Below, piece after piece: positions 1 through 64,000 of a stretch of DNA of 64,000 bases; the first letter of the stretch is position 1; each line of letters begins with the position of its first letter. The DNA comes from Pantoea allii (GTDB taxonomy: Bacteria; Pseudomonadota; Gammaproteobacteria; Enterobacterales; Enterobacteriaceae): positions 1 to 64,000 of the forward strand of contig NZ_NTMH01000012.1 of assembly GCF_002307475.1 (NCBI RefSeq), in the 5' to 3' direction. The position numbers and the translations under genes were made by a program. The notes below the pieces were generated by a model. That model had not been told where the DNA came from. It worked only from the letters and a program-made list of their open reading frames with translations, and did not search any database.

Positions 1-454
1 AACCGCCACTGACAAAATCCGGGTCAAAGGTATTACATACCGCGCCGTAGGGTGAACGTGTGCCGACCAGGCCGGTAGCAAACTGGTCGAGGTTGGTTTT
101 TCCCATCACCACCGCGCCCGCCGCTTTGAGTCGCGCCACCACAAATGCATCATCAACAGCGGTGTAGCTGAAAGCAGGGCAGGCGGCGGTTGTCGGCCAG
201 CCTGCCACGTCAATGTTGTCTTTCACTGCAAAGGGCACACCAAACAGTGGGAGCGAGTTCGGGTCCTGCTGGTAGCGCGCCAGGAGCGGCTCAGTTTGCG
301 CCATTAACTGGGACGGCGTGGCAAGGTAGATCCAGGCATTATCTTCCGGGTCCAGCTCAGAAAGGTGGGCCGCCAGCAGCGTGTGGATCTGCTCAGGGTG
401 CTGCTGAGCGCGTTGCTGCCACTCTTTTAGGGTTAAGCCAAATGTCGAAGCCAT
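1..454 (-). CDS. atzF: Allophanate hydrolase (amidase-signature family), 5' part only
   Basis: The reading frame runs leftward from ATG at 454-452 and leaves the window at position 1, so only the first ~151 residues are visible. They hold the N-terminal half of an amidase-signature enzyme: AVKDNIDVAG (with the family's catalytic lysine), then PTTAACPAF, then GKTNLDQFATGLVGTRSPYG and the beginning of the serine-rich loop (FVSGG) at the edge. The TNLDQFATGLVGTRSPYG block is typical of allophanate hydrolase, which splits allophanate to ammonia and CO2 in ATP-dependent urea breakdown; partner urea carboxylase genes would lie outside the window. The ribosome-binding site is weak (TTGGA). Another amidase-signature amidase is the main alternative. 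Confidence 0.85.
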   Translation of the reverse strand, partial: MASTFGLTLKEWQQRAQQHPEQIHTLLAAHLSELDPEDNAWIYLATPSQLMAQTEPLLARYQQDPNSLPLFGVPFAVKDNIDVAGWPTTAACPAFSYTAVDDAFVVARLKAAGAVVMGKTNLDQFATGLVGTRSPYGAVCNTFDPDFVSGG

Positions 455-724
455 GCAGTGAATTCCAACAGGTATACAAGATGGGATTCAACAAAGCAAA
501 GCCTGTGCCAGAATTTTAATTATATGAATCAATAAGATAATTCGGCCATCCATAAGTATATGTGATGATAAAATGCACAGTTGTCGCGCAGGCATTGTGA
601 CATCGCGGTGCGTTGAACGTCTGCTAAGGTAAATTTTGTGAAGAACATGGCAAGAGTGGCTTCCCCTGGTTAGCATGAATAACGCCTGGCACGTAGCCAG
701 CGCCCAGCAACAGAGGAGATTTAC
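455..724. promoter_or_regulatory. Divergent intergenic region between atzF and slt
   Basis: This 270-base gap separates two divergent genes and must carry promoters for both. It is AT-rich near 510-570. An AGGAG ribosome-binding site for slt lies just before 725. I could not assign convincing -35/-10 pairs. Confidence 0.4.
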
Positions 725-2644
725 GTGGAGAAGTGGCGTAACTGGATGATAGGGATCTGCCTGGTCAGCACGGCAGGCAGCGCATGGGCTGATTCGCTTG
801 ATCAACAACGGCAACGATATCAACAGATTAAGCAGGCGTGGGACAGTAATCAAATGGCGACAGTCGAACAGCTGTTACCGACGCTGCAGGATTATCCGCT
901 TTACCCGTATTTAGAATATCGTCTGCTGGCGCAGGATCTCGATCAGGAAACCAGCCTGGCGGTACAGAATTTCATTCAAAAGTATCCCACGTTACCGCCC
1001 GCCCGCTCGCTGAAAACGCGTTTTGTTAACGTACTGGCACATCGTCAGGACTGGCAAGGCGTGCTCAACTTCAGCCCCGATGAACCCACGCCGGTTCAGG
1101 CGCGCTGTAACTGGTACTATGCCAAATGGTCAACCGGTCAGCAGCAGGTCGCCTTTGACGGTGCAAAAGCGATTTGGCTACGCGGTACGGCCCTGCCGAA
1201 TGACTGTGACAAGTTATTTTCTGTCTGGCAGGCCAGCGGTCAGCTTTCTCCCATCACCATTCTTGAACGTATCCGTCTGGCGATGAAAGCGGGCAATGAC
1301 AGCCTGGTCAGCTACCTGGCGAAAACGCTGCCCGCCGATTATAAGACGATGTCGGATGCGCTGCTGGCGCTGCAGAAAGATCCCCAATCCGTTACAACCT
1401 TTGCCAACAGCGTCGGTGCGACCGATTTCACACGGCAGGCCACGATTTTTGCGTTCACCCGCGTCGCGCGTGCCGATATGGAAAATGCCCGTAGCATGAT
1501 CCCGCAACTGGTGCGGGCGCAAAAAATGGGCCCCGAAGATGAGCAGGCGCTGAAAGAAATTGTGGTCTGGCGCATGATGGGGAGCGATCTGACGTCAGAG
1601 CAGGCGCGCTGGCGCGATGCGGTGGTGATGGACAGTGAGTCTACCGCGTTAATAGAGCGGCGGGTGCGCCTGGCGCTCACTGAAAACGATCGCCGTGGTC
1701 TGAACACCTGGATTGCTCGTCTGCCGGTTGAGGCAAAAGAGAAAGATGAGTGGCAATACTGGCAGGCCGATCTGCTTTATTCAAAAGATCGAAAAGAAGA
1801 AGCGGATGAAATACTGCATAAGCTGATGAAGTCACGCGGTTTTTATCCCATGGTCGCCGCGCAACGTTTGGGCGTGGAGTATCCACTTCAGGTGGATGCC
1901 GCTCCAAAACCGGACAGTGCAACAATCCAGGGGCCGGAGTTGGCACGCGTGCGTGAGCTGATGTACTGGGGGATGGACAACCTGGCACGCAGCGAATGGG
2001 CTAACCTGATTGGCAGCAAAACCCATGTGCAGCAGCAGATGCTGGCGCGTTATGCCAGCGAACAGGACTGGTGGGATCTGAGCGTACAGGCGACGATTAC
2101 CGCGAAAATGTGGGACAGCCTGAAAGAACGTTTCCCGCTGGCATGGCAGGATCTGTATAAGCAGAACACCCAGGGGAAAACCATTCCGCAAAGTTATGCG
2201 ATGGCCATTTCCCGTCAGGAAAGTGCGTGGAACCCCAAAGCACGTTCACCGGTGGGAGCCAGTGGGCTGATGCAGATTATGCCCGCGACAGCGACGCACA
2301 CCGTGAAGATGTTCAACATACCCGGCTATGTCAATCCGTCTCAGCTGTTCGATCCGCAAACCAATATCCAGATCGGGACGCAGTATCTGGAGTATGTTTA
2401 CCAGCAGTTTGATAAGAACCGGATTTTCTCGTCCGCGGCTTACAACGCCGGGCCGGGTCGGGTACGGACGTGGCAGGGCAGTACCGCAGGGAATCTGAGC
2501 GCGGTCGCCTTTATCGAAACCATTCCGTTTTCCGAAACCCGAGGTTACGTGAAGAACGTGCTGGCTTATGATGCCTACTACCGGTATTTCATGGGCCAGC
2601 CTGACAAGATCCTGTCAGATGCTGAGTGGAATCGCCGCTACTAG
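725..2644 (+). CDS. slt: Soluble lytic murein transglycosylase Slt70
   Basis: Periplasmic enzyme that cleaves the MurNAc-GlcNAc bond of peptidoglycan with formation of a 1,6-anhydro product. The 639-residue product (E. coli 645) starts at GTG 725, preceded by AGGAG. A signal peptide ends near GSAWA-DSLDQ (about residue 22). A long alpha-helical superhelix follows (about 25-480), then the C-terminal lysozyme-like SLT domain. The catalytic glutamate is residue 499 in SRQESAWNP, followed by SPVGASGLMQIMP and SSAAYNAGPGR. The trpR operator palindrome begins 10 bases after the stop codon. In E. coli the upstream neighbour is ettA; here it is a divergent allophanate hydrolase gene. Confidence 0.97.
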   Translation: MEKWRNWMIGICLVSTAGSAWADSLDQQRQRYQQIKQAWDSNQMATVEQLLPTLQDYPLYPYLEYRLLAQDLDQETSLAVQNFIQKYPTLPPARSLKTRFVNVLAHRQDWQGVLNFSPDEPTPVQARCNWYYAKWSTGQQQVAFDGAKAIWLRGTALPNDCDKLFSVWQASGQLSPITILERIRLAMKAGNDSLVSYLAKTLPADYKTMSDALLALQKDPQSVTTFANSVGATDFTRQATIFAFTRVARADMENARSMIPQLVRAQKMGPEDEQALKEIVVWRMMGSDLTSEQARWRDAVVMDSESTALIERRVRLALTENDRRGLNTWIARLPVEAKEKDEWQYWQADLLYSKDRKEEADEILHKLMKSRGFYPMVAAQRLGVEYPLQVDAAPKPDSATIQGPELARVRELMYWGMDNLARSEWANLIGSKTHVQQQMLARYASEQDWWDLSVQATITAKMWDSLKERFPLAWQDLYKQNTQGKTIPQSYAMAISRQESAWNPKARSPVGASGLMQIMPATATHTVKMFNIPGYVNPSQLFDPQTNIQIGTQYLEYVYQQFDKNRIFSSAAYNAGPGRVRTWQGSTAGNLSAVAFIETIPFSETRGYVKNVLAYDAYYRYFMGQPDKILSDAEWNRRY

Positions 2645-2653
2645 CTGTGTTAA

Positions 2654-2683
2654 GCTTCCGTACTCTTTAGCGAGTACGGAAGC
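2654..2683 (+). promoter_or_regulatory. trpR operator (TrpR-binding palindrome)
   Basis: A perfect 12-base inverted repeat (GCTTCCGTACTC / GAGTACGGAAGC) with a 6-base centre. Its core GTACTCTTTAGCGAGTAC (2660-2677) matches, from memory, the operator through which E. coli trpR represses itself. The repeat ends only 5 bases before the trpR ATG, and its right arm contains GGAAG, the only visible ribosome-binding site. The hairpin could also slow read-through from slt, but no T-tract follows. Confidence 0.85.
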
Positions 2684-2688
2684 CTTTC

Positions 2689-3009
2689 ATGAATCAACCC
2701 TCTGTGCCATCCAACACTGAACCGGCTGCGGACGCTGACTGGCTGCGTTTTGTTGACCTGATGCATCAGGCTTTTGCGGACCATCACGCGCTGCCGCTGT
2801 TGCAACTGATGATGACGCCTGATGAGCGAGAGGCTTTTGGTACACGCTTGCGTATCATTGAATCCTTGCTGAATGGCGATATCAGCCAGCGTGAGTTGAA
2901 AAATGAACTGGGCGTGGGAATTGCCACGATAACCCGTGGTTCAAACAGCCTGAAAGAAGCCCCTCCAGAGCTGAAGCGTTGGCTGGAAGCGCAACTTCAT
3001 CGCCGCTGA
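2689..3009 (+). CDS. trpR: Trp operon repressor TrpR
   Basis: DNA-binding repressor that, with bound L-tryptophan, blocks trpEDCBA, aroH, mtr and its own gene in E. coli. The 106-residue product (E. coli 108) has the all-helical TrpR fold. The helix-turn-helix is in [20 protein letters not shown], preceded by [17 protein letters not shown]. The first ~18 residues diverge from E. coli, as is usual for the flexible arm. The gene lies directly after its operator and ends base-to-base against convergent yjjX: the trpR TGA at 3007-3009 abuts the yjjX stop at 3010-3012, leaving no room for a separate terminator. Confidence 0.97.
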
Positions 3010-3528
3010 TTATTGCTGATAGAACGGATGTGTGAGCGGACAGAGCGCCAAAATCAAGGCCTGGTGGTAGACGCTGGTGCGGCTAAGCAGGCCATTGGTC
3101 AAGGTACCGATCGCGCCACCTTTGTGTTTAATGTTTTCGACCCCGGTCAGACGTGCCATTTCTTCGCCCAGTTCGCGACCTTCACGTAATCCGGCCATCA
3201 CAACCGGCGGCAGGGTAAAACTGGCCGAACGCGACTCGCCACGCTGTTTCTGGTTTTCCACTACCATCCAGGCAAAGGCAGACTCTTCTTCAATACCTGC
3301 TTCAATCGCCACCCAGAAGTCGGCTTCCGGGCGAACCTGACGGGCATTCATGACACGCTGACGTGCGCCAGTTCGCGTTTCGTGATTGGTTAATGGCTGT
3401 GCGGCAACGCCGCTCTCGACCTCGACCCCTTCAATATGGCAGGATCCCTCGCCGAAAACGTCGTTGAATGCCTGAGCAATTGCACGAATCTTTGCTGGAT
3501 TAATGGTAGCTGCGACAACATGGTACAT
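3010..3528 (-). CDS. yjjX: Inosine/xanthosine triphosphatase (non-canonical purine NTPase)
   Basis: House-cleaning enzyme that hydrolyses ITP/XTP so that deaminated purines are not built into nucleic acids. The product starts [14 protein letters not shown] and contains [27 protein letters not shown] and a C-terminal [14 protein letters not shown], all as in YjjX. ATG at 3528 gives 172 residues and matches the E. coli start (MHQVV). An in-frame TTG two codons upstream (3534) has a better-spaced ribosome-binding site (GAGGG, 5 bases away), so a start at 3534 is possible. Convergent with trpR and divergent from gpmB. Confidence 0.93.
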
Positions 3529-3588
3529 AATCAATTGAACCCTCAGGTAATAAAGGCGATTTTGGTCGCAGTATAACGGAAACTAAGC

Positions 3589-4236
3589 ATGCTACAGGTC
3601 TATCTTGTTCGTCACGGTGAAACGGTATGGAATGCAGAGCGTCGCATTCAAGGGCACTCCGACAGTCCGCTGACGGAAAAAGGTGAGCAACAAGCCCGTC
3701 AGGTCGGTGAACGTATCAAAAACGCAGGTATCACACATATCATTTCCAGCGATTTAGGGCGCACCCGGCGCACCGCTGAAATCATTGCTGATGCCTGTGG
3801 ATGTGACATTACCTTCGACCCGCGTTTGCGGGAGCTGAATATGGGCGTACTGGAAAAGCGTCTGCTTGACGAACTGAGCGCGGAAGAAGAGCGCTGGCGC
3901 GCTTCGCTGGTTAACGGAACCGAGGGTGGCCGTATTCCTCAGGGCGAGTCAATGACGGAGCTGGCGCAACGTATGCAGGCTGCTCTGGATGCCTGTCTTG
4001 CGCTGCCAGCCGGTAGCCGTCCATTACTGGTCAGCCACGGTATGGCGCTGGGTGTTCTGGTCAGCACGATTCTGGGGCTGCCGGCTTATGCCGAGCGTCG
4101 TCTTCGCCTGCGCAACTGTTCGATCTCACGCGTCGATCATCAGCAGAGCGCGTGGCTGGCGCAGGGTTGGGTCGTGGAGACTGCGGGTGATATCACCCAT
4201 CTCGACGCGCCTGCGATGGACGAGCTTCAGCGTTAA
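3589..4236 (+). CDS. gpmB: GpmB/YtjC histidine-phosphatase family protein
   Basis: Member of the phosphoglycerate-mutase-like histidine phosphatase family. The product has 215 residues, as in E. coli. The catalytic RHG motif is at residues 8-10 (LVRHGETVWN, His9 as the phospho-acceptor), with SSDLGRTRRTAEII near 54 and the second catalytic His in LLVSHGMALG. Although named as a mutase, E. coli GpmB has little or no phosphoglycerate mutase activity and probably acts as a phosphatase; the natural substrate is not evident here. Convergent with rob across a 25-base palindrome. Confidence 0.93.
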   Translation: MLQVYLVRHGETVWNAERRIQGHSDSPLTEKGEQQARQVGERIKNAGITHIISSDLGRTRRTAEIIADACGCDITFDPRLRELNMGVLEKRLLDELSAEEERWRASLVNGTEGGRIPQGESMTELAQRMQAALDACLALPAGSRPLLVSHGMALGVLVSTILGLPAYAERRLRLRNCSISRVDHQQSAWLAQGWVVETAGDITHLDAPAMDELQR

Positions 4237-4240
4237 TCGA

Positions 4241-4265
4241 TTATGCCGTCATGATGACGGCATAA
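4241..4265. terminator. Palindrome between convergent gpmB and rob
   Basis: TTATGCCGTCAT and ATGACGGCATAA form a perfect 12-base inverted repeat around one central G. It lies 5 bases after the gpmB stop and 10 bases before the rob stop, so it can act as a hairpin in both transcripts. No T-tract follows on either side, so it may work as a Rho-assisted or 3'-end stabilising element. Confidence 0.6.
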
Positions 4266-4275
4266 CCGCAAGCGT

Positions 4276-5142
4276 TTAACGGCGAATCGGAATCAGATAT
4301 TCACAGTGAATCTCTGTTGGCGGCTCGCTGCGCTTTTTGCCGCCATGGGTAATAAAGCGTTCAATATCCTGCCCCATACGGCGCGTCAGGCCCAGCGTTG
4401 GCATACAGGTTCCGTACAGCAACAGAATAAATTCCTGCAGTTCCACGCGCGGGCCATTGTAGTTGAACTGAACGTAATCTCCCGCTTCAAGAATCACCTT
4501 CTGCCCTGAATACATCGTGGTTGCGCTGTCGGCAGGAACGGCCGTGGTGTACAGAATCTCCTGCTCATCATCCTTTTCATGACTGGCACGGACCTGGTGC
4601 AACCCATAAAGCACGGGCGGAACCGTATCCGTTTCCAGCAGAAACTGTTTCCAGAAATGAACACGCATCTCATCACGGTAGCTGGAGATTTGTTCCAGGG
4701 TACAGGTATAACTCTGTGTCTGTCCCATCAGCACGGTTTCCGGAAGCGTCACGAACTGCGATTCTGGCTGCTGTTCATTCCCTAACCGAATCGGCGGGCG
4801 GATACCAAAGGAGTTCCATTCTGACGAACGGCGATACCATGCAGGTGTTTGATTAAACTGCTTTTTAAAGGCTCGCGTAAAGGTCTGTTGTGAATCAAAA
4901 CGATACTGCAGAGCAATATCGAGAATCGGGCGGCTGGTCAGGCGAAGTGCTACCGCTGCTTTGGAAAGACGTCGTGCCCGGATGTAAGCGCCAATGGCGT
5001 GTCCGGTAACGTCTTTAAACATCCGTTGTAGATGCCATTTAGAATAACCCGCTTTAATGGAAACATTATCCAGTGAAAGTGGTTGATCCAAATGGCTCTC
5101 CAGCCAGGCAAGCAAATCGCGAATGATACCGGCTTGGTCCAT
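4276..5142 (-). CDS. rob: Right-origin-binding transcriptional activator Rob (AraC/XylS family)
   Basis: Regulator related to MarA and SoxS that activates stress and efflux genes. The 288-residue product (E. coli 289) has an N-terminal AraC-type DNA-binding domain with two helix-turn-helices (about residues 8-105; SIKAGYSKWHLQRMFKDVTG and FDSQQTFTRAFKKQFNQTP). A GyrI-like small-molecule-binding domain follows (about 120-288), which in E. coli responds to bile salts and fatty acids. Divergent from creA across a 195-base gap. Confidence 0.97.
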   Translation of the reverse strand: MDQAGIIRDLLAWLESHLDQPLSLDNVSIKAGYSKWHLQRMFKDVTGHAIGAYIRARRLSKAAVALRLTSRPILDIALQYRFDSQQTFTRAFKKQFNQTPAWYRRSSEWNSFGIRPPIRLGNEQQPESQFVTLPETVLMGQTQSYTCTLEQISSYRDEMRVHFWKQFLLETDTVPPVLYGLHQVRASHEKDDEQEILYTTAVPADSATTMYSGQKVILEAGDYVQFNYNGPRVELQEFILLLYGTCMPTLGLTRRMGQDIERFITHGGKKRSEPPTEIHCEYLIPIRR

Positions 5143-5337
5143 AAAACATCCTCATACTCTGGTGGCGCAGCTAAATGAAGTCGACGAATAATAGCACTTA
5201 TTGCTTAAAAGACATGTTCGGTTTTGACAGGGATTGTTGTGCTATCTACGCGGGAATTTCTACCCTTTTTACGTTGGTGATTGCATCAATTAACAGTACA
5301 TTACATGCTCATCTATTACATTTGCAATGGTAACTCA

Positions 5338-5811
5338 ATGACAACACTTCGTCTTGTAATCCTCACCTTCGCAGGTTTACTGTTTTCCGGTCCGCTGTTG
5401 GCTGAAGAGATTGGCTCCGTCAACACCGTGTTTAAGATATTTGGACCTGACCATAAAATTGTGGTGGAAGCGTTTGACGATCCTGACGTAAAAAATGTCA
5501 CTTGCTACATTAGCCGGGCTAAAACAGGCGGCATTAAGGGCGGGCTGGGATTAGCGGAGGATACATCTGACGCGGCCATTTCGTGCCAGCAAATTGGGCC
5601 GATTGAACTGAGTGAAAAAATTGCCAAAGGCAAAGCAGAAGGGGACGTGGTGTTCCGCCAGCGGACGTCGCTGATCTTTAAGAAACTGCAGGTTGTGCGT
5701 TTCTTTGACAGCAAGCGTAACGCATTAGTCTATCTGGCGTACTCAGACAAAGTGGTGGATGGCTCACCCAAAAATGCGTTGAGCGCCGTACCGATTATGC
5801 CGTGGCATTAA
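5338..5811 (+). CDS. creA: CreA family secreted protein
   Basis: Exported protein of unknown role. ATG at 5338 gives 157 residues, the same as E. coli, with a signal peptide ending at [11 protein letters not shown]; the in-frame upstream codons from 5281 add sequence with no homology. Conserved blocks are [39 protein letters not shown] (two conserved cysteines with KNVTC) and [16 protein letters not shown]. In E. coli creA heads creABCD, where CreBC is a two-component system. Here creB, creC and creD are missing and creA is followed directly by arcA on the other strand. Confidence 0.95.
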
Positions 5812-5825
5812 GGCCAGGACATTAA

Positions 5826-5850
5826 AAACGCCCGTGAGGGCGTTTAAAAA
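5826..5850. terminator. Bidirectional terminator between creA and arcA
   Basis: AAACGCCC-GTGA-GGGCGTTT hairpin. Read on the minus strand it is followed by a five-base T run, giving a standard intrinsic terminator for arcA. Read on the plus strand the T run is only three bases, so it is weaker for creA. Confidence 0.8.
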
Positions 5851-5858
5851 ACGACAGA

Positions 5859-6575
5859 TTAATCCTGCAGGTCGCCGCAGAAACGATAGCCTTCACCATG
5901 AATGGTGGCGATGATTTCCGGGGTATCTGGCGTGGATTCAAAATGTTTGCGGATACGACGGATCGTCACGTCAACGGTACGATCGTGTGGCTTGAGGTCG
6001 CGTCCGGTCATCTTCTTCAGCAAATCAGCACGTGTCTGAATCTTGCCCGGATTTTCGCAGAAGTGCAGCATGGCACGGAACTCACTGCGCGGCAGTTTGT
6101 ACTGCTCACCGTTGGGATTGATCAGCGATCGGCTGTTGATGTCCAGCTCCCAGCCGTTGAACTTGTAGCTTTCAACCTGGCGGCGCTCTTCATTAGGCAA
6201 AGGCAAATTCATGGTGCGCAACAGCAGGTTACGGGCACGAATAGTTAATTCACGTGGGTTGAACGGTTTGGTGATGTAGTCATCTGCACCAATTTCCAGC
6301 CCAAGGATCTTATCGACTTCATTATCGCGTCCGGTCAGGAACATCAATGCCACATTAGCTTGCTCACGCAGTTCACGCGCCAGTAACAGGCCATTTTTGC
6401 CTGGCAGGTTGATGTCCATGATAACCAGATTGACATCATTGTCGGTCAACACCTGATGCATTTCTGCACCGTCGGTGGCTTCATATACGACATAACCTTC
6501 CGCCTCAAAAATACTTTTGAGGGTATTACGCGTGACCAGTTCGTCTTCAACGATGAGAATGTGCGGGGTCTGCAT
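5859..6575 (-). CDS. arcA: Aerobic respiration control response regulator ArcA
   Basis: Response regulator of the ArcB/ArcA system, which represses aerobic metabolism genes when quinones are reduced. The 238-residue product has a receiver domain (about 1-120) with the phospho-acceptor Asp54 in VIMDINLPG, acidic residues EDE at 10-12 and Lys in [10 protein letters not shown]. An OmpR-type winged-helix domain follows (about 135-232; [26 protein letters not shown]). Its upstream region (6576-6870) is long and carries an FNR site, in keeping with anaerobic induction by FNR known in E. coli. Confidence 0.98.
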
Positions 6576-7181
6576 GTTTAGCTACCTAATTTTGCCAACT
6601 AAATTGAAAACAGGGCGTACAGCGGTTAGGTGCTCTCCAGTGCGGAGAACGGCAAGCTTTGCTGAACCGTTGTACGAAAGTAAATTTTGATAAGCTTTTA
6701 TCAATGTCAACAACAGTGTTAGCTCAGCCAGCCGGGATAAAGATTCCATGCCCTGCGGAATAAATAATTTGAAACATATACTAACTGTATTAACAGCAAC
6801 CTAACAGCAATAACAACAACTGGTAAGCATAAAAACAACGCTTCGTTGACTTATATCAAATGCAATTGTAGCACGTTAACATTTCTGTGAAAAACATCTC
6901 AAAAAATAGCGTGCTGGCTGACATAAAGCATCATCTTTGTGCCGGTGAGACGGGGTTGTCACAAAATATGATGTTAGGAACTTACTATTACAGTGGACTG
7001 AAATGAAAGGCTTTTATTTGGACTATTCTGATAATGTGCACTTTATGATAAAAACACACTCTTCGGCCTTTTTTAACGTGTTTTAACATGTATTTCAGGG
7101 TTTTAACCTGACTGCCTATATCCCTTAATAATATGGGGCCATGTTACACTACTGGCGTACACATTAACTGATGGAACAATC
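6576..7181. promoter_or_regulatory. Long regulatory region between arcA and yjtD, with a yjjY-like relic
   Basis: About 600 bases between divergent genes. From memory of the K-12 sequence, 6700-6870 is clearly related to the yjjY/arcA-promoter DNA of E. coli. A plus-strand frame reads INVNNSVSS (6700-6726) and ends ILTVLTAT at 6804, close to INVNNIIS and ILTILTAT of YjjY. The frame has stops at 6688-6693 where the YjjY N-terminus should be, and the only internal ATG is at 6748, leaving 18 codons. It may be a relic, or the conservation may reflect arcA promoter DNA. The rest (6870-7181) is AT-rich; a 27-codon ORF begins at 7002 with no clear support. Confidence 0.55.
6846..6859 (-). promoter_or_regulatory. 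FNR-binding site upstream of arcA
   Basis: TTGACTTATATCAA matches the FNR consensus TTGAT-N4-ATCAA at 9 of 10 fixed positions. It lies about 270 bases upstream of the arcA start. The surrounding bases (CGCTTCG before, CAATTGTAGCACGTTAAC after) resemble the E. coli arcA promoter region as I recall it. FNR activates arcA in E. coli. Confidence 0.75.
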
Positions 7182-7880
7182 ATGCTTTTTCCTCTTATCC
7201 TCGTTTCACCTGCCCGGGCCGAAAATATCGGTGCGGCTGCCCGCGCCATGAAAACCATGGGATTCAGCGAATTGCGGATTGTTGCCAGCGATGCATGGCA
7301 GGACCCGGCAGCACGGCGCGTGGCACATGGTGCGGGAGACATTCTGGATAGGGTAAAAACCTTTGAGACACTGACCGACGCGCTGGCGGATATCGATTTT
7401 TCCGTCGCCACCACTGCGCGAAGCCGGGCCCGGTTCCGCTATTATGCGACGCCACAACAGGTTGAGGCCCAGTTGCTTGAGAAACGGCAGTGGGTGAACA
7501 GCATGGCGTTGGTGTTTGGCCGTGAAGACAGCGGCCTGACCAACGAAGAGCTTGAACAGGTCGACCTGCTCACCGGTATTCCGATGGCAAATGACTATCC
7601 CTCACTGAACCTGGGGCAGGCGGTCATGGTTTACTGCTACCAGCTGTCGGCGCTCAACCAGGTGGCCGCGCCGGTGGCACCGTCTGCCGATGCGCAACAG
7701 CTCCATGCGCTGCGCCAGCGTTTTGAACAGCTACTGTTGCAGTTAGAGGTCAGTGACGACAGCAAAATGTCAGACTGGATTAACCAGCGCATTGGCCTAC
7801 TGGAGCAGCGCGACAGTGCCATGCTGCATCGTTTACTGCATGACGTGGAAAAAAAGCTGGCAGATAAATCCTCGGGTTAA
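7182..7880 (+). CDS. yjtD: TrmJ-like SpoU-family RNA methyltransferase
   Basis: Predicted S-adenosylmethionine-dependent tRNA/rRNA 2'-O-methyltransferase of the SPOUT superfamily (YjtD/LasT). The 232-residue product shows the expected motifs: an N-terminal VSPARAENIGAAARAMKTMG, then ALVFGREDSGLTNEEL (motif 2) and SLNLGQAVMVYCYQL (motif 3), which form the knotted cofactor pocket. A helical C-terminal part follows (about 165-232). The RNA target is not known from sequence. It precedes the thr leader, as in E. coli. Confidence 0.92.
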   Translation: MLFPLILVSPARAENIGAAARAMKTMGFSELRIVASDAWQDPAARRVAHGAGDILDRVKTFETLTDALADIDFSVATTARSRARFRYYATPQQVEAQLLEKRQWVNSMALVFGREDSGLTNEELEQVDLLTGIPMANDYPSLNLGQAVMVYCYQLSALNQVAAPVAPSADAQQLHALRQRFEQLLLQLEVSDDSKMSDWINQRIGLLEQRDSAMLHRLLHDVEKKLADKSSG

Positions 7881-7999
7881 ACCTGACTATCTAGTGACAG
7901 ATGTTAATGAAGCGCGGTATGCCAAACGATTCGCCAGGTTTTTTTTGTTTAACAGGATGCTAAACATTGTGGTTTATATTTGCGCAAAGGATAAAACCG

Positions 8000-8028
8000 T
8001 TGACTTGATGTGCGCTTTGCTTTACTTC
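8000..8028 (+). promoter_or_regulatory. Candidate thr operon promoter
   Basis: TTGACT (8000-8005) and TACTTC (8023-8028) are separated by 17 bases. The -35 is good and the -10 is weak. The position, about 45-50 bases before the leader peptide, fits the E. coli thr promoter layout. Confidence 0.45.
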
Positions 8029-8075
8029 TTGACGCAGACAGACAATCAATGACAGACAGAAAAAAATAAATCTGA

Positions 8076-8150
8076 ATGCGTAATCACAGCCTGAACACCA
8101 CAATTATTACCACCACCATTACCATTACCATCGGTAAAGGGGCGGGCTGA
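8076..8150 (+). CDS. thrL: thr operon leader peptide
   Basis: A 24-codon ORF starting MRNHSLN and followed by an unbroken run of 12 residues that are only threonine (7) or isoleucine (5), then GKGAG and TGA. It sits just before an intrinsic terminator and thrA. Ribosome stalling at Thr/Ile codons when these charged tRNAs are scarce lets an antiterminator form; this is the known thr attenuation mechanism. E. coli ThrL has 21 residues with 8 Thr and 4 Ile. Confidence 0.95.
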   Translation: MRNHSLNTTIITTTITITIGKGAG

Positions 8151-8175
8151 CGCATCCAGGAAAAACAGAAAAGAA

Positions 8176-8206
8176 GCCCGCACCTCACGAGTGCGGGTTT
8201 TTTTTT
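8176..8206 (+). terminator. thr attenuator terminator
   Basis: CCCGCAC (8177-8183) and GTGCGGG (8191-8197) form a GC-rich stem with a 7-base loop, followed by nine T residues (8198-8206). It lies between thrL and thrA. The same left arm can pair with the GGCGGGC region at the end of thrL as an alternative structure. Confidence 0.95.
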
Positions 8207-8232
8207 GACTCAAAATCAGGAGAGTTGACATC

Positions 8233-10695
8233 ATGCGAGTGCTGAAATTCGGTGGGACCTCGGTTGCGAATGCAGAACGTTTTCTGCGCGTGGCCGATAT
8301 TCTGGAAAGTAATGCGCAACAAGGACAGGTTGCCACCGTGCTTTCTGCGCCTGCTAAGATCACCAACCATCTGGTCGCGATGATTGAAAAAACCATCAGC
8401 GGCCAGGATGCGCTGCCGAATATCAGTGACGCTACGCGCATCTTTGCTGAACTGTTGCAGGGCCTGGCCGAGGCTCAACCCGGTTTTGACTATGACGGCC
8501 TCAAAAGCCGCGTGGACAGCGAGTTTGCCCAACTCAAACAGGTGCTGCACGGTATCAGCCTGTTGGGACAGTGCCCGGACAGCGTCAATGCCGCCATTAT
8601 TTGTCGTGGTGAGAAGCTCTCTATCGCCATTATGGAAAAGCTGCTTGAGGCGCGAGGCTATGGCGTCAGCGTTATCGATCCGGTCGAGAAACTCTTAGCC
8701 ATTGGCCACTATCTTGAGTCGACTGTCGATATCGCCGAATCAACCCGCCGCATTGAAGCCAGTAAAATTCCCGCAGAAAATATGATCCTGATGGCCGGTT
8801 TTACCGCCGGTAATGAGCGGGGTGAGCTGGTCGTGCTGGGACGTAACGGTTCTGACTACTCGGCGGCGGTGCTGGCTGCCTGCCTGCGCGCCGATTGCTG
8901 TGAGATCTGGACCGATGTGGACGGGGTTTATACTTGCGATCCGCGCCAGGTGCCGGATGCTCGTCTGCTTAAATCCATGTCTTATCAGGAAGCCATGGAG
9001 CTGTCCTATTTCGGGGCTAAAGTCCTGCATCCACGCACTATCGCGCCTATCGCACAGTTTCAAATCCCTTGCCTGATCAAAAATACGGCTAACCCGCAAG
9101 CCCCCGGCACGCTGATTAGCGGTCATGGCGAACAGGACGACTTCCCGGTTAAGGGCATCACTAACCTGAATAATATGGCGATGTTTAACGTCTCCGGCCC
9201 GGGAATGAAAGGTATGGTCGGCATGGCGGCCCGCGTGTTCGCCACCATGTCGCGTACCGGCATTTCGGTGGTGTTAATCACGCAGTCGTCCTCTGAATAC
9301 AGCATCAGCTTCTGCGTGCCGCAGAGCGAGCAGGCGCGTGCGCGCCGCGTGCTGGAAGAGGAATTCTACCTTGAGTTGAAAGATGGCTTACTGGATGCGC
9401 TGGACGTTATCGAAAATCTGGCGGTTATCTCGGTCGTGGGTGACGGGATGCGCACCCTGCGCGGAATTTCAGCGAAGTTCTTCTCTGCGCTGGCGCGCGC
9501 CAACATTAATATTATCGCCATTGCTCAGGGATCGTCTGAACGCTCCATTTCGGTCGTGGTCAATAATGATGACGTCACCACGGGCGTGCGCGTCGTGCAC
9601 CAGATGTTGTTTGCCACCGACCAGGTGATTGAAGTCTTTGTGGTAGGCGTCGGCGGTGTCGGCGGTGCATTGCTGGATCAGTTGCATCGTCAACAGGCGT
9701 GGCTCAAGCAAAAGCATATTGATCTGCGTGTTTGCGGCATCGCCAATTCCCGTGCGCTGTTAACCAACGTCCACGGTATCGATCTCAGCAACTGGAAAGG
9801 CGAAATGGCACAGGCCAAAGAGCCGTTTAATCTGGGACGCTTAATCCGCCTGGTCAAAGAGTACCATCTACTGAATCCGGTGATTGTGGACTGTACATCG
9901 AGTCAGGCGGTTGCCGACCAGTACGCGGAATTTCTGGCCGAAGGTTTTCACGTGGTCACGCCAAATAAAAAGGCCAATACTTCGTCGTGGGAATACTATC
10001 AGAAGATGCGTGTTGCCGCGGCCGGCTCGCGTCGTAAGTTCCTGTATGACACGAACGTCGGCGCGGGATTACCGGTGATCGAGAACCTGCAGAACCTGCT
10101 GAATGCAGGCGATGAGTTGATTAAGTTCTCCGGTATTCTGTCGGGTTCACTGTCTTATATTTTTGGTAAGCTGGACGAAGGTGTATCGTTGTCAGAAGCG
10201 ACGCGTATGGCACGCGAGATGGGCTTTACTGAGCCCGATCCACGTGACGATCTTTCTGGTACGGACGTTGCGCGTAAGCTACTGATTCTGGCACGTGAAG
10301 CAGGCCATTCGCTGGAGATGAGCGATGTTGATATCGAACCGCTGCTGCCCGCGCACCTGAACGCGATTGCCGATGTTGAACAGTTTATGCAGCAGTTACC
10401 CGACGCCGATGCGGCGATTGCCGCCAGAGTGGAACAGGCGCGTGCTGAAGGGAAAGTGTTACGTCTGGTTGGCGTGATCGAAGAGGGCGGAGCCTGCAAA
10501 GTGAAGATCGATGCGGTTGACGGTAACGATCCGCTTTTCAAAGTCAAAAATGGCGAAAACGCGCTGGCTTTTTACAGCCGCTATTATCAGCCGATTCCGT
10601 TAGTATTACGCGGATACGGTGCAGGAAATGATGTGACAGCCGCAGGCGTTTTCGCCGATCTGCTGCGCACACTGTCATGGAAGTTGGGAGTGTAA
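8233..10695 (+). CDS. thrA: Bifunctional aspartokinase I / homoserine dehydrogenase I
   Basis: Catalyses the first and third steps of threonine synthesis: aspartate to aspartyl phosphate, and aspartate semialdehyde to homoserine. The 820-residue product (as in E. coli) starts [17 protein letters not shown], the aspartokinase signature. The kinase domain spans about 1-295, with ACT-type regulatory segments at about 315-460 ([38 protein letters not shown]). The NADPH-binding Rossmann motif [15 protein letters not shown] is near 470 and the dehydrogenase domain reaches the C-terminus. The TAA stop overlaps an ATG that leads into thrB, so translation is probably coupled. Confidence 0.98.
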
Positions 10696-10697
10696 TG

Positions 10698-11627
10698 ATG
10701 GTAAAAATTTATGCGCCAGCCTCAATCGGTAACGTCAGCGTGGGGTTTGACGTGTTGGGCGCCACGGTATCGCCAGCCGATGGTTCGTTGCTGGGGGATT
10801 GCGTGTCCGTTGAGGCCGCTGACAGTTTTAGCCTGATCAATTCGGGTCGGTTTGTCAGTAAACTGCCCAGCGACCCCAAAGAGAATATCGTTTATCAGTG
10901 CTGGCAGCGCTTCTGTGAAGCGATTGGCAAAACGGTGCCGGTGACGATGACGCTGGAAAAAAATATGCCGATTGGCTCGGGCCTTGGCTCCAGCGCCTGC
11001 TCTGTAGTGGCAGGACTGATGGCGATGAACGAGTTTTGCGGTAAACCCCTGGATGATACCCGGCTTCTGGACCTGATGGGCGAACTGGAAGGGCGCGTCT
11101 CCGGTGGCGTCCATTACGATAATGTTGCGCCCTGTTTCCTTGGCGGCATTCAGCTGATTCTGCAAGAAAACGGTATTATCAGTCAGCCAGTACCGGGATT
11201 TGACGACTGGCTGTGGGTGATGGCCTATCCGGGCATTAAAGTCTCGACCGCTGAAGCGCGGGCGATTTTACCGGCGCAGTATGCTAAACAGGACTGCATC
11301 AAACACGGTCGTCTGCTGGCAGGCTTCGTTCACGCCTGTCATACGCGCCAACCTGCGCTGGCCGCTAAACTGATGCAGGATGTCATTGCTGAGCCTTATC
11401 GTACTCAGCTGTTACCGGGCTTTGCCCAGGCTCGCCAGGCCGCTCTGGACATTGGGGCGCTGGCCTGCGGGATTTCGGGCTCAGGCCCCACGCTATTCGC
11501 CATTTGCAACCAAATGGAAACGGCACAGCAGGTGGCCGACTGGCTGAGCCAGCACTATCTGCAGAACGATGAAGGCTTCGTCCATATCTGCCGTCTTGAT
11601 ACGGCTGGCGCACGTAAACTGGGATAA
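10698..11627 (+). CDS. thrB: Homoserine kinase
   Basis: GHMP-family kinase that makes O-phosphohomoserine from homoserine and ATP. ATG at 10698 ([12 protein letters not shown], matching the E. coli start) gives 309 residues; an ATG at 10695 overlapping the thrA stop is also in frame. The ATP-binding GHMP motif is [20 protein letters not shown] near residue 83, and the C-terminal motif is [11 protein letters not shown]. The thrA stop is only two bases upstream, consistent with translational coupling. The thrC ATG follows 3 bases after its stop. Confidence 0.97.
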
Positions 11628-11630
11628 CGC

Positions 11631-12914
11631 ATGAAACTCTACAATCTTAAGGATCATAACGAGCAGGTCAGCTTCGCCCAGGCGGTGAAACAGGGTCTGG
11701 GTTCACAGCAAGGGCTGTTTTTCCCGCTCGAACTGCCGGAATTTGAACTGACCGACATTGATGCCATGCTGGAAATGGATTTTGTTACGCGCAGTAGTAA
11801 AATCCTGTCGGCCTATATTGGTGATGAAATCCCGGCGCAGCATCTGACCGAACGTCTTAAAACCGCCTTTACCTTCCCGGCCCCGCTGAAAGAAGTGAGC
11901 GACGATATCGCCTGTCTTGAGCTGTTTCACGGTCCGACGCTGGCGTTCAAAGACTTTGGCGGTCGTTTTATGGCGCAAATGCTGGCCTACGTCAGCGGTT
12001 CAGATGAGCAGATCACCATTCTGACAGCAACCTCCGGGGATACCGGTGCCGCCGTGGCCCACGCGTTTTACGGTATGGAAAACGTGCGTGTCGTTATTCT
12101 CTATCCGCAGGGAAAAATTAGCCCGTTACAGGAAAAATTGTTCTGTACCCTTGGCGGCAACATCGAAACCATCGCCATTGAGGGGGATTTTGATGCCTGT
12201 CAGTCGCTGGTTAAGCAGGCGTTTGACGATCAGGAACTAAAGAAGGCCATCGGCCTGAACTCCGCCAACTCAATTAATATCAGCCGCCTGCTGGCGCAGA
12301 TTTGTTACTACTTCGAAGCGGTTGCCCAACTGCCGCAGGAGAAACGTAATCAACTGGTCGTGTCAGTGCCAAGCGGAAACTTTGGTGATTTAACGGCCGG
12401 TCTGCTGGCGAAGTCACTGGGCCTGCCGATTAAGCGTTTTATCGCCGCGACCAATGCCAACGACACCGTGCCACGTTTCCTTGGCAACGGCGAATGGCAG
12501 CCTAACGCCACCGTCGCGACGCTGTCGAATGCGATGGACGTCAGCCAGCCAAACAACTGGCCGCGTGTGGAAGAGTTGTTCCGCCGCAAAACTTGGCGTT
12601 TGGGCGATCTGGCTTACGGCGCGGTAACGGACGATGTGACGCGGGAAGCCATGCGCGAACTGGCTAAACTGGGTTACGTATCTGAGCCACATGCGGCAAT
12701 TGCCTGGCGTTTGTTACGTGATCAACTGCAGGACGGGGAGTTTGGTTTATTCCTTGGCACGGCGCATCCGGCTAAGTTCCTGGAGAGCGTGGAAAGCATC
12801 CTGGATCAGAAACTGGCCTTGCCTGCAGAACTGGCTGAGCGTGCGGATTTGCCCTTGCTGTCGCACAAGATGAACGCGGACTTTGCTCAACTGCGGGCAT
12901 TTTTGCTTAAGTAG
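11631..12914 (+). CDS. thrC: Threonine synthase
   Basis: Pyridoxal-phosphate enzyme that converts O-phosphohomoserine to L-threonine, the last step of the pathway. The 427-residue product (E. coli 428) begins MKLYNLKDHNEQVSFAQAV. The PLP-binding lysine is residue 107 in GPTLAFKDFGGRF, with the TATSGDTGAAVAHAF glycine-rich loop and SVPSGNFGDLTAG further on. It is the last gene of thrLABC and is followed by a strong hairpin shared with convergent yaaA. Confidence 0.98.
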   Translation: MKLYNLKDHNEQVSFAQAVKQGLGSQQGLFFPLELPEFELTDIDAMLEMDFVTRSSKILSAYIGDEIPAQHLTERLKTAFTFPAPLKEVSDDIACLELFHGPTLAFKDFGGRFMAQMLAYVSGSDEQITILTATSGDTGAAVAHAFYGMENVRVVILYPQGKISPLQEKLFCTLGGNIETIAIEGDFDACQSLVKQAFDDQELKKAIGLNSANSINISRLLAQICYYFEAVAQLPQEKRNQLVVSVPSGNFGDLTAGLLAKSLGLPIKRFIAATNANDTVPRFLGNGEWQPNATVATLSNAMDVSQPNNWPRVEELFRRKTWRLGDLAYGAVTDDVTREAMRELAKLGYVSEPHAAIAWRLLRDQLQDGEFGLFLGTAHPAKFLESVESILDQKLALPAELAERADLPLLSHKMNADFAQLRAFLLK

Positions 12915-12927
12915 TGTTCAGGTCATC

Positions 12928-12957
12928 ACGCAGAGGGGGCACTCACCCCCTCTGCGT
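12928..12957. terminator. Hairpin between convergent thrC and yaaA
   Basis: Perfect 12-base inverted repeat (ACGCAGAGGGGG / CCCCCTCTGCGT) with a 6-base loop, 13 bases after the thrC stop. Only CTT follows, so the T-tract is poor. It can still terminate or protect both transcripts. Confidence 0.7.
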
Positions 12958-12984
12958 CTTGAAAGACCGATACGTCGGGCAGTC

Positions 12985-13758
12985 TTACTGTTCGGCGCGT
13001 TTGAACACCAGTTCGTTCTCACGGCTTTCATCAGCGGCAAACGCATAGCCATCAACGTCAAACCGCGTTAACTGCTCTGGCTTCGTCAGGCGGTGCTGAA
13101 TGATATAGCGACTCATCAATCCCCGGGCCTTTTTCGCGTAGAAACTGATCACTTTGAACTTGCCGTTTTTCTCGTCCAGAAAGACCGGTTTAATCAGGCG
13201 CGCCTGTAGCTTCTTCGGCTTAATCGCTTTGAAGTATTCATCGGAAGCCAGATTAATCAACACGTCATCCCCCTGGCTTGCCAGCGCGTCGTTAAGTTTT
13301 TCCGTTAACAGATCGCCCCAGAAACTGTAGAGATCCTGACCTGCCGGGTTAGCCAGTTTGATGCCCATCTCCAGCCGATAAGGCTGCATTAAATCCAGCG
13401 GACGCAGCAGGCCATACAGGCCAGACAGCATGCGCAGATGATCCTGAGCAAAGTCGAAGTCTTTTTCACTAAAGGTTTCGGCCTGCAAACCAGTATAGAC
13501 GTCGCCTTTAAACGCCAGAATGGCCTGACGGGCATTCTCCAGGCTGAAATCGGGCTGCCAGCTGTTAAAACGCTCAGCATTTAAATGCGCCAGCTTGTCG
13601 CTAATACTCATCAATGACGCGACCTGCGCAGGCGACAGCTTGCGCGCAATTTTAATCAGCTGTTGTGACTTTTCTAACAGCGCAGGCTGGGTAAAGCGCT
13701 GTGTCGCCAGGGGGCTTTCATAATCCAGCGTCTTGGCGGGAGAGATCACCATCAACAT
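12985..13758 (-). CDS. yaaA: Peroxide stress protein YaaA (DUF328/UPF0246)
   Basis: Cytosolic protein that in E. coli is induced by OxyR and limits free iron during peroxide stress. The 257-residue product has the family's conserved opening [16 protein letters not shown] and the blocks [35 protein letters not shown] and [14 protein letters not shown], plus [14 protein letters not shown] near the C-terminus. It lies divergent from talB across about 200 bases. Confidence 0.95.
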
Positions 13759-13964
13759 CGTCGCGTCCTCAATGAGTCCCTTTTTTTAAGGGGTTAGCCT
13801 GTAATTGTCGCCCGCAGTGTAGCAAAAAAGCCGCAAGGATCGGCAAATCACTCCTATTTGTTCGCGCTATCGTAAACGGCATTCCCTGACCTTGCACCAC
13901 CGTTACCGCGTGATATTATCCCAACAGCCTTTTATCACCCTGACAGTTAACTAAGAGAAAAAAC

Positions 13965-14918
13965 ATGACGGACAAACTGACCTCCCTGCGTCAACTGACC
14001 ACCGTAGTGGCCGACACCGGTGATATCGCAGCGATGAAGCTGTATCAGCCCCAGGACGCGACCACCAACCCTTCTCTGATTCTCAACGCTGCTCAAATCC
14101 CTGAATACCGCAAACTGATTGATGAAGCGATCGCCTGGGCGCGCCAGCAGAGCAGCGACAAAGAACAGCAGCTGCAGTTGGTATCCGACAAGCTGGCCGT
14201 TAACATTGGTCTGGAAATTCTTAAGCTGGTGCCGGGCCGTGTTTCCACCGAAGTGGATGCTCGCCTTTCTTATGACACCGACGCCAGCATCGCGAAAGCA
14301 CGCAGCCTGATCAAATTGTATAACGACGCCGGTATCAGCAACGATCGTATCCTGATCAAGCTGGCATCAACCTGGCAGGGCATTCGCGCGGCAGAACAGC
14401 TGGAAAAAGAAGGCATCAACTGTAACCTGACTCTGCTGTTCTCTTTCGCTCAGGCGCGTGCCTGTGCTGAAGCGGGCGTGTATCTGATTTCACCCTTTGT
14501 GGGCCGTATCCTCGACTGGTATAAAGCGAACACGGACAAGAAAGAGTACGCGCCACACGAAGATCCAGGCGTGGTTTCCGTGTCTGAAATCTATGACTAC
14601 TACAAGCAGCATGGTTATGAAACCGTGGTGATGGGCGCAAGCTTCCGTAACGTCGGCGAAATCATTGAACTGGCTGGCTGTGACCGTTTGACCATTTCCC
14701 CTGCGCTGCTGAAAGAGCTGGCGGAAAGTGAAGGGACCCTGGAGCGTAAGCTGAGCTATAGCGGCGAAGTCAAAGCGCGTCCGGCCCGGATGACCGAATC
14801 TGAGTTCCTGTGGCAGCACAACCAGGACCCAATGGCCGTCAGCAAGCTGGCCGAAGGCATTCGTAATTTTGCCATCGACCAGGGCAAGCTTGAGAAGATG
14901 CTGGCAGAAATGCTGTAA
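13965..14918 (+). CDS. talB: Transaldolase B
   Basis: Pentose phosphate enzyme that moves a dihydroxyacetone unit from sedoheptulose-7-phosphate to glyceraldehyde-3-phosphate. The 317-residue product (as in E. coli) carries the Schiff-base Lys132 in [12 protein letters not shown]. Other family marks are [20 protein letters not shown] near the N-terminus and [13 protein letters not shown] ribosome-binding site (AAGAGAAA) lies just before ATG 13965, and an intrinsic terminator follows the gene. Confidence 0.98.
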
Positions 14919-14926
14919 TCTTTTCT

Positions 14927-14954
14927 ACCGTGGCGGCACTGTCGCCACGGTTTT
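14927..14954 (+). terminator. talB intrinsic terminator
   Basis: ACCGTGGCG / CGCCACGGT, a 9-base stem with a 7-base loop, followed by TTTT, 9 bases after the talB stop. Confidence 0.85.
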
Positions 14955-15036
14955 CCCTTTCCGCCACCGTTTGTTATTCTTCTTAGTACGTCCTTTCTCA
15001 TCCACCGCCCTGCGGTAAATCACAGCGAATATCATC

Positions 15037-15624
15037 ATGAACACATTACGTATCGGATTGATCTCGGTTTCCGATCGCGCCGCGAACGGGATTTATCAGG
15101 ATCAGGGGATTCCTGCCCTGGAAGCCTGGCTCAACAGCGCGATCGGCACCCCTTTTGAAGTGGAAACGCGCCTGGTCCCTGATGAACAGCCCATGATCGA
15201 ACAGGCGATTTGTGAACTGGTCGATGAACGCTTTTGCCATCTGGTCTTGACCACCGGCGGGACCGGCCCGGCGCGACGAGATGTCACGCCCGATGCCACG
15301 CTCGCCGTGGCCGATCGTGAGATGCCGGGTTTTGGTGAGCAGATGCGGCAAATCAGCCTGCAGTTTGTGCCTACCGCCATTCTGTCGCGTCAGGTGGGGG
15401 TGATCCGTAAGCAGTCACTTATTCTTAATCTGCCAGGCCAGCCGAAGTCGATCAAGGAAACCCTGGAAGGGCTTAAAGACGCGCAGGGCAAGGTAAAGGT
15501 ACCGGGTATCTTTGCCGCCGTACCTTATTGTTTACAGTTGCTCGAAGGTCCCTATGTTGAAACGAACGCCGATGTAGTAGCAGCTTTTCGCCCCAAAAGC
15601 GCGATACGTGAGATAAATAACTAA
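15037..15624 (+). CDS. mog: Molybdopterin adenylyltransferase
   Basis: Adenylates molybdopterin, the step before molybdate insertion in molybdenum-cofactor synthesis. The 195-residue product (as in E. coli) has the MoaB/Mog fold with IGLISVSDRA at the N-terminus, the TTGGTGPARRDVTPDAT pterin/nucleotide loop near residue 75, and ILNLPGQPKSIKETL. It is a separate unit between the talB terminator and the next transporter gene. Confidence 0.96.
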   Translation: MNTLRIGLISVSDRAANGIYQDQGIPALEAWLNSAIGTPFEVETRLVPDEQPMIEQAICELVDERFCHLVLTTGGTGPARRDVTPDATLAVADREMPGFGEQMRQISLQFVPTAILSRQVGVIRKQSLILNLPGQPKSIKETLEGLKDAQGKVKVPGIFAAVPYCLQLLEGPYVETNADVVAAFRPKSAIREINN

Positions 15625-15728
15625 ATATTCTGCTTTTCAGGAATAAGCTACAGGCTCGCTGGTGTGGTGATCAATTGACGGTATAGTAAGCGCAGCTTTA
15701 CAACTGCTTTCACTTTCTCTGGACGCTT

Positions 15729-17036
15729 ATGACCACACTTGAGACACCCCGCCTGAAACCCCAGGATTATAAAACGCTGGCCCTCGCGGCGCTGGGTGGC
15801 GCGCTGGAATTTTACGACTTCATCATCTTCGTTTTTTTTGCCGCCGTGATTGGCGAGATCTTCTTCCCCAGCGACATTCCTGAATGGCTCCGCCAGCTAC
15901 AGACGTTTGCCATTTTTGCTGCGGGTTATCTGGCACGTCCGCTGGGCGGGATTGTCATGGCCCACTTTGGCGACAAAGTCGGGCGCAAAAAAATGTTTAG
16001 CCTGAGCATTTTGTTAATGGCGCTGCCAACGCTTGCCATGGGCGCGCTGCCGGGTTGGGACACGATTGGCCTGGCTGCACCTTTGTTGATGTTGCTGATG
16101 CGCATGTTGCAGGGCGCGGCCATTGGCGGCGAAGTTCCTGGAGCATGGGTTTTTGTGGCGGAGCATGTGCCTTACAAACGGATTGGCATCGCCTGCGGTA
16201 CGCTGACCGCCGGACTCACTATCGGCATCCTGTTGGGCTCGGTGGTGGCGACTTTAATTAATACCTCTATGACCCAGCAGGCCATTCATGATGGTGGCTG
16301 GCGCATTCCGTTCTTCCTGGGCGGATTGTTTGGCCTCGGCGCAATGTATTTACGCCGCTGGCTGCATGAAACCCCGGTTTTTGTCGAAATGCAGCAGCGT
16401 AAAACCCTTGCACAGGAGCTACCGCTGAAAACCGTGGTGATGAAGCATCAAAAATCGGTGGTGATTTCGATTCTGCTTACCTGGATGCTGTCGGCCTGCA
16501 TCGTGGTGGTGATTTTAATGGCGCCGGTCTGGCTGCAGAAACAGCATGGTATGGCCCCCGCACTCACCTTAAAGGCGAACAGCCTGGCGATTATCATGTT
16601 GTGTGTGGGCTGCATCGTTGCCGGGCTGCTGGTGGACCGTTTCGGGGCCAGCCGGACGCTAAGCATCGGAAGCCTGCTGCTGGCGCTGTGTAGCTGGATG
16701 TTCTATTCCCTGGCTCCCCAGTATCCCGACTATCTGTTTCCGCTGTATGGGCTGGTGGGTTTTAGCGTTGGCGTGGTCGGGATTGTGCCCTTTATCATGG
16801 TTCGCGCGTTCCCCGCTGAGGTCCGTTTCACCGGATTATCCTTCTCTTACAACCTTTCTTATGCGGTATTTGGCGGCCTGACGCCGATTTGCGTGACGCT
16901 GCTGACAGCGGTCTCCCCTATGGCGCCTGGCTGGTATGTCATGGCGCTTGCGCTGGTGGGATTGCTGACCGGTCTCTGGCTCAGAGAAGATATCAATCAT
17001 GAGCCGGACCTGTACGACGGGATAAAACAGGCATAA
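15729..17036 (+). CDS. MFS transporter, metabolite:H+ symporter (MHS) type
   Basis: Inner-membrane transporter of 435 residues with about 12 hydrophobic segments. Features of the ProP/ShiA-like MHS group are ALGGALEFYDFIIFVFFAAV in the first membrane segment, RPLGGIVMAHFGDKVGRKKM in loop 2-3 (the MFS signature), and RMLQGAAIGGEVPGAW. Substrates of this group include organic acids, betaine and shikimate; the sequence does not say which applies here. E. coli has unrelated genes (satP, yaaW, yaaI) between mog and dnaK. A hairpin follows the stop codon. Confidence 0.88.
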   Translation: MTTLETPRLKPQDYKTLALAALGGALEFYDFIIFVFFAAVIGEIFFPSDIPEWLRQLQTFAIFAAGYLARPLGGIVMAHFGDKVGRKKMFSLSILLMALPTLAMGALPGWDTIGLAAPLLMLLMRMLQGAAIGGEVPGAWVFVAEHVPYKRIGIACGTLTAGLTIGILLGSVVATLINTSMTQQAIHDGGWRIPFFLGGLFGLGAMYLRRWLHETPVFVEMQQRKTLAQELPLKTVVMKHQKSVVISILLTWMLSACIVVVILMAPVWLQKQHGMAPALTLKANSLAIIMLCVGCIVAGLLVDRFGASRTLSIGSLLLALCSWMFYSLAPQYPDYLFPLYGLVGFSVGVVGIVPFIMVRAFPAEVRFTGLSFSYNLSYAVFGGLTPICVTLLTAVSPMAPGWYVMALALVGLLTGLWLREDINHEPDLYDGIKQA

Positions 17037-17040
17037 ATCA

Positions 17041-17063
17041 CACGCGGAGCCTGGCTTCGCGTG
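17041..17063 (+). terminator. Hairpin after the MHS transporter gene
   Basis: CACGCG / CGCGTG outer stem extended inward by GAGC/GCTT (one G-T pair) with a 3-base loop, followed by TTGCTTT. It starts 5 bases after the stop codon. The T-tract is short and interrupted. Confidence 0.65.
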
Positions 17064-17337
17064 TTGCTTTAAGCGGGCGGCGTGCGCGCCAGTCGGCAGA
17101 AGGGTACACTTGCGTCCTGTGTACTGTTGCGTGGCAAACAACAGCTCATGCCACATCCTGTTAACTCTCAGGGGCAGGGTAGCCATTGTTGTTGTCAGCG
17201 TTACTCAGCGCAATTCTCCTCGATAATCGGGTGGGCGGCTTAACGCAGAATGAGCGCGGCGAGCCGCATAATCTTCAGCGTAATCATCACCGTCTTTGAT
17301 CCTGGTCTGACAGGTACTGAAAATTTTTTTTCATTTA
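17064..17337. other. Gene-free region upstream of dnaK
   Basis: No supported gene lies here. The reading frames that cross it are short or are antisense shadows of dnaK. The DNA becomes AT-rich just before the sigma-32 promoter (17320-17340). I recognised no second promoter with confidence. Confidence 0.4.
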
Positions 17338-17340
17338 ACC

Positions 17341-17369
17341 CTTGATGCGCTTCTAAGCGACCCCATTTA
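17341..17369 (+). promoter_or_regulatory. Sigma-32 (heat-shock) promoter of dnaKJ
   Basis: CTTGATG (17341-17347) and CCCCATTTA (17361-17369) are separated by 13 bases and match the sigma-32 consensus CTTGAAA / CCCCATNT. The E. coli dnaK P1 promoter has the same CTTGATG and CCCCATTTA elements as I recall. It lies about 125 bases before dnaK. Confidence 0.88.
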
Positions 17370-17494
17370 CTTGTCATCGAGCGTTGTGAACGTTGTAAAA
17401 AAAAGCATGTGAGGATGGGTTGAATGTAAGCAACCCGCCCACATAAAAGGTTCACAACCCAAACTGGCAACGAATTTAAGTGGGAGATGTTTAG

Positions 17495-19405
17495 ATGGGT
17501 AAGATTATTGGTATTGACCTGGGTACAACCAACTCTTGTGTTGCGGTCATGGACGGCACGAAAGCGCGTGTGCTTGAAAACGCGGAAGGCGATCGCACCA
17601 CGCCTTCGATCATCGCTTACACCCAGGACGGGGAAACTCTGGTCGGACAACCGGCTAAACGTCAGGCTGTCACCAACCCGCAGAATACCCTGTTTGCGAT
17701 CAAGCGCCTGATTGGCCGTCGCTTCCAGGACGAAGAAGTACAGCGTGATATCAAAATCATGCCATACAAAATTGTGGGTGCCGATAACGGCGACGCATGG
17801 CTGGAAGTCAAAGGCCAGAAAATGGCACCACCGCAGATTTCTGCGGAAGTCCTGAAAAAGATGAAGAAAACGGCTGAAGATTTTCTGGGTGAGCCCGTTA
17901 CTGAAGCGGTTATCACTGTTCCAGCCTACTTTAACGATGCGCAGCGTCAGGCGACCAAAGACGCCGGCCGTATCGCAGGTCTGGAAGTAAAACGTATCAT
18001 CAACGAACCTACCGCCGCGGCGCTGGCCTACGGTCTGGATAAAGGCCAGGGCAACCGCACTATCGCGGTGTATGACCTGGGTGGTGGTACGTTTGATATC
18101 TCTATCATCGAAATCGATGAAGTTGATGGCGAAAAAACCTTTGAAGTACTGGCGACCAACGGTGATACCCACCTGGGTGGTGAAGACTTCGACAGCCGTC
18201 TGATTAACTACCTGGTTGCGGAATTCAAGAAAGATCAGGGCATTGACCTGCACAACGATCCGCTGGCGATGCAGCGTCTGAAAGAAGCCGCAGAGAAAGC
18301 GAAGATCGAGCTGTCTTCTGCGCAGCAGACTGACGTTAACCTGCCGTACATCACGGCGGATGCAACCGGTCCTAAGCACCTGAACATTAAAGTAACGCGT
18401 TCGAAACTGGAATCACTGGTTGAAGATCTGGTTGCACGCTCTATCGAGCCGCTGAAAGTCGCTCTGCAGGATGCCGGTCTGTCCGTTTCTGACATCAACG
18501 ACGTCATCTTGGTGGGTGGTCAGACGCGTATGCCACTGGTTCAGGCAAAAGTAACGGAATTCTTTGGTAAAGAACCACGTAAAGACGTTAACCCGGATGA
18601 AGCGGTTGCCGTGGGTGCTGCGGTACAGGGCGGTGTGTTAGGTGGTGATGTTAAAGACGTTCTGCTGCTGGACGTAACCCCGCTGTCGCTGGGTATCGAA
18701 ACCATGGGCGGCGTGATGACCTCGCTGATCAGCAAGAACACCACCATCCCGACTAAGCACAGTCAGGTGTTCTCAACGGCAGAAGACAACCAGTCTGCGG
18801 TAACGATTCACGTGCTGCAGGGTGAGCGTAAGCGTGCCAATGACAACAAGTCACTGGGCCAGTTTAACCTGGACGGCATCCAGCCTGCGCCACGCGGTAT
18901 GCCGCAGGTTGAAGTAACCTTTGACATCGATGCGGACGGTATCCTGCACGTATCGGCGAAGGACAAAAACAGCGGTAAAGAGCAGAAGATCACCATCAAA
19001 GCCTCTTCAGGTCTGAATGAAGATGAAATTGCGAAAATGGTACGTGATGCGGAAGCTAACGCTGAGTCTGACCGTAAGTTCGAAGAGCTGGTGCAGACCC
19101 GTAACCAGGGCGACCAGATTGCTCACAGCACACGTAAGCAACTGGACGAAGTGGGCGATAAACTGTCAGCCGACGACAAAGCGCCTATCGAAGCTGCACT
19201 GAGTGCGCTGGAAACTGCGCTGAAAGGCGAAGATAAAGCAGAAATCGACGCGAAAATGCAGGCGCTGATGGAAGTCTCCAGCAAACTGATGGAAGCAGCA
19301 CAGCAGTCTCAGGCGGGTGCAGCGGAAGCCGGCGAAGCGTCAGCGAAAAAAGATGACGACGTTGTCGATGCTGAATTCGAAGAAGTGAAAGACAATAAGA
19401 AATAA
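17495..19405 (+). CDS. dnaK: Molecular chaperone DnaK (Hsp70)
   Basis: ATP-driven chaperone that folds and protects proteins with DnaJ and GrpE and also controls sigma-32 stability. The 636-residue product (E. coli 638) has the nucleotide-binding domain (1 to about 385; [32 protein letters not shown], the threonine in [12 protein letters not shown]). The substrate-binding domain and alpha-helical lid follow, ending in an acidic tail [23 protein letters not shown] ribosome-binding site precedes ATG 17495. The gene forms an operon with dnaJ under a sigma-32 promoter. Confidence 0.99.
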
Positions 19406-19452
19406 TTGCCCCTGACCGGGCGCGACGGTTGCCCTGACAGCCGTTGAAACCA

Positions 19453-19485
19453 GCACGGGCGTAGGAGTTTTCTCCACGCCCGTGC
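19453..19485 (+). terminator. Hairpin between dnaK and dnaJ
   Basis: GCACGGGCGT / ACGCCCGTGC outer stem plus GGAG / CTCC inner stem around TTTT. No T-tract follows, so it is more likely a partial attenuator or RNA-stability element that lowers dnaJ relative to dnaK than a full terminator. Confidence 0.6.
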
Positions 19486-19507
19486 GATCATGTTAAGGGC
19501 TAAATAA

Positions 19508-20650
19508 ATGGCGAAGAGTGATTACTACGAGATTTTAGGCGTCGCCAAATCTGCAGACGAGCGTGAAATCAAAAAGGCTTACAAACGCCTGGCGATGAAA
19601 CATCACCCGGACCGCAATCCCGGTGATAAAGAATCGGAAACCAAATTTAAAGAAGCGAAAGAAGCCTACGAAATTCTGACCGACCCGCAGAAGCGTGCGG
19701 CCTACGATCAGTACGGTCATGCTGCCTTTGAACAAGGTGGTATGGGCGGTGGCGGATACGGCGGTGGCGGCTTTGGCGGCGGTGCAGATTTCAGCGATAT
19801 CTTTGGCGACGTTTTCGGTGACATCTTTGGTGGTGGCCGCCGTCAGCGTGCATCCCGTGGTGCAGATTTGCGCTACAACATGGAGCTGACGCTGGAAGAA
19901 GCGGTTCGCGGCGTGACCAAAGAGATCCGTATTCCGACGCTGGAAGAGTGCGACGTGTGCCATGGCAGCGGCGCAAAAGCGGGCACCAAACCGCAAACCT
20001 GTTCAACCTGTCATGGTGCAGGTCAGGTACAGATGCGTCAGGGCTTCTTCACCGTCCAGCAGGCTTGTCCGACCTGTCACGGTCGCGGCTCGGTGATTAA
20101 AGATCCCTGCAATGCCTGTCACGGCCACGGTCGTGTAGAGAAATCGAAAACCCTGTCGGTGAAAATTCCTGCTGGTGTGGATACGGGTGACCGTATTCGT
20201 CTGAGCGGTGAAGGCGAAGCCGGTGAGCAGGGCGCGCCAGCGGGCGATCTCTACGTTCAGGTGTCGGTGAAAAAACACCCGATCTTTGAGCGTGAAGAGA
20301 ATAACCTGTACTGTGAAGTACCGATTAACTTTGCGATGGCTGCCCTGGGCGGTGAGATTGAAGTGCCCACGCTGGATGGTCGGGTGAAGCTGAAAGTGCC
20401 GGCAGAAACCCAAACCGGCAAGCTGTTCCGCATGCGTGGACGCGGTGTGAAATCGGTGCGCGGCGGTGCGGTAGGCGATCTGCTGTGTCGTGTGGTGGTG
20501 GAAACCCCTGTCAGCCTCAACGACAAGCAAAAAGCGTTACTGCGTGAGCTGGAAGAGAGCTTTGGTGGACCCAGCGGCGAACATAACAGCCCGCGATCCA
20601 AAAGCTTCTTCGACGGCGTGAAGAAATTCTTCGACGACTTAACCCGTTAA
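19508..20650 (+). CDS. dnaJ: Co-chaperone DnaJ (Hsp40)
   Basis: Partner of DnaK that binds unfolded clients and stimulates DnaK ATP hydrolysis. The 380-residue product (E. coli 376) has an N-terminal J domain with HPD in [11 protein letters not shown] (about 33-35). A Gly/Phe-rich linker follows (about 75-105; [15 protein letters not shown]). The zinc region has four CXXCXGXG repeats ([32 protein letters not shown]), and the C-terminal client-binding domain completes it. It is the distal gene of dnaKJ, 102 bases after dnaK, and ends at a strong terminator. Confidence 0.99.
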
Positions 20651-20676
20651 TTCACAGCGGTCTGGCGTGATTAAAA

Positions 20677-20702
20677 ACGGAGAGGAGACTCTCCGTTTTT
20701 TT
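20677..20702 (+). terminator. dnaKJ intrinsic terminator
   Basis: ACGGAGAG-GAGA-CTCTCCGT stem-loop followed by seven T residues, 26 bases after the dnaJ stop. Confidence 0.92.
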
Positions 20703-20909
20703 ATGCGCTCTGCGCGGCTGACACGGTTTCTCGCGCACTTTATGCTGCCACTTTCACCGATATTGTCCTCTTTCCGGCCTGCTCTGGCTCACCCTTTGAT
20801 GTAACAAAACGTCGGACTTAATGTAAAAGCGGATAAATAAGCTTTTTCTCGGGTTCAGTGAATCGTTACACTGCTCGGCATTGTGTTTTCCGCTCAGGAG
20901 GAGTGCGTT

Positions 20910-22088
20910 TTGTCAAAACCTCGTCGTATCAAGCATTTACTGAAAAGTTTTATTGAGAGTGATGCCAGTAACGGCATGGTGCTCATTCTGGCTGCGGTCG
21001 TCGCTATGATCCTCGCTAATGGCGCTTCCACCGCCCAGAGCTACCAGGCTTTGTTGGACACACCGGTACAGATTCGCTTCGGCGAACTGGATATCAGTAA
21101 AAATCTGCTTCTGTGGATAAACGATGCGCTCATGGCGCTCTTTTTCCTGCTGATTGGTCTGGAAGTGAAGCGCGAACTGATCTCTGGTGAACTCGCCAGT
21201 CGCGATCGGGCCATCTTTCCGGTTATCGCCGCAGTCGGTGGCATGGCAGCACCTGCCATTGTGTTTTTGCTGTTTAACCATGGTGATGAGATTGCCCGAA
21301 ATGGCTGGGCGATTCCTACTGCTACTGATATCGCGTTTGCGCTCGGCGTGCTTGCCCTGCTTGGCAGTCGTGTTCCGCCCGCCCTGAAGGTGTTCCTGAT
21401 GGCGCTGGCGATTATCGACGACCTGGGTGCCATCGTCATCATCGCGCTGTTTTACACCAGCGACCTGTCTGTGATGTCCCTGAGCGTGGCGGCAGGCGCT
21501 ATCGTGGTGCTGGCCGTGCTGAACCGCTGTAACGTGCGGAACATCGCGGTATACATGCTGGTTGGGATGGTGTTGTGGACCGCAGTTCTGAAGTCTGGCG
21601 TGCATGCCACGCTGGCGGGCGTCATTGTGGGCTTCTTCGTGCCGTTGGAAGAGAAAAACGGTCATTCGCCAGCGGAACACCTTGCGCACGGTTTAATGCC
21701 GTGGGTGAACTGGTTGATTCTGCCGTTGTTTGCCTTTGCTAACGCTGGCATTTCGCTGACGGGCATCACCTTTGGCGACGTGCTGTCGCCGGAGCCGCTG
21801 GGTATCATCCTGGGCCTGTTAATCGGTAAGCCACTGGGGATTACGTTGTTTTGCTGGCTGGCGGTGAAGCTGAGGCTGGCAGCCTTGCCTGGCGGTACGA
21901 CTATTCGCGATATCATGGCGATTGGCGTGCTGTGCGGCATTGGCTTTACCATGTCGATATTTATCAGTTCGCTAGCCTTTGACGCTGCCCACGAGCAGTT
22001 AGTGACGTTCTCTAAGCTCGGTATCCTTAGTGGTTCACTGCTCTCCGCCGTGCTGGGCTACACCTTATTGCGCATCAAGCTGCGATAA
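20910..22088 (+). CDS. nhaA: Na+/H+ antiporter NhaA
   Basis: Inner-membrane antiporter that expels Na+ in exchange for protons. A TTG start at 20910 is supported by a perfect AGGAGG ribosome-binding site (20896-20901) eight bases upstream and by E. coli NhaA length (392 here, 388 there). The frame is open back to a GTG at 20883, but the AGGAGG would then lie inside the gene. About 12 hydrophobic segments are visible. The key aspartate pair is in [17 protein letters not shown], with [16 protein letters not shown] and [15 protein letters not shown] nearby. The regulator gene nhaR, which follows nhaA in E. coli, is absent. Confidence 0.96.
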
Positions 22089-22094
22089 AAAAGC

Positions 22095-22131
22095 CATTGC
22101 TGCAACACATTCATCCGGTGTTGCAGCAATG
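22095..22131 (-). terminator. Strong hairpin with its T-tract on the minus strand, after nhaA
   Basis: A perfect 14-base stem (CATTGCTGCAACAC / GTGTTGCAGCAATG) with a 9-base loop. On the minus strand it is followed by GC and six T residues (plus-strand AAAAAA at 22087-22092), making an intrinsic terminator for leftward transcription. On the plus strand no T-tract follows. It may serve nhaA mRNA only as a 3' stem. Confidence 0.7.
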
Positions 22132-22444
22132 CTGGTTCCTGTCTCAACATCTCAATATGGCCTGTGATCCACGATGACATCGCGCATTGACTGGCTGTTA
22201 TCGTGTTGCTCTGCGGCCGGTCTGAACTCGCAAGCACGCCGTGATTGACCTTCTCTGTTAACCCTGGGCCTGATAACCCGACAGAGGGCTCGTGAGAGAG
22301 GCTGTCCGGGGCGCTACGGGCCTGAACCTGGGGCAGCATGGTTCGGCAGGTTGAGAACAGTGCAGAGGCGGTGGGTTGTCTGGCAGGGCAGGAAGATAAA
22401 GTCAGGAAGAGACAGTCGCCTGGCGGCGCTAAATAGCAGGCATA
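22132..22444. other. Unassigned region between nhaA and rpsT
   Basis: About 310 bases without a recognisable gene, flanked on both sides by hairpins whose T-tracts serve leftward transcription. A minus-strand frame is open across it but has no known family, an odd composition, and covers both hairpins. A leftward small RNA or a decayed gene is possible; nothing more can be said from sequence alone. Confidence 0.35.
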
Positions 22445-22446
22445 AA

Positions 22447-22470
22447 AAAACCGGCGTAGCGCCGGTTCTT
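22447..22470 (-). terminator. rpsT intrinsic terminator
   Basis: On the minus strand, AACCGGCG / CGCCGGTT with a 3-base loop is followed by further T residues (plus-strand AAAAAAA at 22444-22450). It lies about 25 bases after the rpsT stop. Confidence 0.9.
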
Positions 22471-22496
22471 TCAACAAAGCGATGAACAAATGGCGA

Positions 22497-22760
22497 TTAA
22501 GCCAGTTTGTTGATCTGTGCAGTCAGGTTTGCTTTATAACGTGCAGCTTTGTTTTTGTGGATCAGACCTTTAGCAGCCTGACGGTCCACGATTGGTTGCA
22601 TTTCATTAAATGCGTTCTGCGCAGCAGCTTTGTCGCCTGAAGCGATCGCCGCGTATACTTTCTTAACGAAGGTACGCATCATAGAGCGACGGCTTGCATT
22701 ATGCTTGCGACGTTTCTCAGATGTTACGGCACGTTTCTTAGCTGATTTGATATTAGCCAA
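22497..22760 (-). CDS. rpsT: 30S ribosomal protein S20
   Basis: Small basic ribosomal protein that binds 16S rRNA. The 87-residue product begins [20 protein letters not shown] after the initiator and ends in TAQINKLA. It starts at TTG 22760, as in E. coli where the UUG start takes part in S20 autoregulation. A GGGAG ribosome-binding site precedes it at normal spacing. An upstream in-frame start at 22793 would add residues with no homology. Confidence 0.97.
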
Positions 22761-22807
22761 GGTCCAACTCCCAAATATGTTCGATAGAGACAAATCAAAG
22801 GCCGAGG

Positions 22808-22836
22808 ACTATGCCTTTTGGACCTTCTGTTGTCAA
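22808..22836 (-). promoter_or_regulatory. rpsT promoter
   Basis: On the minus strand, TTGACA (22836-22831) and CATAGT (22813-22808) are separated by 17 bases, about 48 bases upstream of the rpsT start. This resembles the proximal rpsT promoter of E. coli as I recall it. Confidence 0.75.
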
Positions 22837-23018
22837 TGGATTTGTGCAAATAAGCGTCGTTACTCGTGATAACCTGTACGACACTCGGTTACGTATTTGA
22901 TGGCGCAAGATTCTACCAGCTTCCGCTCCCTGAATACAGTATTTCGCAACAAAATTCTCTCAACGGCTCTGCATGTCAGTAATTACGGCCTGTTACGCAT
23001 GAAAGGCGTGTTCACGGG

Positions 23019-23047
23019 TTAACCTTGACGGCTTTCGAGGGTATAAT
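23019..23047 (+). promoter_or_regulatory. Candidate ribF promoter
   Basis: TTAACC (23019-23024) and a perfect TATAAT (23042-23047) are separated by 17 bases, 29 bases before the ribF ATG. The remainder of the rpsT-ribF gap (22837-23018) shows no gene. Confidence 0.55.
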
Positions 23048-23076
23048 CCGCCGATTTCCACAGGTTTGAGTCAGCC

Positions 23077-24003
23077 ATGAAGTTTATCCGCGGTATTCAT
23101 AATCTTAATGCGCAGCATCACGGCTGCGTTTTGACCATCGGTAATTTCGATGGTGTGCACCGCGGTCATCAGGCGCTGATGGGGCGGTTGCTGGAAGAAG
23201 GACGCAAACGTAATTTGCCAGTGATGGTCATGGTGTTTGAACCGCAGCCGCTAGAACTCTTTGCGGGCGAAAGCGCACCCGCCAGGCTCACCCGCTTGCG
23301 GGAAAAGCTAAAATACCTGGCAGAAATTGGCGTGGATTACGTGCTGTGTGTGCGTTTTGACCATCGCTTTGCCGCGTTATCGGCGCAGAGTTTTATCAGC
23401 GAACTGCTGGTGAACAAACTGGGCGTCAACTATCTGGCTGTCGGGGATGATTTCCGCTTTGGCGCTGGTCGCCAGGGGGATTTCCTGCTATTACAGAAAG
23501 CCGGTGCCCAGTATGGTTTTGATGTGGTCAGCACAGAAACGTTTTGTGATGGCGGTAAGCGCATCAGCAGCACAGCGGTGCGTCAGGCACTGGCTGAGGA
23601 CAACTTAGCGCTGGCGCAGTCGCTATTGGGCCATCCTTTCAGTATCTCAGGGCGCGTCGTGCACGGTGATGCACTGGGACGGACACTGGGGTTCCCTACG
23701 GCCAATATCCCGTTACGGCGCTGCGTATCGCCGGTCAAAGGCGTTTATGCGGTTGAAGTCGAGGGCCTGGGGCCAACGCCGCTGCCCGGCGTGGCCAATA
23801 TTGGTACGCGCCCAACGGTAAAAGGTTTACGCCAACAGCTTGAAGTTCACCTGTTGGACATCAATATGGATCTCTATGGTCGCCACATTGATGTGGTGTT
23901 GAAGCAGAAAATACGAAACGAGCAGCGCTTTGCTTCACTGGATGCGTTGAAAGAGCAAATTGCGAAAGATACGGTAACGGCCCGACAATTTTTTGGTCTG
24001 TAA
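23077..24003 (+). CDS. ribF: Bifunctional riboflavin kinase / FAD synthetase
   Basis: Makes FMN from riboflavin and then FAD from FMN. The 308-residue product has an N-terminal adenylyltransferase domain (about 1-185) with TIGNFDGVHRGHQALM and the C-terminal helix motif ISSTAVRQAL. A flavokinase domain follows (about 187-308) with GRVVHGDALGRTLGFPTANI and GVANIGTRPTV. It heads the ribF-ileS-lspA-fkpB-ispH cluster; ileS begins 29 bases downstream. Confidence 0.98.
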   Translation: MKFIRGIHNLNAQHHGCVLTIGNFDGVHRGHQALMGRLLEEGRKRNLPVMVMVFEPQPLELFAGESAPARLTRLREKLKYLAEIGVDYVLCVRFDHRFAALSAQSFISELLVNKLGVNYLAVGDDFRFGAGRQGDFLLLQKAGAQYGFDVVSTETFCDGGKRISSTAVRQALAEDNLALAQSLLGHPFSISGRVVHGDALGRTLGFPTANIPLRRCVSPVKGVYAVEVEGLGPTPLPGVANIGTRPTVKGLRQQLEVHLLDINMDLYGRHIDVVLKQKIRNEQRFASLDALKEQIAKDTVTARQFFGL

Positions 24004-24032
24004 CCTGAGCGAAAAACGGAATCGAGAATCTG

Positions 24033-26852
24033 ATGAGTGACTATAAATCAACCCTGAATTTGCCGGAAACGGGGTTCCCCATGCGTGGCGATCTGGCCAA
24101 GCGCGAACCGGGAATGCTGCAACGTTGGTATGATGACAATCTGTACGGCATCATCCGCGAAGCCAAGAAAGGGAAAAAAACCTTTATCCTGCATGATGGC
24201 CCTCCTTATGCGAACGGCAGCATTCATATTGGTCACTCCGTTAACAAGATTCTGAAAGACATTATTGTGAAGTCTAAAGGCATGGCAGGTTACGACTCGC
24301 CTTATGTGCCGGGCTGGGACTGTCACGGTTTGCCTATCGAGCATAAAGTTGAGCAGATGATCGGCAAGCCGGGCGAAAAAGTCAGCGCCGCCGAATTCCG
24401 CGCCGCCTGCCGTCAGTATGCCGCCGAACAGGTTGAGGGGCAAAAAGCCGACTTTATTCGCCTGGGCGTGCTGGGTGACTGGGATCGTCCTTACCTCACC
24501 ATGGACTTCACCACCGAAGCCAATATCATTCGTGCGCTGGGTAAAATTATCGGCAATGGCCATCTGCATAAAGGCGCGAAGCCGGTGCACTGGTGCATGG
24601 ATTGCCGTTCTGCGCTGGCCGAAGCCGAAGTGGAATACTACGACAAAACCTCGCCGTCCATCGACGTGATGTTCAATGCCCTTGATGCCGATGCGGTGCG
24701 TGCAGCCTTTGGCGTCACCGCCTCAGAAGGCCCGGTTTCGCTGGTGATCTGGACCACAACACCATGGACCATTCCGGCTAACCGCGGCATTTCACTGCAC
24801 CCTGAGTTCGAATACCAGCTACTGCAGATTGATGGCCGCAGCCTGATCCTGGCAAAAGATCTGGTTGAGAGCGTGATGAAACGCGCAGGCATCAGCGACT
24901 GGACCGTGCTGGGTGAGTGCCAGGGCGCGGCACTGGAATTGCAACTGTTCCAGCATCCGTTGCTTGAGCAGATTCAGTCCAAAGTCGTCTTAGGCGAACA
25001 CGTCACGCTGGATGCCGGTACGGGTGCCGTTCACACTGCCCCCGGTCATGGCCCGGATGACTACGTGATTGGTCAGAAATATGGTCTGGAGACGGCGAAT
25101 CCGGTCGGCCCCGATGGCGCCTACCTGCCAGGGACTTATCCCGGTCTTGACGGCATCAACGTCTTTAAAGCCAACGACATGATCGTTGAACTGCTGAAAG
25201 AGAAGGGTGCCCTGCTGCATGTTGAAAAACTGCTGCACAGCTACCCGCACTGCTGGCGTCATAAAACCCCGATTATATTCCGTGCCACGCCGCAGTGGTT
25301 TATCAGCATGGATCAGAAAGGCCTGCGTGCTCAATCACTGCAGGAGATCAAAGGCGTTCAGTGGATTCCGGACTGGGGCCAGGCGCGAATTGAATCCATG
25401 GTTGCCAACCGCCCTGACTGGTGTATTTCCCGTCAGCGTACCTGGGGCGTGCCCATGGCGCTGTTCGTGCATAAAGAGACCGAAGCGCTGCATCCTGAAA
25501 CCCTGGCGCTGATGGAAAAAGTGGCCCAGCGTGTTGAGCAAGAGGGCATTCAGGCCTGGTGGGATCTCGATCCGCGCGATCTGATGGGCGACGATGCCGA
25601 TCACTACGTTAAAGTGCCGGACACCCTGGACGTCTGGTTTGATTCCGGTTCAACCAGCTATTCGGTTGTCGATGCCCGTCCGGAGTTTGGCGGCAATACA
25701 CCGGATATGTATCTGGAAGGTTCGGATCAGCATCGTGGCTGGTTTATGTCTTCGCTGATGATTTCCACGGCGATGAAGGGCAAAGCGCCTTATCGTCAGG
25801 TGCTGACGCACGGTTTCACCGTCGATGGTCAGGGCCGCAAGATGTCGAAATCCATTGGCAATACCGTTGCGCCGCAGGATGTGATGGACAAACTGGGTGC
25901 GGACATTTTACGCCTGTGGGTCGCCTCTACCGATTACTCGGGTGAGATGGCGGTATCGGACGAAATCCTGAAACGTTCTGCGGATGCCTACCGTCGCATC
26001 CGTAATACGGCGCGCTTCCTGTTAGCCAACCTGAGCGGCTTTAATCCGCTAACCGATCTGGTTAAGCCGGAAGAGATGGTGGTGGTCGATCGCTGGGCTG
26101 TCGGACGTGCGCAGGCTGCGCAGGCTGATATCGTTGCCTCCTACGAGAACTACGATTTCCACGAGGTGATTCAGCGCCTGATGCAGTTCTGCTCCGTGGA
26201 AATGGGGTCGTTCTACCTCGATATCATCAAAGACCGCCAGTACACCGCGAAAGGCGACAGCCTGGCGCGTCGCAGCTGCCAGTCGGCACTGTGGCACATT
26301 GTTGAGGCGCTGGTGCGCTGGATGGCACCGATCATGTCTTTCACGGCCGACGAAATCTGGGGCTATCTGCCAGGCGATCGGGCGAAGTACGTGTTCACAG
26401 AAGAGTGGTATACCGGCCTGTTTGGTCTGCCAGAAAACGAAGCGCTGAACGATGCGTACTGGGCAGAACTGCTTAAAGTACGTGGTGAAGTGAACAAGGT
26501 GATCGAGCAGGCGCGTAGCGACAAACGTATCGGCGGCGCGCTGGAAGCGTCCGTGACGCTGTATGCCGATGCGGACCTGGCGACGAAACTGCAGGCGTTA
26601 GGTAACGAACTGCGTTTTGTGCTGCTGACCTCTGGCGCACAGGTTGCTGATTACGCCCAGGCAGGCGGTGACGCGCAGCAGAGCGAACTGTTAAAAGGTC
26701 TGAAAATCGGCCTGAATAAAGCAGAAGGCGAGAAATGCCCTCGCTGCTGGCACTACACTACTGACGTCGGTCAGAATCCCGAGCACGCTGCGGTGTGCGG
26801 TCGCTGTTACACCAACGTAGCCGGAAACGGCGAAGAGCGTAAGTTTGCCTGA
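24033..26852 (+). CDS. ileS: Isoleucyl-tRNA synthetase
   Basis: Class I synthetase that charges tRNA-Ile and edits mischarged valine. The 939-residue product (E. coli 938) shows HIGH at residues 65-68 ([11 protein letters not shown]) and KMSKS at 603-607. An editing insertion in between contains [13 protein letters not shown]. The C-terminal zinc-binding region has CPRCWHYT and CGRCYTN. Its TGA shares one base with the ATG of lspA (26852), suggesting coupled translation. Confidence 0.99.
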
Positions 26853-27355
26853 TGAGTAAACCTGTTTTCTCCACCGGATTGCGCTGGCTGTGGCTGGTGC
26901 TGTTAGTTATCGTTGTTGATTTCGTCAGCAAGCAGTGGGTAATGAACAACATGATGCTGCATGAAACGCAGCCGCTAATGCCGTTCCTTAACCTGTTCTA
27001 TGCGCACAACTACGGCGCAGCGTTCAGTTTCCTTGCTGATAAAGGCGGCTGGCAGCGCTGGTTCTTTGCCGGTATTGCGCTGGCAATTGTGATCTCGTTG
27101 CTGGTGATGATGTACCGCAACAGCGCCAGTCAGAAGATAGCCAATATCGCCTATGCATTGATCATTGGCGGCGCAGTGGGCAATCTGTTTGACCGTTCGT
27201 ATCATGGCTTCGTGGTGGATTTTATCGATTTCTATGTCGGTAACTGGCACTTTGCTACATTTAATATCGCTGACTGCGGCATCTGTATCGGTGCCGCGTT
27301 GGTGGTGCTGGAGGGCTTTTTCAACCCTTCCAGCAAGCAGGTTAAAAAAGGGTAA
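26852..27355 (+). CDS. lspA: Lipoprotein signal peptidase (signal peptidase II)
   Basis: Inner-membrane aspartyl protease that cleaves the signal peptide of diacylated prolipoproteins. The 167-residue product has four hydrophobic segments. The conserved regions are [17 protein letters not shown], and the two active-site aspartates in [20 protein letters not shown]. It overlaps ileS by one base and is followed after three bases by fkpB. Confidence 0.98.
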
Positions 27356-27358
27356 AGC

Positions 27359-27829
27359 ATGACTGAGTCTGTACAGGGCGACAGCGCGGTGTTGTTGCAT
27401 TTCGTCATGAAGCTGGAAGACGGCTCTGTGGCAGAATCCACCCGCGCCAACGGTAAACCTGCGCTGTTTCGGCTCGGCGACGGTAGCCTGTCTGGCCCGC
27501 TGGAGCAGGCACTGTTGGGATTAAAAGCGGGTGAAAAACATCATTTCACGCTGGCGCCAGAAGATGCCTTTGGCAGCGTCAGTCCCGATCTTATCCAGTA
27601 CTTTTCCCGTCGTGATTTTATCGATACGGGTGAGCCGGAGATCGGTGCCATCATGCTGTTTACCGGAATGGGCGGTAGTGAAATGCCGGGCGTGATTCGG
27701 GAGATTTCCGGTGATTCAATCACTGTGGATTTCAATCATCCGCTGGCAGGCCACCGCGTTCAGTTTGATATTGAGGTGCTGGATATCGATCCGGCACTGG
27801 AGGCGAACAATGCAAATTCTGCTGGCTAA
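27359..27829 (+). CDS. fkpB: FKBP-type peptidyl-prolyl cis-trans isomerase FkpB (SlpA)
   Basis: Cytosolic prolyl isomerase with an inserted chaperone flap, of the SlyD/SlpA type. The 156-residue product follows E. coli FkpB (149 residues) through [12 protein letters not shown] and then carries seven extra residues (NNANSAG) that run into ispH. Conserved parts are [31 protein letters not shown] and [16 protein letters not shown]. The 20-base overlap with ispH implies tight translational coupling. Confidence 0.95.
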
Positions 27830-28760
27830 TCCACGTGGTTTTTGTGCGGGTGTCGATCGTGCCATCAGCATTGTTGAAAACGCACTCACCCTGTTTGGCG
27901 CGCCGGTTTATGTGCGTCATGAAGTGGTACATAACCGCTACGTGGTGGACAGCCTGCGTCAGCGCGGGGCCATTTTTATTGAGCAGATCGCGGAAGTGCC
28001 CGATGGCGCTATCCTGATCTTCTCTGCCCACGGCGTGTCTCAGGCGGTGCGCAATGAGGCGAAGGGGCGTGAGCTCACCGTCTTTGATGCCACCTGTCCC
28101 TTAGTCACTAAAGTTCATATGGAAGTCGCCCGTGCCAGCCGTCGGGGTGAAGAGTCGGTGCTGATTGGTCACGCAGGCCATCCGGAAGTGGAAGGCACCA
28201 TGGGGCAGTACAATAACCCCAAGGGCGGGATGTATCTGGTGGAGTCGCCGGACGACGTCTGGAAACTGGACGTTAAAGATGACAACCGCCTGTCCTTTAT
28301 GACCCAAACCACGTTGTCGGTGGATGATACGTCAGACGTGATTGATGCGCTGCGCGCCCGTTTCCCGAAAATCGTGGGGCCACGCAAAGACGATATTTGC
28401 TATGCCACCACCAACCGTCAGGAAGCCGTAAGGGCAATGTCGCAACAGGCCGATGTGGTGCTGGTGGTCGGATCGAAAAACTCGTCCAACTCCAATCGCC
28501 TGGCCGAGCTGGCACAGCGCATGGGTAAAGCTGCCTATCTGATTGATGATGCGGCGGACATTCAGCCTGAGTGGGTAGTCTCTGTAGGTTGTGTTGGCGT
28601 TACGGCCGGTGCGTCAGCGCCCGATATTCTGGTTCAGAACGTGATTGCTCGCCTGCAGGAACTGGGCGGTGGCGAAGCGAGAGTGCTGGAAGGGCGGGAA
28701 GAAAACATTGTGTTTGAAGTCCCCAAAGAGTTGCGGGTTGACGTCCGCAATGTGCAGTAA
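27810..28760 (+). CDS. ispH: 4-hydroxy-3-methylbut-2-enyl diphosphate reductase
   Basis: Iron-sulfur enzyme that makes isopentenyl and dimethylallyl diphosphate, the last step of the MEP isoprenoid pathway. ATG at 27810 gives 316 residues, as in E. coli; the open frame upstream belongs to fkpB in another frame. The three cluster cysteines are in [14 protein letters not shown] (Cys12), [11 protein letters not shown] and [13 protein letters not shown]. It ends the ribF-ileS-lspA-fkpB-ispH cluster at an intrinsic terminator. Confidence 0.98.
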
Positions 28761-28779
28761 CCGCACACTTGCAGTTATC

Positions 28780-28806
28780 AAAAGGCCGACTCTGTTCGGC
28801 CTTTTT
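28780..28806 (+). terminator. ispH intrinsic terminator
   Basis: AAAGGCCGA / TCGGCCTTT stem with a 6-base loop and five T residues ending at 28806, about 20 bases after the ispH stop. Confidence 0.9.
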
Positions 28807-28964
28807 GCTTTTCAGACCAGGCCTGCGGCAGCTGAAATTGCTTTTACTGATAATCCGCCTTGCCTGGCATAAAAATTCTTATTATCCCTGATAAAGAGTG
28901 GCGCAGTTGTTATCTCATCGTTAACCTGATTGCGCTTGCATGCATAGTTTTGTTTTAGGAATGA

Positions 28965-29786
<822 letters not shown>

Positions 29787-29840
29787 TGGGTTTACCTGTG
29801 TGATGTGGTTATTTCAATCGCTAATGAATTGATTGAAAAG

Positions 29841-29864
29841 GGCAATTTTTTAATTGCCCTTAAT
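29841..29864 (+). terminator. Candidate dapB terminator hairpin
   Basis: GGGCAATT and AATTGCCC repeat in inverted order around a short TT-rich centre, followed by TTAATTTTATTT. It lies about 55 bases after the dapB stop. Confidence 0.6.
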
Positions 29865-29957
29865 TTTATTTAAAATAAGGTCTTTGGCTAATTTTTTCAG
29901 TGAGTGGCTCAAAAGAATGGTTATCGCGTCCCTGTTTTTGTCATAAACCTGTTAATT

Positions 29958-29973
29958 TTGACCATTTGGTCAA
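29958..29973. promoter_or_regulatory. RutR-type operator upstream of carA
   Basis: TTGACCATTTGGTCAA is an exact match to the RutR consensus TTGACCA-NN-TGGTCAA. The symmetry extends to a perfect 28-base palindrome (29952-29979) of two 13-base arms. RutR, the uracil/thymine-sensing regulator, binds the carAB control region in E. coli. rutR itself is not in the window. Confidence 0.85.
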
Positions 29974-30014
29974 AATTAATCGTGTGCACTATCAGAATAA
30001 ACGTTGATTGCGAT

Positions 30015-30030
30015 TGGCAAACGATTATTC
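30015..30030 (+). promoter_or_regulatory. Possible PurR site upstream of carA
   Basis: TGGCAAACGATTATTC retains GCAAACG and part of the other half of the PurR consensus ACGCAAACGTTTGCGT. PurR represses carAB in E. coli. The right half is poor. Confidence 0.35.
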
Positions 30031-30114
30031 GGCTGTGTTTACCCCTGTTTTTGCCGCTTATCCTCTGCATTTTCGTTCTGAGCCCGAAAAGATGTTAAAA
30101 ATGTTGCTTCAGGG

Positions 30115-30143
30115 TGGACAAGTATCAGGACGATCATTAGAAT
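30115..30143 (+). promoter_or_regulatory. carA upstream promoter (P1-like)
   Basis: TGGACA (30115-30120) and TAGAAT (30138-30143) are separated by 17 bases, each one base from consensus. E. coli carAB has an upstream pyrimidine-controlled promoter P1 in this position. Confidence 0.7.
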
Positions 30144-30190
30144 GCGCGCAATTTGCCAAAAATTGACCACTCAGGCAGTTTTTGCATTGA

Positions 30191-30219
30191 TTCAGATCAC
30201 TATTATGAATTAATATGCA
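30191..30219 (+). promoter_or_regulatory. carA downstream promoter (P2-like)
   Basis: TTCAGA (30191-30196) and TATGCA (30214-30219) are separated by 17 bases, and the -10 lies inside the first ArgR box. This is the layout of the arginine-repressed promoter P2 of E. coli carAB. Confidence 0.5.
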
Positions 30220-30242
30220 GATATTGTGACTGTTTATTCCCT
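30204..30242 (+). promoter_or_regulatory. Tandem ArgR boxes at the carA downstream promoter
   Basis: Two 18-base ARG boxes, TATGAATTAATATGCAGA (30204-30221) and TGTGACTGTTTATTCCCT (30225-30242), are separated by exactly 3 bases, the spacing needed for an ArgR hexamer. The first closely matches the consensus WNTGAATWWWWATTCANW; the second is weaker. Confidence 0.85.
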
Positions 30243-30252
30243 GGAGGATGTT

Positions 30253-31401
30253 TTGATTAAGTCAGCGCTCTTGGTTCTGGAAGACGGAACCCAATTCCAC
30301 GGTCGGGCCATCGGGGCTACAGGGTCGGCAGTGGGGGAAGTCGTTTTCAATACGTCAATGACCGGTTATCAAGAAATCCTCACTGATCCCTCCTATTCTC
30401 GCCAAATCGTTACTCTTACTTATCCCCATATCGGCAATGTTGGTGCAAACGCCGCCGACGAAGAATCCAGTCAAATTCATGCGCAGGGCCTGGTGATTCG
30501 TGACCTGCCGCTGATTGCCAGTAACTATCGCAGCGAAGAGAGCTTATCGGCTTATCTGCAGCGCAATAACATCGTCGCGATTGCCGATATTGATACCCGC
30601 AAGCTGACGCGTCTGCTGCGGGAAAAAGGGGCGCAGAACGGCTGTATCATCGCGGGCGACAACCTGGATGCCGCACTGGCCTTACAAAAAGCGCAGGCTT
30701 TCCCCGGCCTGAAAGGTATGGATCTGGCGAAAGAAGTGACAACGGCGGAAACCTACGCCTGGCAGCAGGGGAGCTGGACACTGGAAGGGGATTTACCGGA
30801 ACAGACACCGGCGGAAGCCCTGCCTTACCATGTCGTGGCTTACGATTACGGTGCGAAGCGCAATATCCTGCGTATGCTGGTAGACCGTGGCTGCCGCCTG
30901 ACGGTTGTGCCGGCCAAAACACCAGCCGAAACGGTACTGGCGATGAATCCGGATGGCATCTTCCTGTCTAACGGCCCTGGCGATCCTGAACCCTGCGACT
31001 ATGCGATTGAAGCCATTCAGGCCTTTCTGAAAACGGATATTCCGGTATTCGGTATCTGCCTTGGTCATCAGTTGCTGGCTCTGGCCAGCGGTGCGAAGAC
31101 CGTCAAGATGAAGCTGGGCCACCATGGTGGTAACCACCCGGTGAAAGATCTGGATAACAACCGCGTAATGATTACCGCGCAGAACCACGGTTTTGCCGTT
31201 GATGAAACCGATCTGCCCGCGACCCTGCGTGTTACCCATATCTCCCTGTTTGATAAGACCGTGCAGGGCATTCACCGCACCGATAAGCCAGCGTTTAGCT
31301 TCCAGGGTCACCCGGAAGCCAGCCCGGGACCGGGTGATGCCGCACCGCTGTTTGACCACTTTATTGAGTTGATTGACGCATTCCGTTCGAAAGCAAAGTA
31401 A
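30253..31401 (+). CDS. carA: Carbamoyl-phosphate synthase small subunit (glutaminase)
   Basis: Releases ammonia from glutamine for carbamoyl phosphate synthesis, feeding arginine and pyrimidine pathways. TTG at 30253 gives 382 residues starting [19 protein letters not shown], the same start and length as E. coli carA; TGGAGG lies just upstream. The frame is open back to 30226, but that start would lie in the ArgR boxes. The class I glutamine amidotransferase domain has the nucleophile Cys in [15 protein letters not shown] and the His-Glu pair in [11 protein letters not shown]. carB follows 13 bases later. Confidence 0.98.
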
Positions 31402-31414
31402 TCAGGAGCTAATC

Positions 31415-34400
31415 ATGCCAAAACGTACAGACATAAAATCCATCCTGATTCTTGGTGCCGGTCCGATTGTGATCGGTCAGGCCTGCGAATTCGACTATTC
31501 CGGTGCCCAGGCTTGTAAAGCCCTGCGTGAAGAGGGTTACCGGGTTATTCTGGTCAACTCAAACCCGGCAACCATTATGACCGACCCGGAAATGGCCGAT
31601 GCGACCTACATCGAGCCGATTCACTGGGAAGTGGTGCGTAAAATCATTGAAAAAGAGCGCCCGGATGCGGTGCTGCCCACCATGGGCGGCCAGACAGCGC
31701 TGAACTGTGCGCTGGAACTGGAACGTCAGGGCGTACTGGAAGAGTTCGGCGTCACCATGATAGGTGCGACCGCCGATGCCATTGATAAAGCAGAAGACCG
31801 TCGTCGCTTCGATGTGGCGATGAAAAGCATTGGCCTGGATACGGCGCGCTCTGGTATTGCGCACACCATGGATGAAGCGCTGGCGGTGGCTGCAGACGTC
31901 GGCTTCCCCTGCATTATCCGTCCGTCTTTCACCATGGGTGGCACCGGCGGCGGTATCGCCTATAACCGCGAAGAGTTTGAAGAGATCTGCGAACGCGGCC
32001 TCGACCTTTCTCCTACCAACGAGTTGTTAATTGACGAATCGCTGATTGGCTGGAAAGAGTACGAGATGGAAGTGGTACGTGACAAAAACGACAACTGCAT
32101 TATCGTCTGCTCCATTGAAAACTTTGACGCCATGGGCATTCACACCGGTGATTCCATTACGGTTGCGCCAGCACAGACGCTGACCGATAAGGAATACCAG
32201 ATTATGCGTAACGCCTCGCTGGCGGTACTGCGTGAGATTGGTGTCGAAACCGGCGGTTCCAACGTACAGTTTGCGGTGAACCCAAAAAATGGTCGCCTGA
32301 TCGTTATCGAGATGAACCCCCGTGTGTCGCGCTCCTCGGCACTGGCCTCTAAAGCGACCGGCTTCCCGATTGCGAAAGTGGCAGCGAAACTGGCGGTTGG
32401 CTATACGCTGGATGAACTGATGAACGACATTACCGGTGGACGCACGCCGGCCTCGTTTGAGCCTTCAATCGATTACGTCGTCACGAAGATCCCTCGCTTC
32501 AACTTTGAAAAATTTGCCGGTGCGAATGACCGCCTGACCACGCAGATGAAATCCGTGGGTGAAGTCATGGCGATCGGTCGTACCTTCCAGGAGTCGATGC
32601 AGAAAGCGCTGCGCGGCCTGGAAGTCGGGGCGAATGGCTTCGACCCGAAAGTTCACCTGGACGACGCAGAGGCGTTAACCCGTATCCGCCGTGAGCTGAA
32701 AGATGCCGGTTCGGATCGTATCTGGTATATCGCCGATGCCTTCCGCGCGGGGATGTCGGTAGACGGCGTATTTAACCTCACCAACATTGACCGCTGGTTC
32801 CTGGTGCAGATTGAAGAGCTGGTGCGCCTGGAAGAGCAGGTCGCGCGTGAAGGCATGAACGGCCTCAACGTGGATTTCCTGCGTGCACTGAAGCGTAAAG
32901 GTTTTGCGGATGCGCGTCTGGCTTCACTGGCGGGCGTAGCGGAAGGTGAAATTCGTAAATTGCGTCAGCAACATAATCTGCACCCGGTTTATAAGCGTGT
33001 CGATACCTGTGCGGCAGAATTCTCTACCGATACGGCTTACATGTACTCCACCTATGAAGAAGAGTGCGAAGCGAATCCTAATCAGGATCGCGACAAAATC
33101 ATGGTGCTGGGTGGCGGACCAAACCGTATTGGCCAGGGCATTGAGTTTGACTATTGCTGCGTTCATGCGGCGCTGGCGCTGCGTGAAGATGGTTTTGAAA
33201 CCATCATGGTGAACTGTAACCCGGAAACCGTCTCGACGGATTATGACACCTCTGACCGTCTCTACTTTGAGCCGGTTACGCTTGAGGACGTGCTGGAAAT
33301 CGTACGCATCGAAAAACCGAAAGGGGTGATCGTGCAGTACGGCGGTCAGACGCCGCTGAAACTGGCTCGCGCACTGGAAGCGGCAGGCGTACCGGTCATC
33401 GGTACCAGCCCGGACGCTATCGACCGGGCAGAAGATCGCGAACGCTTCCAGCAGGCCGTTGACCGTCTGAACCTGAAGCAGCCGGCTAACGCCACCGTTG
33501 CCACGCTGGAGCAGGCCGTGGAGAAAGCCGCCGGCATTGGTTATCCGCTGGTGGTGCGTCCTTCCTACGTGCTGGGCGGACGTGCAATGGAAATCGTCTA
33601 TGACGAAATCGATCTGAAACGTTACTTCCAGACAGCGGTGTCGGTTTCCAATGATGCACCAGTCTTGCTGGATCGTTTCCTTGATGACGCCGTAGAAGTT
33701 GATGTCGATGCCATTTGCGACGGCGAACGCGTGCTGATTGGCGGCATCATGGAGCATATCGAGCAGGCAGGCGTCCACTCGGGTGACTCCGCGTGTTCTC
33801 TGCCGGCCTATACGCTGAGCGAAGAGATTCAAAACGTGATGCGTCAGCAGGTCGAAAAACTGGCGTTTGAGCTGAGCGTGCGCGGTTTGATGAACGTGCA
33901 GTTCGCGGTAAAAGACAACGAAGTCTACCTGATCGAAGTGAACCCACGTGCCGCGCGTACCGTGCCTTTCGTGTCAAAAGCGACAGGCGTCCCGCTGGCG
34001 AAGGTTGCCGCGCGCGTGATGGCAGGCAAAACGCTGGCAGAGCAGGGCGTAACCAAAGAGGTAATCCCACCTTATTACTCTGTTAAAGAAGTCGTACTGC
34101 CCTTTAACAAGTTCCAGGGTGTTGACCCGATTCTCGGTCCGGAAATGCGTTCAACCGGTGAAGTCATGGGCGTGGGCCGGACCTTCGCTGAAGCCTTTGC
34201 CAAAGCGATGCTGGGCGCGCAGAGCAACATGAAGAAAACCGGACGTGCCCTGTTGTCCGTGCGTGAGGGCGATAAGAAACGTATCGTCGATTTGGCCGCT
34301 AAGCTGCAGAAGTTTGGCTTTGAGCTGGATGCCACTCACGGTACGGCTGTGGTGCTGGGCGAGGCGGGCATTAATCCTCGTCTGGTTAACAAGGTTCATG

Positions 34401-34645
34401 AAGGTCGTCCACATATTCAGGACCGCCTGAAGAACGGCGAATATGCCTACATCGTGAATACCACAGCAGGTCGCCAGGCGATTGAAGACTCCAAGCTGAT
34501 TCGCCGCAGTGCGCTGCAATACAAAGTGCATTACGACACCACGTTGAACGGGGGTTTTGCAACGGCAATGGCGCTCAATGCGGACCCAACGGAAAAAGTG
34601 ATTTCAGTCCAGGAGATGCACGCACAAATCCTTGCGCAGAAATAG
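31415..34645 (+). CDS. carB: Carbamoyl-phosphate synthase large subunit
   Basis: Uses ammonia, bicarbonate and two ATP to make carbamoyl phosphate. ATG at 31415 ([18 protein letters not shown], with AGGAG upstream) gives 1076 residues (E. coli 1073). Two homologous ATP-grasp halves are visible: about 1-400 ([17 protein letters not shown]) and about 553-933 ([17 protein letters not shown]). A central oligomerisation region separates them. The C-terminal allosteric domain (about 935-1076), which in E. coli binds ornithine, IMP and UMP, completes the protein. Confidence 0.99.
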
Positions 34646-34667
34646 CGCAGGCTGATCGCGCGTCATC

Positions 34668-34728
34668 GCCCCTGTGGGGGGATCTCTGTCAGTAGGCTGA
34701 CAGACCGTCCTGCCTGCAGGGGCTTTTT
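34668..34728 (+). terminator. carAB intrinsic terminator
   Basis: An outer stem GCCCCTG / CAGGGGC encloses a second hairpin (CTGTCAG / CTGACAG) and is followed by TTTTT (34724-34728), 22 bases after the carB stop. Confidence 0.8.
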
Positions 34729-35371
34729 CGTGTTTAATCCCAGGAAGCCTGTCGGGACAACATCGGCCAGCAGGCCGTTGCATTGCGCGCAAAGAGCGGC
34801 GTCAGCGGCTGTTTTACAGATGGCGGAAATACGGTTCCTGCTATCAGCGGTCAGTGGCAAGCGAAGACTTCATCAAGGTGAGGTGCTGCAGGCATTATTG
34901 CTGGGGATGGGTTTTATCAGACCGCTGTTCATAGCCATTCAGACAAACTCTGTTAAACCCTATTTAAATTCAGCGCAATACAGGCTGTTAATCATGATGG
35001 CTGGTGCTGAATAACACGCTGTTCTGTATTTGGTTTTACCTGTTCTTTTCAAAATTATGACAAATTACGAATAAAAAGATGTTTAATCCTGCTTTGCGAA
35101 ACGTGGCGCACTAAATAGGGATATGTTGTCATTTAAATACTTGTTAATAATATCAACTCATTCCCTGTTGATTCCTCTTTCTCTGCCTTCTCCTGACCAT
35201 TTGACTGTTATTAAACAGATTTTAAACGAACCTGCATTGCTGTCGATCACGCCTGATAATCAACTGTTCAGTTGTTCCGCTTAACTTTATGATGCCCTGT
35301 GTTTTGCATGGTTTTACGTTTTCAGAGAACAGCCTCGTTTTTCTGAATTTTAAAGACTTAATTAAGAGCTC
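34729..35371. other. AT-rich region between carB and the Mig-14-like gene
   Basis: About 640 bases without a supported gene. The left third has mixed composition with a dubious 94-codon frame (34730-35014). The right two thirds (about 34960-35371) are clearly richer in A and T than the core genes. It contains the PhoP-box-like repeat at 35212-35228. This pattern is typical of a regulated, horizontally acquired gene. Confidence 0.5.
35212..35228 (-). promoter_or_regulatory. PhoP-box-like direct repeat upstream of the Mig-14-like gene
   Basis: TAAACAGATTTTAAACG reads on the minus strand as CGTTTA-N5-TGTTTA, against the PhoP consensus (T/G)GTTTA-N5-(T/G)GTTTA. The repeat period is exactly 11 bases; 11 of 12 hexamer positions match. 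It lies about 145 bases before the gene, in reverse orientation. mig-14 of Salmonella is PhoP-activated, which makes the placement meaningful, but binding is not shown. Confidence 0.5.
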
Positions 35372-36280
35372 GTGTTTAATATGTTTATTCCCAAATTTTT
35401 CAGGTGGGGACAGTGCTCTTTTGACGATTATCAAATAGCCTGTAATAGTTTTGGTTACAACTGCGAGTCAGCGCCGGGATTTATTGCATTTAAAATGCGA
35501 CATGAGCAGTCCTTTGAGTTTTATGCTTATAAACGTAAAGGCAAAATAGTGGGGAGCGTTTGCGTCGAAAATGGCTGGCTTGCCAATGACGGCAGACACC
35601 GGCAACGTTCTCTTCCCGCACTGCTTACACCGTCAACATCCGTCTATGTGCCTTTTTGCAACGAGGTTCCGCAAAAGGTGCTTTTACCTTTCCGTTGTAA
35701 GTCGCTGCATCACTTGCAGAGTCAGCGGTTTCTTAATACGTCTTATGGCCTGTTGAGTAAAAGCCATGCTGCTTTTACCAAGAACCCTGCTGCCGACTTT
35801 TCCCGGAAAACCGTCTCCACGCGGGAACGTGAGTTACGAAAGTTTCTTAATGACGGGGGCAGTTTTCTCAACGTCAGCCAGCTGGATGGCGAACACATTT
35901 TTGACGTATTTGAGACCCTTTACCAGGCGAGACGAAATCAGGCTATCGCTGACAGGGAAATCAATAAAGCGTTCTTCCGGGAATTTCAGCCTTGTTTCAA
36001 AGGCTACATCATGTTCCTGAATAATGAACCTGTTGCGCTGCAGCTGCTGTTATCTGTATCCAGCTGCGCCGGGATGTTCGTTGATTTTATTAATATCGGC
36101 TACCGGATGGACAGCAACGCAGGCGCTGTGGGTACGATGTTGATGTGGAAGAACCTGACGTCTGTGTATCAGGACGCTGCCGATATCCAGCTTCCGCTCT
36201 ATTACTCCTATGGATCGATGTCCGGGGACTATAAAAACCGGTGGTGCCATTCGGTCAATAATGGTCGAGTCATTATCTGA
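35372..36280 (+). CDS. Mig-14-like / GNAT-fold acyltransferase-type protein
   Basis: A 302-residue soluble-looking protein with no signal peptide. It resembles the Mig-14 family (acyl-CoA N-acyltransferase fold), linked in Salmonella to survival in macrophages and resistance to antimicrobial peptides. Recognisable parts are an N-terminal domain opening with WGQCSFDDYQIAC, a middle region ETLYQARRNQ, and a C-terminal YYSYGSMSGDYKNRWC. GTG at 35372 follows AAGAG closely; an in-frame ATG at 35381 is an alternative start. Base composition is lower in GC than its neighbours, suggesting acquisition. The Mig-14 assignment is by remembered similarity; another FemAB/GNAT-like protein is possible. Confidence 0.6.
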   Translation: MFNMFIPKFFRWGQCSFDDYQIACNSFGYNCESAPGFIAFKMRHEQSFEFYAYKRKGKIVGSVCVENGWLANDGRHRQRSLPALLTPSTSVYVPFCNEVPQKVLLPFRCKSLHHLQSQRFLNTSYGLLSKSHAAFTKNPAADFSRKTVSTRERELRKFLNDGGSFLNVSQLDGEHIFDVFETLYQARRNQAIADREINKAFFREFQPCFKGYIMFLNNEPVALQLLLSVSSCAGMFVDFINIGYRMDSNAGAVGTMLMWKNLTSVYQDAADIQLPLYYSYGSMSGDYKNRWCHSVNNGRVII

Positions 36281-36430
36281 TTGCTCAGATCGGCAAGGCC
36301 GCATTGTTGCCCGTCTGAGTCAGTCGATGATATTGGGAATGCGACTGCGCGAGGCGAAACGCCCTTTATTCACGCCCGCGCCATCGGGCGTTGCCCGCCA
36401 AACAGGCCTTTTTCGCATTATTCTGCACAC

Positions 36431-36460
36431 TTTCCCCTGCCAGCGCGGTGGCAGGGGAAA
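36431..36460. terminator. Hairpin between the Mig-14-like gene and the convergent reductase gene
   Basis: Perfect 12-base inverted repeat (TTTCCCCTGCCA / TGGCAGGGGAAA) with a 6-base loop. It lies between two convergent genes and reads alike on both strands. The T-tract is not extended beyond the three bases in the stem. Confidence 0.6.
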
Positions 36461-36477
36461 CGTGCCTGCCACATCTG

Positions 36478-37536
36478 TCAGGGAATAATCTTCGCCGTTC
36501 TGAACTGAGTAAAGAGACGGATAAACATCTCATCGGTCGCACGAAAACCCGTAAAGCCCGCCCGCCGCAGTTTGCTGCCATCGCCAAACATGTCGTAATC
36601 CCAGCTAAACACAAAGTCTGCGAACTGACCGTTACTCAACTTCATGATATCAGGCTCGACCAACAGCGTTTTTTCAGCCAGAGCCTGCCAGGTCTTGCGG
36701 TAATCGCTAAAGAGTTGCTGAAACGACAGCTGGACCGGCGGGGCCATCTCCAGTTCAAACCAGCCCGCAATGACCGGCCAGAGTTCACTCCACCGCCAGA
36801 TGTCACCGTTGTTAACATTGAATGCCTGATTTCTGGCGGCAGGGGCGGTCGAGGCCCATAGCGTGGCGGCAGAAAGTAAGCCGTCATCCGTATGATCGAC
36901 AATGCTATGCCAGGCTGTTTGTGACCCGGGAAAGCGCAGGGGCAGGCTCTGCGCTTTGCACAGTGAGGCATATATCGCGATACTCAGCGCAAGATTCATG
37001 GTATTGCCGGGTAATGCGCTGCCAACCACGCCGGGGCGAAGCGCATGCCAGTTCCAGGTTTTATTGCGCTGAAAGTCGCTTAGCCAGGCCTGTTGCGCCG
37101 TATTGAATTCCGCGCCGGGAATGGCAGCATCATTTTCTCTGGCGGGCGTTTTAAAGGGGCCAAGGTGAGCGCCGTAAATTTTGTAGCCCTGCATCAGGCT
37201 CACCGTTTCCAGCGGGGCAACTTTCTCAACCTGGGTGACCAGATTACGCAGCAGGGTCACGTTGGGTTCAACCATCTCCTGCCAGTTGGCGGCATTAAGC
37301 CAGGCGCTATAGAAAATATGTGTCACGTTACTTAGTGGCGTAAGGGCACGCGCGCTGTCTTTCTCATCCAGCAGATCGACTTTTACAAACGGGACCGCGC
37401 CGTGCCGATCGGTGCCTGAACGTGACAGTCCGATAACCTGCCACGCATTCTGCAACAACGTTTTGACCAACTGGCTGCCGACAATACCGCTTGCGCCAGC
37501 CACCAGTGCAACTTTAGATTGAGGCTTCTGTGACAT
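36478..37536 (-). CDS. NAD(P)-dependent short-chain reductase, PRISE-like
   Basis: A 352-residue atypical short-chain dehydrogenase with the N-terminal nucleotide motif VALVAGASGIVGSQLV. The order of motifs, including HIFYSAW, then SLMQGYKIYGAHLGPFKTPA and HALRPGVVGSA, resembles the PRISE group (progesterone 5-beta-reductase / iridoid synthase-like), which reduces activated C=C bonds of enones. The lysine-tyrosine pair in GYKIYG matches that group's active site. GGAGGA precedes ATG 37536. It is divergent from a LysR regulator that probably controls it. The substrate is unknown. Confidence 0.75.
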   Translation of the reverse strand: MSQKPQSKVALVAGASGIVGSQLVKTLLQNAWQVIGLSRSGTDRHGAVPFVKVDLLDEKDSARALTPLSNVTHIFYSAWLNAANWQEMVEPNVTLLRNLVTQVEKVAPLETVSLMQGYKIYGAHLGPFKTPARENDAAIPGAEFNTAQQAWLSDFQRNKTWNWHALRPGVVGSALPGNTMNLALSIAIYASLCKAQSLPLRFPGSQTAWHSIVDHTDDGLLSAATLWASTAPAARNQAFNVNNGDIWRWSELWPVIAGWFELEMAPPVQLSFQQLFSDYRKTWQALAEKTLLVEPDIMKLSNGQFADFVFSWDYDMFGDGSKLRRAGFTGFRATDEMFIRLFTQFRTAKIIP

Positions 37537-37631
37537 TTTCTTTCCTCCGGTTAGGTTGCAGACAGCGTGATATAAATTTCTTTTCGCCGATATCCCCGCA
37601 AGCTGATGTCACTTATAAGAGAAATGCGTAA

Positions 37632-38519
37632 ATGAATAACAAGCTCAATGCCATTCGCACCTTTTTACGTGTAGCCGAGGCCGGTTCCTTCTCTGCCGCC
37701 GCGCGCCAGTTGGGTATCAAGCAGTCAGCGGTCAGTCAGCAGATCGTCGCACTTGAGGCCGAGCTGGGCGTCGTCTTGCTGCACCGAACGACGCGCGTGA
37801 TGGTACTGACGGCGCAAGGGGAATATTACCGTGGCCAGATGCGGCCGATACTTGAGGCGATGCTGGCAGTCGAGAGCCAGTTGTCTTCTGCCACGCAGCA
37901 GTGGCAAGGCAAGGTAAACATCCAGTTGCCCGGCGGGTTAGGGCGGCTTTTTCTTCCCCACCTGCTCGCGCTGCAAAAGGCGAATCCGGGGTTGAATCTG
38001 ACGCTGTCGCTCGACGACCGGATATCTGACCTGGCCAGAGAAGGCGTGGATATTGCCTTCCGACTGACCCATGACGCACCGGATGTGTTTCCGGCAAGGA
38101 AGATCGCCCGAATTGAAACGCCGCTTTTCGCGTCACCGCGTTTTCCGCCAATCGTTTCGCTGGATGCGCTGGCGCTTCACCCGCATGTTCGCTTTAGCAG
38201 CATCGACGAGTCTGCGCCATTACGGCTTGTCAGAGATGATGAAACCGTGGAGCTGGCGGTGAATACGGTCTTCAGGGCAAACAGCAGTGAGGGATTATTG
38301 CAGGCATTGCAGGCGGACATCGGTGTCGGTGGTATGCAGCTACCGCTTGCAATGGAGGCACTGAAATCCGGCTCGCTTGTCAGGGTTTTACCCGCTTATC
38401 GCCATCCTGACCGCTTTCTGTATGCCGTTTTTCCGGATGCACGCTTTATTCCTGTCAGGGTAAGAGGCATCGCCACGTTAATCGAAAAGGTGCTGGCCAA
38501 CCTGCCCGGGGTAAACTGA
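37632..38519 (+). CDS. LysR-family transcriptional regulator
   Basis: A 295-residue regulator with an N-terminal winged helix-turn-helix (about 1-60; AGSFSAAARQLGIKQSAVSQ, LLHRTTRVMVLT). A LysR substrate-binding domain follows (about 90-290; VNIQLPGGLGRLFLPHLLAL). It is divergent from the PRISE-like reductase across only 95 bases, the usual layout for a LysR protein and its target. It is most like the single-gene-pair regulators of oxidoreductases; the inducer is unknown. Confidence 0.88.
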   Translation: MNNKLNAIRTFLRVAEAGSFSAAARQLGIKQSAVSQQIVALEAELGVVLLHRTTRVMVLTAQGEYYRGQMRPILEAMLAVESQLSSATQQWQGKVNIQLPGGLGRLFLPHLLALQKANPGLNLTLSLDDRISDLAREGVDIAFRLTHDAPDVFPARKIARIETPLFASPRFPPIVSLDALALHPHVRFSSIDESAPLRLVRDDETVELAVNTVFRANSSEGLLQALQADIGVGGMQLPLAMEALKSGSLVRVLPAYRHPDRFLYAVFPDARFIPVRVRGIATLIEKVLANLPGVN

Positions 38520-38778
38520 ACGTCTCTGTGCGGACGGCATGAAGCGGCGGGAGATAAGAGCGGCCTGAGGGGGGAATCGCACAGGACAAACCCGGTATGC
38601 GTGGCATCCTGCCAGCTTGACGTTAATATGCTTAAGTTAATTTGATTTAATTTTTAGCCAATCATGCCTAATCCGCTGATTCGCACAAATCTATAATATA
38701 AAAAACTACCAGGCTGACATTCACCGTTGTAATATCCGGCTCGCTCATTAATAGAGCCTAAACAGGATATTAATAACA
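38520..38778. promoter_or_regulatory. Upstream region of the porin gene
   Basis: About 260 bases; the part from 38620 to 38705 is very AT-rich. It must hold the porin promoter, but I could not assign -35/-10 elements or a regulator site with confidence. Confidence 0.35.
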
Positions 38779-39918
38779 ATGAAAGCGCGTTTTTTTTCAC
38801 TGAGTGCAGTGGCTGCACTGTTGGCCCTGGTGTCTTTTTCCAGCCAGGCTGAAATCACTCTTCTTAAACAAGACCCACAAGCAGGCGATCCCCTTAGCCG
38901 TCTCGATTTTAAATTCGGTGGCAGCATTCGTCCTCAGTTCAACCATCAAACCGGCGGGAAGGATCAGTCCTACAAGCGTAACGGCTTTGACGGTGGTTCC
39001 CGTTTCCGCTTTAGCGCGGATTACTACCTGTTCGACGATATCAGCTGGACCAGCTACTACGAGCTGGGCGTTAACATTCCGGCTGTATTCAACTGGGATA
39101 ATCACTACGCTGAAGGGGCGCATGAAACCACGCGTCGCCAGCTCTATACCGGCCTGAAAAGTAAAACCTGGGGCCAGTTGACCTTCGGTCAGCAGAACAG
39201 CGTGTATTACGACGTTGTGGGTGCCAAGACGGATATCTGGGATTACGACATGCTGGCCCAGGCACCGGGTAACGGCATTAACGGTGATTACGACGGTTCA
39301 TACCGTTCTCGCAAGCAGCTGAAATACAAAAACAGTTATGGTGCATTTGATGTTTATGCCTCTTACCTGTTTAGCGATAACGAATATTTGCCGGGCAACG
39401 GACTGCGCTATAAGCGTCAGGGTGGCGGCTCGCTGGGTGTGAATTACAACATCACGAACAATCTGGCCTGGGGCACCGCGTGGAACTACACCCGCGCCAC
39501 CATGCGTAATCCTGTCACCGGCGACAATAAAGATTACGACCAGAACATCTTTGGTACCGCATTAAGCTGGACGCCAGGCAACTGGACCCTGTCAGCAGGA
39601 GGCGGCTGGTACCAGAATTTCCTGACGACCAGACAGCGCGATGTGAATAACTATTTTGCTGATGATGCCTGGGGCATTGAATATTATGCCGGTTATAAAA
39701 TTCCGGTTGCGCAGTATGGCGTCAAAGCCGTTCAGCCTTATGTCATGGGTGACCGCTTAGAATATGTGAATGGCCGCAATTACCAGCGCATTGATAACGG
39801 TCTGGGCGTAACCCTGTTCCTGGACTATGGATTCCGTGTTGATTACGAACATGTCTTCACGTCGAGCACGGACAATCAGGGCGATATGAATCTGGTTCGT
39901 TTCCGCTACGATTTCTGA
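38779..39918 (+). CDS. Outer-membrane porin (general Gram-negative porin family)
   Basis: A 379-residue precursor with a signal peptide ending at SFSSQA-EITLL. Alternating aromatic/polar beta-strand patterns run through the protein, including LYTGLKSKTWGQLTFGQQNS, the classic porin segment before loop 3. The last residues RFRYDF end in phenylalanine, the Bam recognition signal. It looks like a channel of the OmpC/OmpF/PhoE superfamily but is not one of them. Substrate preference is unknown. A terminator follows directly. Confidence 0.85.
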   Translation: MKARFFSLSAVAALLALVSFSSQAEITLLKQDPQAGDPLSRLDFKFGGSIRPQFNHQTGGKDQSYKRNGFDGGSRFRFSADYYLFDDISWTSYYELGVNIPAVFNWDNHYAEGAHETTRRQLYTGLKSKTWGQLTFGQQNSVYYDVVGAKTDIWDYDMLAQAPGNGINGDYDGSYRSRKQLKYKNSYGAFDVYASYLFSDNEYLPGNGLRYKRQGGGSLGVNYNITNNLAWGTAWNYTRATMRNPVTGDNKDYDQNIFGTALSWTPGNWTLSAGGGWYQNFLTTRQRDVNNYFADDAWGIEYYAGYKIPVAQYGVKAVQPYVMGDRLEYVNGRNYQRIDNGLGVTLFLDYGFRVDYEHVFTSSTDNQGDMNLVRFRYDF

Positions 39919-39927
39919 TGACCTGCC

Positions 39928-39951
39928 ACGGCTCCCACGGGAGCCGTTTTA
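39928..39951 (+). terminator. Porin gene terminator
   Basis: ACGGCTCC / GGAGCCGT stem with a 4-base loop and TTTTATT after it, 10 bases after the stop codon. Confidence 0.88.
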
Positions 39952-40088
39952 TTCTCTCTGTTTATCGCGACATGGCACCATTATCTGGCGACTTTTGGGG
40001 CGCGTGGCCCGTCTTACGGAGTAAAACCCTGCACAAAGTCTGAAATACGGTGGCAATGCCGCTTTATGCAATAACCCCCTTTCGCCTA

Positions 40089-40117
40089 TCGACGAAGGTT
40101 TAACCTTTACGTATCAT
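40089..40117 (+). promoter_or_regulatory. Candidate folA promoter
   Basis: TCGACG (40089-40094) and TATCAT (40112-40117) are separated by 17 bases, about 32 bases before the folA ATG. The CTTTACGTATCATGGCG context resembles the E. coli folA promoter as I recall it. Confidence 0.45.
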
Positions 40118-40148
40118 GGCGCCTGTTTTTTTCAGCGAGCCTTTTAAC

Positions 40149-40631
40149 ATGATTAGTCTTATCGCGGCATTAGCAGCAGATCGCATTATTGGAATGGAAA
40201 ACGCCATGCCGTGGGACCTGCCTGCAGATCTGGCGTGGTTTAAGCGTAACACCCTGAAAAAACCTGTGATTATGGGCCGACTGACCTTTGAATCGATTGG
40301 TCGTCCGTTGCCTGGCAGGCTGAATATTGTGGTCAGCAGTAAGCCGGGTAAAGCGGAAGGCGTCACCTGGGTGACATCGCTGGATGATGCGATTAACGCG
40401 GCGGGTGACGCTGAAGAGATCATGGTAATTGGCGGTGGTCGTATCTATGCGCAAATGCTGGCGCGCGCCGACCGTCTTTATCTGACGCACATTGATGCGG
40501 AAGTCGAAGGTGATACGCAATTCCCGGATTACGAACCGGATGAGTGGCACTCGACGTTCAGTGAGTTTCATGATGCGGATGCGCAGAACTCCCACAGTTA
40601 CTGCTTCGAGATTCTTGAACGCCGCCGTTAA
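40149..40631 (+). CDS. folA: Dihydrofolate reductase
   Basis: Reduces dihydrofolate to tetrahydrofolate with NADPH; the target of trimethoprim. ATG at 40149 gives 160 residues (E. coli 159), starting [20 protein letters not shown]. Active-site residues are kept: Met20, Trp22, Asp27, Ile94 region IMVIGGGR. Two positions near the NADPH phosphate site differ from E. coli: MGRHTWESIG is [10 protein letters not shown] here (His45 to Leu, Trp47 to Phe), and Asn23 is Asp. These look like natural lineage differences. Convergent with apaH across a strong bidirectional terminator. Confidence 0.98.
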
Positions 40632-40643
40632 TGAATACGCAGT

Positions 40644-40678
40644 AAAAAAAACGCCTTGTCATAACAAGGCGTTTTTTT
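40644..40678. terminator. Bidirectional terminator between folA and apaH
   Basis: ACGCCTTGT-CATA-ACAAGGCGT flanked by seven A and seven T residues, so it forms a full intrinsic terminator on both strands. Confidence 0.95.
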
Positions 40679-40689
40679 ATGGCTGCGGG

Positions 40690-41547
40690 TTAGCGGGCTG
40701 ACTGCTGCGGAGCAAGGTCGTCCGGTAAGGATAACTGGCGGTTCGATGGCTGAACGTAATAGCGTTGCGTTTCCCAGTGCAGGAGCGTCAGGTTACCGCC
40801 CCAGCAGCAACCGGTATCCAGACCGATAATACCTGCCGGCGTGCCTTTACCCTCAAGTGACGCCCAGTGACCAAAGACAATCGTGTGATCGCGTGCGACC
40901 GGGCCTTCAATCATAAACCAGGGCTTTAAAGGTGGTGGCGCGGATTCCGGCGCATCCTTACAGATCATATCCAACTGACCATTGGGAAAGCAGAAGCGCA
41001 TCCGGGTCAGGGCGTTGGTGGAGAAACGCAGGCGTGCCAGACCGGTCAGGGAGTCGTTCCAGTTGTTAGGCATGTCACCATACATCGCATCAAGAAACAG
41101 CGGATAGCTGTCACTGGACAGCACGGCTTCCACTTCGCGTGCACAGCGTTGCGCTGTATCCAAATCCCACTGCGGGGTAATCCCGGCATGGCCCATCACC
41201 AGCTTTTTCTCTTCATCCACCTGAAGCAGCGGCTGACGGCGCAGCCAGTTGATCAGCTCATCAGCATCTTCCGCTTCCAGCAGCGGCGTCAGGCGATCTT
41301 TAGGCTTATTACGGCTGATACCGGCATAGACAGCCAGCAGATGCAGATCGTGATTACCCAGCACCAGACGAACACTGTCACCCAGTGACTTGACGTAGCG
41401 CAGAACGTCCAGCGAGCCAGGGCCCCGCGCGACCAGATCACCCGTCAGCCATAATGTATCCTGACTGGGATCATAGTTAACCTGGTTTAGCAGAGCACGT
41501 AATTCATCGTAACAACCGTGAACGTCGCCAATCAGGTAAGTATTCAT
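40690..41547 (-). CDS. apaH: Bis(5'-nucleosyl)-tetraphosphatase (symmetrical) ApaH
   Basis: Hydrolyses Ap4A to two ADP and also removes Np4 caps from RNA in E. coli. The 285-residue product has the metallophosphatase motifs GDVHGCYDE (residues 7-15), [10 protein letters not shown] and GNHDLHLL. The family's second half includes [11 protein letters not shown] and [10 protein letters not shown]. It is the last gene of the lptD-surA-pdxA-rsmA-apaG-apaH cluster, 54 bases after apaG. Confidence 0.98.
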
Positions 41548-41601
41548 AAAGGGTTATCCAACTAAAACAGTCGCCCGAGACACGGGCGAGAGACATCAAT
41601 A

Positions 41602-41979
41602 TCAATGAATATGGGTTTGAATCGCGAGGCGGAATACCGGGATTTCAACGTGGAATTCGTCGCCTTGCTCATCGACCATCACATAGTGACCTTGCATGGT
41701 GCCCATTGGGGTTTCAAGAACAGCACCACTGGTGTACTGATATTCATTTCCCGGCGCAATATGCGGCTGTTCGCCGATCACGCCTTCACCCTGAACTTCT
41801 GTTTCACGGCCGTTACCGTTCGTAATTAGCCAGTAACGCCTGAGCAGCTGCACAGAAGACCGGCCTACGTTGCGAATCGTGACGGTATAAGCAAAGACAT
41901 AGCGCTCTTCGTCCGGTGAGGACTGAGAGGCGACATACAGACTTTGTACGTGTAGCGATACGCGGGCCGGTTCACTCAT
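41602..41979 (-). CDS. apaG: ApaG protein (Co2+/Mg2+ efflux-associated, fibronectin-III-like fold)
   Basis: Small 125-residue protein, the same length as in E. coli, with an all-beta ApaG domain. Conserved parts are [26 protein letters not shown] and [12 protein letters not shown] followed by [18 protein letters not shown]. Its role is not settled; apaG mutants in Salmonella affect cobalt resistance and magnesium efflux. It lies two to three bases from the rsmA stop. Confidence 0.96.
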
Positions 41980-41982
41980 GGG

Positions 41983-42804
41983 TTACTCCTGGGTTTTATC
42001 CAGATGGTCTGCCAGCCAGTTTGCTAACTGGCAATACTGTGCAACCGAAACATTCTCGGCACGTAAGCCGGTATCGATCGCCAGCGCGTCCAGCGCGCCT
42101 GCCTCTACCATATGGCTCAGGCTGTTGCGCAGTGTTTTACGGCGTTTACCGAATGCTTCAGTGGTTATACGGCTCAGAATACGCACGTCTTTAACCGGAT
42201 GAGGCGGTGCCATATAAGGCACTAACCGCACGACCGCCGAATCCACTTTCGGTGGTGGGGTAAAGGAGTGCGGCGGAACTTCCAGCACCGGAATGATCTG
42301 ACAATAGTACTGAGCCATGACGCTCAGACGACCATAGGCTTTACTGCCAGGACCGGCAACCAGACGATTAACCACCTCTTTCTGCAGCATAAAGTGCATA
42401 TCTTTAATCGAACCAGTATAGCTGAACAGATGGAACATCAGCGGGGTCGAGATATTGTACGGCAGGTTACCAAAGACACGCAGTGGCTGGCCTTTCTCTT
42501 TGGCCAGCGCGGCGAAATCAAACGTCATGGCATCCTGCTGAAAAATCGTCAGCTTGGGGCCCAAAAACGGATGGGTTTGCAGGCGTGCAGCAAGATCGCG
42601 ATCTAACTCCACCACCGTTAAACTGTCGAGGCGTTCGCCTACCGGTTCAGTGAGTGCACCAAGGCCGGGGCCGATTTCCACTATCGCCTGATCGCGTTGT
42701 GGGTGAATGGCGGAGACGATACTGTCGATAATATATTGATCGTTCAGGAAGTTCTGCCCGAAACGTTTACGGGCGTAGTGCCCCTGATGGACGCGATTAT
42801 TCAT
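41983..42804 (-). CDS. rsmA: 16S rRNA (adenine1518/1519-N6)-dimethyltransferase
   Basis: KsgA enzyme that dimethylates two adenines in helix 45 of 16S rRNA late in 30S assembly. The 273-residue product shows [13 protein letters not shown] at the N-terminus, the SAM motif [14 protein letters not shown] and the catalytic motif [10 protein letters not shown] helical C-terminal domain ends the protein. Its start overlaps the pdxA end by 8 bases. Confidence 0.98.
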
Positions 42805-43789
42805 TACTGCTCTTGATCATAGTGATGGCGAGGTTAAGCGCCGTGATAAAGCTGCCCGCGTCAGCCTGACCCAGGCCGGCTAATTCAAGCGCGGTGCCGT
42901 GGTCAACTGAGGTGCGGATAAACGGCAGGCCGAGGGTAATATTGACCGCCCGACCAAATCCCTGAAACTTGAGTACCGGTAAACCCTGATCGTGGTACAT
43001 CGCCAGCACTGCATCGGCATGTTGCAGATATTTCGGTTGGAACAGGGTATCCGCAGGCAGCGGACCGGTCAGTTGTATGCCTTGCTGACGAAGTTCATTC
43101 AATGCCGGGATGATCGTATCTATCTCTTCCCGCCCCATGTGGCCGCCTTCTCCCGCATGAGGATTCAGTCCGCAGACAAAAATATGCGGCTGGGCAATGG
43201 CAAACTTATTTCTGAGATCCTGATGCAGGATCGTGATCACTTCATGCAGACAATCACGGGTAACGGCGGCGGCAACATCTTTTAACGGCAGATGGGTGGT
43301 GGCCAGAGCCACACGGAGCTGCTCAGTCGCCAACATCATCACCACGCGCTGAGCACCTGCACGATCGGCAAAAAATTCGGTATGGCCGGTAAACGGAATG
43401 CCCGCGTCGTTAATCACGCCTTTGTGCACGGGGCCGGTAATTAAGGCCGAAAACTCCCCGGATAAGCACCCGTCACAGGCGCGGGCCAGGGTTTCCAGCA
43501 CGTAGTTGCTGTTGGCGACGCATAGCGTGCCTGGCGTGACCGGCTGCGGTAGCTCAACGGGAAGGACGGTAAGCGTGCCGGCCTGTTGCGGTTCGGCTGT
43601 GCGGGCGGGATCGTAAACGCGCAACGTCAACGGCAACCCCAGCTGTGCGGCACGTTGCAGCAACAGCTGAGGGGACGCACAGACAACCAGTTCAACGGGC
43701 CAGGCCTGCTGGGCCAGTTGAACGGCAAGATCGGGACCAATCCCGGCGGGTTCGCCGGGCGTGATCACCACACGAAAATCACTGCGCAT
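42797..43789 (-). CDS. pdxA: 4-hydroxythreonine-4-phosphate dehydrogenase
   Basis: NAD-dependent, metal-binding enzyme of pyridoxal phosphate synthesis. The 330-residue product (E. coli 329) begins with [17 protein letters not shown]. Metal-site histidines are expected in [19 protein letters not shown] and [13 protein letters not shown]; the C-terminal block is [13 protein letters not shown]. It overlaps surA upstream by 11 bases and rsmA downstream by 8 bases. Confidence 0.98.
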
Positions 43790-45074
43790 TGTTATCCAGA
43801 ATTTTCACGTAAGCCCCGGCGCGCTGTTCCTGCATCCAGGTCTGCGCTTCTTCCGCAAACTTACGGTTAAACAGCATGCGATAGGCGCGCTCTTTCTGGG
43901 CCGCATCGGTTTTATCAACCTGGCGAGTATCCAGCAGTTGAATCAGGTGCCAACCAAAAGAGGAGTGAACCGGCTGGCTGGTTTCGCCTTTTTTCAGACG
44001 TAGCAACGCATCGCGGAAAGCCGGATCGTACGCTTCTGGTGAGGTCCAGCCCAGATCGCCACCCTGATTCGCGGAACCTGGATCGTCAGAGAATTGCTTG
44101 GCTGCCGCGGCAAAGGTGGTTTTACCACTGCGAATATCGGCAGCAATCTGCTCCAGCCTGGCGCGAGCCTGATCGTCGGTCATGATCGGAGAAGGCTTCA
44201 ACAGAATGTGACGCGCATGTACTTCGGTCACAGAGACGTTTTTGCTCTCGCCGCGCAGGTCGTTCACTTTCAAAATATGGAAACCTACACCTGAGCGGAT
44301 AGGGCCAACAATGTCGCCTTTCTTCGCCGTGGTCAGCGCCTGAGCAAACAGGGTAGGCAGCTCTTCGATTTTCGCCCAGCCCATATTACCGCCTTTCAGC
44401 GCCTGAGAGTCGGCGGAGTAGGTTACGGCCAGCTTGCCAAAGTCCGCACCACCTTTCAGTTCAGTCATCAGCTGTTTTGCCAGCTTTTCCTGATCGTCAA
44501 CCTGCTGCTGCGTCGGGTTTTCCGGCAGTGGCAGCAGAATGTGACTGATGTTCATTTCCGTGCCCTGGGTGTTCTGCGCGCCAACCTGCTGCGCCAGCGT
44601 ATCCACTTCCTGCGGCAGGATCGTGACCCGACGGCGTACTTCATTATTGCGCACTTCCGAGATCAGCATCTCTTTACGAATCTGAGCCCGATAGGTGTTG
44701 TAGTTCATTCCATCATAAGCCAGGCGGCTACGCAGTTGATCAACGCTCATGCGGTTTTGCGCGGCAATATTCTGGATAGCCTGATCCAGTTGCTGATCGC
44801 TGATTTGCAAACCGGCTTTATCGCCCAGTTGCATAATAATCGCGTCCATGATCTCACGTTCGAGGATCTGATGGCGCAACGTTTTGTCATCGGGCAACTG
44901 CTGACCTGCTTGCTTCGCCTGAGATTTAACGGTGCTCATCATGCTGTCCACATCACTCTCCAGGACCACACCGTTATTCACTACAGCTGCAACTTTATCA
45001 ACCACTTGTGGTGCTGCGAACACGGTGTTGGCACTTATCGCCACACCAAGAATCAGCATTCTCCAGTTCTTCAT
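43779..45074 (-). CDS. surA: Periplasmic chaperone / peptidyl-prolyl isomerase SurA
   Basis: Main periplasmic chaperone for outer-membrane proteins, acting before the Bam complex; LptD is a known client. The 431-residue precursor has a signal peptide ending at [13 protein letters not shown]. The N-terminal chaperone domain spans about 21-170. Two parvulin domains follow (about 172-272, [14 protein letters not shown]; and about 283-383, [12 protein letters not shown]). It lies just after lptD, its client gene. Confidence 0.98.
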
Positions 45075-45128
45075 ACTTTATCCATTATTGGTTCCGCACT
45101 GCGGGATTGCCTGTCAAACATCACAACA

Positions 45129-47501
45129 TCAGAATGCATGCTGATAAGGGATGATTCCCTGAGCCAGCATCTGGCCGGTGCCCAGCCCATAATTTGAACT
45201 CAGGCCACGTAACTCAATGTTGAATGAGATTTGGTTGTCATACTTACTGTCGTTGTTTTCCCAACCGTTGATTTTGCGTTCATAGCCCAGACGAATCGCG
45301 TAGCAACATGAGCTGTACTGCAGACCCACCAACTGTGATGCAGGACGATTATTACGCGTATCATAGTAATACGCGCCAACCACCGACCAGGCGTCATGGA
45401 TCGGCCAGCTCGCCGTCGTACCAACCTGCGAAATCCCGTTTTTATAAATCGGGTTATTCACCAGTGAACTGTTGTTCAGCGCAGAAGCAACATACTCCGG
45501 GCTACTGTAACGGTAGCTCAACTGCACCATACGGTCAGCGTCACGACGGTATTCCAGCACGGTATTACCCTGCGCGACGTTATTCAGGCGGGTATCGTAT
45601 TGCAGCCCGCCACGCACGCCCCAACGATCGCTTATCTTCCAGTAGCTGTCACCTGCCCACAGGAGACTGCCTGTATCATCTTCTTTGTTGACCTGGTTAA
45701 CGCCCGTACGAGAAGGCGTAAACGAATAGATTTGACCCACAGAAACGTTAAAACGTTCAACCAGATCGGTATCATAAATTCGCGTCGTCACACCGGTTGC
45801 AACCTGGTTGGCCGATGCGATGCGATCCAGACCGCTGTATGAGCGATCGCGGAACAGGCCGGTATAGTCGGTTTGCAACAGGGTGGAGTCGTAAGGATAG
45901 ATATCACTCTGGTCACGATACGGGATATAGAGGTACTGAACACGGGGTTCCAGCGTCTGGGTATAACCCTGCGCCCAGTCCATATCACGGTCAAACACCA
46001 TGCGACCGTCGACCTTAAACTGGGGCAAGGTGCGGTTGACGGAGTCTTTCAGCACACCACTCGTGGTGCTGCTCGGTGCAAAGTTAGTGTTGTAGTAATC
46101 AACATCTTTTTGCTGGTAGTGCGTCGCCAGAAACTTGGCTTCGGTATCCAGGCTGGCCCAGCCGTTTGATAACGGCAGATTGATGGTGGGCTCAACATGT
46201 AAACGTGTGGTTTCAGGGAAACTACTGTTTACGTTGGTGAACTTCACGGCCTGCGCATAAATATGGGTGTCAAACGGGCCGACATCGTTCTGATACCAGT
46301 TCACATCCAGTTGCGGGAAGGCGCGATAGACGTTGCTGTTGCTGGTATTACCAAAAATCTGGAAGTCTTTGGTCGACAGGGTTGCGTCCCAGTTGGTATC
46401 CGCGTAGCCCACGCTAAATTTCTGCGAGGCGTAACCGTCAGTCGAGGTGTAATAAGGTGAGGTCAGATCGTTGAAATAATACTGATCGCTGACTTTGGTG
46501 TAGTCAGCGCTAAAACGCCAGTGCTGGTCATAAACACCTGAATGGCGCCAGTAAAATAACCAGCGGTCGGAACTGTCGTCTTGGGCGATGCCGCGCGCGG
46601 CTTTATCGTTGTCGTACTGCTTATCCGATGCCAGATAGTCGAACTCAACGATGCCTGCACCCGCCTGGGTCAGGTAGCGGAATTCATTCTGCAATTGCAG
46701 CCCGCGCTTACTCATGTAATGCGGCGTAATGGTGGCATCCGCCTGCGGCGCGATATTCCAGTAATAGGGCAGAATGAATTCAAAACCGTTGCTGCTGCCG
46801 TATTTGGCGTTGGGGATCAGGAAGCCTGAACGGCGGCGGTCGCCCAGCGGCAGCTGCATATAGGGACTGTAGAACACGGGAACCGAACCGAGCTTAAAGC
46901 GCGCATTCCAGATTTCAGCAACCTCTTCCTGACGATCCTGAATAATCTCAGAACCAGCAACGCTCCAGCTGTTACTGCCAGGCAGACAGGAGGTGAAGGT
47001 TCCGTTTTCCATAATGGTGTAGCGGTTTTCTCCGCGCAGCTTCATTTGATCGCCAGTGCCTCGCCCCTGGCGGTCTACCATCTGATAATCGCCGTTCCAG
47101 ACGTTCGTATCTTTGGTATTAAGATTTGACCAGGCTTTCGGACCTTTCAGGATGACCTGATTGTCATCGTAGTGCACATTACCTAGCGCATCCACAGTAC
47201 GGACGGGAACCGTCTGCCCTTCGGGCTGGCGTTGATGAAGCTGGACTTCGTCTGCCAGCATGCGGCTGTTGCCTTGCTTAACATCCACATCACCTGTGAA
47301 TACCGCATCGTCAGGGTAGTTGCCTTTCAGTGAATCCGAGTGAATAGTAACGGGCAGCTGATTAGGATCGCCGTTAACCAGGGGACGATTGTAACTGGGT
47401 ACGCCCAACATACACTGCGACATTAAATCGTCGGCGAAGGCTTGCTGGCTAATGGCTGCGCCGATCATGGTGGCCAGCAGAGTAGGTATATGTTTTTTCA
47501 T
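45129..47501 (-). CDS. lptD: LPS-assembly outer-membrane protein LptD
   Basis: Beta-barrel that with LptE inserts lipopolysaccharide into the outer leaflet. ATG at 47501 ([16 protein letters not shown], matching the E. coli start) gives 790 residues; the frame is open to 47537 but the extra residues lack homology. A signal peptide is followed by an N-terminal jellyroll (about 55-200; [20 protein letters not shown]) and a 26-strand barrel. The four disulphide cysteines are in SQCMLGV, SCLPGSN and [13 protein letters not shown]. It heads the lptD-surA-pdxA-rsmA-apaG-apaH cluster and is divergent from djlA. Confidence 0.98.
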
Positions 47502-47683
47502 ACGCGGTATCGAAAATTCCATGAAAACTGGCATCATGCCGACAATCGGGTCAGAGACTAACGCACTGCCTGGCGTTGTGCCAGTGTTAATCCTTTTCTG
47601 TCCGCGCTGCCGTTAGGCGCTGAGATAAATGACAGGTATGATAATGCAATTTTCAGCCGTAAGCATGGCGAATTGAGGAGTTT

Positions 47684-48499
47684 ATGCGCTACTGGGGAAA
47701 AGTTATAGGTTTAGTGCTTGGATTGCTGTCCGGCGCAGGCTTTTGGGGAATTGTAATTGGTCTGATCGTTGGGCATGGATTTGATAAGGTTCGCGGTGCG
47801 CAGAGCAAGGCTTACTTCTCAAATAATCAGACCCGGCAGTCACTGTTTTTCAGTACGACTTTTCAGGTCATGGGGCACTTAACCAAGTCCAAAGGGCGCG
47901 TAACCGAAGCGGATATCCAGATTGCCTCGCTGTTTATGGATCGCATGCAGTTGCACGGAGAGGCCCGAACGGCTGCTCAGCGTGCTTTTCGTGAAGGCAA
48001 ACAGGGCGAGTATCCGTTACGTAATAAATTGCGTGAATTACGCAGCGCCTGCTTCGGCCGTTTTGATCTGATTAGGATGTTTCTGGAAATTCAGATTCAG
48101 GCGGCCTTTGCCGATGGCTCACTGCATCCCAATGAACGTCAGGTGCTGTATGTGATTGGTGAAGAACTGGGGATTTCACGCAGCCAGTTCGACCAGTTTC
48201 TGCGCATGATGGAAGGGGGCCAGCAGTTCGGTGGCGGCCGCAGCTACTCGCAACAGGGTGGCTTTCAACAGGCGCAACGTGGCCCGACGCTCTCGGATGC
48301 CTGCAATGTGTTGGGCGTGAAAACGACGGATGATGCCACCACCATTAAACGCGCCTATCGCAAGCTGATGAGTGAACATCACCCGGATAAGCTGGTGGCG
48401 AAAGGCCTGCCGCCAGAAATGATGGAAATGGCCAAACAGAAAGCGCAGGACATTCAGTCAGCTTACGATCTGATTCGCAAAGAAAAAGGGTTTAAGTAA
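47684..48499 (+). CDS. djlA: Membrane-anchored DnaJ-like co-chaperone DjlA
   Basis: Inner-membrane co-chaperone of DnaK; in E. coli excess DjlA activates the Rcs envelope stress response. The 271-residue product has a glycine-rich N-terminal membrane helix (about 7-31). A TerB-like helical domain follows (about 60-175), then a Gln/Gly-rich linker (about 180-205). A C-terminal J domain has HPD in [16 protein letters not shown]. Confidence 0.97.
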
Positions 48500-48508
48500 G
48501 CGGTTGAT

Positions 48509-48537
48509 GCGCGCCCGGGCGAATGGCCAGGGCGCGC
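48509..48537. terminator. Hairpin between convergent djlA and rluA
   Basis: GCGCGCCC / GGGCGCGC stem with a 13-base loop, without a T-tract, in the 61-base gap between the convergent genes. Confidence 0.5.
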
Positions 48538-48560
48538 GAATACCCGGCATGACGCGCGGG

Positions 48561-49214
48561 TTAAAAATCGGCAGGCTGCCTGAAGGTCATGGCATTACCA
48601 AACGCTGGGTGCGTAATGGTTAATGATTCGGCATGCAGCAGAAGGCGCTCTGCCATGGCTTTTGCTTCCGGATGGGCATAAAAACCGTCCCCCAGAATCG
48701 GATGGCCCAGCGCCAGCATATGCACGCGCAGCTGGTGCGACCGCCCGGTAATCGGCTTCAGTACAACGCGGGCGCTGTTATCTTCGCGATATTCAATCAC
48801 CTGATAGTCGGTTTGTGCCGACTTGCCGGTCTCGAAACACACTTTTTGTTTCGGGCGATTTGGCCAGTCGCAAATCAGCGGTAAATCCACCACGCCTTTC
48901 TCGTTGGCCGGATGGCCCCAGATCCGGGCCACATAGGTCTTCGCGGGTTCGCGCTCGCGAAACTGGCGTTTAAGCTCGCGTTCGGCGGCTTTTGTCAGGG
49001 CAACCACTATCACGCCGCTGGTCGCCATATCCAGCCGGTGCACGGACTCAGCCTCGGGATAATCGCGTTGAATCCGCGTCATCACGCTGTCTTTGTGCTC
49101 TTCAAGCCGGCCGGGTACCGAAAGCAGGCCGCTGGGCTTATTCACCACCATGATGTGGGCATCCTGATACAGGATGTGCAGCCAGGGCTCCTGCGGCGGA
49201 TTATAGGGTTCCAT
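48561..49214 (-). CDS. rluA: Dual-specificity rRNA/tRNA pseudouridine synthase RluA
   Basis: Makes pseudouridine at 23S position 746 and at position 32 of several tRNAs. The 217-residue product (E. coli 219) has the catalytic aspartate in SVHRLDMATSGV, the NKPSGLLSVPG segment near residue 25 and RSHQLRVHMLALGHPILGD. It follows rapA with a gap of 37 bases and could be transcribed with it. Confidence 0.97.
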   Translation of the reverse strand: MEPYNPPQEPWLHILYQDAHIMVVNKPSGLLSVPGRLEEHKDSVMTRIQRDYPEAESVHRLDMATSGVIVVALTKAAERELKRQFREREPAKTYVARIWGHPANEKGVVDLPLICDWPNRPKQKVCFETGKSAQTDYQVIEYREDNSARVVLKPITGRSHQLRVHMLALGHPILGDGFYAHPEAKAMAERLLLHAESLTITHPAFGNAMTFRQPADF

Positions 49215-49251
49215 AGGTTATTCCAAAAAAGAGGGCCTTGCGGCCCTGAAC

Positions 49252-52158
49252 TTATTGATGCGTAACCACAATCAGACGCAGCGCGTCCAGTCGCCAGTTG
49301 GCCTCATCCAGACTCTCCAGCACCTGCTGGCGATTGCTTTCTAACGCCTCGACTTCATCGTCACGGATGTTGGGGTTCACGGCTCTCAGGGCTTCAAGAC
49401 GGGATAACTCGGCCCCCAGCTTTTCGCCTGCCTCACGCCGCGCCGCGTCAATGACGGCGCGCGCTTCACTGACGACTTCTTTTTCGGCCAGCGTAAGAAT
49501 CGCGTGAACATCCTGCTGTACGGCATTCACCAGCTTACTGCCGGTATGGCGGTTAACCGCATTCAACTGACGGTTGAAACTCTCGAACTCCACTTTACCG
49601 GCCAGATTCGTACCGTTGCGATCTAACAGCAGACGCACGGGCGTTGGCGGCAGGAAACGGGTGAGTTGCAGATGTTTCGGCGCCTGCGCTTCCACCACAT
49701 AGATCATTTCGACCAACAGCGTTCCCACGGGTAAGGCCTTATTCTTCAGCAATGACAGCGCACAGCTCCCGGTATCACCTGACAGGATCAGATCCAACCC
49801 ATTACGGATTAACGGATGTTCCCAGGTGATAAACTGCGTATCTTCACGCGAAAGGGCCTGATCGCGATTGAAGGTGATCGTGCAACCATCTTCTGGCAGG
49901 CCCGGAAAATCCGGCACCAGCATATGATCCGATGGCGTCAGCACTATCAGGTTATCGCTGCGGTCTTCCTGATTGATTCCCACGATGTCGAACAGGTTGA
50001 GGGCAAAGTTAACCAGCTCAGTATCATTGTCCTGCTCGGCGATGGTATTCGCCAGCGCCTGAGCGGCGTCGCCACCGTTAGAGTTCAGTTCCAGCAGACG
50101 ATCGCGGCCCTGTTCCAACTGGGATTTCAGCGCGTCATGCTGCTTGCGGCATTCAATGATGAAATCATCAAAACCGTCGCTGTTTTCCGGCGCAGCCAGA
50201 TAGTTGATCAGCTCTGCGTGAACGCTGTCATAGATTGCTCTGCCGGTCGGACAGGTGTGCTCAAACGCATCCAGCCCTTCGTGATACCAGCGCAGCAGCA
50301 CGGCCTGCGCCGTTTTCTCCAGCCACGGCACCAGAATCTGGATATCGTGTGCCTGACCAATACGATCCAGACGACCAATACGCTGTTCCAGCAGATCCGG
50401 GTTAAACGGCAGATCGAACATGACCAGACGGCTGGCGAACTGGAAGTTACGGCCTTCGGAGCCAATTTCGGAACACAGCAGCACTTGCGCACCGTTCTCG
50501 TCTGAAGCAAACCAGGCAGCGGCCCGATCGCGTTCAATAATCGACAAGCCTTCGTGGAACACCGCAGCGCGAATCCCTTCCCGTTCACGCAAGACCTGTT
50601 CCAACTGCAGCGCCGTCGCGGCCTGAGCGCAGATCACCAGCACCTTCTCTTTACGGTTACTGGTGAGATAACCCATAAGCCATTCAACGCGTGGATCGAA
50701 GTTCCACCAGGTGCCGGTATCGCCTTCGAATTCCTGATAAATCTGCTCCGGGTAAAGCAGGTCGCGCGCACGCGCCTCTGCGCTTTTGCGCGTTCCCATA
50801 ATACCGGACACTTTAATGGCGGTTTGATACTGCGCAGGCAGCGGCAGACGGATCTGGTGCAGCTCACGTTTAGGGAAGCCTTTCACACCGTTCCGCGTAT
50901 TACGAAACAGAACGCGGCTGGTGCCGTGGCGATCCATCAGCATAGAAATGAGTTCTTTGCGCGCGTCCTGCTTGCCTTCACGGTCGCTGTTTGCCACCTG
51001 CAGCAGCGGTTCAATGTCCTGCTCGCCGACCAGCTCATTGATCATATTCATCTCGCTTTGGGAGATGGCATGATCGGCCAGCAGCGAGGTGACCGCGTCC
51101 GCAATCGGACGGAAGTGCTGCTGCTCTTCAACGAAGGCGGCAAAATCATGAAAACGATTAGGATCGAGCAGGCGCAGACGCGCAAAGTGGCTCTCCATGC
51201 CCAACTGTTCTGGCGTTGCCGTCAGTAACAGGACGCCCGGCGTTTTTTCGGCCAGTTTTTCGATAACCTGATATTCACGGCTGGGTTCGCCTTCGGACCA
51301 GGCCAGGTGATGAGCTTCATCGACCACCATTAAATCCCAGTCAGCCTCCGCCAGCTTATCCAGACGCTGCTTATTACGACGGACAAAGTCCAGCGAGCAG
51401 ATAATCAACTGCTCGGTGTCAAAGGCATTATCACTGTCATGCTGTGCTTCGGCATAGCGATCGTCATCGAACAGGGCAAAGCGCAGGTTGAAGCGGCGCA
51501 GCATTTCTACCAGCCACTGATGTTGCAGGGTTTCCGGCACCACAATAAGCACGCGCTCAGCCCGGCCCGCTAACAGTTGCTGCTGGATAATCATGCCGGC
51601 TTCAATGGTTTTACCTAAGCCCACTTCATCCGCCAGCAGAACGCGCGGCGCATGGCGACGACCCACATCGTGGGCAATGTGCAGCTGGTGTGGAATCAGG
51701 TTGGTGCGCATGCCGCGCAGGCCACTGACAGGCAGACGATACTGCTCACTTTGGTATTTACGTGCACGAAAACGCAGGGCGAAGCGATCCATACGATCAA
51801 GCTGGCCTGCGAATAACCGGTCCTGAGGCTTACTGAACACCAGTTTGCTGTCGAGCATCACTTCGCGCAGCATAACGTCGGTTTCCTGGGTATCAAGGCG
51901 CGTACCGATATAGGTTATCAGGTCATTGTCATTGCGGACTTCATCGACCTGCATCTGCCAGCCTTCGTGGCTGGTAACGGTATCACCCGGATTAAAAATC
52001 ACGCGAGTGACCGGCGAGTCGTTGCGAGCGTAGAGGCGATTTTCCCCTGTGGCCGGAAAAATCAACGTGATCATGCGAGTATCAATCGCCACCACGGTGC
52101 CTAATCCCAGTTCACTTTCTGTATCACTGATCCAACGCTGACCTAATGTAAAAACCAT
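49252..52158 (-). CDS. rapA: RNA polymerase-associated ATPase RapA (HepA)
   Basis: SWI2/SNF2-type ATPase that recycles RNA polymerase after transcription. ATG at 52158 ([18 protein letters not shown]) gives 968 residues, as in E. coli; the frame is open to 52224 but the extra 22 residues are not homologous. Helicase motifs are [17 protein letters not shown] (Walker A), [10 protein letters not shown] (DEAH) and [10 protein letters not shown]. Motif VI is [13 protein letters not shown]. Tudor-like N-terminal domains come first (about 1-110). Confidence 0.98.
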
Positions 52159-52313
52159 ATAATTTTTGCTCGAATTTTTAACGTTTTTGAAGGTGTTCCC
52201 CATTCTCAGGCAATAGCATGTCAACCAGGCAAAAGGGCCTGGTACGTCATTTCAGAGCAGTGAGTTTTGAGGAAGGGCATTATGGTACTGGATGGCAGGG
52301 CATTCGTCACCTG

Positions 52314-54674
52314 TCAAAAAAGCCCTAACTGCCCGGTAATGAGTGTAGCAAAGTCACCCTCGACGAAGGGCAGAATGCCTTCGGCTACGGGTTGCAGCTG
52401 TTTTGTGACGTAATGATCGTAGTCCAGCGGCGTGGTTCGGGCCTCCACGGGCTCAGGACCGCCGGTGGCAATCACATAGCGAATGCGGCCGCCGGTCTGG
52501 TATTGCAGCGGCCTGCCCAGTTTACGGTTCTGTTCATCAGCCAGGCGGGCGGCGCGAACGTGCGGCGGCACGTTTCGTTCATACTCGTTCAGCGGGCGGC
52601 GCAGGCGCTTTTTGTAAATCAGCTGATCGTCCAGCTCGCCCGCCAGTAATTGCGCCACCGTAGTGCGGACATACTCCTCCCAAGGCTGGCGATGAAATAT
52701 CCGGCTGTAAAGCGCCTGCTGAAACTGCTGCGCCAGCGGCGTCCAGTCGGTACGTACCGATTCCAGCCCTTTAAACACCATACGTTCACCTTCGGCCTCC
52801 CGAATTAAGCCGGCATAACGTTTCTTACTGCCCTGTTCGGCACCGCGAATGGTGGGCATCAGGAAGCGGCAAAAGTGATTTTCATACTCCAGCTCCAGTG
52901 CGCTGGTCAGGCCGTATTGCTGTTGCAGATGCGTGCGCCACCAGTGATTAACCTTCACCGCCAGCGAGCGGCCAATGGCTTCTGCATCGGCTTCACTGTG
53001 GGCGGATTTGAGCCAGACAAAAGTTGAGTCGGTATCGCCATAAATCACATCATAGCCTTCGGCTTCAATGAGTTCGCGGGTTTGCTGCATGATGGCGTGA
53101 CCGCGCAGGGTGATGGAGGAAGCCAGCCGTGGGTCAAAAAAGCGACAGGCGCTGGTGCCCAGCACGCCGTAAAACGCATTCATGATGATTTTCAGCGCTT
53201 GCGACAGCGGTTTATTACCCTGCTGTTTTGCGGTTTCACGTCCCTGCCAAATCTGTTCAACGATAGCCGGCAGGCAGTGCGTTGTGCGGGAGAAGCGTGC
53301 CTCGCGGAAACCGGTGACGGAGTCAGCGTCAGCAGGGTGCGCCAGGCCGTCAATCAGGCCGACGGGATCGATTAGAAAAGTGCGGATAATCGACGGGTAC
53401 AGGCTTTTATAATCCAGCACCAGCACCGAATCATACAGGCCGGGACGGGAATCCATTACGTAACCACCGGGGCTGGCCTCTGGTGCAACATCGCCAGGAT
53501 TAGGCGCAACAAAGCCGACCCGATGCATGCGGGGGATATACAGATGACTGAAGGCGGCGACGGAGCCGCCGTGGCGATCGACTGCCAGCCCGTTGACGGC
53601 TGCGCGCTCCAGCAAAAATGGCATAATCTCGGTTTTGTGGAAGATGCGCGTCACCAGCTCGCAGTCTTTCAGGTTATAGCGCGCCAGCGCCGGTTTATCG
53701 TTGGCAAAACGCCAGTTGATCTCTTCCATGCGCTGCCACGGATTATCAATGGCTTTGCCTTCACCAAGCAGCTGCTGCGAGACGGCCTCCAGACTAAAGG
53801 AGGGAAAGTCCCAGAAGGCGGATTTCAGCGCATCAATGCCATCGATAATCAGGCGTCCGCTGGCCTGGGCAAAAAAAACGCCGGGTTTAAAACCGTGTTC
53901 TCGCCACTCCAGCACGGCCTGCTGTCGGCCAAGACGCAATGGAATGCCGTAGCGGTCGGCGTGTTTTTGCAGCACACGCAGGTCAAACTGCACCACGTTC
54001 CAGCCGATGATCACATCCGGGTCGTTGTCGGCAAACCAGCGATTAAGCGCGTCCAGCAACTGCGGGCGGCTTTCAAGGTAGATGAGTTCGAAATCCAGTG
54101 CGCTGGCATCACCGTTAGGCGGCCCCAGCATGTAAACCTGGCGCTGACCGCAGCCCTCCAGGCCGATGCAGTAAAGCTCCCCGTGCTGAGTGGTTTCGAT
54201 ATCCAGCGATACCCACTTTAGCGGCGGGCGGTAATCAGGATGAGGTTTAAGACGAGCGTTAACCACCGAATCGCCCTGAATATCTCCATCGAACCACACG
54301 GGCGCGGTGATAAACCGTTCCATCAAGTAGCGCTCGGGGGGACGGATATCGGATTCATAGAGAGGAATACCGTTTTCACGCAGTTTTTTTTCAATCCACT
54401 GCAACTGACGGTGCTGGCGGCAGTAAAGGCCAAATACCGGACGGCGGCGAAAATCTTTTAACTGCAAAGGTTGGATGCGCAGCTGACGCTCGTCCTGCAA
54501 CAGCGATTCCACCTGGGCCTGATATTCAACGGGAATAAAGGTTACCGATTCCTGCGCGGGCAGCACGACGCGCTGAGCACCTGAATCGGTGGCCAGCCAG
54601 AGCGTAATTTCAGTGCCTTGCGGCGTATCGCGCCAGTGACGGCTGAGCAGAAACCCTGCGCGGGGCTTATTCAC
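52314..54674 (-). CDS. polB: DNA polymerase II
   Basis: Family B polymerase with 3'-5' exonuclease, used in DNA repair and restart after damage. The 786-residue product (E. coli 783) has exonuclease motifs VSLDIETT and GWNVVQFDL. Polymerase motifs are [14 protein letters not shown] (motif A), [12 protein letters not shown] (B) and YGDTDSTF (C). A LexA-like site lies about 50 bases upstream. The gene is divergent from yabI. Its E. coli neighbour araD is absent here. Confidence 0.98.
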
Positions 54675-54724
54675 GTATTCTCCAGGCAGACAGCGAGTCG
54701 GAAGTGTAGGTTAAAAAGTATAAC

Positions 54725-54740
54725 ATGGATATTTATACAG
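54725..54740 (-). promoter_or_regulatory. LexA (SOS) box-like site upstream of polB
   Basis: On the minus strand CTGTATAAATATCCAT matches the LexA consensus CTGTATATATATACAG at 13 of 16 positions. The left half (CTGT) is intact and the right half (CCAT instead of ACAG) is degraded. polB is an SOS gene in E. coli. Confidence 0.5.
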
Positions 54741-54842
54741 TGTCTGCCGGTGCGTTTTGTCAATATTGACCTACAATTCTTGCCTTGACGCTGTGATGTC
54801 TGCTCTGGACAATCCAGCCTTCTGCTTTTTCTGAGGATTGAT

Positions 54843-55607
54843 ATGGAAGCCTGGGTTGAACACCTGATTACACAGTCGCTGGAGTGGGCGCTGTTTGCCG
54901 TGGCGCTGGTGACATTTCTGGAGTCATTAGCGTTCGTGGGGCTGTTACTCCCTGGAACCGTGATGATGGCAAGCCTGGGCGCGCTGGTCGGTAGTGGGCA
55001 GATAGGATTGTATCCGGCCTGGGCGGCGGGCTTCGTCGGCTGCCTGTTGGGCGACTGGGTATCTTATGGCATTGGCTGGAAATTTCAGGGGCCGCTCCAT
55101 CGCTGGAAATACCTGCAAAAGTACAAAGGGTTACTGGATAAGACCGAACATGCGCTGTATCAGCACAGCATGTTTACGATTCTGGTCGGGCGCTTTGTGG
55201 GACCAACCCGACCGTTAATCCCGCTGGTGGCGGGCATGCTGGAACTGCCGGTGCGTAAGTTTCTGCCCCCCAACCTGATCGGCTGCATTTTATGGCCACC
55301 GCTCTATTTATTGCCGGGTATTCTGGCAGGCGTCGCGATTGATGTACCGAAAGAAGCCAGGGGCGGTCATTTCATCTGGCTGTTATTGGGCGTTGCTATT
55401 CTGGTGTGGCTGGGATGCTGGCTGTGCTGGCGCTGGTGGCGCAGCGGTAAAACCCGCGACTGGGCGACGGCGTATTTGCCGCCGCAACGCCTGCGCTGGC
55501 TGGCACCGCTGAGTTTTGTCGTCGCCGTTGCAGCCTTTATCGGCATCCAGTTTCACCCGATGATGCCGATTTTCCGCCACCTTTTGTGGCAGGTCTTTAT
55601 TGGCTAA
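54843..55607 (+). CDS. yabI: DedA-family membrane protein YabI
   Basis: Inner-membrane protein of the DedA/VTT family, whose members move undecaprenyl phosphate or other lipids across membranes and support envelope integrity. The 254-residue product has about six hydrophobic segments. The family marks are [18 protein letters not shown], the [10 protein letters not shown] segment, and [20 protein letters not shown] (the conserved re-entrant arm with catalytic Arg residues). Its end overlaps the convergent thiQ by four bases. Confidence 0.94.
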
Positions 55608-56305
55608 CGAAGCGGGATGCCGAGCACATCGGCTTCCCGTATTTCGCCTGATAACAGTCTGTCCGTCGCGCCATCCCAGTAAACCCGTCCGTCCACCACG
55701 ACAACACTGCGTGGCGCAATCTGCTGCGCATCTTCAAGGCTGTGCGACACCATCAGCAACGTAATCGCGCGGGTTTCGCAGACGGTACGCACCAGATGAA
55801 GCATCTCACCGCGCAGGGCCGGGTCAAGCGCCGAAAAAGGTTCATCCAGCAGCAGCAGCGGGCGATCGCGGAGTAAACAGCGCGCCAGCGCAACGCGCTG
55901 GCGTTGTCCACCCGAGAGCTGACCCGGCAGGCGCGTCAGCATATCGCTTAACCCCACCTGGTGGGCGATAGCCGCGACCTGCTGAAGTTGCACTGAATTA
56001 AGCTTCAATCCTGGATGTAAGCCCAGCCCCAGATTTTGTTCAACGTTAAGATGTGGAAACAGGTTGTTTTCCTGAAACAGCATCGACACCGGTCGCTGAG
56101 CGGGTACGCTGTGGGTGTGATCGACACCGTCGATCGTCAGACTGCCCTGGCTGACAGGCAGAAAGCCGGCTATCAGATTTAACAGCGTGCTTTTACCCGC
56201 GCCGCTGGGGCCGAGAATAGCCAGCCGTTCGCCGCGAACGGCGTTCAGAGAAAAACGCATCGGCAAATGCTGATACAGGTAAGTCAGATTATTCAGTGTC
56301 AGCAT
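55604..56305 (-). CDS. thiQ: Thiamine ABC transporter ATP-binding subunit
   Basis: ATPase of the ThiBPQ importer for thiamine and thiamine phosphates. The 233-residue product has Walker [14 protein letters not shown] (near residue 33), signature [14 protein letters not shown] and Walker [13 protein letters not shown]. It overlaps thiP by 17 bases and is the distal gene of the riboswitch-controlled thiBPQ operon. Confidence 0.96.
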
Positions 56306-57899
56306 GGCGACCCGGTAATTTTTCCATCAGAGTGAACAGAGACAGGCAGAGTAACAGCAGTATCAGCGCAGTCACGGCCCCATCTGCGCCGCGATAGGAA
56401 CCTATCTGCTGATAAAGGTAGAACGGCAGCGTGCGGAAATCCGCGTTGCCAAACAGCGCGACAATGCCGAAGTCACCAATTGACAGGATGCAGGCAAATG
56501 CCAGCGCCTGCGCCAGTGGACGCTTTAGTGCTCGCCGTTCAATCAGCCACAGACGGTTCCAGCCGCTGATGCCCAGTGCGCCGCACAGGCGGGTGTAACG
56601 TTCAGCGATATCTCGCATGGGGTTTTCCAGCACTTTCAGCGCGTAGGGAATGGCGATTAACGCATTGGCAAAAATGACCACGCCATCCGGGGCGTCGGGC
56701 AAACCGACCGTCGCGTTCAGCAGCAGGAAAAAGCCGGTTGCCAGTACAATACCGGGCATCGCCAGAATCAACATACCGCTGCTGTCCATGGCTTGTGCGG
56801 CGACATTACGCTGCCGCAGGCGCAGCTCCCGGCTGCTCCACAGCAACATCGTGGTCAGCACCACACATAACAGCCCGGCACCGAGCGCGATCCGCAACGA
56901 GGTCAGGGTGGCCTGCCACAGGGCCGGTTGCTGTAACGCGCCCTGAATCCCGCCCTCCAGACCATTCACAATCACCGCCAGCAGCGGAGGCAGCAGCAGC
57001 AGCAGCGCGAAAACAATCATCACGGCGTCACTGACGCGTGACAGCGTGGAGTCCTGAGGATCGCGCCAGCCCTGCAGCTGTGGACTGCCAGCCGGAATGG
57101 CTTTACTGAAGCGTTGGCTGAGGAGCACCAGCATCAGGCAACAGCAGAGCTGAATAAGCGCCAGCAATGCAGCCCGGCCAGGATCGTAGTCATAACTTAA
57201 CGCCTGGAAGATGGCCAGTTCGACAGTGGTTGCCTGGGGGCCACCGCCCAACGAGAGTACGGTGGCAAAACTGGCAAAGCAGAGCATGAAGATCAGTGCG
57301 CCCGTGGGCAGCAGCTGGCGGCGCAGCCAGGGCCACTCAAGCAGCCGGAACTGATGCCAGCCACGTATGTTCAACTGGGCAGCCAGCTGCCGCTGTTCGG
57401 CAGGAATGCTTTCCAGTGACTGAAGCATCAGGCGCGTAGCCAACGGCAGATTAAAAAATACGTGCGCCAGTAAAATGCCCTGCAGCCCGTAAGGTGAGAA
57501 GTGATAGTCCACACCAAGCCATGCGCAAAGCTGTGCCAGCCAGCCCACCCGACCATAAACGGTAAGCAGGCCAAACACCGCGACCAGCACGGGCAGTACC
57601 AGGGTCATAGCGCACAGGCGCAGCAACCACTGGCGGCCAGGAAAGCGGCGTCGATAAAGGGCGCGGGATAGCGGAATGGCCGGAAGCAGAGAGAGCAGGG
57701 CAGAGAGCAGGGCCTGACCCAATGAAAAGACCATCACATGGTGCAGATAATCATCCTGCAGTACCTTCAGCCAGTCGGTCGCCGGTGCCGCCATCCACAA
57801 TGACGCAAATGCCAACAGCGCCACGCTGCAAAGCAGTAGCGTGGCGAGGGAACCCGGAATCAGCCAGCACGGAATTAATGGCTGACGGCGCGTTGCCAT
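56289..57899 (-). CDS. thiP: Thiamine ABC transporter permease
   Basis: Inner-membrane permease of ThiBPQ. The 536-residue product (as in E. coli) consists of two homologous binding-protein-dependent permease halves, with about 12 hydrophobic segments. EAA-like loops occur in each half: [20 protein letters not shown] in the first and [20 protein letters not shown] in the second. It overlaps thiB by 25 bases and thiQ by 17 bases. Confidence 0.96.
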
Positions 57900-58861
57900 T
57901 GGCTAACCCATTGCGAACGGTGGCTGGCGACCTCTTCGGGCGAGAACTGTAATGCGGTTTTTGGCACGCTGAGAGAGGCAAAGCCAGCAGGCAGGTCGGT
58001 TTTGATCACGGGATACATCCAGTTGCCGGTCGGAATGGTGTTCTGGAAAGCAGGCGTCACCATAAATTGCATAAACTGCTGCGCCAGTTTTGGCTGTTTA
58101 CTGTTGGCCAGTCTGGCCGCCACTTCTACCTGCAGATAATGGCCTTCGGCAAACGGCGCAGCGGCATAGTTATCTTTTTTCTCTTTGATGATGTGGTAAG
58201 CCGGCGATGTGGTATAGCTCAGCACCAGATCGCTTTCGCCTTTCAGGAACAGACCATAGGCTTCACTCCAGCCCTTGGTGACCGTGACGGTTTTTTTCGC
58301 CAGCTTTTGCCAGGCTTCAGGGGCCTTATCGCCATAGACTTTTTGCATCCAGAGTAACAAGCCAAGGCCGGGCGTGCTGGTGCGCGGATCTTCATAAATC
58401 ACGCGCCACTTCTCCGGGCTTTCCACCAGTTCTTTCAGGCTTGTAGGGGGATTCTTCAGGGTGTTTTTGTTATAGACGAACGCAAAGTAACCGTAATCGA
58501 AGGGCACAAAAGTGGTGTCTTTCCAGCCGTCTGGCAACTGCAGTTTGCTGGTATCCACGTCGCTTTTGGCGAAAAGGCCGGTTTGTGCCGCCGCCTGCAC
58601 GAGATTGTTGTCCAGGCCTAATACCACATCGGCCTTGCTGTTTTTGCCTTCCATGCGCACGCGGTTCAGCAGGGATACCCCGTCTTCCAGGGCAACAAAT
58701 TTCAGTTCGCAATCGCACTGGGCTTCAAACGCTTTTTTTACAGCCGGGCCGGGGCCCCAGTCAGCGGAAAAGGAGTCGTAGGTGTAAACCGTCAGGACAG
58801 GTTTGGCGGCGAATACCGGGGTAGAAAGTAACAGCAGCACGGGCAGGACGTTTTTTAACAC
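57875..58861 (-). CDS. thiB: Thiamine ABC transporter substrate-binding protein
   Basis: Periplasmic protein that delivers thiamine, TMP and TPP to ThiPQ (TbpA). It starts at GTG 58861 with AGGAG at good spacing; 328 residues (E. coli 327). A signal peptide ends at TPVFA-AKPVLTVYTYDSF. The periplasmic type II binding fold follows, with CDCELKFVALEDGVSLLNRV and SDLVLSYTTSPAYH. A TPP riboswitch lies about 60 bases upstream. Confidence 0.97.
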   Translation of the reverse strand: MLKNVLPVLLLLSTPVFAAKPVLTVYTYDSFSADWGPGPAVKKAFEAQCDCELKFVALEDGVSLLNRVRMEGKNSKADVVLGLDNNLVQAAAQTGLFAKSDVDTSKLQLPDGWKDTTFVPFDYGYFAFVYNKNTLKNPPTSLKELVESPEKWRVIYEDPRTSTPGLGLLLWMQKVYGDKAPEAWQKLAKKTVTVTKGWSEAYGLFLKGESDLVLSYTTSPAYHIIKEKKDNYAAAPFAEGHYLQVEVAARLANSKQPKLAQQFMQFMVTPAFQNTIPTGNWMYPVIKTDLPAGFASLSVPKTALQFSPEEVASHRSQWVSQWQRAVSH

Positions 58862-58921
58862 TTTGCGCTCCTAATGGCGGCAGGGTTGAGTCGCAAAGGA
58901 TCTGAGCAAAGTAGCCTCTCA

Positions 58922-59002
58922 AATCCCTACGTCGGTATTAACCGATTCAGGTTCGACGGGTATTTCTCAGCGCTCTGACACTGTGGAAAGAGGCACCCCG
59001 TT
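58922..59002 (-). promoter_or_regulatory. TPP riboswitch (THI element)
   Basis: On the minus strand the element reads ACGGGGTGCC, then GCGCTGAGAAATACCC, GAACCTGA, TTAATACCGACGTAGGGA. These are the conserved TPP-binding helices. It sits directly upstream of thiB and would shut off thiBPQ when TPP is plentiful. Confidence 0.95.
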
Positions 59003-59045
59003 GAGAACGTGACATTCTAGTCATTTAACGGTCAGGGGGGAAGGC

Positions 59046-60707
59046 TCACAGCGTGGGCGGGGCAAACCAGGCGGATTTAAAATCAAACCAGCCCAGCGTA
59101 TTCATTCGGACGCCGCGCATGCTTCGCTGGCCCTCCAGCAGTAGCCAGTGGTGAAACAACGGATGGAGCCAGTTATTCTCAACCAGGTGTTTACCCCATT
59201 CGGCAAGGGGAAGCGTTTTTCCCCGCCAGCGCGCGGCATCCTGCTGCCAGTTAACCGGCAGGCAGTGCTGCATTAACGGCGTTTCGTATAACAACGCAAA
59301 CAGTGAATACTCAAGTGGCAGAGTAAAATTGACGCTGCCCAGCCAGATATCGCTTTCACCCTCGCCCTGATGCCAGCTCTCGTAACTGACCTCTCGGGTT
59401 TCCAAAGCAACGCCATGTTCTGCCAGCAGTGGACGCAGGGCATCCGTAATGCTGACATGCTCAATATGCTGATTATACCAGGTCAGCGTCAGCGTCGTGA
59501 GGCCGGCAGGTTTTTCCACCGGGGTCAGATCGCGGCGATGGTGCCAGCGGGGCAGCAGGCCGTAAGCCGGGAACCAGTAGCGCTGATAACCCATGCCCGC
59601 CTTATTAAGGAGTGCAATCGGATTAAGCAGGTAGCTTACCCAGCGCCGGATGTCCCGATCGGCAGCTTTTTCTGAACGCTGATCGAACAGTAAATAGTAG
59701 CAACCCTCTTCGAGGCGGCTCTCTTCCTGTTTCTCATCGGCATTTTCGCCCTGCAGACGAACGCCGGCATACACCAGCTCGTCGCTGATCTCGGGCAGGA
59801 CCCAAACCGACACGTCATCGATCAACGCGCGATAGCCAAAATAATCATCAAACGCTTCGATCTTCAGCTGGCTTTGCTGATTGCGTATCACCCGATAGGG
59901 GCCAGTTCCCACAGGCTGGCGGGCAAAATCGCGGATTTCAGGCCATTCACGCGGCAGAATCATGGCGCTGACGCTACCCAGTAGCCAGGGCAGCCAGCTG
60001 TCGGGCTGGTCTAAATAAATATCCAGCGTCCAGGGAGCAGGGGAATCGATCCGGTGGATATGGGAAAACAGAGGATGCTGGCGCTGACGTTCAAGACTGG
60101 CGATAACGTCGGCCATGTCCAGTTCCCGGCCATGGTGAAAACGGATGGCCGGCCGTATATAGAAGCGCCAGTGACGATCCGAGCTCTGCTGCCAGTGATG
60201 GGCGATATCGGCTTCGATTTCCCCCTTTTCCTCATTTATACGGGTCAGGCCGCTAAAGATCTGGCGGGCAATATGGGTTTCGGAACGGCGCAGTGGCGAT
60301 CCGGGCAACAGATTGAGCAGAGGACGGTAGTAAAGGACGCGCAAAATATGTTTGCCCTGGCGAAAACTGCGCCCCAGGTGCGCGCTAATCATCTGCCTGA
60401 CCTGGTTTTTATCCCCCACCAGTTGAACTAACTGATCGATACGATCCTGCTCTAGCAGGTCTTCGGCTCGCTGCTGCTGCAGTGCCAGCCCGGTATAGCA
60501 GAAGGTGAGCAGGGAGCGTTTTCCCCGTCCGGCTTCGGCCTGCCAGGTCAGCCAGCCAGCCTCCTGCATTCTGTTTAGCAGGTTTCGCATATGGCGACGC
60601 GAACAGTGCAGCAAATCAGCCAGTTCGCCCAGGGTTGTTTCCTGCGATTGCCCCTGGCAACTTTGCCACAGACGAATGAACTGCTGCTTCAGACGTGATG
60701 AAGACAT
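59046..60707 (-). CDS. sgrR: Transcriptional regulator SgrR
   Basis: Activator of sgrS under sugar-phosphate stress in E. coli. The 553-residue product (E. coli 551) has an N-terminal winged-helix domain (about 1-110; [17 protein letters not shown]). A large C-terminal solute-binding-like domain follows (about 160-500; [21 protein letters not shown]), thought to sense a small molecule. ATG at 60707 precedes a divergent region with a candidate SgrS sRNA. Confidence 0.96.
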
Positions 60708-60779
60708 AAAAGAGGAACTCCCTGAGAAACGTGCTCTGTTTTTCTTACCTCATTTTAGAGGCAAGCTTTCCTGTAATGG

Positions 60780-60896
60780 AAGAGCGGGAGGCATTCAGTC
60801 ATGAATGGCGCTCTGACATGGACTGGCAGCGATGTCTGTCCCTTCTGAGTCGTGTGTTACCATTTCGCCAGCAGCGTTTATTCTGCTGGCTTTTTT
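60780..60896 (+). ncRNA. sgrS: Candidate SgrS-like sRNA
   Basis: This region lies divergent from sgrR, where E. coli has sgrS. It ends in an intrinsic terminator (GCCAGCAG 60867-60874 / CTGCTGGC 60883-60890, then six T). The E. coli SgrS terminator also contains CGCCAGCAG and CTGCTGG. Just upstream, CTGAGTCGTGTGTTACC keeps the CTGAGT that in E. coli pairs with ptsG mRNA at its ribosome-binding site. TGTAAT at 60772-60777 may be the -10. The 5' end is a guess; the RNA would be about 115 bases, half the E. coli size, with no SgrT-like ORF. Confidence 0.5.
60867..60896 (+). terminator. Intrinsic terminator of the candidate SgrS
   Basis: 8-base stem GCCAGCAG / CTGCTGGC with an 8-base loop and six T residues. 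It ends four bases before the convergent GNAT gene's stop. Confidence 0.92.
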
Positions 60897-60899
60897 CGC

Positions 60900-61400
60900 T
60901 TAGGGTAACGGTTCTTTGCCGGAGACGGGCGTCAGCACCTTATTCATATTGATGCCCGTCACCTGAAAACCGGCGGTGTCGTAAAGCTGACGTGCAGAGG
61001 GATTATCTGCCGCGACGCGCAGCCTGATTTGCGTGAAACCCTGCTCAATGAGCCGCTTTTCTAACGCCGCCATGGACGCCCGGCCGAGGCCTTGTCCGCG
61101 GAAGGCCGGGAACAGGTAAAAGTCATTGATAAAGACGGATCCAAACGCCAGGTCCGGTTTGTACCACAGGTAACCGACAGGTTGTGCGTTATCCTTACTG
61201 GTGTCAGTGATAGACAAAATAACGTGCCCGGTCGTTTTTTCGCCGTCAGGGAAGCTGGACAGGATAGTCTGACGAGCCTGTCGCAGCGCATCCTCTTGTG
61301 AAATGCGGTCATTGCTGACTATCTCTGCGGCATAATCAGCAATGAAATAATCTGTAAACGCAGTGAATTCGTCAGCGGTTAGCGGCCTGAAAGTAATCAT
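60900..61400 (-). CDS. GNAT-family N-acetyltransferase
   Basis: A 166-residue predicted acetyl-CoA-dependent acetyltransferase. The acetyl-CoA pyrophosphate-binding loop is FRGQGLGRASMAAL, preceded by the beta-4 strand VFINDFYLFPAFRG. The C-terminal motif ADNPSARQLYDTAGFQVTG is typical of the family. The acceptor cannot be told from sequence. In E. coli sgrS and setA are adjacent; this gene separates them here. Confidence 0.9.
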   Translation of the reverse strand: MITFRPLTADEFTAFTDYFIADYAAEIVSNDRISQEDALRQARQTILSSFPDGEKTTGHVILSITDTSKDNAQPVGYLWYKPDLAFGSVFINDFYLFPAFRGQGLGRASMAALEKRLIEQGFTQIRLRVAADNPSARQLYDTAGFQVTGINMNKVLTPVSGKEPLP

Positions 61401-61709
61401 GTCTCGTTCTCGTGGTGAAGGTGGCAGTCATAAAACAGTGTACTGGCGATGAAACGCGAGGCAATTTTGTTGATGATTACCTACTAAAAACCTTATCCGG
61501 GCAGCCTGAGCCGCGCCACCAGGTACGAAAGGTTTCGCAGGCAGAAGGCCATAAGAAAGCGGCAACACGCGCGGTATAACCTGACATGCAGTAGGCTATG
61601 AGCATCATCCGTTTGTTATTTTACGTTGAGTATAATCAGGCAAAATGAAGGGCTGACGCCCATCAGTCATGCAACCTGTTTATCACTTTCATCCTGTAAG
61701 GGACCTGGC

Positions 61710-62888
61710 ATGAAATCGTTGTTCACGCTCTTCAAGCGCTTTAATCCTGTCTTTTTTGCCTTTATGGTAACCGCTTTTATCCTCGGTATTGCCGGTGCTT
61801 TGCAGGCACCCACGCTAAGCCTGTTTTTATCACGGGAAGTGCAGGTGCCGCCGCTGTGGGTAGGACTGTTTTTTACCATCAATGCCATTGCAGGCATTGT
61901 GGTGAGCATGATGATCGCAAAGCGCTCCGACAGCGTCGGCGATCGACGTAATATCATTTTACTGTGCTGCATCCTTGCCCTGGCAAACGCCATACTGTTC
62001 GCGTTTACCCGCCATTATCTGACGCTGATAACCTTAGGTGTGCTGCTCTCATCGCTGGCGAATGTCGCCATGCCACAGCTCTTTGCGCTGGCGCGAGAAT
62101 ATGCCGACAGTGCTTCGCGCGAAGTGGTGATGTTCAGCTCCATTATGCGTGCGCAGGTGTCGCTGGCATGGGTGATTGGGCCACCTTTGTCGTTTGCGCT
62201 GGCGCTGAATTTTGGTTTCGTGACGCTGTTCAGTGTGGCGGCCGGGCTGTTTTTTATCTGTTTTCTGCTGGTCTGGTTCACGTTGCCCTCGGTGCCGCGC
62301 ACCGCTTCCCTGATGCAGTCGGGCGGTATTCCTCTGAGCGGCTGGCGTATTCGTGACGTGCGCGTCCTGTTTGCTGCATCGACCCTGATGTGGACCTGCA
62401 ACACCATGTACATCATCGACATGCCGTTGTGGATCAGCAATGATTTAGGCTTGCCCGAAAACCTTGCCGGTCTCTTAATGGGCACGGCCGCCGGGCTGGA
62501 AATCCCGGTCATGATCCTGGCGGGCTTCTATGCCAAACGCTGGGGCAAACGCAATATGATGGTGGCAGCGGTTGCCTCAGCCGTGGTGTTTTACAGCGGA
62601 CTGATTCTGTTTCACAGCCATCTGGCATTGCTGATCCTGCAGGTGTTTAACGCCCTGTTTATCGGCGTAGTCGCGGGCATCGGGATGTTGTGGTTTCAGG
62701 ATCTGATGCCCGGACGGGCTGGGGCGGCCACAACCCTGTTTACCAACAGCATTTCGACCGGCATTATCCTGGCGGGGTTATTTCAGGGCATGCTGGTTGA
62801 ACATTTTGGTCACGGCAGCGTGTACTGGGTAATTGCCGCGATTGCTGTGCTGACGCTGGTGATGATCAGAAAAGTTAAAGACATTTAA
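61710..62888 (+). CDS. setA: Sugar efflux transporter SetA
   Basis: MFS exporter of lactose, glucose and related glycosides; in E. coli it helps relieve sugar-phosphate stress with SgrS. ATG at 61710 (MKSLFTLFKRF) follows AAGGGA and gives 392 residues, the same as E. coli; the frame is open to 61626 without homology. Twelve hydrophobic segments are seen. Conserved blocks are GIAGALQAPTLSLFLSREVQ, AMPQLFALAREYADSASREV and STLMWTCNTMYIIDMPLWIS. Confidence 0.95.
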   Translation: MKSLFTLFKRFNPVFFAFMVTAFILGIAGALQAPTLSLFLSREVQVPPLWVGLFFTINAIAGIVVSMMIAKRSDSVGDRRNIILLCCILALANAILFAFTRHYLTLITLGVLLSSLANVAMPQLFALAREYADSASREVVMFSSIMRAQVSLAWVIGPPLSFALALNFGFVTLFSVAAGLFFICFLLVWFTLPSVPRTASLMQSGGIPLSGWRIRDVRVLFAASTLMWTCNTMYIIDMPLWISNDLGLPENLAGLLMGTAAGLEIPVMILAGFYAKRWGKRNMMVAAVASAVVFYSGLILFHSHLALLILQVFNALFIGVVAGIGMLWFQDLMPGRAGAATTLFTNSISTGIILAGLFQGMLVEHFGHGSVYWVIAAIAVLTLVMIRKVKDI

Positions 62889-62894
62889 TACGCG

Positions 62895-62926
62895 CGTTCC
62901 CCCGGAATAACAGTGCCGGGGGAACG
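62895..62926. terminator. Hairpin between setA and the convergent MFS gene
   Basis: Perfect 11-base inverted repeat (CGTTCCCCCGG / CCGGGGGAACG) with a 10-base loop, 6 bases after the setA stop and 5 bases before the next gene's stop. No T-tract beyond GTACTTT. Confidence 0.65.
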
Positions 62927-62931
62927 GTACT

Positions 62932-64000
62932 TTAAAGAACAATCCGCTTAATATCGCCTATGATAAAGGTATAGGCGACTAAGCCAATAACCGCCGTGAT
63001 GCCGATATACACTAACGCATAAAAAAAGCTGCTCGTCATTGAAATAATAATGCCAATAATCAGGGGGGCCAAAATCGAGGCCATATTGGCGCAAAAGTTA
63101 AATATACCGCCAGTGAGACCTGCCATTGAAGCAGGTGCAATATCCGCGATAATTGTCCAGCCCAATCCAACCATGCCTTGACCAAAAAAGGCAATGGACA
63201 TAATAATGATCACGGCGCTATCTGAACTCATCCAGTTAGCAGCAATGATCATGCCGGAAAGAATTAAGCCGCTAATGACTGGGAGTTTTCGGCTCAGATT
63301 AATGGAACCCGTTTTACTTAATAATTTATCAGACAGCCAACCGCCAAAGAAAACGCCTACTGCGGCAGCCATAAATGGCCACACTGAGAAAAAACCCACC
63401 TGAAGCCATTCAAGTTGCCGTTCTTTCGCTAAATAGGTGGGGAACCATGTCAGGAAAAAGACCAGTGTCGTATTTCCAGCGAATTGTCCGAGGCTGGCAC
63501 CGATGATTTGCCGACAGCATATTAAACGTTTAGCATCGGGCCAGTTAAAAGGCGTGTTTTTGATTTTTTCGATAGGTTCATTGTTGAGAATATATTCAAT
63601 TTCTTCCTTGTTGGCTTTTTTTGATACTTCAGGTTCATGATAAAAACGCCACCAAATAAACGTGAAAATAATACCGGCCCCGCCGGTGATCAAAAAAAGG
63701 CTGCGCCAGCTATGATGCTCCAGAATGATATAGAGTAAGGGCGAAAATGCCGCCAGGCCAATATATTCCCCGACAGAATAGGTTGCGGTGGCGCGAGCAC
63801 GTTCATGACGAGGAAACCATTTTGCTACTACGCGGCTATTGACCGGAAAACACGGAGCTTCGCTTAGCCCCAGTCCCAGCCTCAGTAAGATCAATGATTT
63901 GAGTCCAAAAGTAAAGGTTTGCAGTAGGGTGAAAATCGACCAAAACATAATAGAAAGCGCATAGGTCAGTTTATTACCAAAGCGATCTAAAAACATCCCA
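62932..64000 (-). CDS. MFS transporter, anion:cation symporter (ACS)-type, 5' end missing
   Basis: The frame is open to the right edge: a Gly codon precedes the internal Met at 63996, so the N-terminus lies outside the window and at least 355 residues are visible. Hydrophobic segments 2-12 remain. The loop DRFGNKLTYALS and the block GLGLSEAPCFPVNSRVVAKW with HERARATATYS are typical of hexuronate/galactarate/galactonate transporters (GudP/DgoT/ExuT-like). The substrate cannot be fixed. The gene is much richer in A and T than setA beside it, with many AAA, AAT and ATA codons, suggesting recent acquisition. Confidence 0.85.
   Translation of the reverse strand, partial: GMFLDRFGNKLTYALSIMFWSIFTLLQTFTFGLKSLILLRLGLGLSEAPCFPVNSRVVAKWFPRHERARATATYSVGEYIGLAAFSPLLYIILEHHSWRSLFLITGGAGIIFTFIWWRFYHEPEVSKKANKEEIEYILNNEPIEKIKNTPFNWPDAKRLICCRQIIGASLGQFAGNTTLVFFLTWFPTYLAKERQLEWLQVGFFSVWPFMAAAVGVFFGGWLSDKLLSKTGSINLSRKLPVISGLILSGMIIAANWMSSDSAVIIIMSIAFFGQGMVGLGWTIIADIAPASMAGLTGGIFNFCANMASILAPLIIGIIISMTSSFFYALVYIGITAVIGLVAYTFIIGDIKRIVL

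Follow-up and report, generated by a model that had tools for sequence, protein, structure and literature searches.

Published Mig-14 proteins, as described in the available part of PMC5913352, associate with the inner membrane and protect against cationic peptides. Mig-14p of the ColV plasmid of E. coli, also a member of the family, is activated by PhoP, confers CAMP resistance, is about 57% identical to Salmonella Mig-14, and, unlike the gene described here, shares an operon with hlyF (PMC5913352, same part). The mig-14 gene of Salmonella is assigned to promoter architecture II, in which a direct PhoP box about 12 nt from the -10 element is accompanied by an upstream box (PMC3335776, in the portion available). 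Two further sources, likewise accessible in part, touch on tailocins: killing spectra in Xenorhabdus bovienii are associated with two genes of the tailocin locus, one for a tail fiber and one for Mig-14 (PMC13280938), and a Mig-14-like gene is named, as a label only, in the legend of a Pseudomonas figure on tailocin sensitivity and genes of the LPS cluster (PMC8319346).

Here we describe a Mig-14-family gene in the window, by which we mean the whole 64-kb stretch of Pantoea allii DNA that was analyzed. We posit, putting the chance at about even, that the gene, a member of a divergent and partly phage-borne Mig-14 clade, was acquired, that its product would be an envelope-modifying GNAT-fold transferase, and that in P. 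allii and P. ananatis the gene is probably activated by PhoP.

A separate clade of the Mig-14 family

The Mig-14-like gene (35372-36280, plus strand) opens with GTG and encodes 302 residues; the ATG at 35381, which would yield 299 residues and aligns with the start in P. ananatis, is the likely start codon. A sequence-only reading had called the gene Mig-14-like, and a profile search bears this out: residues 43-297 match the Pfam Mig-14 family PF07395 with 105.2 bits (E 5e-30), far above the gathering cut-off of 22 bits. The profile of PHROG 29244 (phrog_29244), a family of unknown function, matches the protein with 150.7 bits (E 9.5e-44). It is not the Salmonella-type equivalog: the protein scores 101.7 bits against the NCBIfam equivalog NF011840, whose cut-off is 515 bits and which the relatives L006, L007, and L009 reach with 576.7-642.8 bits. 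It has PF07395, a length of about 300 residues, and a set of invariant positions in common with Salmonella Mig-14 (for example, W12, G162-G163, R187, N241, W259, S279, G281, Y287-K288, and W291) but is 24% identical to the equivalog member L006. The family analysis took in those of the matches listed for which loci had been fetched; L027 and L056 are absent from the family matches used. In the resulting tree of 55 members, the window protein falls in a 16-row clade (clade B), which is supported at 100/100, sits on a stem of 1.3 changes per column, and lies apart from the equivalog members. From its identity to the Salmonella protein, we infer that ColV Mig-14p belongs to the other clade, clade A.

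The closest named record is that of Pantoea ananatis LMG 2665, at 88% identity, which corresponds to genome G010 of our set (the upstream DNA is identical). Matches occur in 8 of 61 genomes of the genus, namely P. allii, G010, and six others at 25-27% identity, and Tatumella ptyseos carries a 52% identical relative at another site. In the available portion of PMC4070556, on a pan-genome of eight P. ananatis strains, every strain is reported to have a Mig-14 ortholog, and we infer that this ortholog is the present gene. The same portion records P. ananatis on plants and in insects, in keeping with the earlier suggestion, for a member of the same genus, of life on plants or insects.

Scanning viral contigs with the family alignment recovered 10 loci. 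Eight viral rows were added to give a 63-row tree, L095 entering as two rows and L091 (an apparent copy of L090), L092, and L096 (both with broken frames) being kept out; the window protein lies in a nine-row subclade supported at 100/100, four rows of which are phage-borne. Within this subclade, the phage-borne PHROG 29244 genes L087-L090 are 46-51% identical to the window protein. Judged by PHROGs, the upstream neighbors in L087, L088, and L090 are baseplate, structural, tail-fiber, or tail-fiber-assembly proteins, and the more distant L093 has the same kind of tail neighbors upstream; ORF lists suggest the same tail-gene layout in L089, L091, and L092, and L096 looks like host DNA. Neither the window protein nor L087 had a match among phage records; plasmid records gave 718 matches to the former and 78 to the latter, all below 60% identity and, among the matches listed, at most 26% and 30% identical, respectively.

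Several relatives occupy settings of their own. Besides the Mig-14-like gene and phage tail genes, the contig of L090 encodes an IncFII RepA (4759-5637), which suggests a possible phage-plasmid. L095 carries two Mig-14-family genes (1-921 and 2770-3705) separated by an antirepressor-type gene; the protein encoded by the second is identical to that of chromosomal L020. In L077, L079, L080, and L085 (and, in pieces, L078), clade B genes have as neighbors an LTXXQ gene and a cation-efflux gene, after which comes phosphofructokinase, and a response-regulator gene lies beside them, the families having been Pfam-tested in L077 and L079 only. We take this to be the cpxP/fieF site, and it is an apparent insertion hot spot for clade B genes. 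The neighbor family that accompanies clade B in eight loci is, by Pfam in the two loci examined, a cation-efflux family rather than virK. Near the clade B gene of L074 lies a DUF535 gene (5150-6100), which is presumably VirK-like; virK and mig-14 form a pair in Salmonella, and the L074 arrangement echoes that pair.

The block between carB and a porin gene

The setting of the gene is chromosomal, in the order carB, Mig-14-like gene, PRISE-like SDR gene (36478-37536, minus strand; PF22917, 83.4 bits), LysR-type regulator gene (37632-38519, plus strand; PF00126 and PF03466), and porin gene. Comparison with empty sites delimits a block, comprising the Mig-14-like, SDR, and LysR genes, at 34729-38638. 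Homology with the empty site of G011 restarts at 38639 on the right; on the left there is a weak match alone, reaching to about 34728, so the ends of the block are approximate. We inspected the carB site in the best-scoring 30 of 61 genus carB loci, P. allii itself included. The block is present in P. allii and P. ananatis (G010), where the ortholog has the same place past carB and the same SDR and LysR neighbors, and is absent from the other 28 of the 30, in which a porin-like gene lies 244-493 bp past carB and the first 1.5 kb past carB contains no Mig-14-like, SDR, or LysR match. Acquisition of the block is the simplest reading of this distribution; the block may instead have been lost from the other genomes of the genus. 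A search of 34600-38900 for long flanking repeats resembling insertion ends found none.

The description of the surrounding DNA as AT-rich agrees with the composition of the window, where the 1-kb step 35001-36000 has 42.4% GC and most other steps have 50-57%. GC content is 35.9% across the upstream DNA (35015-35371) and 47.1% across the gene, whose third-position GC (0.536) differs from that of carB (0.628); the values for the SDR (0.625) and LysR (0.651) genes resemble that of carB, and composition therefore sets apart the Mig-14-like gene only. A 94-residue ORF at 34730-35014 was rejected as a gene; the stretch is taken as non-coding because the ORF has no family match and conservation in P. 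ananatis is poor.

Whereas L087, L088, L090, and L093 are placed among phage genes, as morons are, no phage gene was found adjoining the window gene, whose immediate neighbors are carB and the SDR gene. This difference bears on an alternative that we regard as somewhat unlikely, in which the gene is a domesticated phage moron that would mainly alter a surface receptor, leading to superinfection or tailocin exclusion, with peptide resistance a secondary effect. Such an origin would account for the clade relatives found directly behind tail genes and would sit well with the X. bovienii gene associated with killing spectra (PMC13280938, available part) and with the Mig-14-like gene named in the Pseudomonas legend (PMC8319346). 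However, the Pseudomonas case is, in the part of the source available, a figure label alone; the tree carries no information on the direction of transfer between phage and chromosome; and published family members act on peptides (PMC5913352, available part).

PhoP-box-like sites at the locus and across the family

A pattern scan and alignment with P. ananatis locate a PhoP-box-like repeat, CGTTTA-N5-TGTTTA (in full, CGTTTA-AAATC-TGTTTA), at 35212-35228, where it agrees with the box at 11 of 12 positions. The sequence-only reading had already described this repeat at the same degree of match; we add that it lies on the minus strand, reverse to the gene, and that its distance upstream, which had been given as 145 bases, is 143 nt from the GTG and 152 nt from the ATG. 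It is the sole site in the 64 kb with at most one mismatch to KGTTTA-N5-KGTTTA, and its occurrence over that length is not significant, because 0.55 sites are expected in the window and 44 of 100 shuffles hold at least one. When the upstream DNA (35015-35371) was shuffled alone, 11/12 was reached in 2-3% of trials. The P. allii genome contains 112 sites of this type (a few of them counted twice, on contigs C29 and C30) against 67 for a reversed control pattern, which puts 11/12 sites near background. In P. ananatis, the 17-mer aligned with the box reads TGTTTA-N5-GGTTGA and likewise matches at 11 of 12 positions, with its mismatch at a different position; when the intergenic regions of the two species are compared in steps of 30 columns, identity peaks (0.83) at 35213-35242.

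At 59 nt from the box, we chose by eye a candidate -10 element, TATGAT (35288-35293, plus strand), to which TAAAAT corresponds in the alignment with P. ananatis. A promoter scan did not list TATGAT and instead placed a plus-strand candidate at 35126-35153, on the upstream side of the box. A second PhoP-box-like site, direct and weak (35300-35316, plus strand; 10/12), is given low weight because 24% of shuffles of 35015-35371 show 10/12. In the available part of PMC3335776, Salmonella promoters of architecture V combine a second box with a reverse box that precedes the -10 by 30-58 nt, the distance at pipD being 58 nt. The arrangement in P. allii, with a reverse box 59 nt from a -10 chosen by eye and a second site of 10/12 only, could fit this architecture; it differs from that of Salmonella mig-14, whose box is direct.

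The regulator itself is encoded in the P. allii genome (444.7 bits, curated cut-off 336), and the phoP promoter carries CGTTAA-N5-TGTTTA (10/12) 12 nt before a TATACT picked by eye; a search of the genome for MgrB (PF13998) gave no match. Exact matches to the PhoP box number two. One, at G000:C33:82604-82620 (L038 1501-1517; 12/12), has a Cys/Met-metabolism gene on one side and a VTT/DedA-type gene on the other; the second falls inside an ORF, at its 3' end, and we take this ORF to be dapF. Contigs C29 and C30 of this assembly (G000) carry several PhoP-box-like sites and a response-regulator gene at the same spacing in both, so the assembly seems to contain a duplicated stretch.

PhoP-box-like sites are enriched upstream of family genes. 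A match of 11/12 or better occurs within 300 bp upstream of the longest-ORF start in 13 of 54 family genes, as against 0.92 expected (60 shuffles, maximum 3); duplicate loci (L001, L002, L052, L071, and L072) were dropped from this count, and it covers 54 rather than 55 genes because L017 has just 109 bp upstream. Such a site is present in 7 of 35 clusters at 60% identity and at 2 of 72 neighbor genes, the latter serving as a control without matched AT content. By clade, the figures are 10 of 38 genes in clade A (0.59 expected) and 3 of 16 in clade B (0.19 expected); the Pantoea orthologs account for two of the clade B sites. Among the six other Mig-14 relatives of the genus, five have a site of at least 11/12, three at 12/12; the clade A loci L004, L040, and L041 from the genus have direct 12/12 boxes starting 36-45 nt before the longest-ORF start. 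No 11/12 site was found within 300 bp upstream of the seven phage-borne genes with upstream DNA (the closely related L087-L090 included), in the Tatumella relative, or in the chromosomal subclade members L047 and L049. PhoP control, if real, is thus not a property of the whole clade, given the absence of an 11/12 site from the Tatumella and phage-borne genes.

These distributions also bear on a tentative alternative, to which we give a little less than an even chance, that PhoP does not control the gene, the site being a chance match in AT-rich DNA and another promoter driving expression. The genome-wide and window-wide frequencies of such sites are near what chance would produce, the Tatumella and phage-borne relatives do without one, and the plus-strand candidate from the promoter scan, sitting upstream of the box, could serve instead. 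Against chance stand the 11/12 matches of both Pantoea orthologs at the aligned place, within the most conserved 30 columns, and the enrichment of PhoP-like sites across the Mig-14 family. Control of the Mig-14-like gene by PhoP is, on these sequence grounds, plausible.

Predicted fold and a candidate reaction

An AlphaFold model of the window protein, built with 11 alignment rows, has a pLDDT of 77.0 and a pTM of 0.77; it is weakest at residues 68-87 and weak too at 281-290, the site of a YKxxW motif. An alignment-free fold model reached a pLDDT of 35.6 and was set aside. At this pLDDT of 77, the predicted model displays the two-domain GNAT fold of FemABX/MprF-type transferases. Its best Foldseek matches are FemX structures (E 3.8e-6, TM about 0.5). 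In VIA-align comparisons of the predicted model, the Z scores were 14.1 (rmsd 4.4, 252 residues aligned) and 13.8 (3.7, 246) for FemX, 13.3 for FemA, 13.2 (4.1, 249) for the aminoacyl-tRNA-dependent synthase Sbb17, 11.3 for a Bacteroides protein of unknown function, about 10 for tandem GNATs, and 10.5-11.8 for MprF and related synthase domains, the last range overlapping the scores of single-domain GNATs, which align over some 120-150 residues and reach at most 10.5. The predicted fold is alike to that of FemX/FemA and the MprF synthase domains over about 235-255 residues at about 10% identity, and fold likeness alone reveals no function. By its C-terminal position, K288 may, we presume, match a catalytic lysine of FemX.

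Sequence comparison leads elsewhere. The window protein has no FemAB or LPG_synthase_C Pfam match at E up to 1, and hhalign to LPG_synthase_C, the family of the MprF synthase domains, gave a weak 31.9%. For PF13480 (Acetyltransf_6), the window protein again has no match at E up to 1, and five relatives (L050, L048, L006, L004, and L095) score above the cut-off of 22 bits; hhalign to a PF13480 protein gave 86.8%, with the YKxxW motif aligned, a link that is not independent because that protein was retrieved with the Mig-14 profile. A family-profile search of the sequences of solved structures returned ribosomal proteins only, at E 0.42 and above. That the sequence links go to Acetyltransf_6, and not to FemAB or MprF, would favor a plain N-acetyltransferase that uses acetyl-CoA to modify a peptide or small molecule and has no role at the envelope. 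We consider this unlikely: the near whole-length matches of the predicted model to FemX, FemA, and Sbb17 outscore the single-domain GNATs, and members of the family associate with the inner membrane and have a CAMP phenotype (PMC5913352, available part).

Most likely, as the model has it, the product is a transferase with a two-domain GNAT fold, of either the FemX/MprF or the Acetyltransf_6 type. An envelope-changing transferase is suggested because the published Mig-14 phenotypes, the tailocin associations, and the predicted fold combine. Such an enzyme would work at the inner membrane, on its cytoplasmic face, and would put an acyl or aminoacyl group on an envelope component, either a lipid or a lipid-linked precursor of LPS or polysaccharide. 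The altered surface would weaken the action of cationic peptides and may affect binding of phage or tailocin tail fibers, for example, by masking a phage receptor. In P. allii and P. ananatis, PhoP would probably activate the gene through the reverse box, which precedes the candidate -10 by about 59 nt. A bolder version, which we hold to be improbable, extends this scheme to the whole Mig-14 family as FemX/MprF-like enzymes that transfer aminoacyl or acyl groups to a lipid of the inner membrane or a precursor of LPS; phages would carry clade B genes behind their tail-fiber genes to mask their own receptor, and Pantoea would have incorporated one such gene in the chromosome and rewired it to PhoP as a defense against peptides.

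The literature on Mig-14, as far as it is accessible, presents an inner-membrane peptide-resistance factor and names no reaction. In the open-access papers searched, we found no text linking Mig-14 with FemAB or with an aminoacyltransferase, and a single one, PMC5913352, in whose available part MprF is mentioned once, that brings Mig-14 together with MprF. Nor did the accessible portions of that literature describe a separate clade, a phage-tail neighborhood outside Xenorhabdus, a family-wide enrichment of PhoP sites, or a FemX-like model. The predicted fold link to FemX and MprF would offer a candidate reaction for Mig-14, and the phage-tail neighborhood of the clade ties peptide resistance, surface structure, and sensitivity to phages and tailocins into one idea. 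The Pantoea site is a possible example of an acquired gene that has been put under PhoP.
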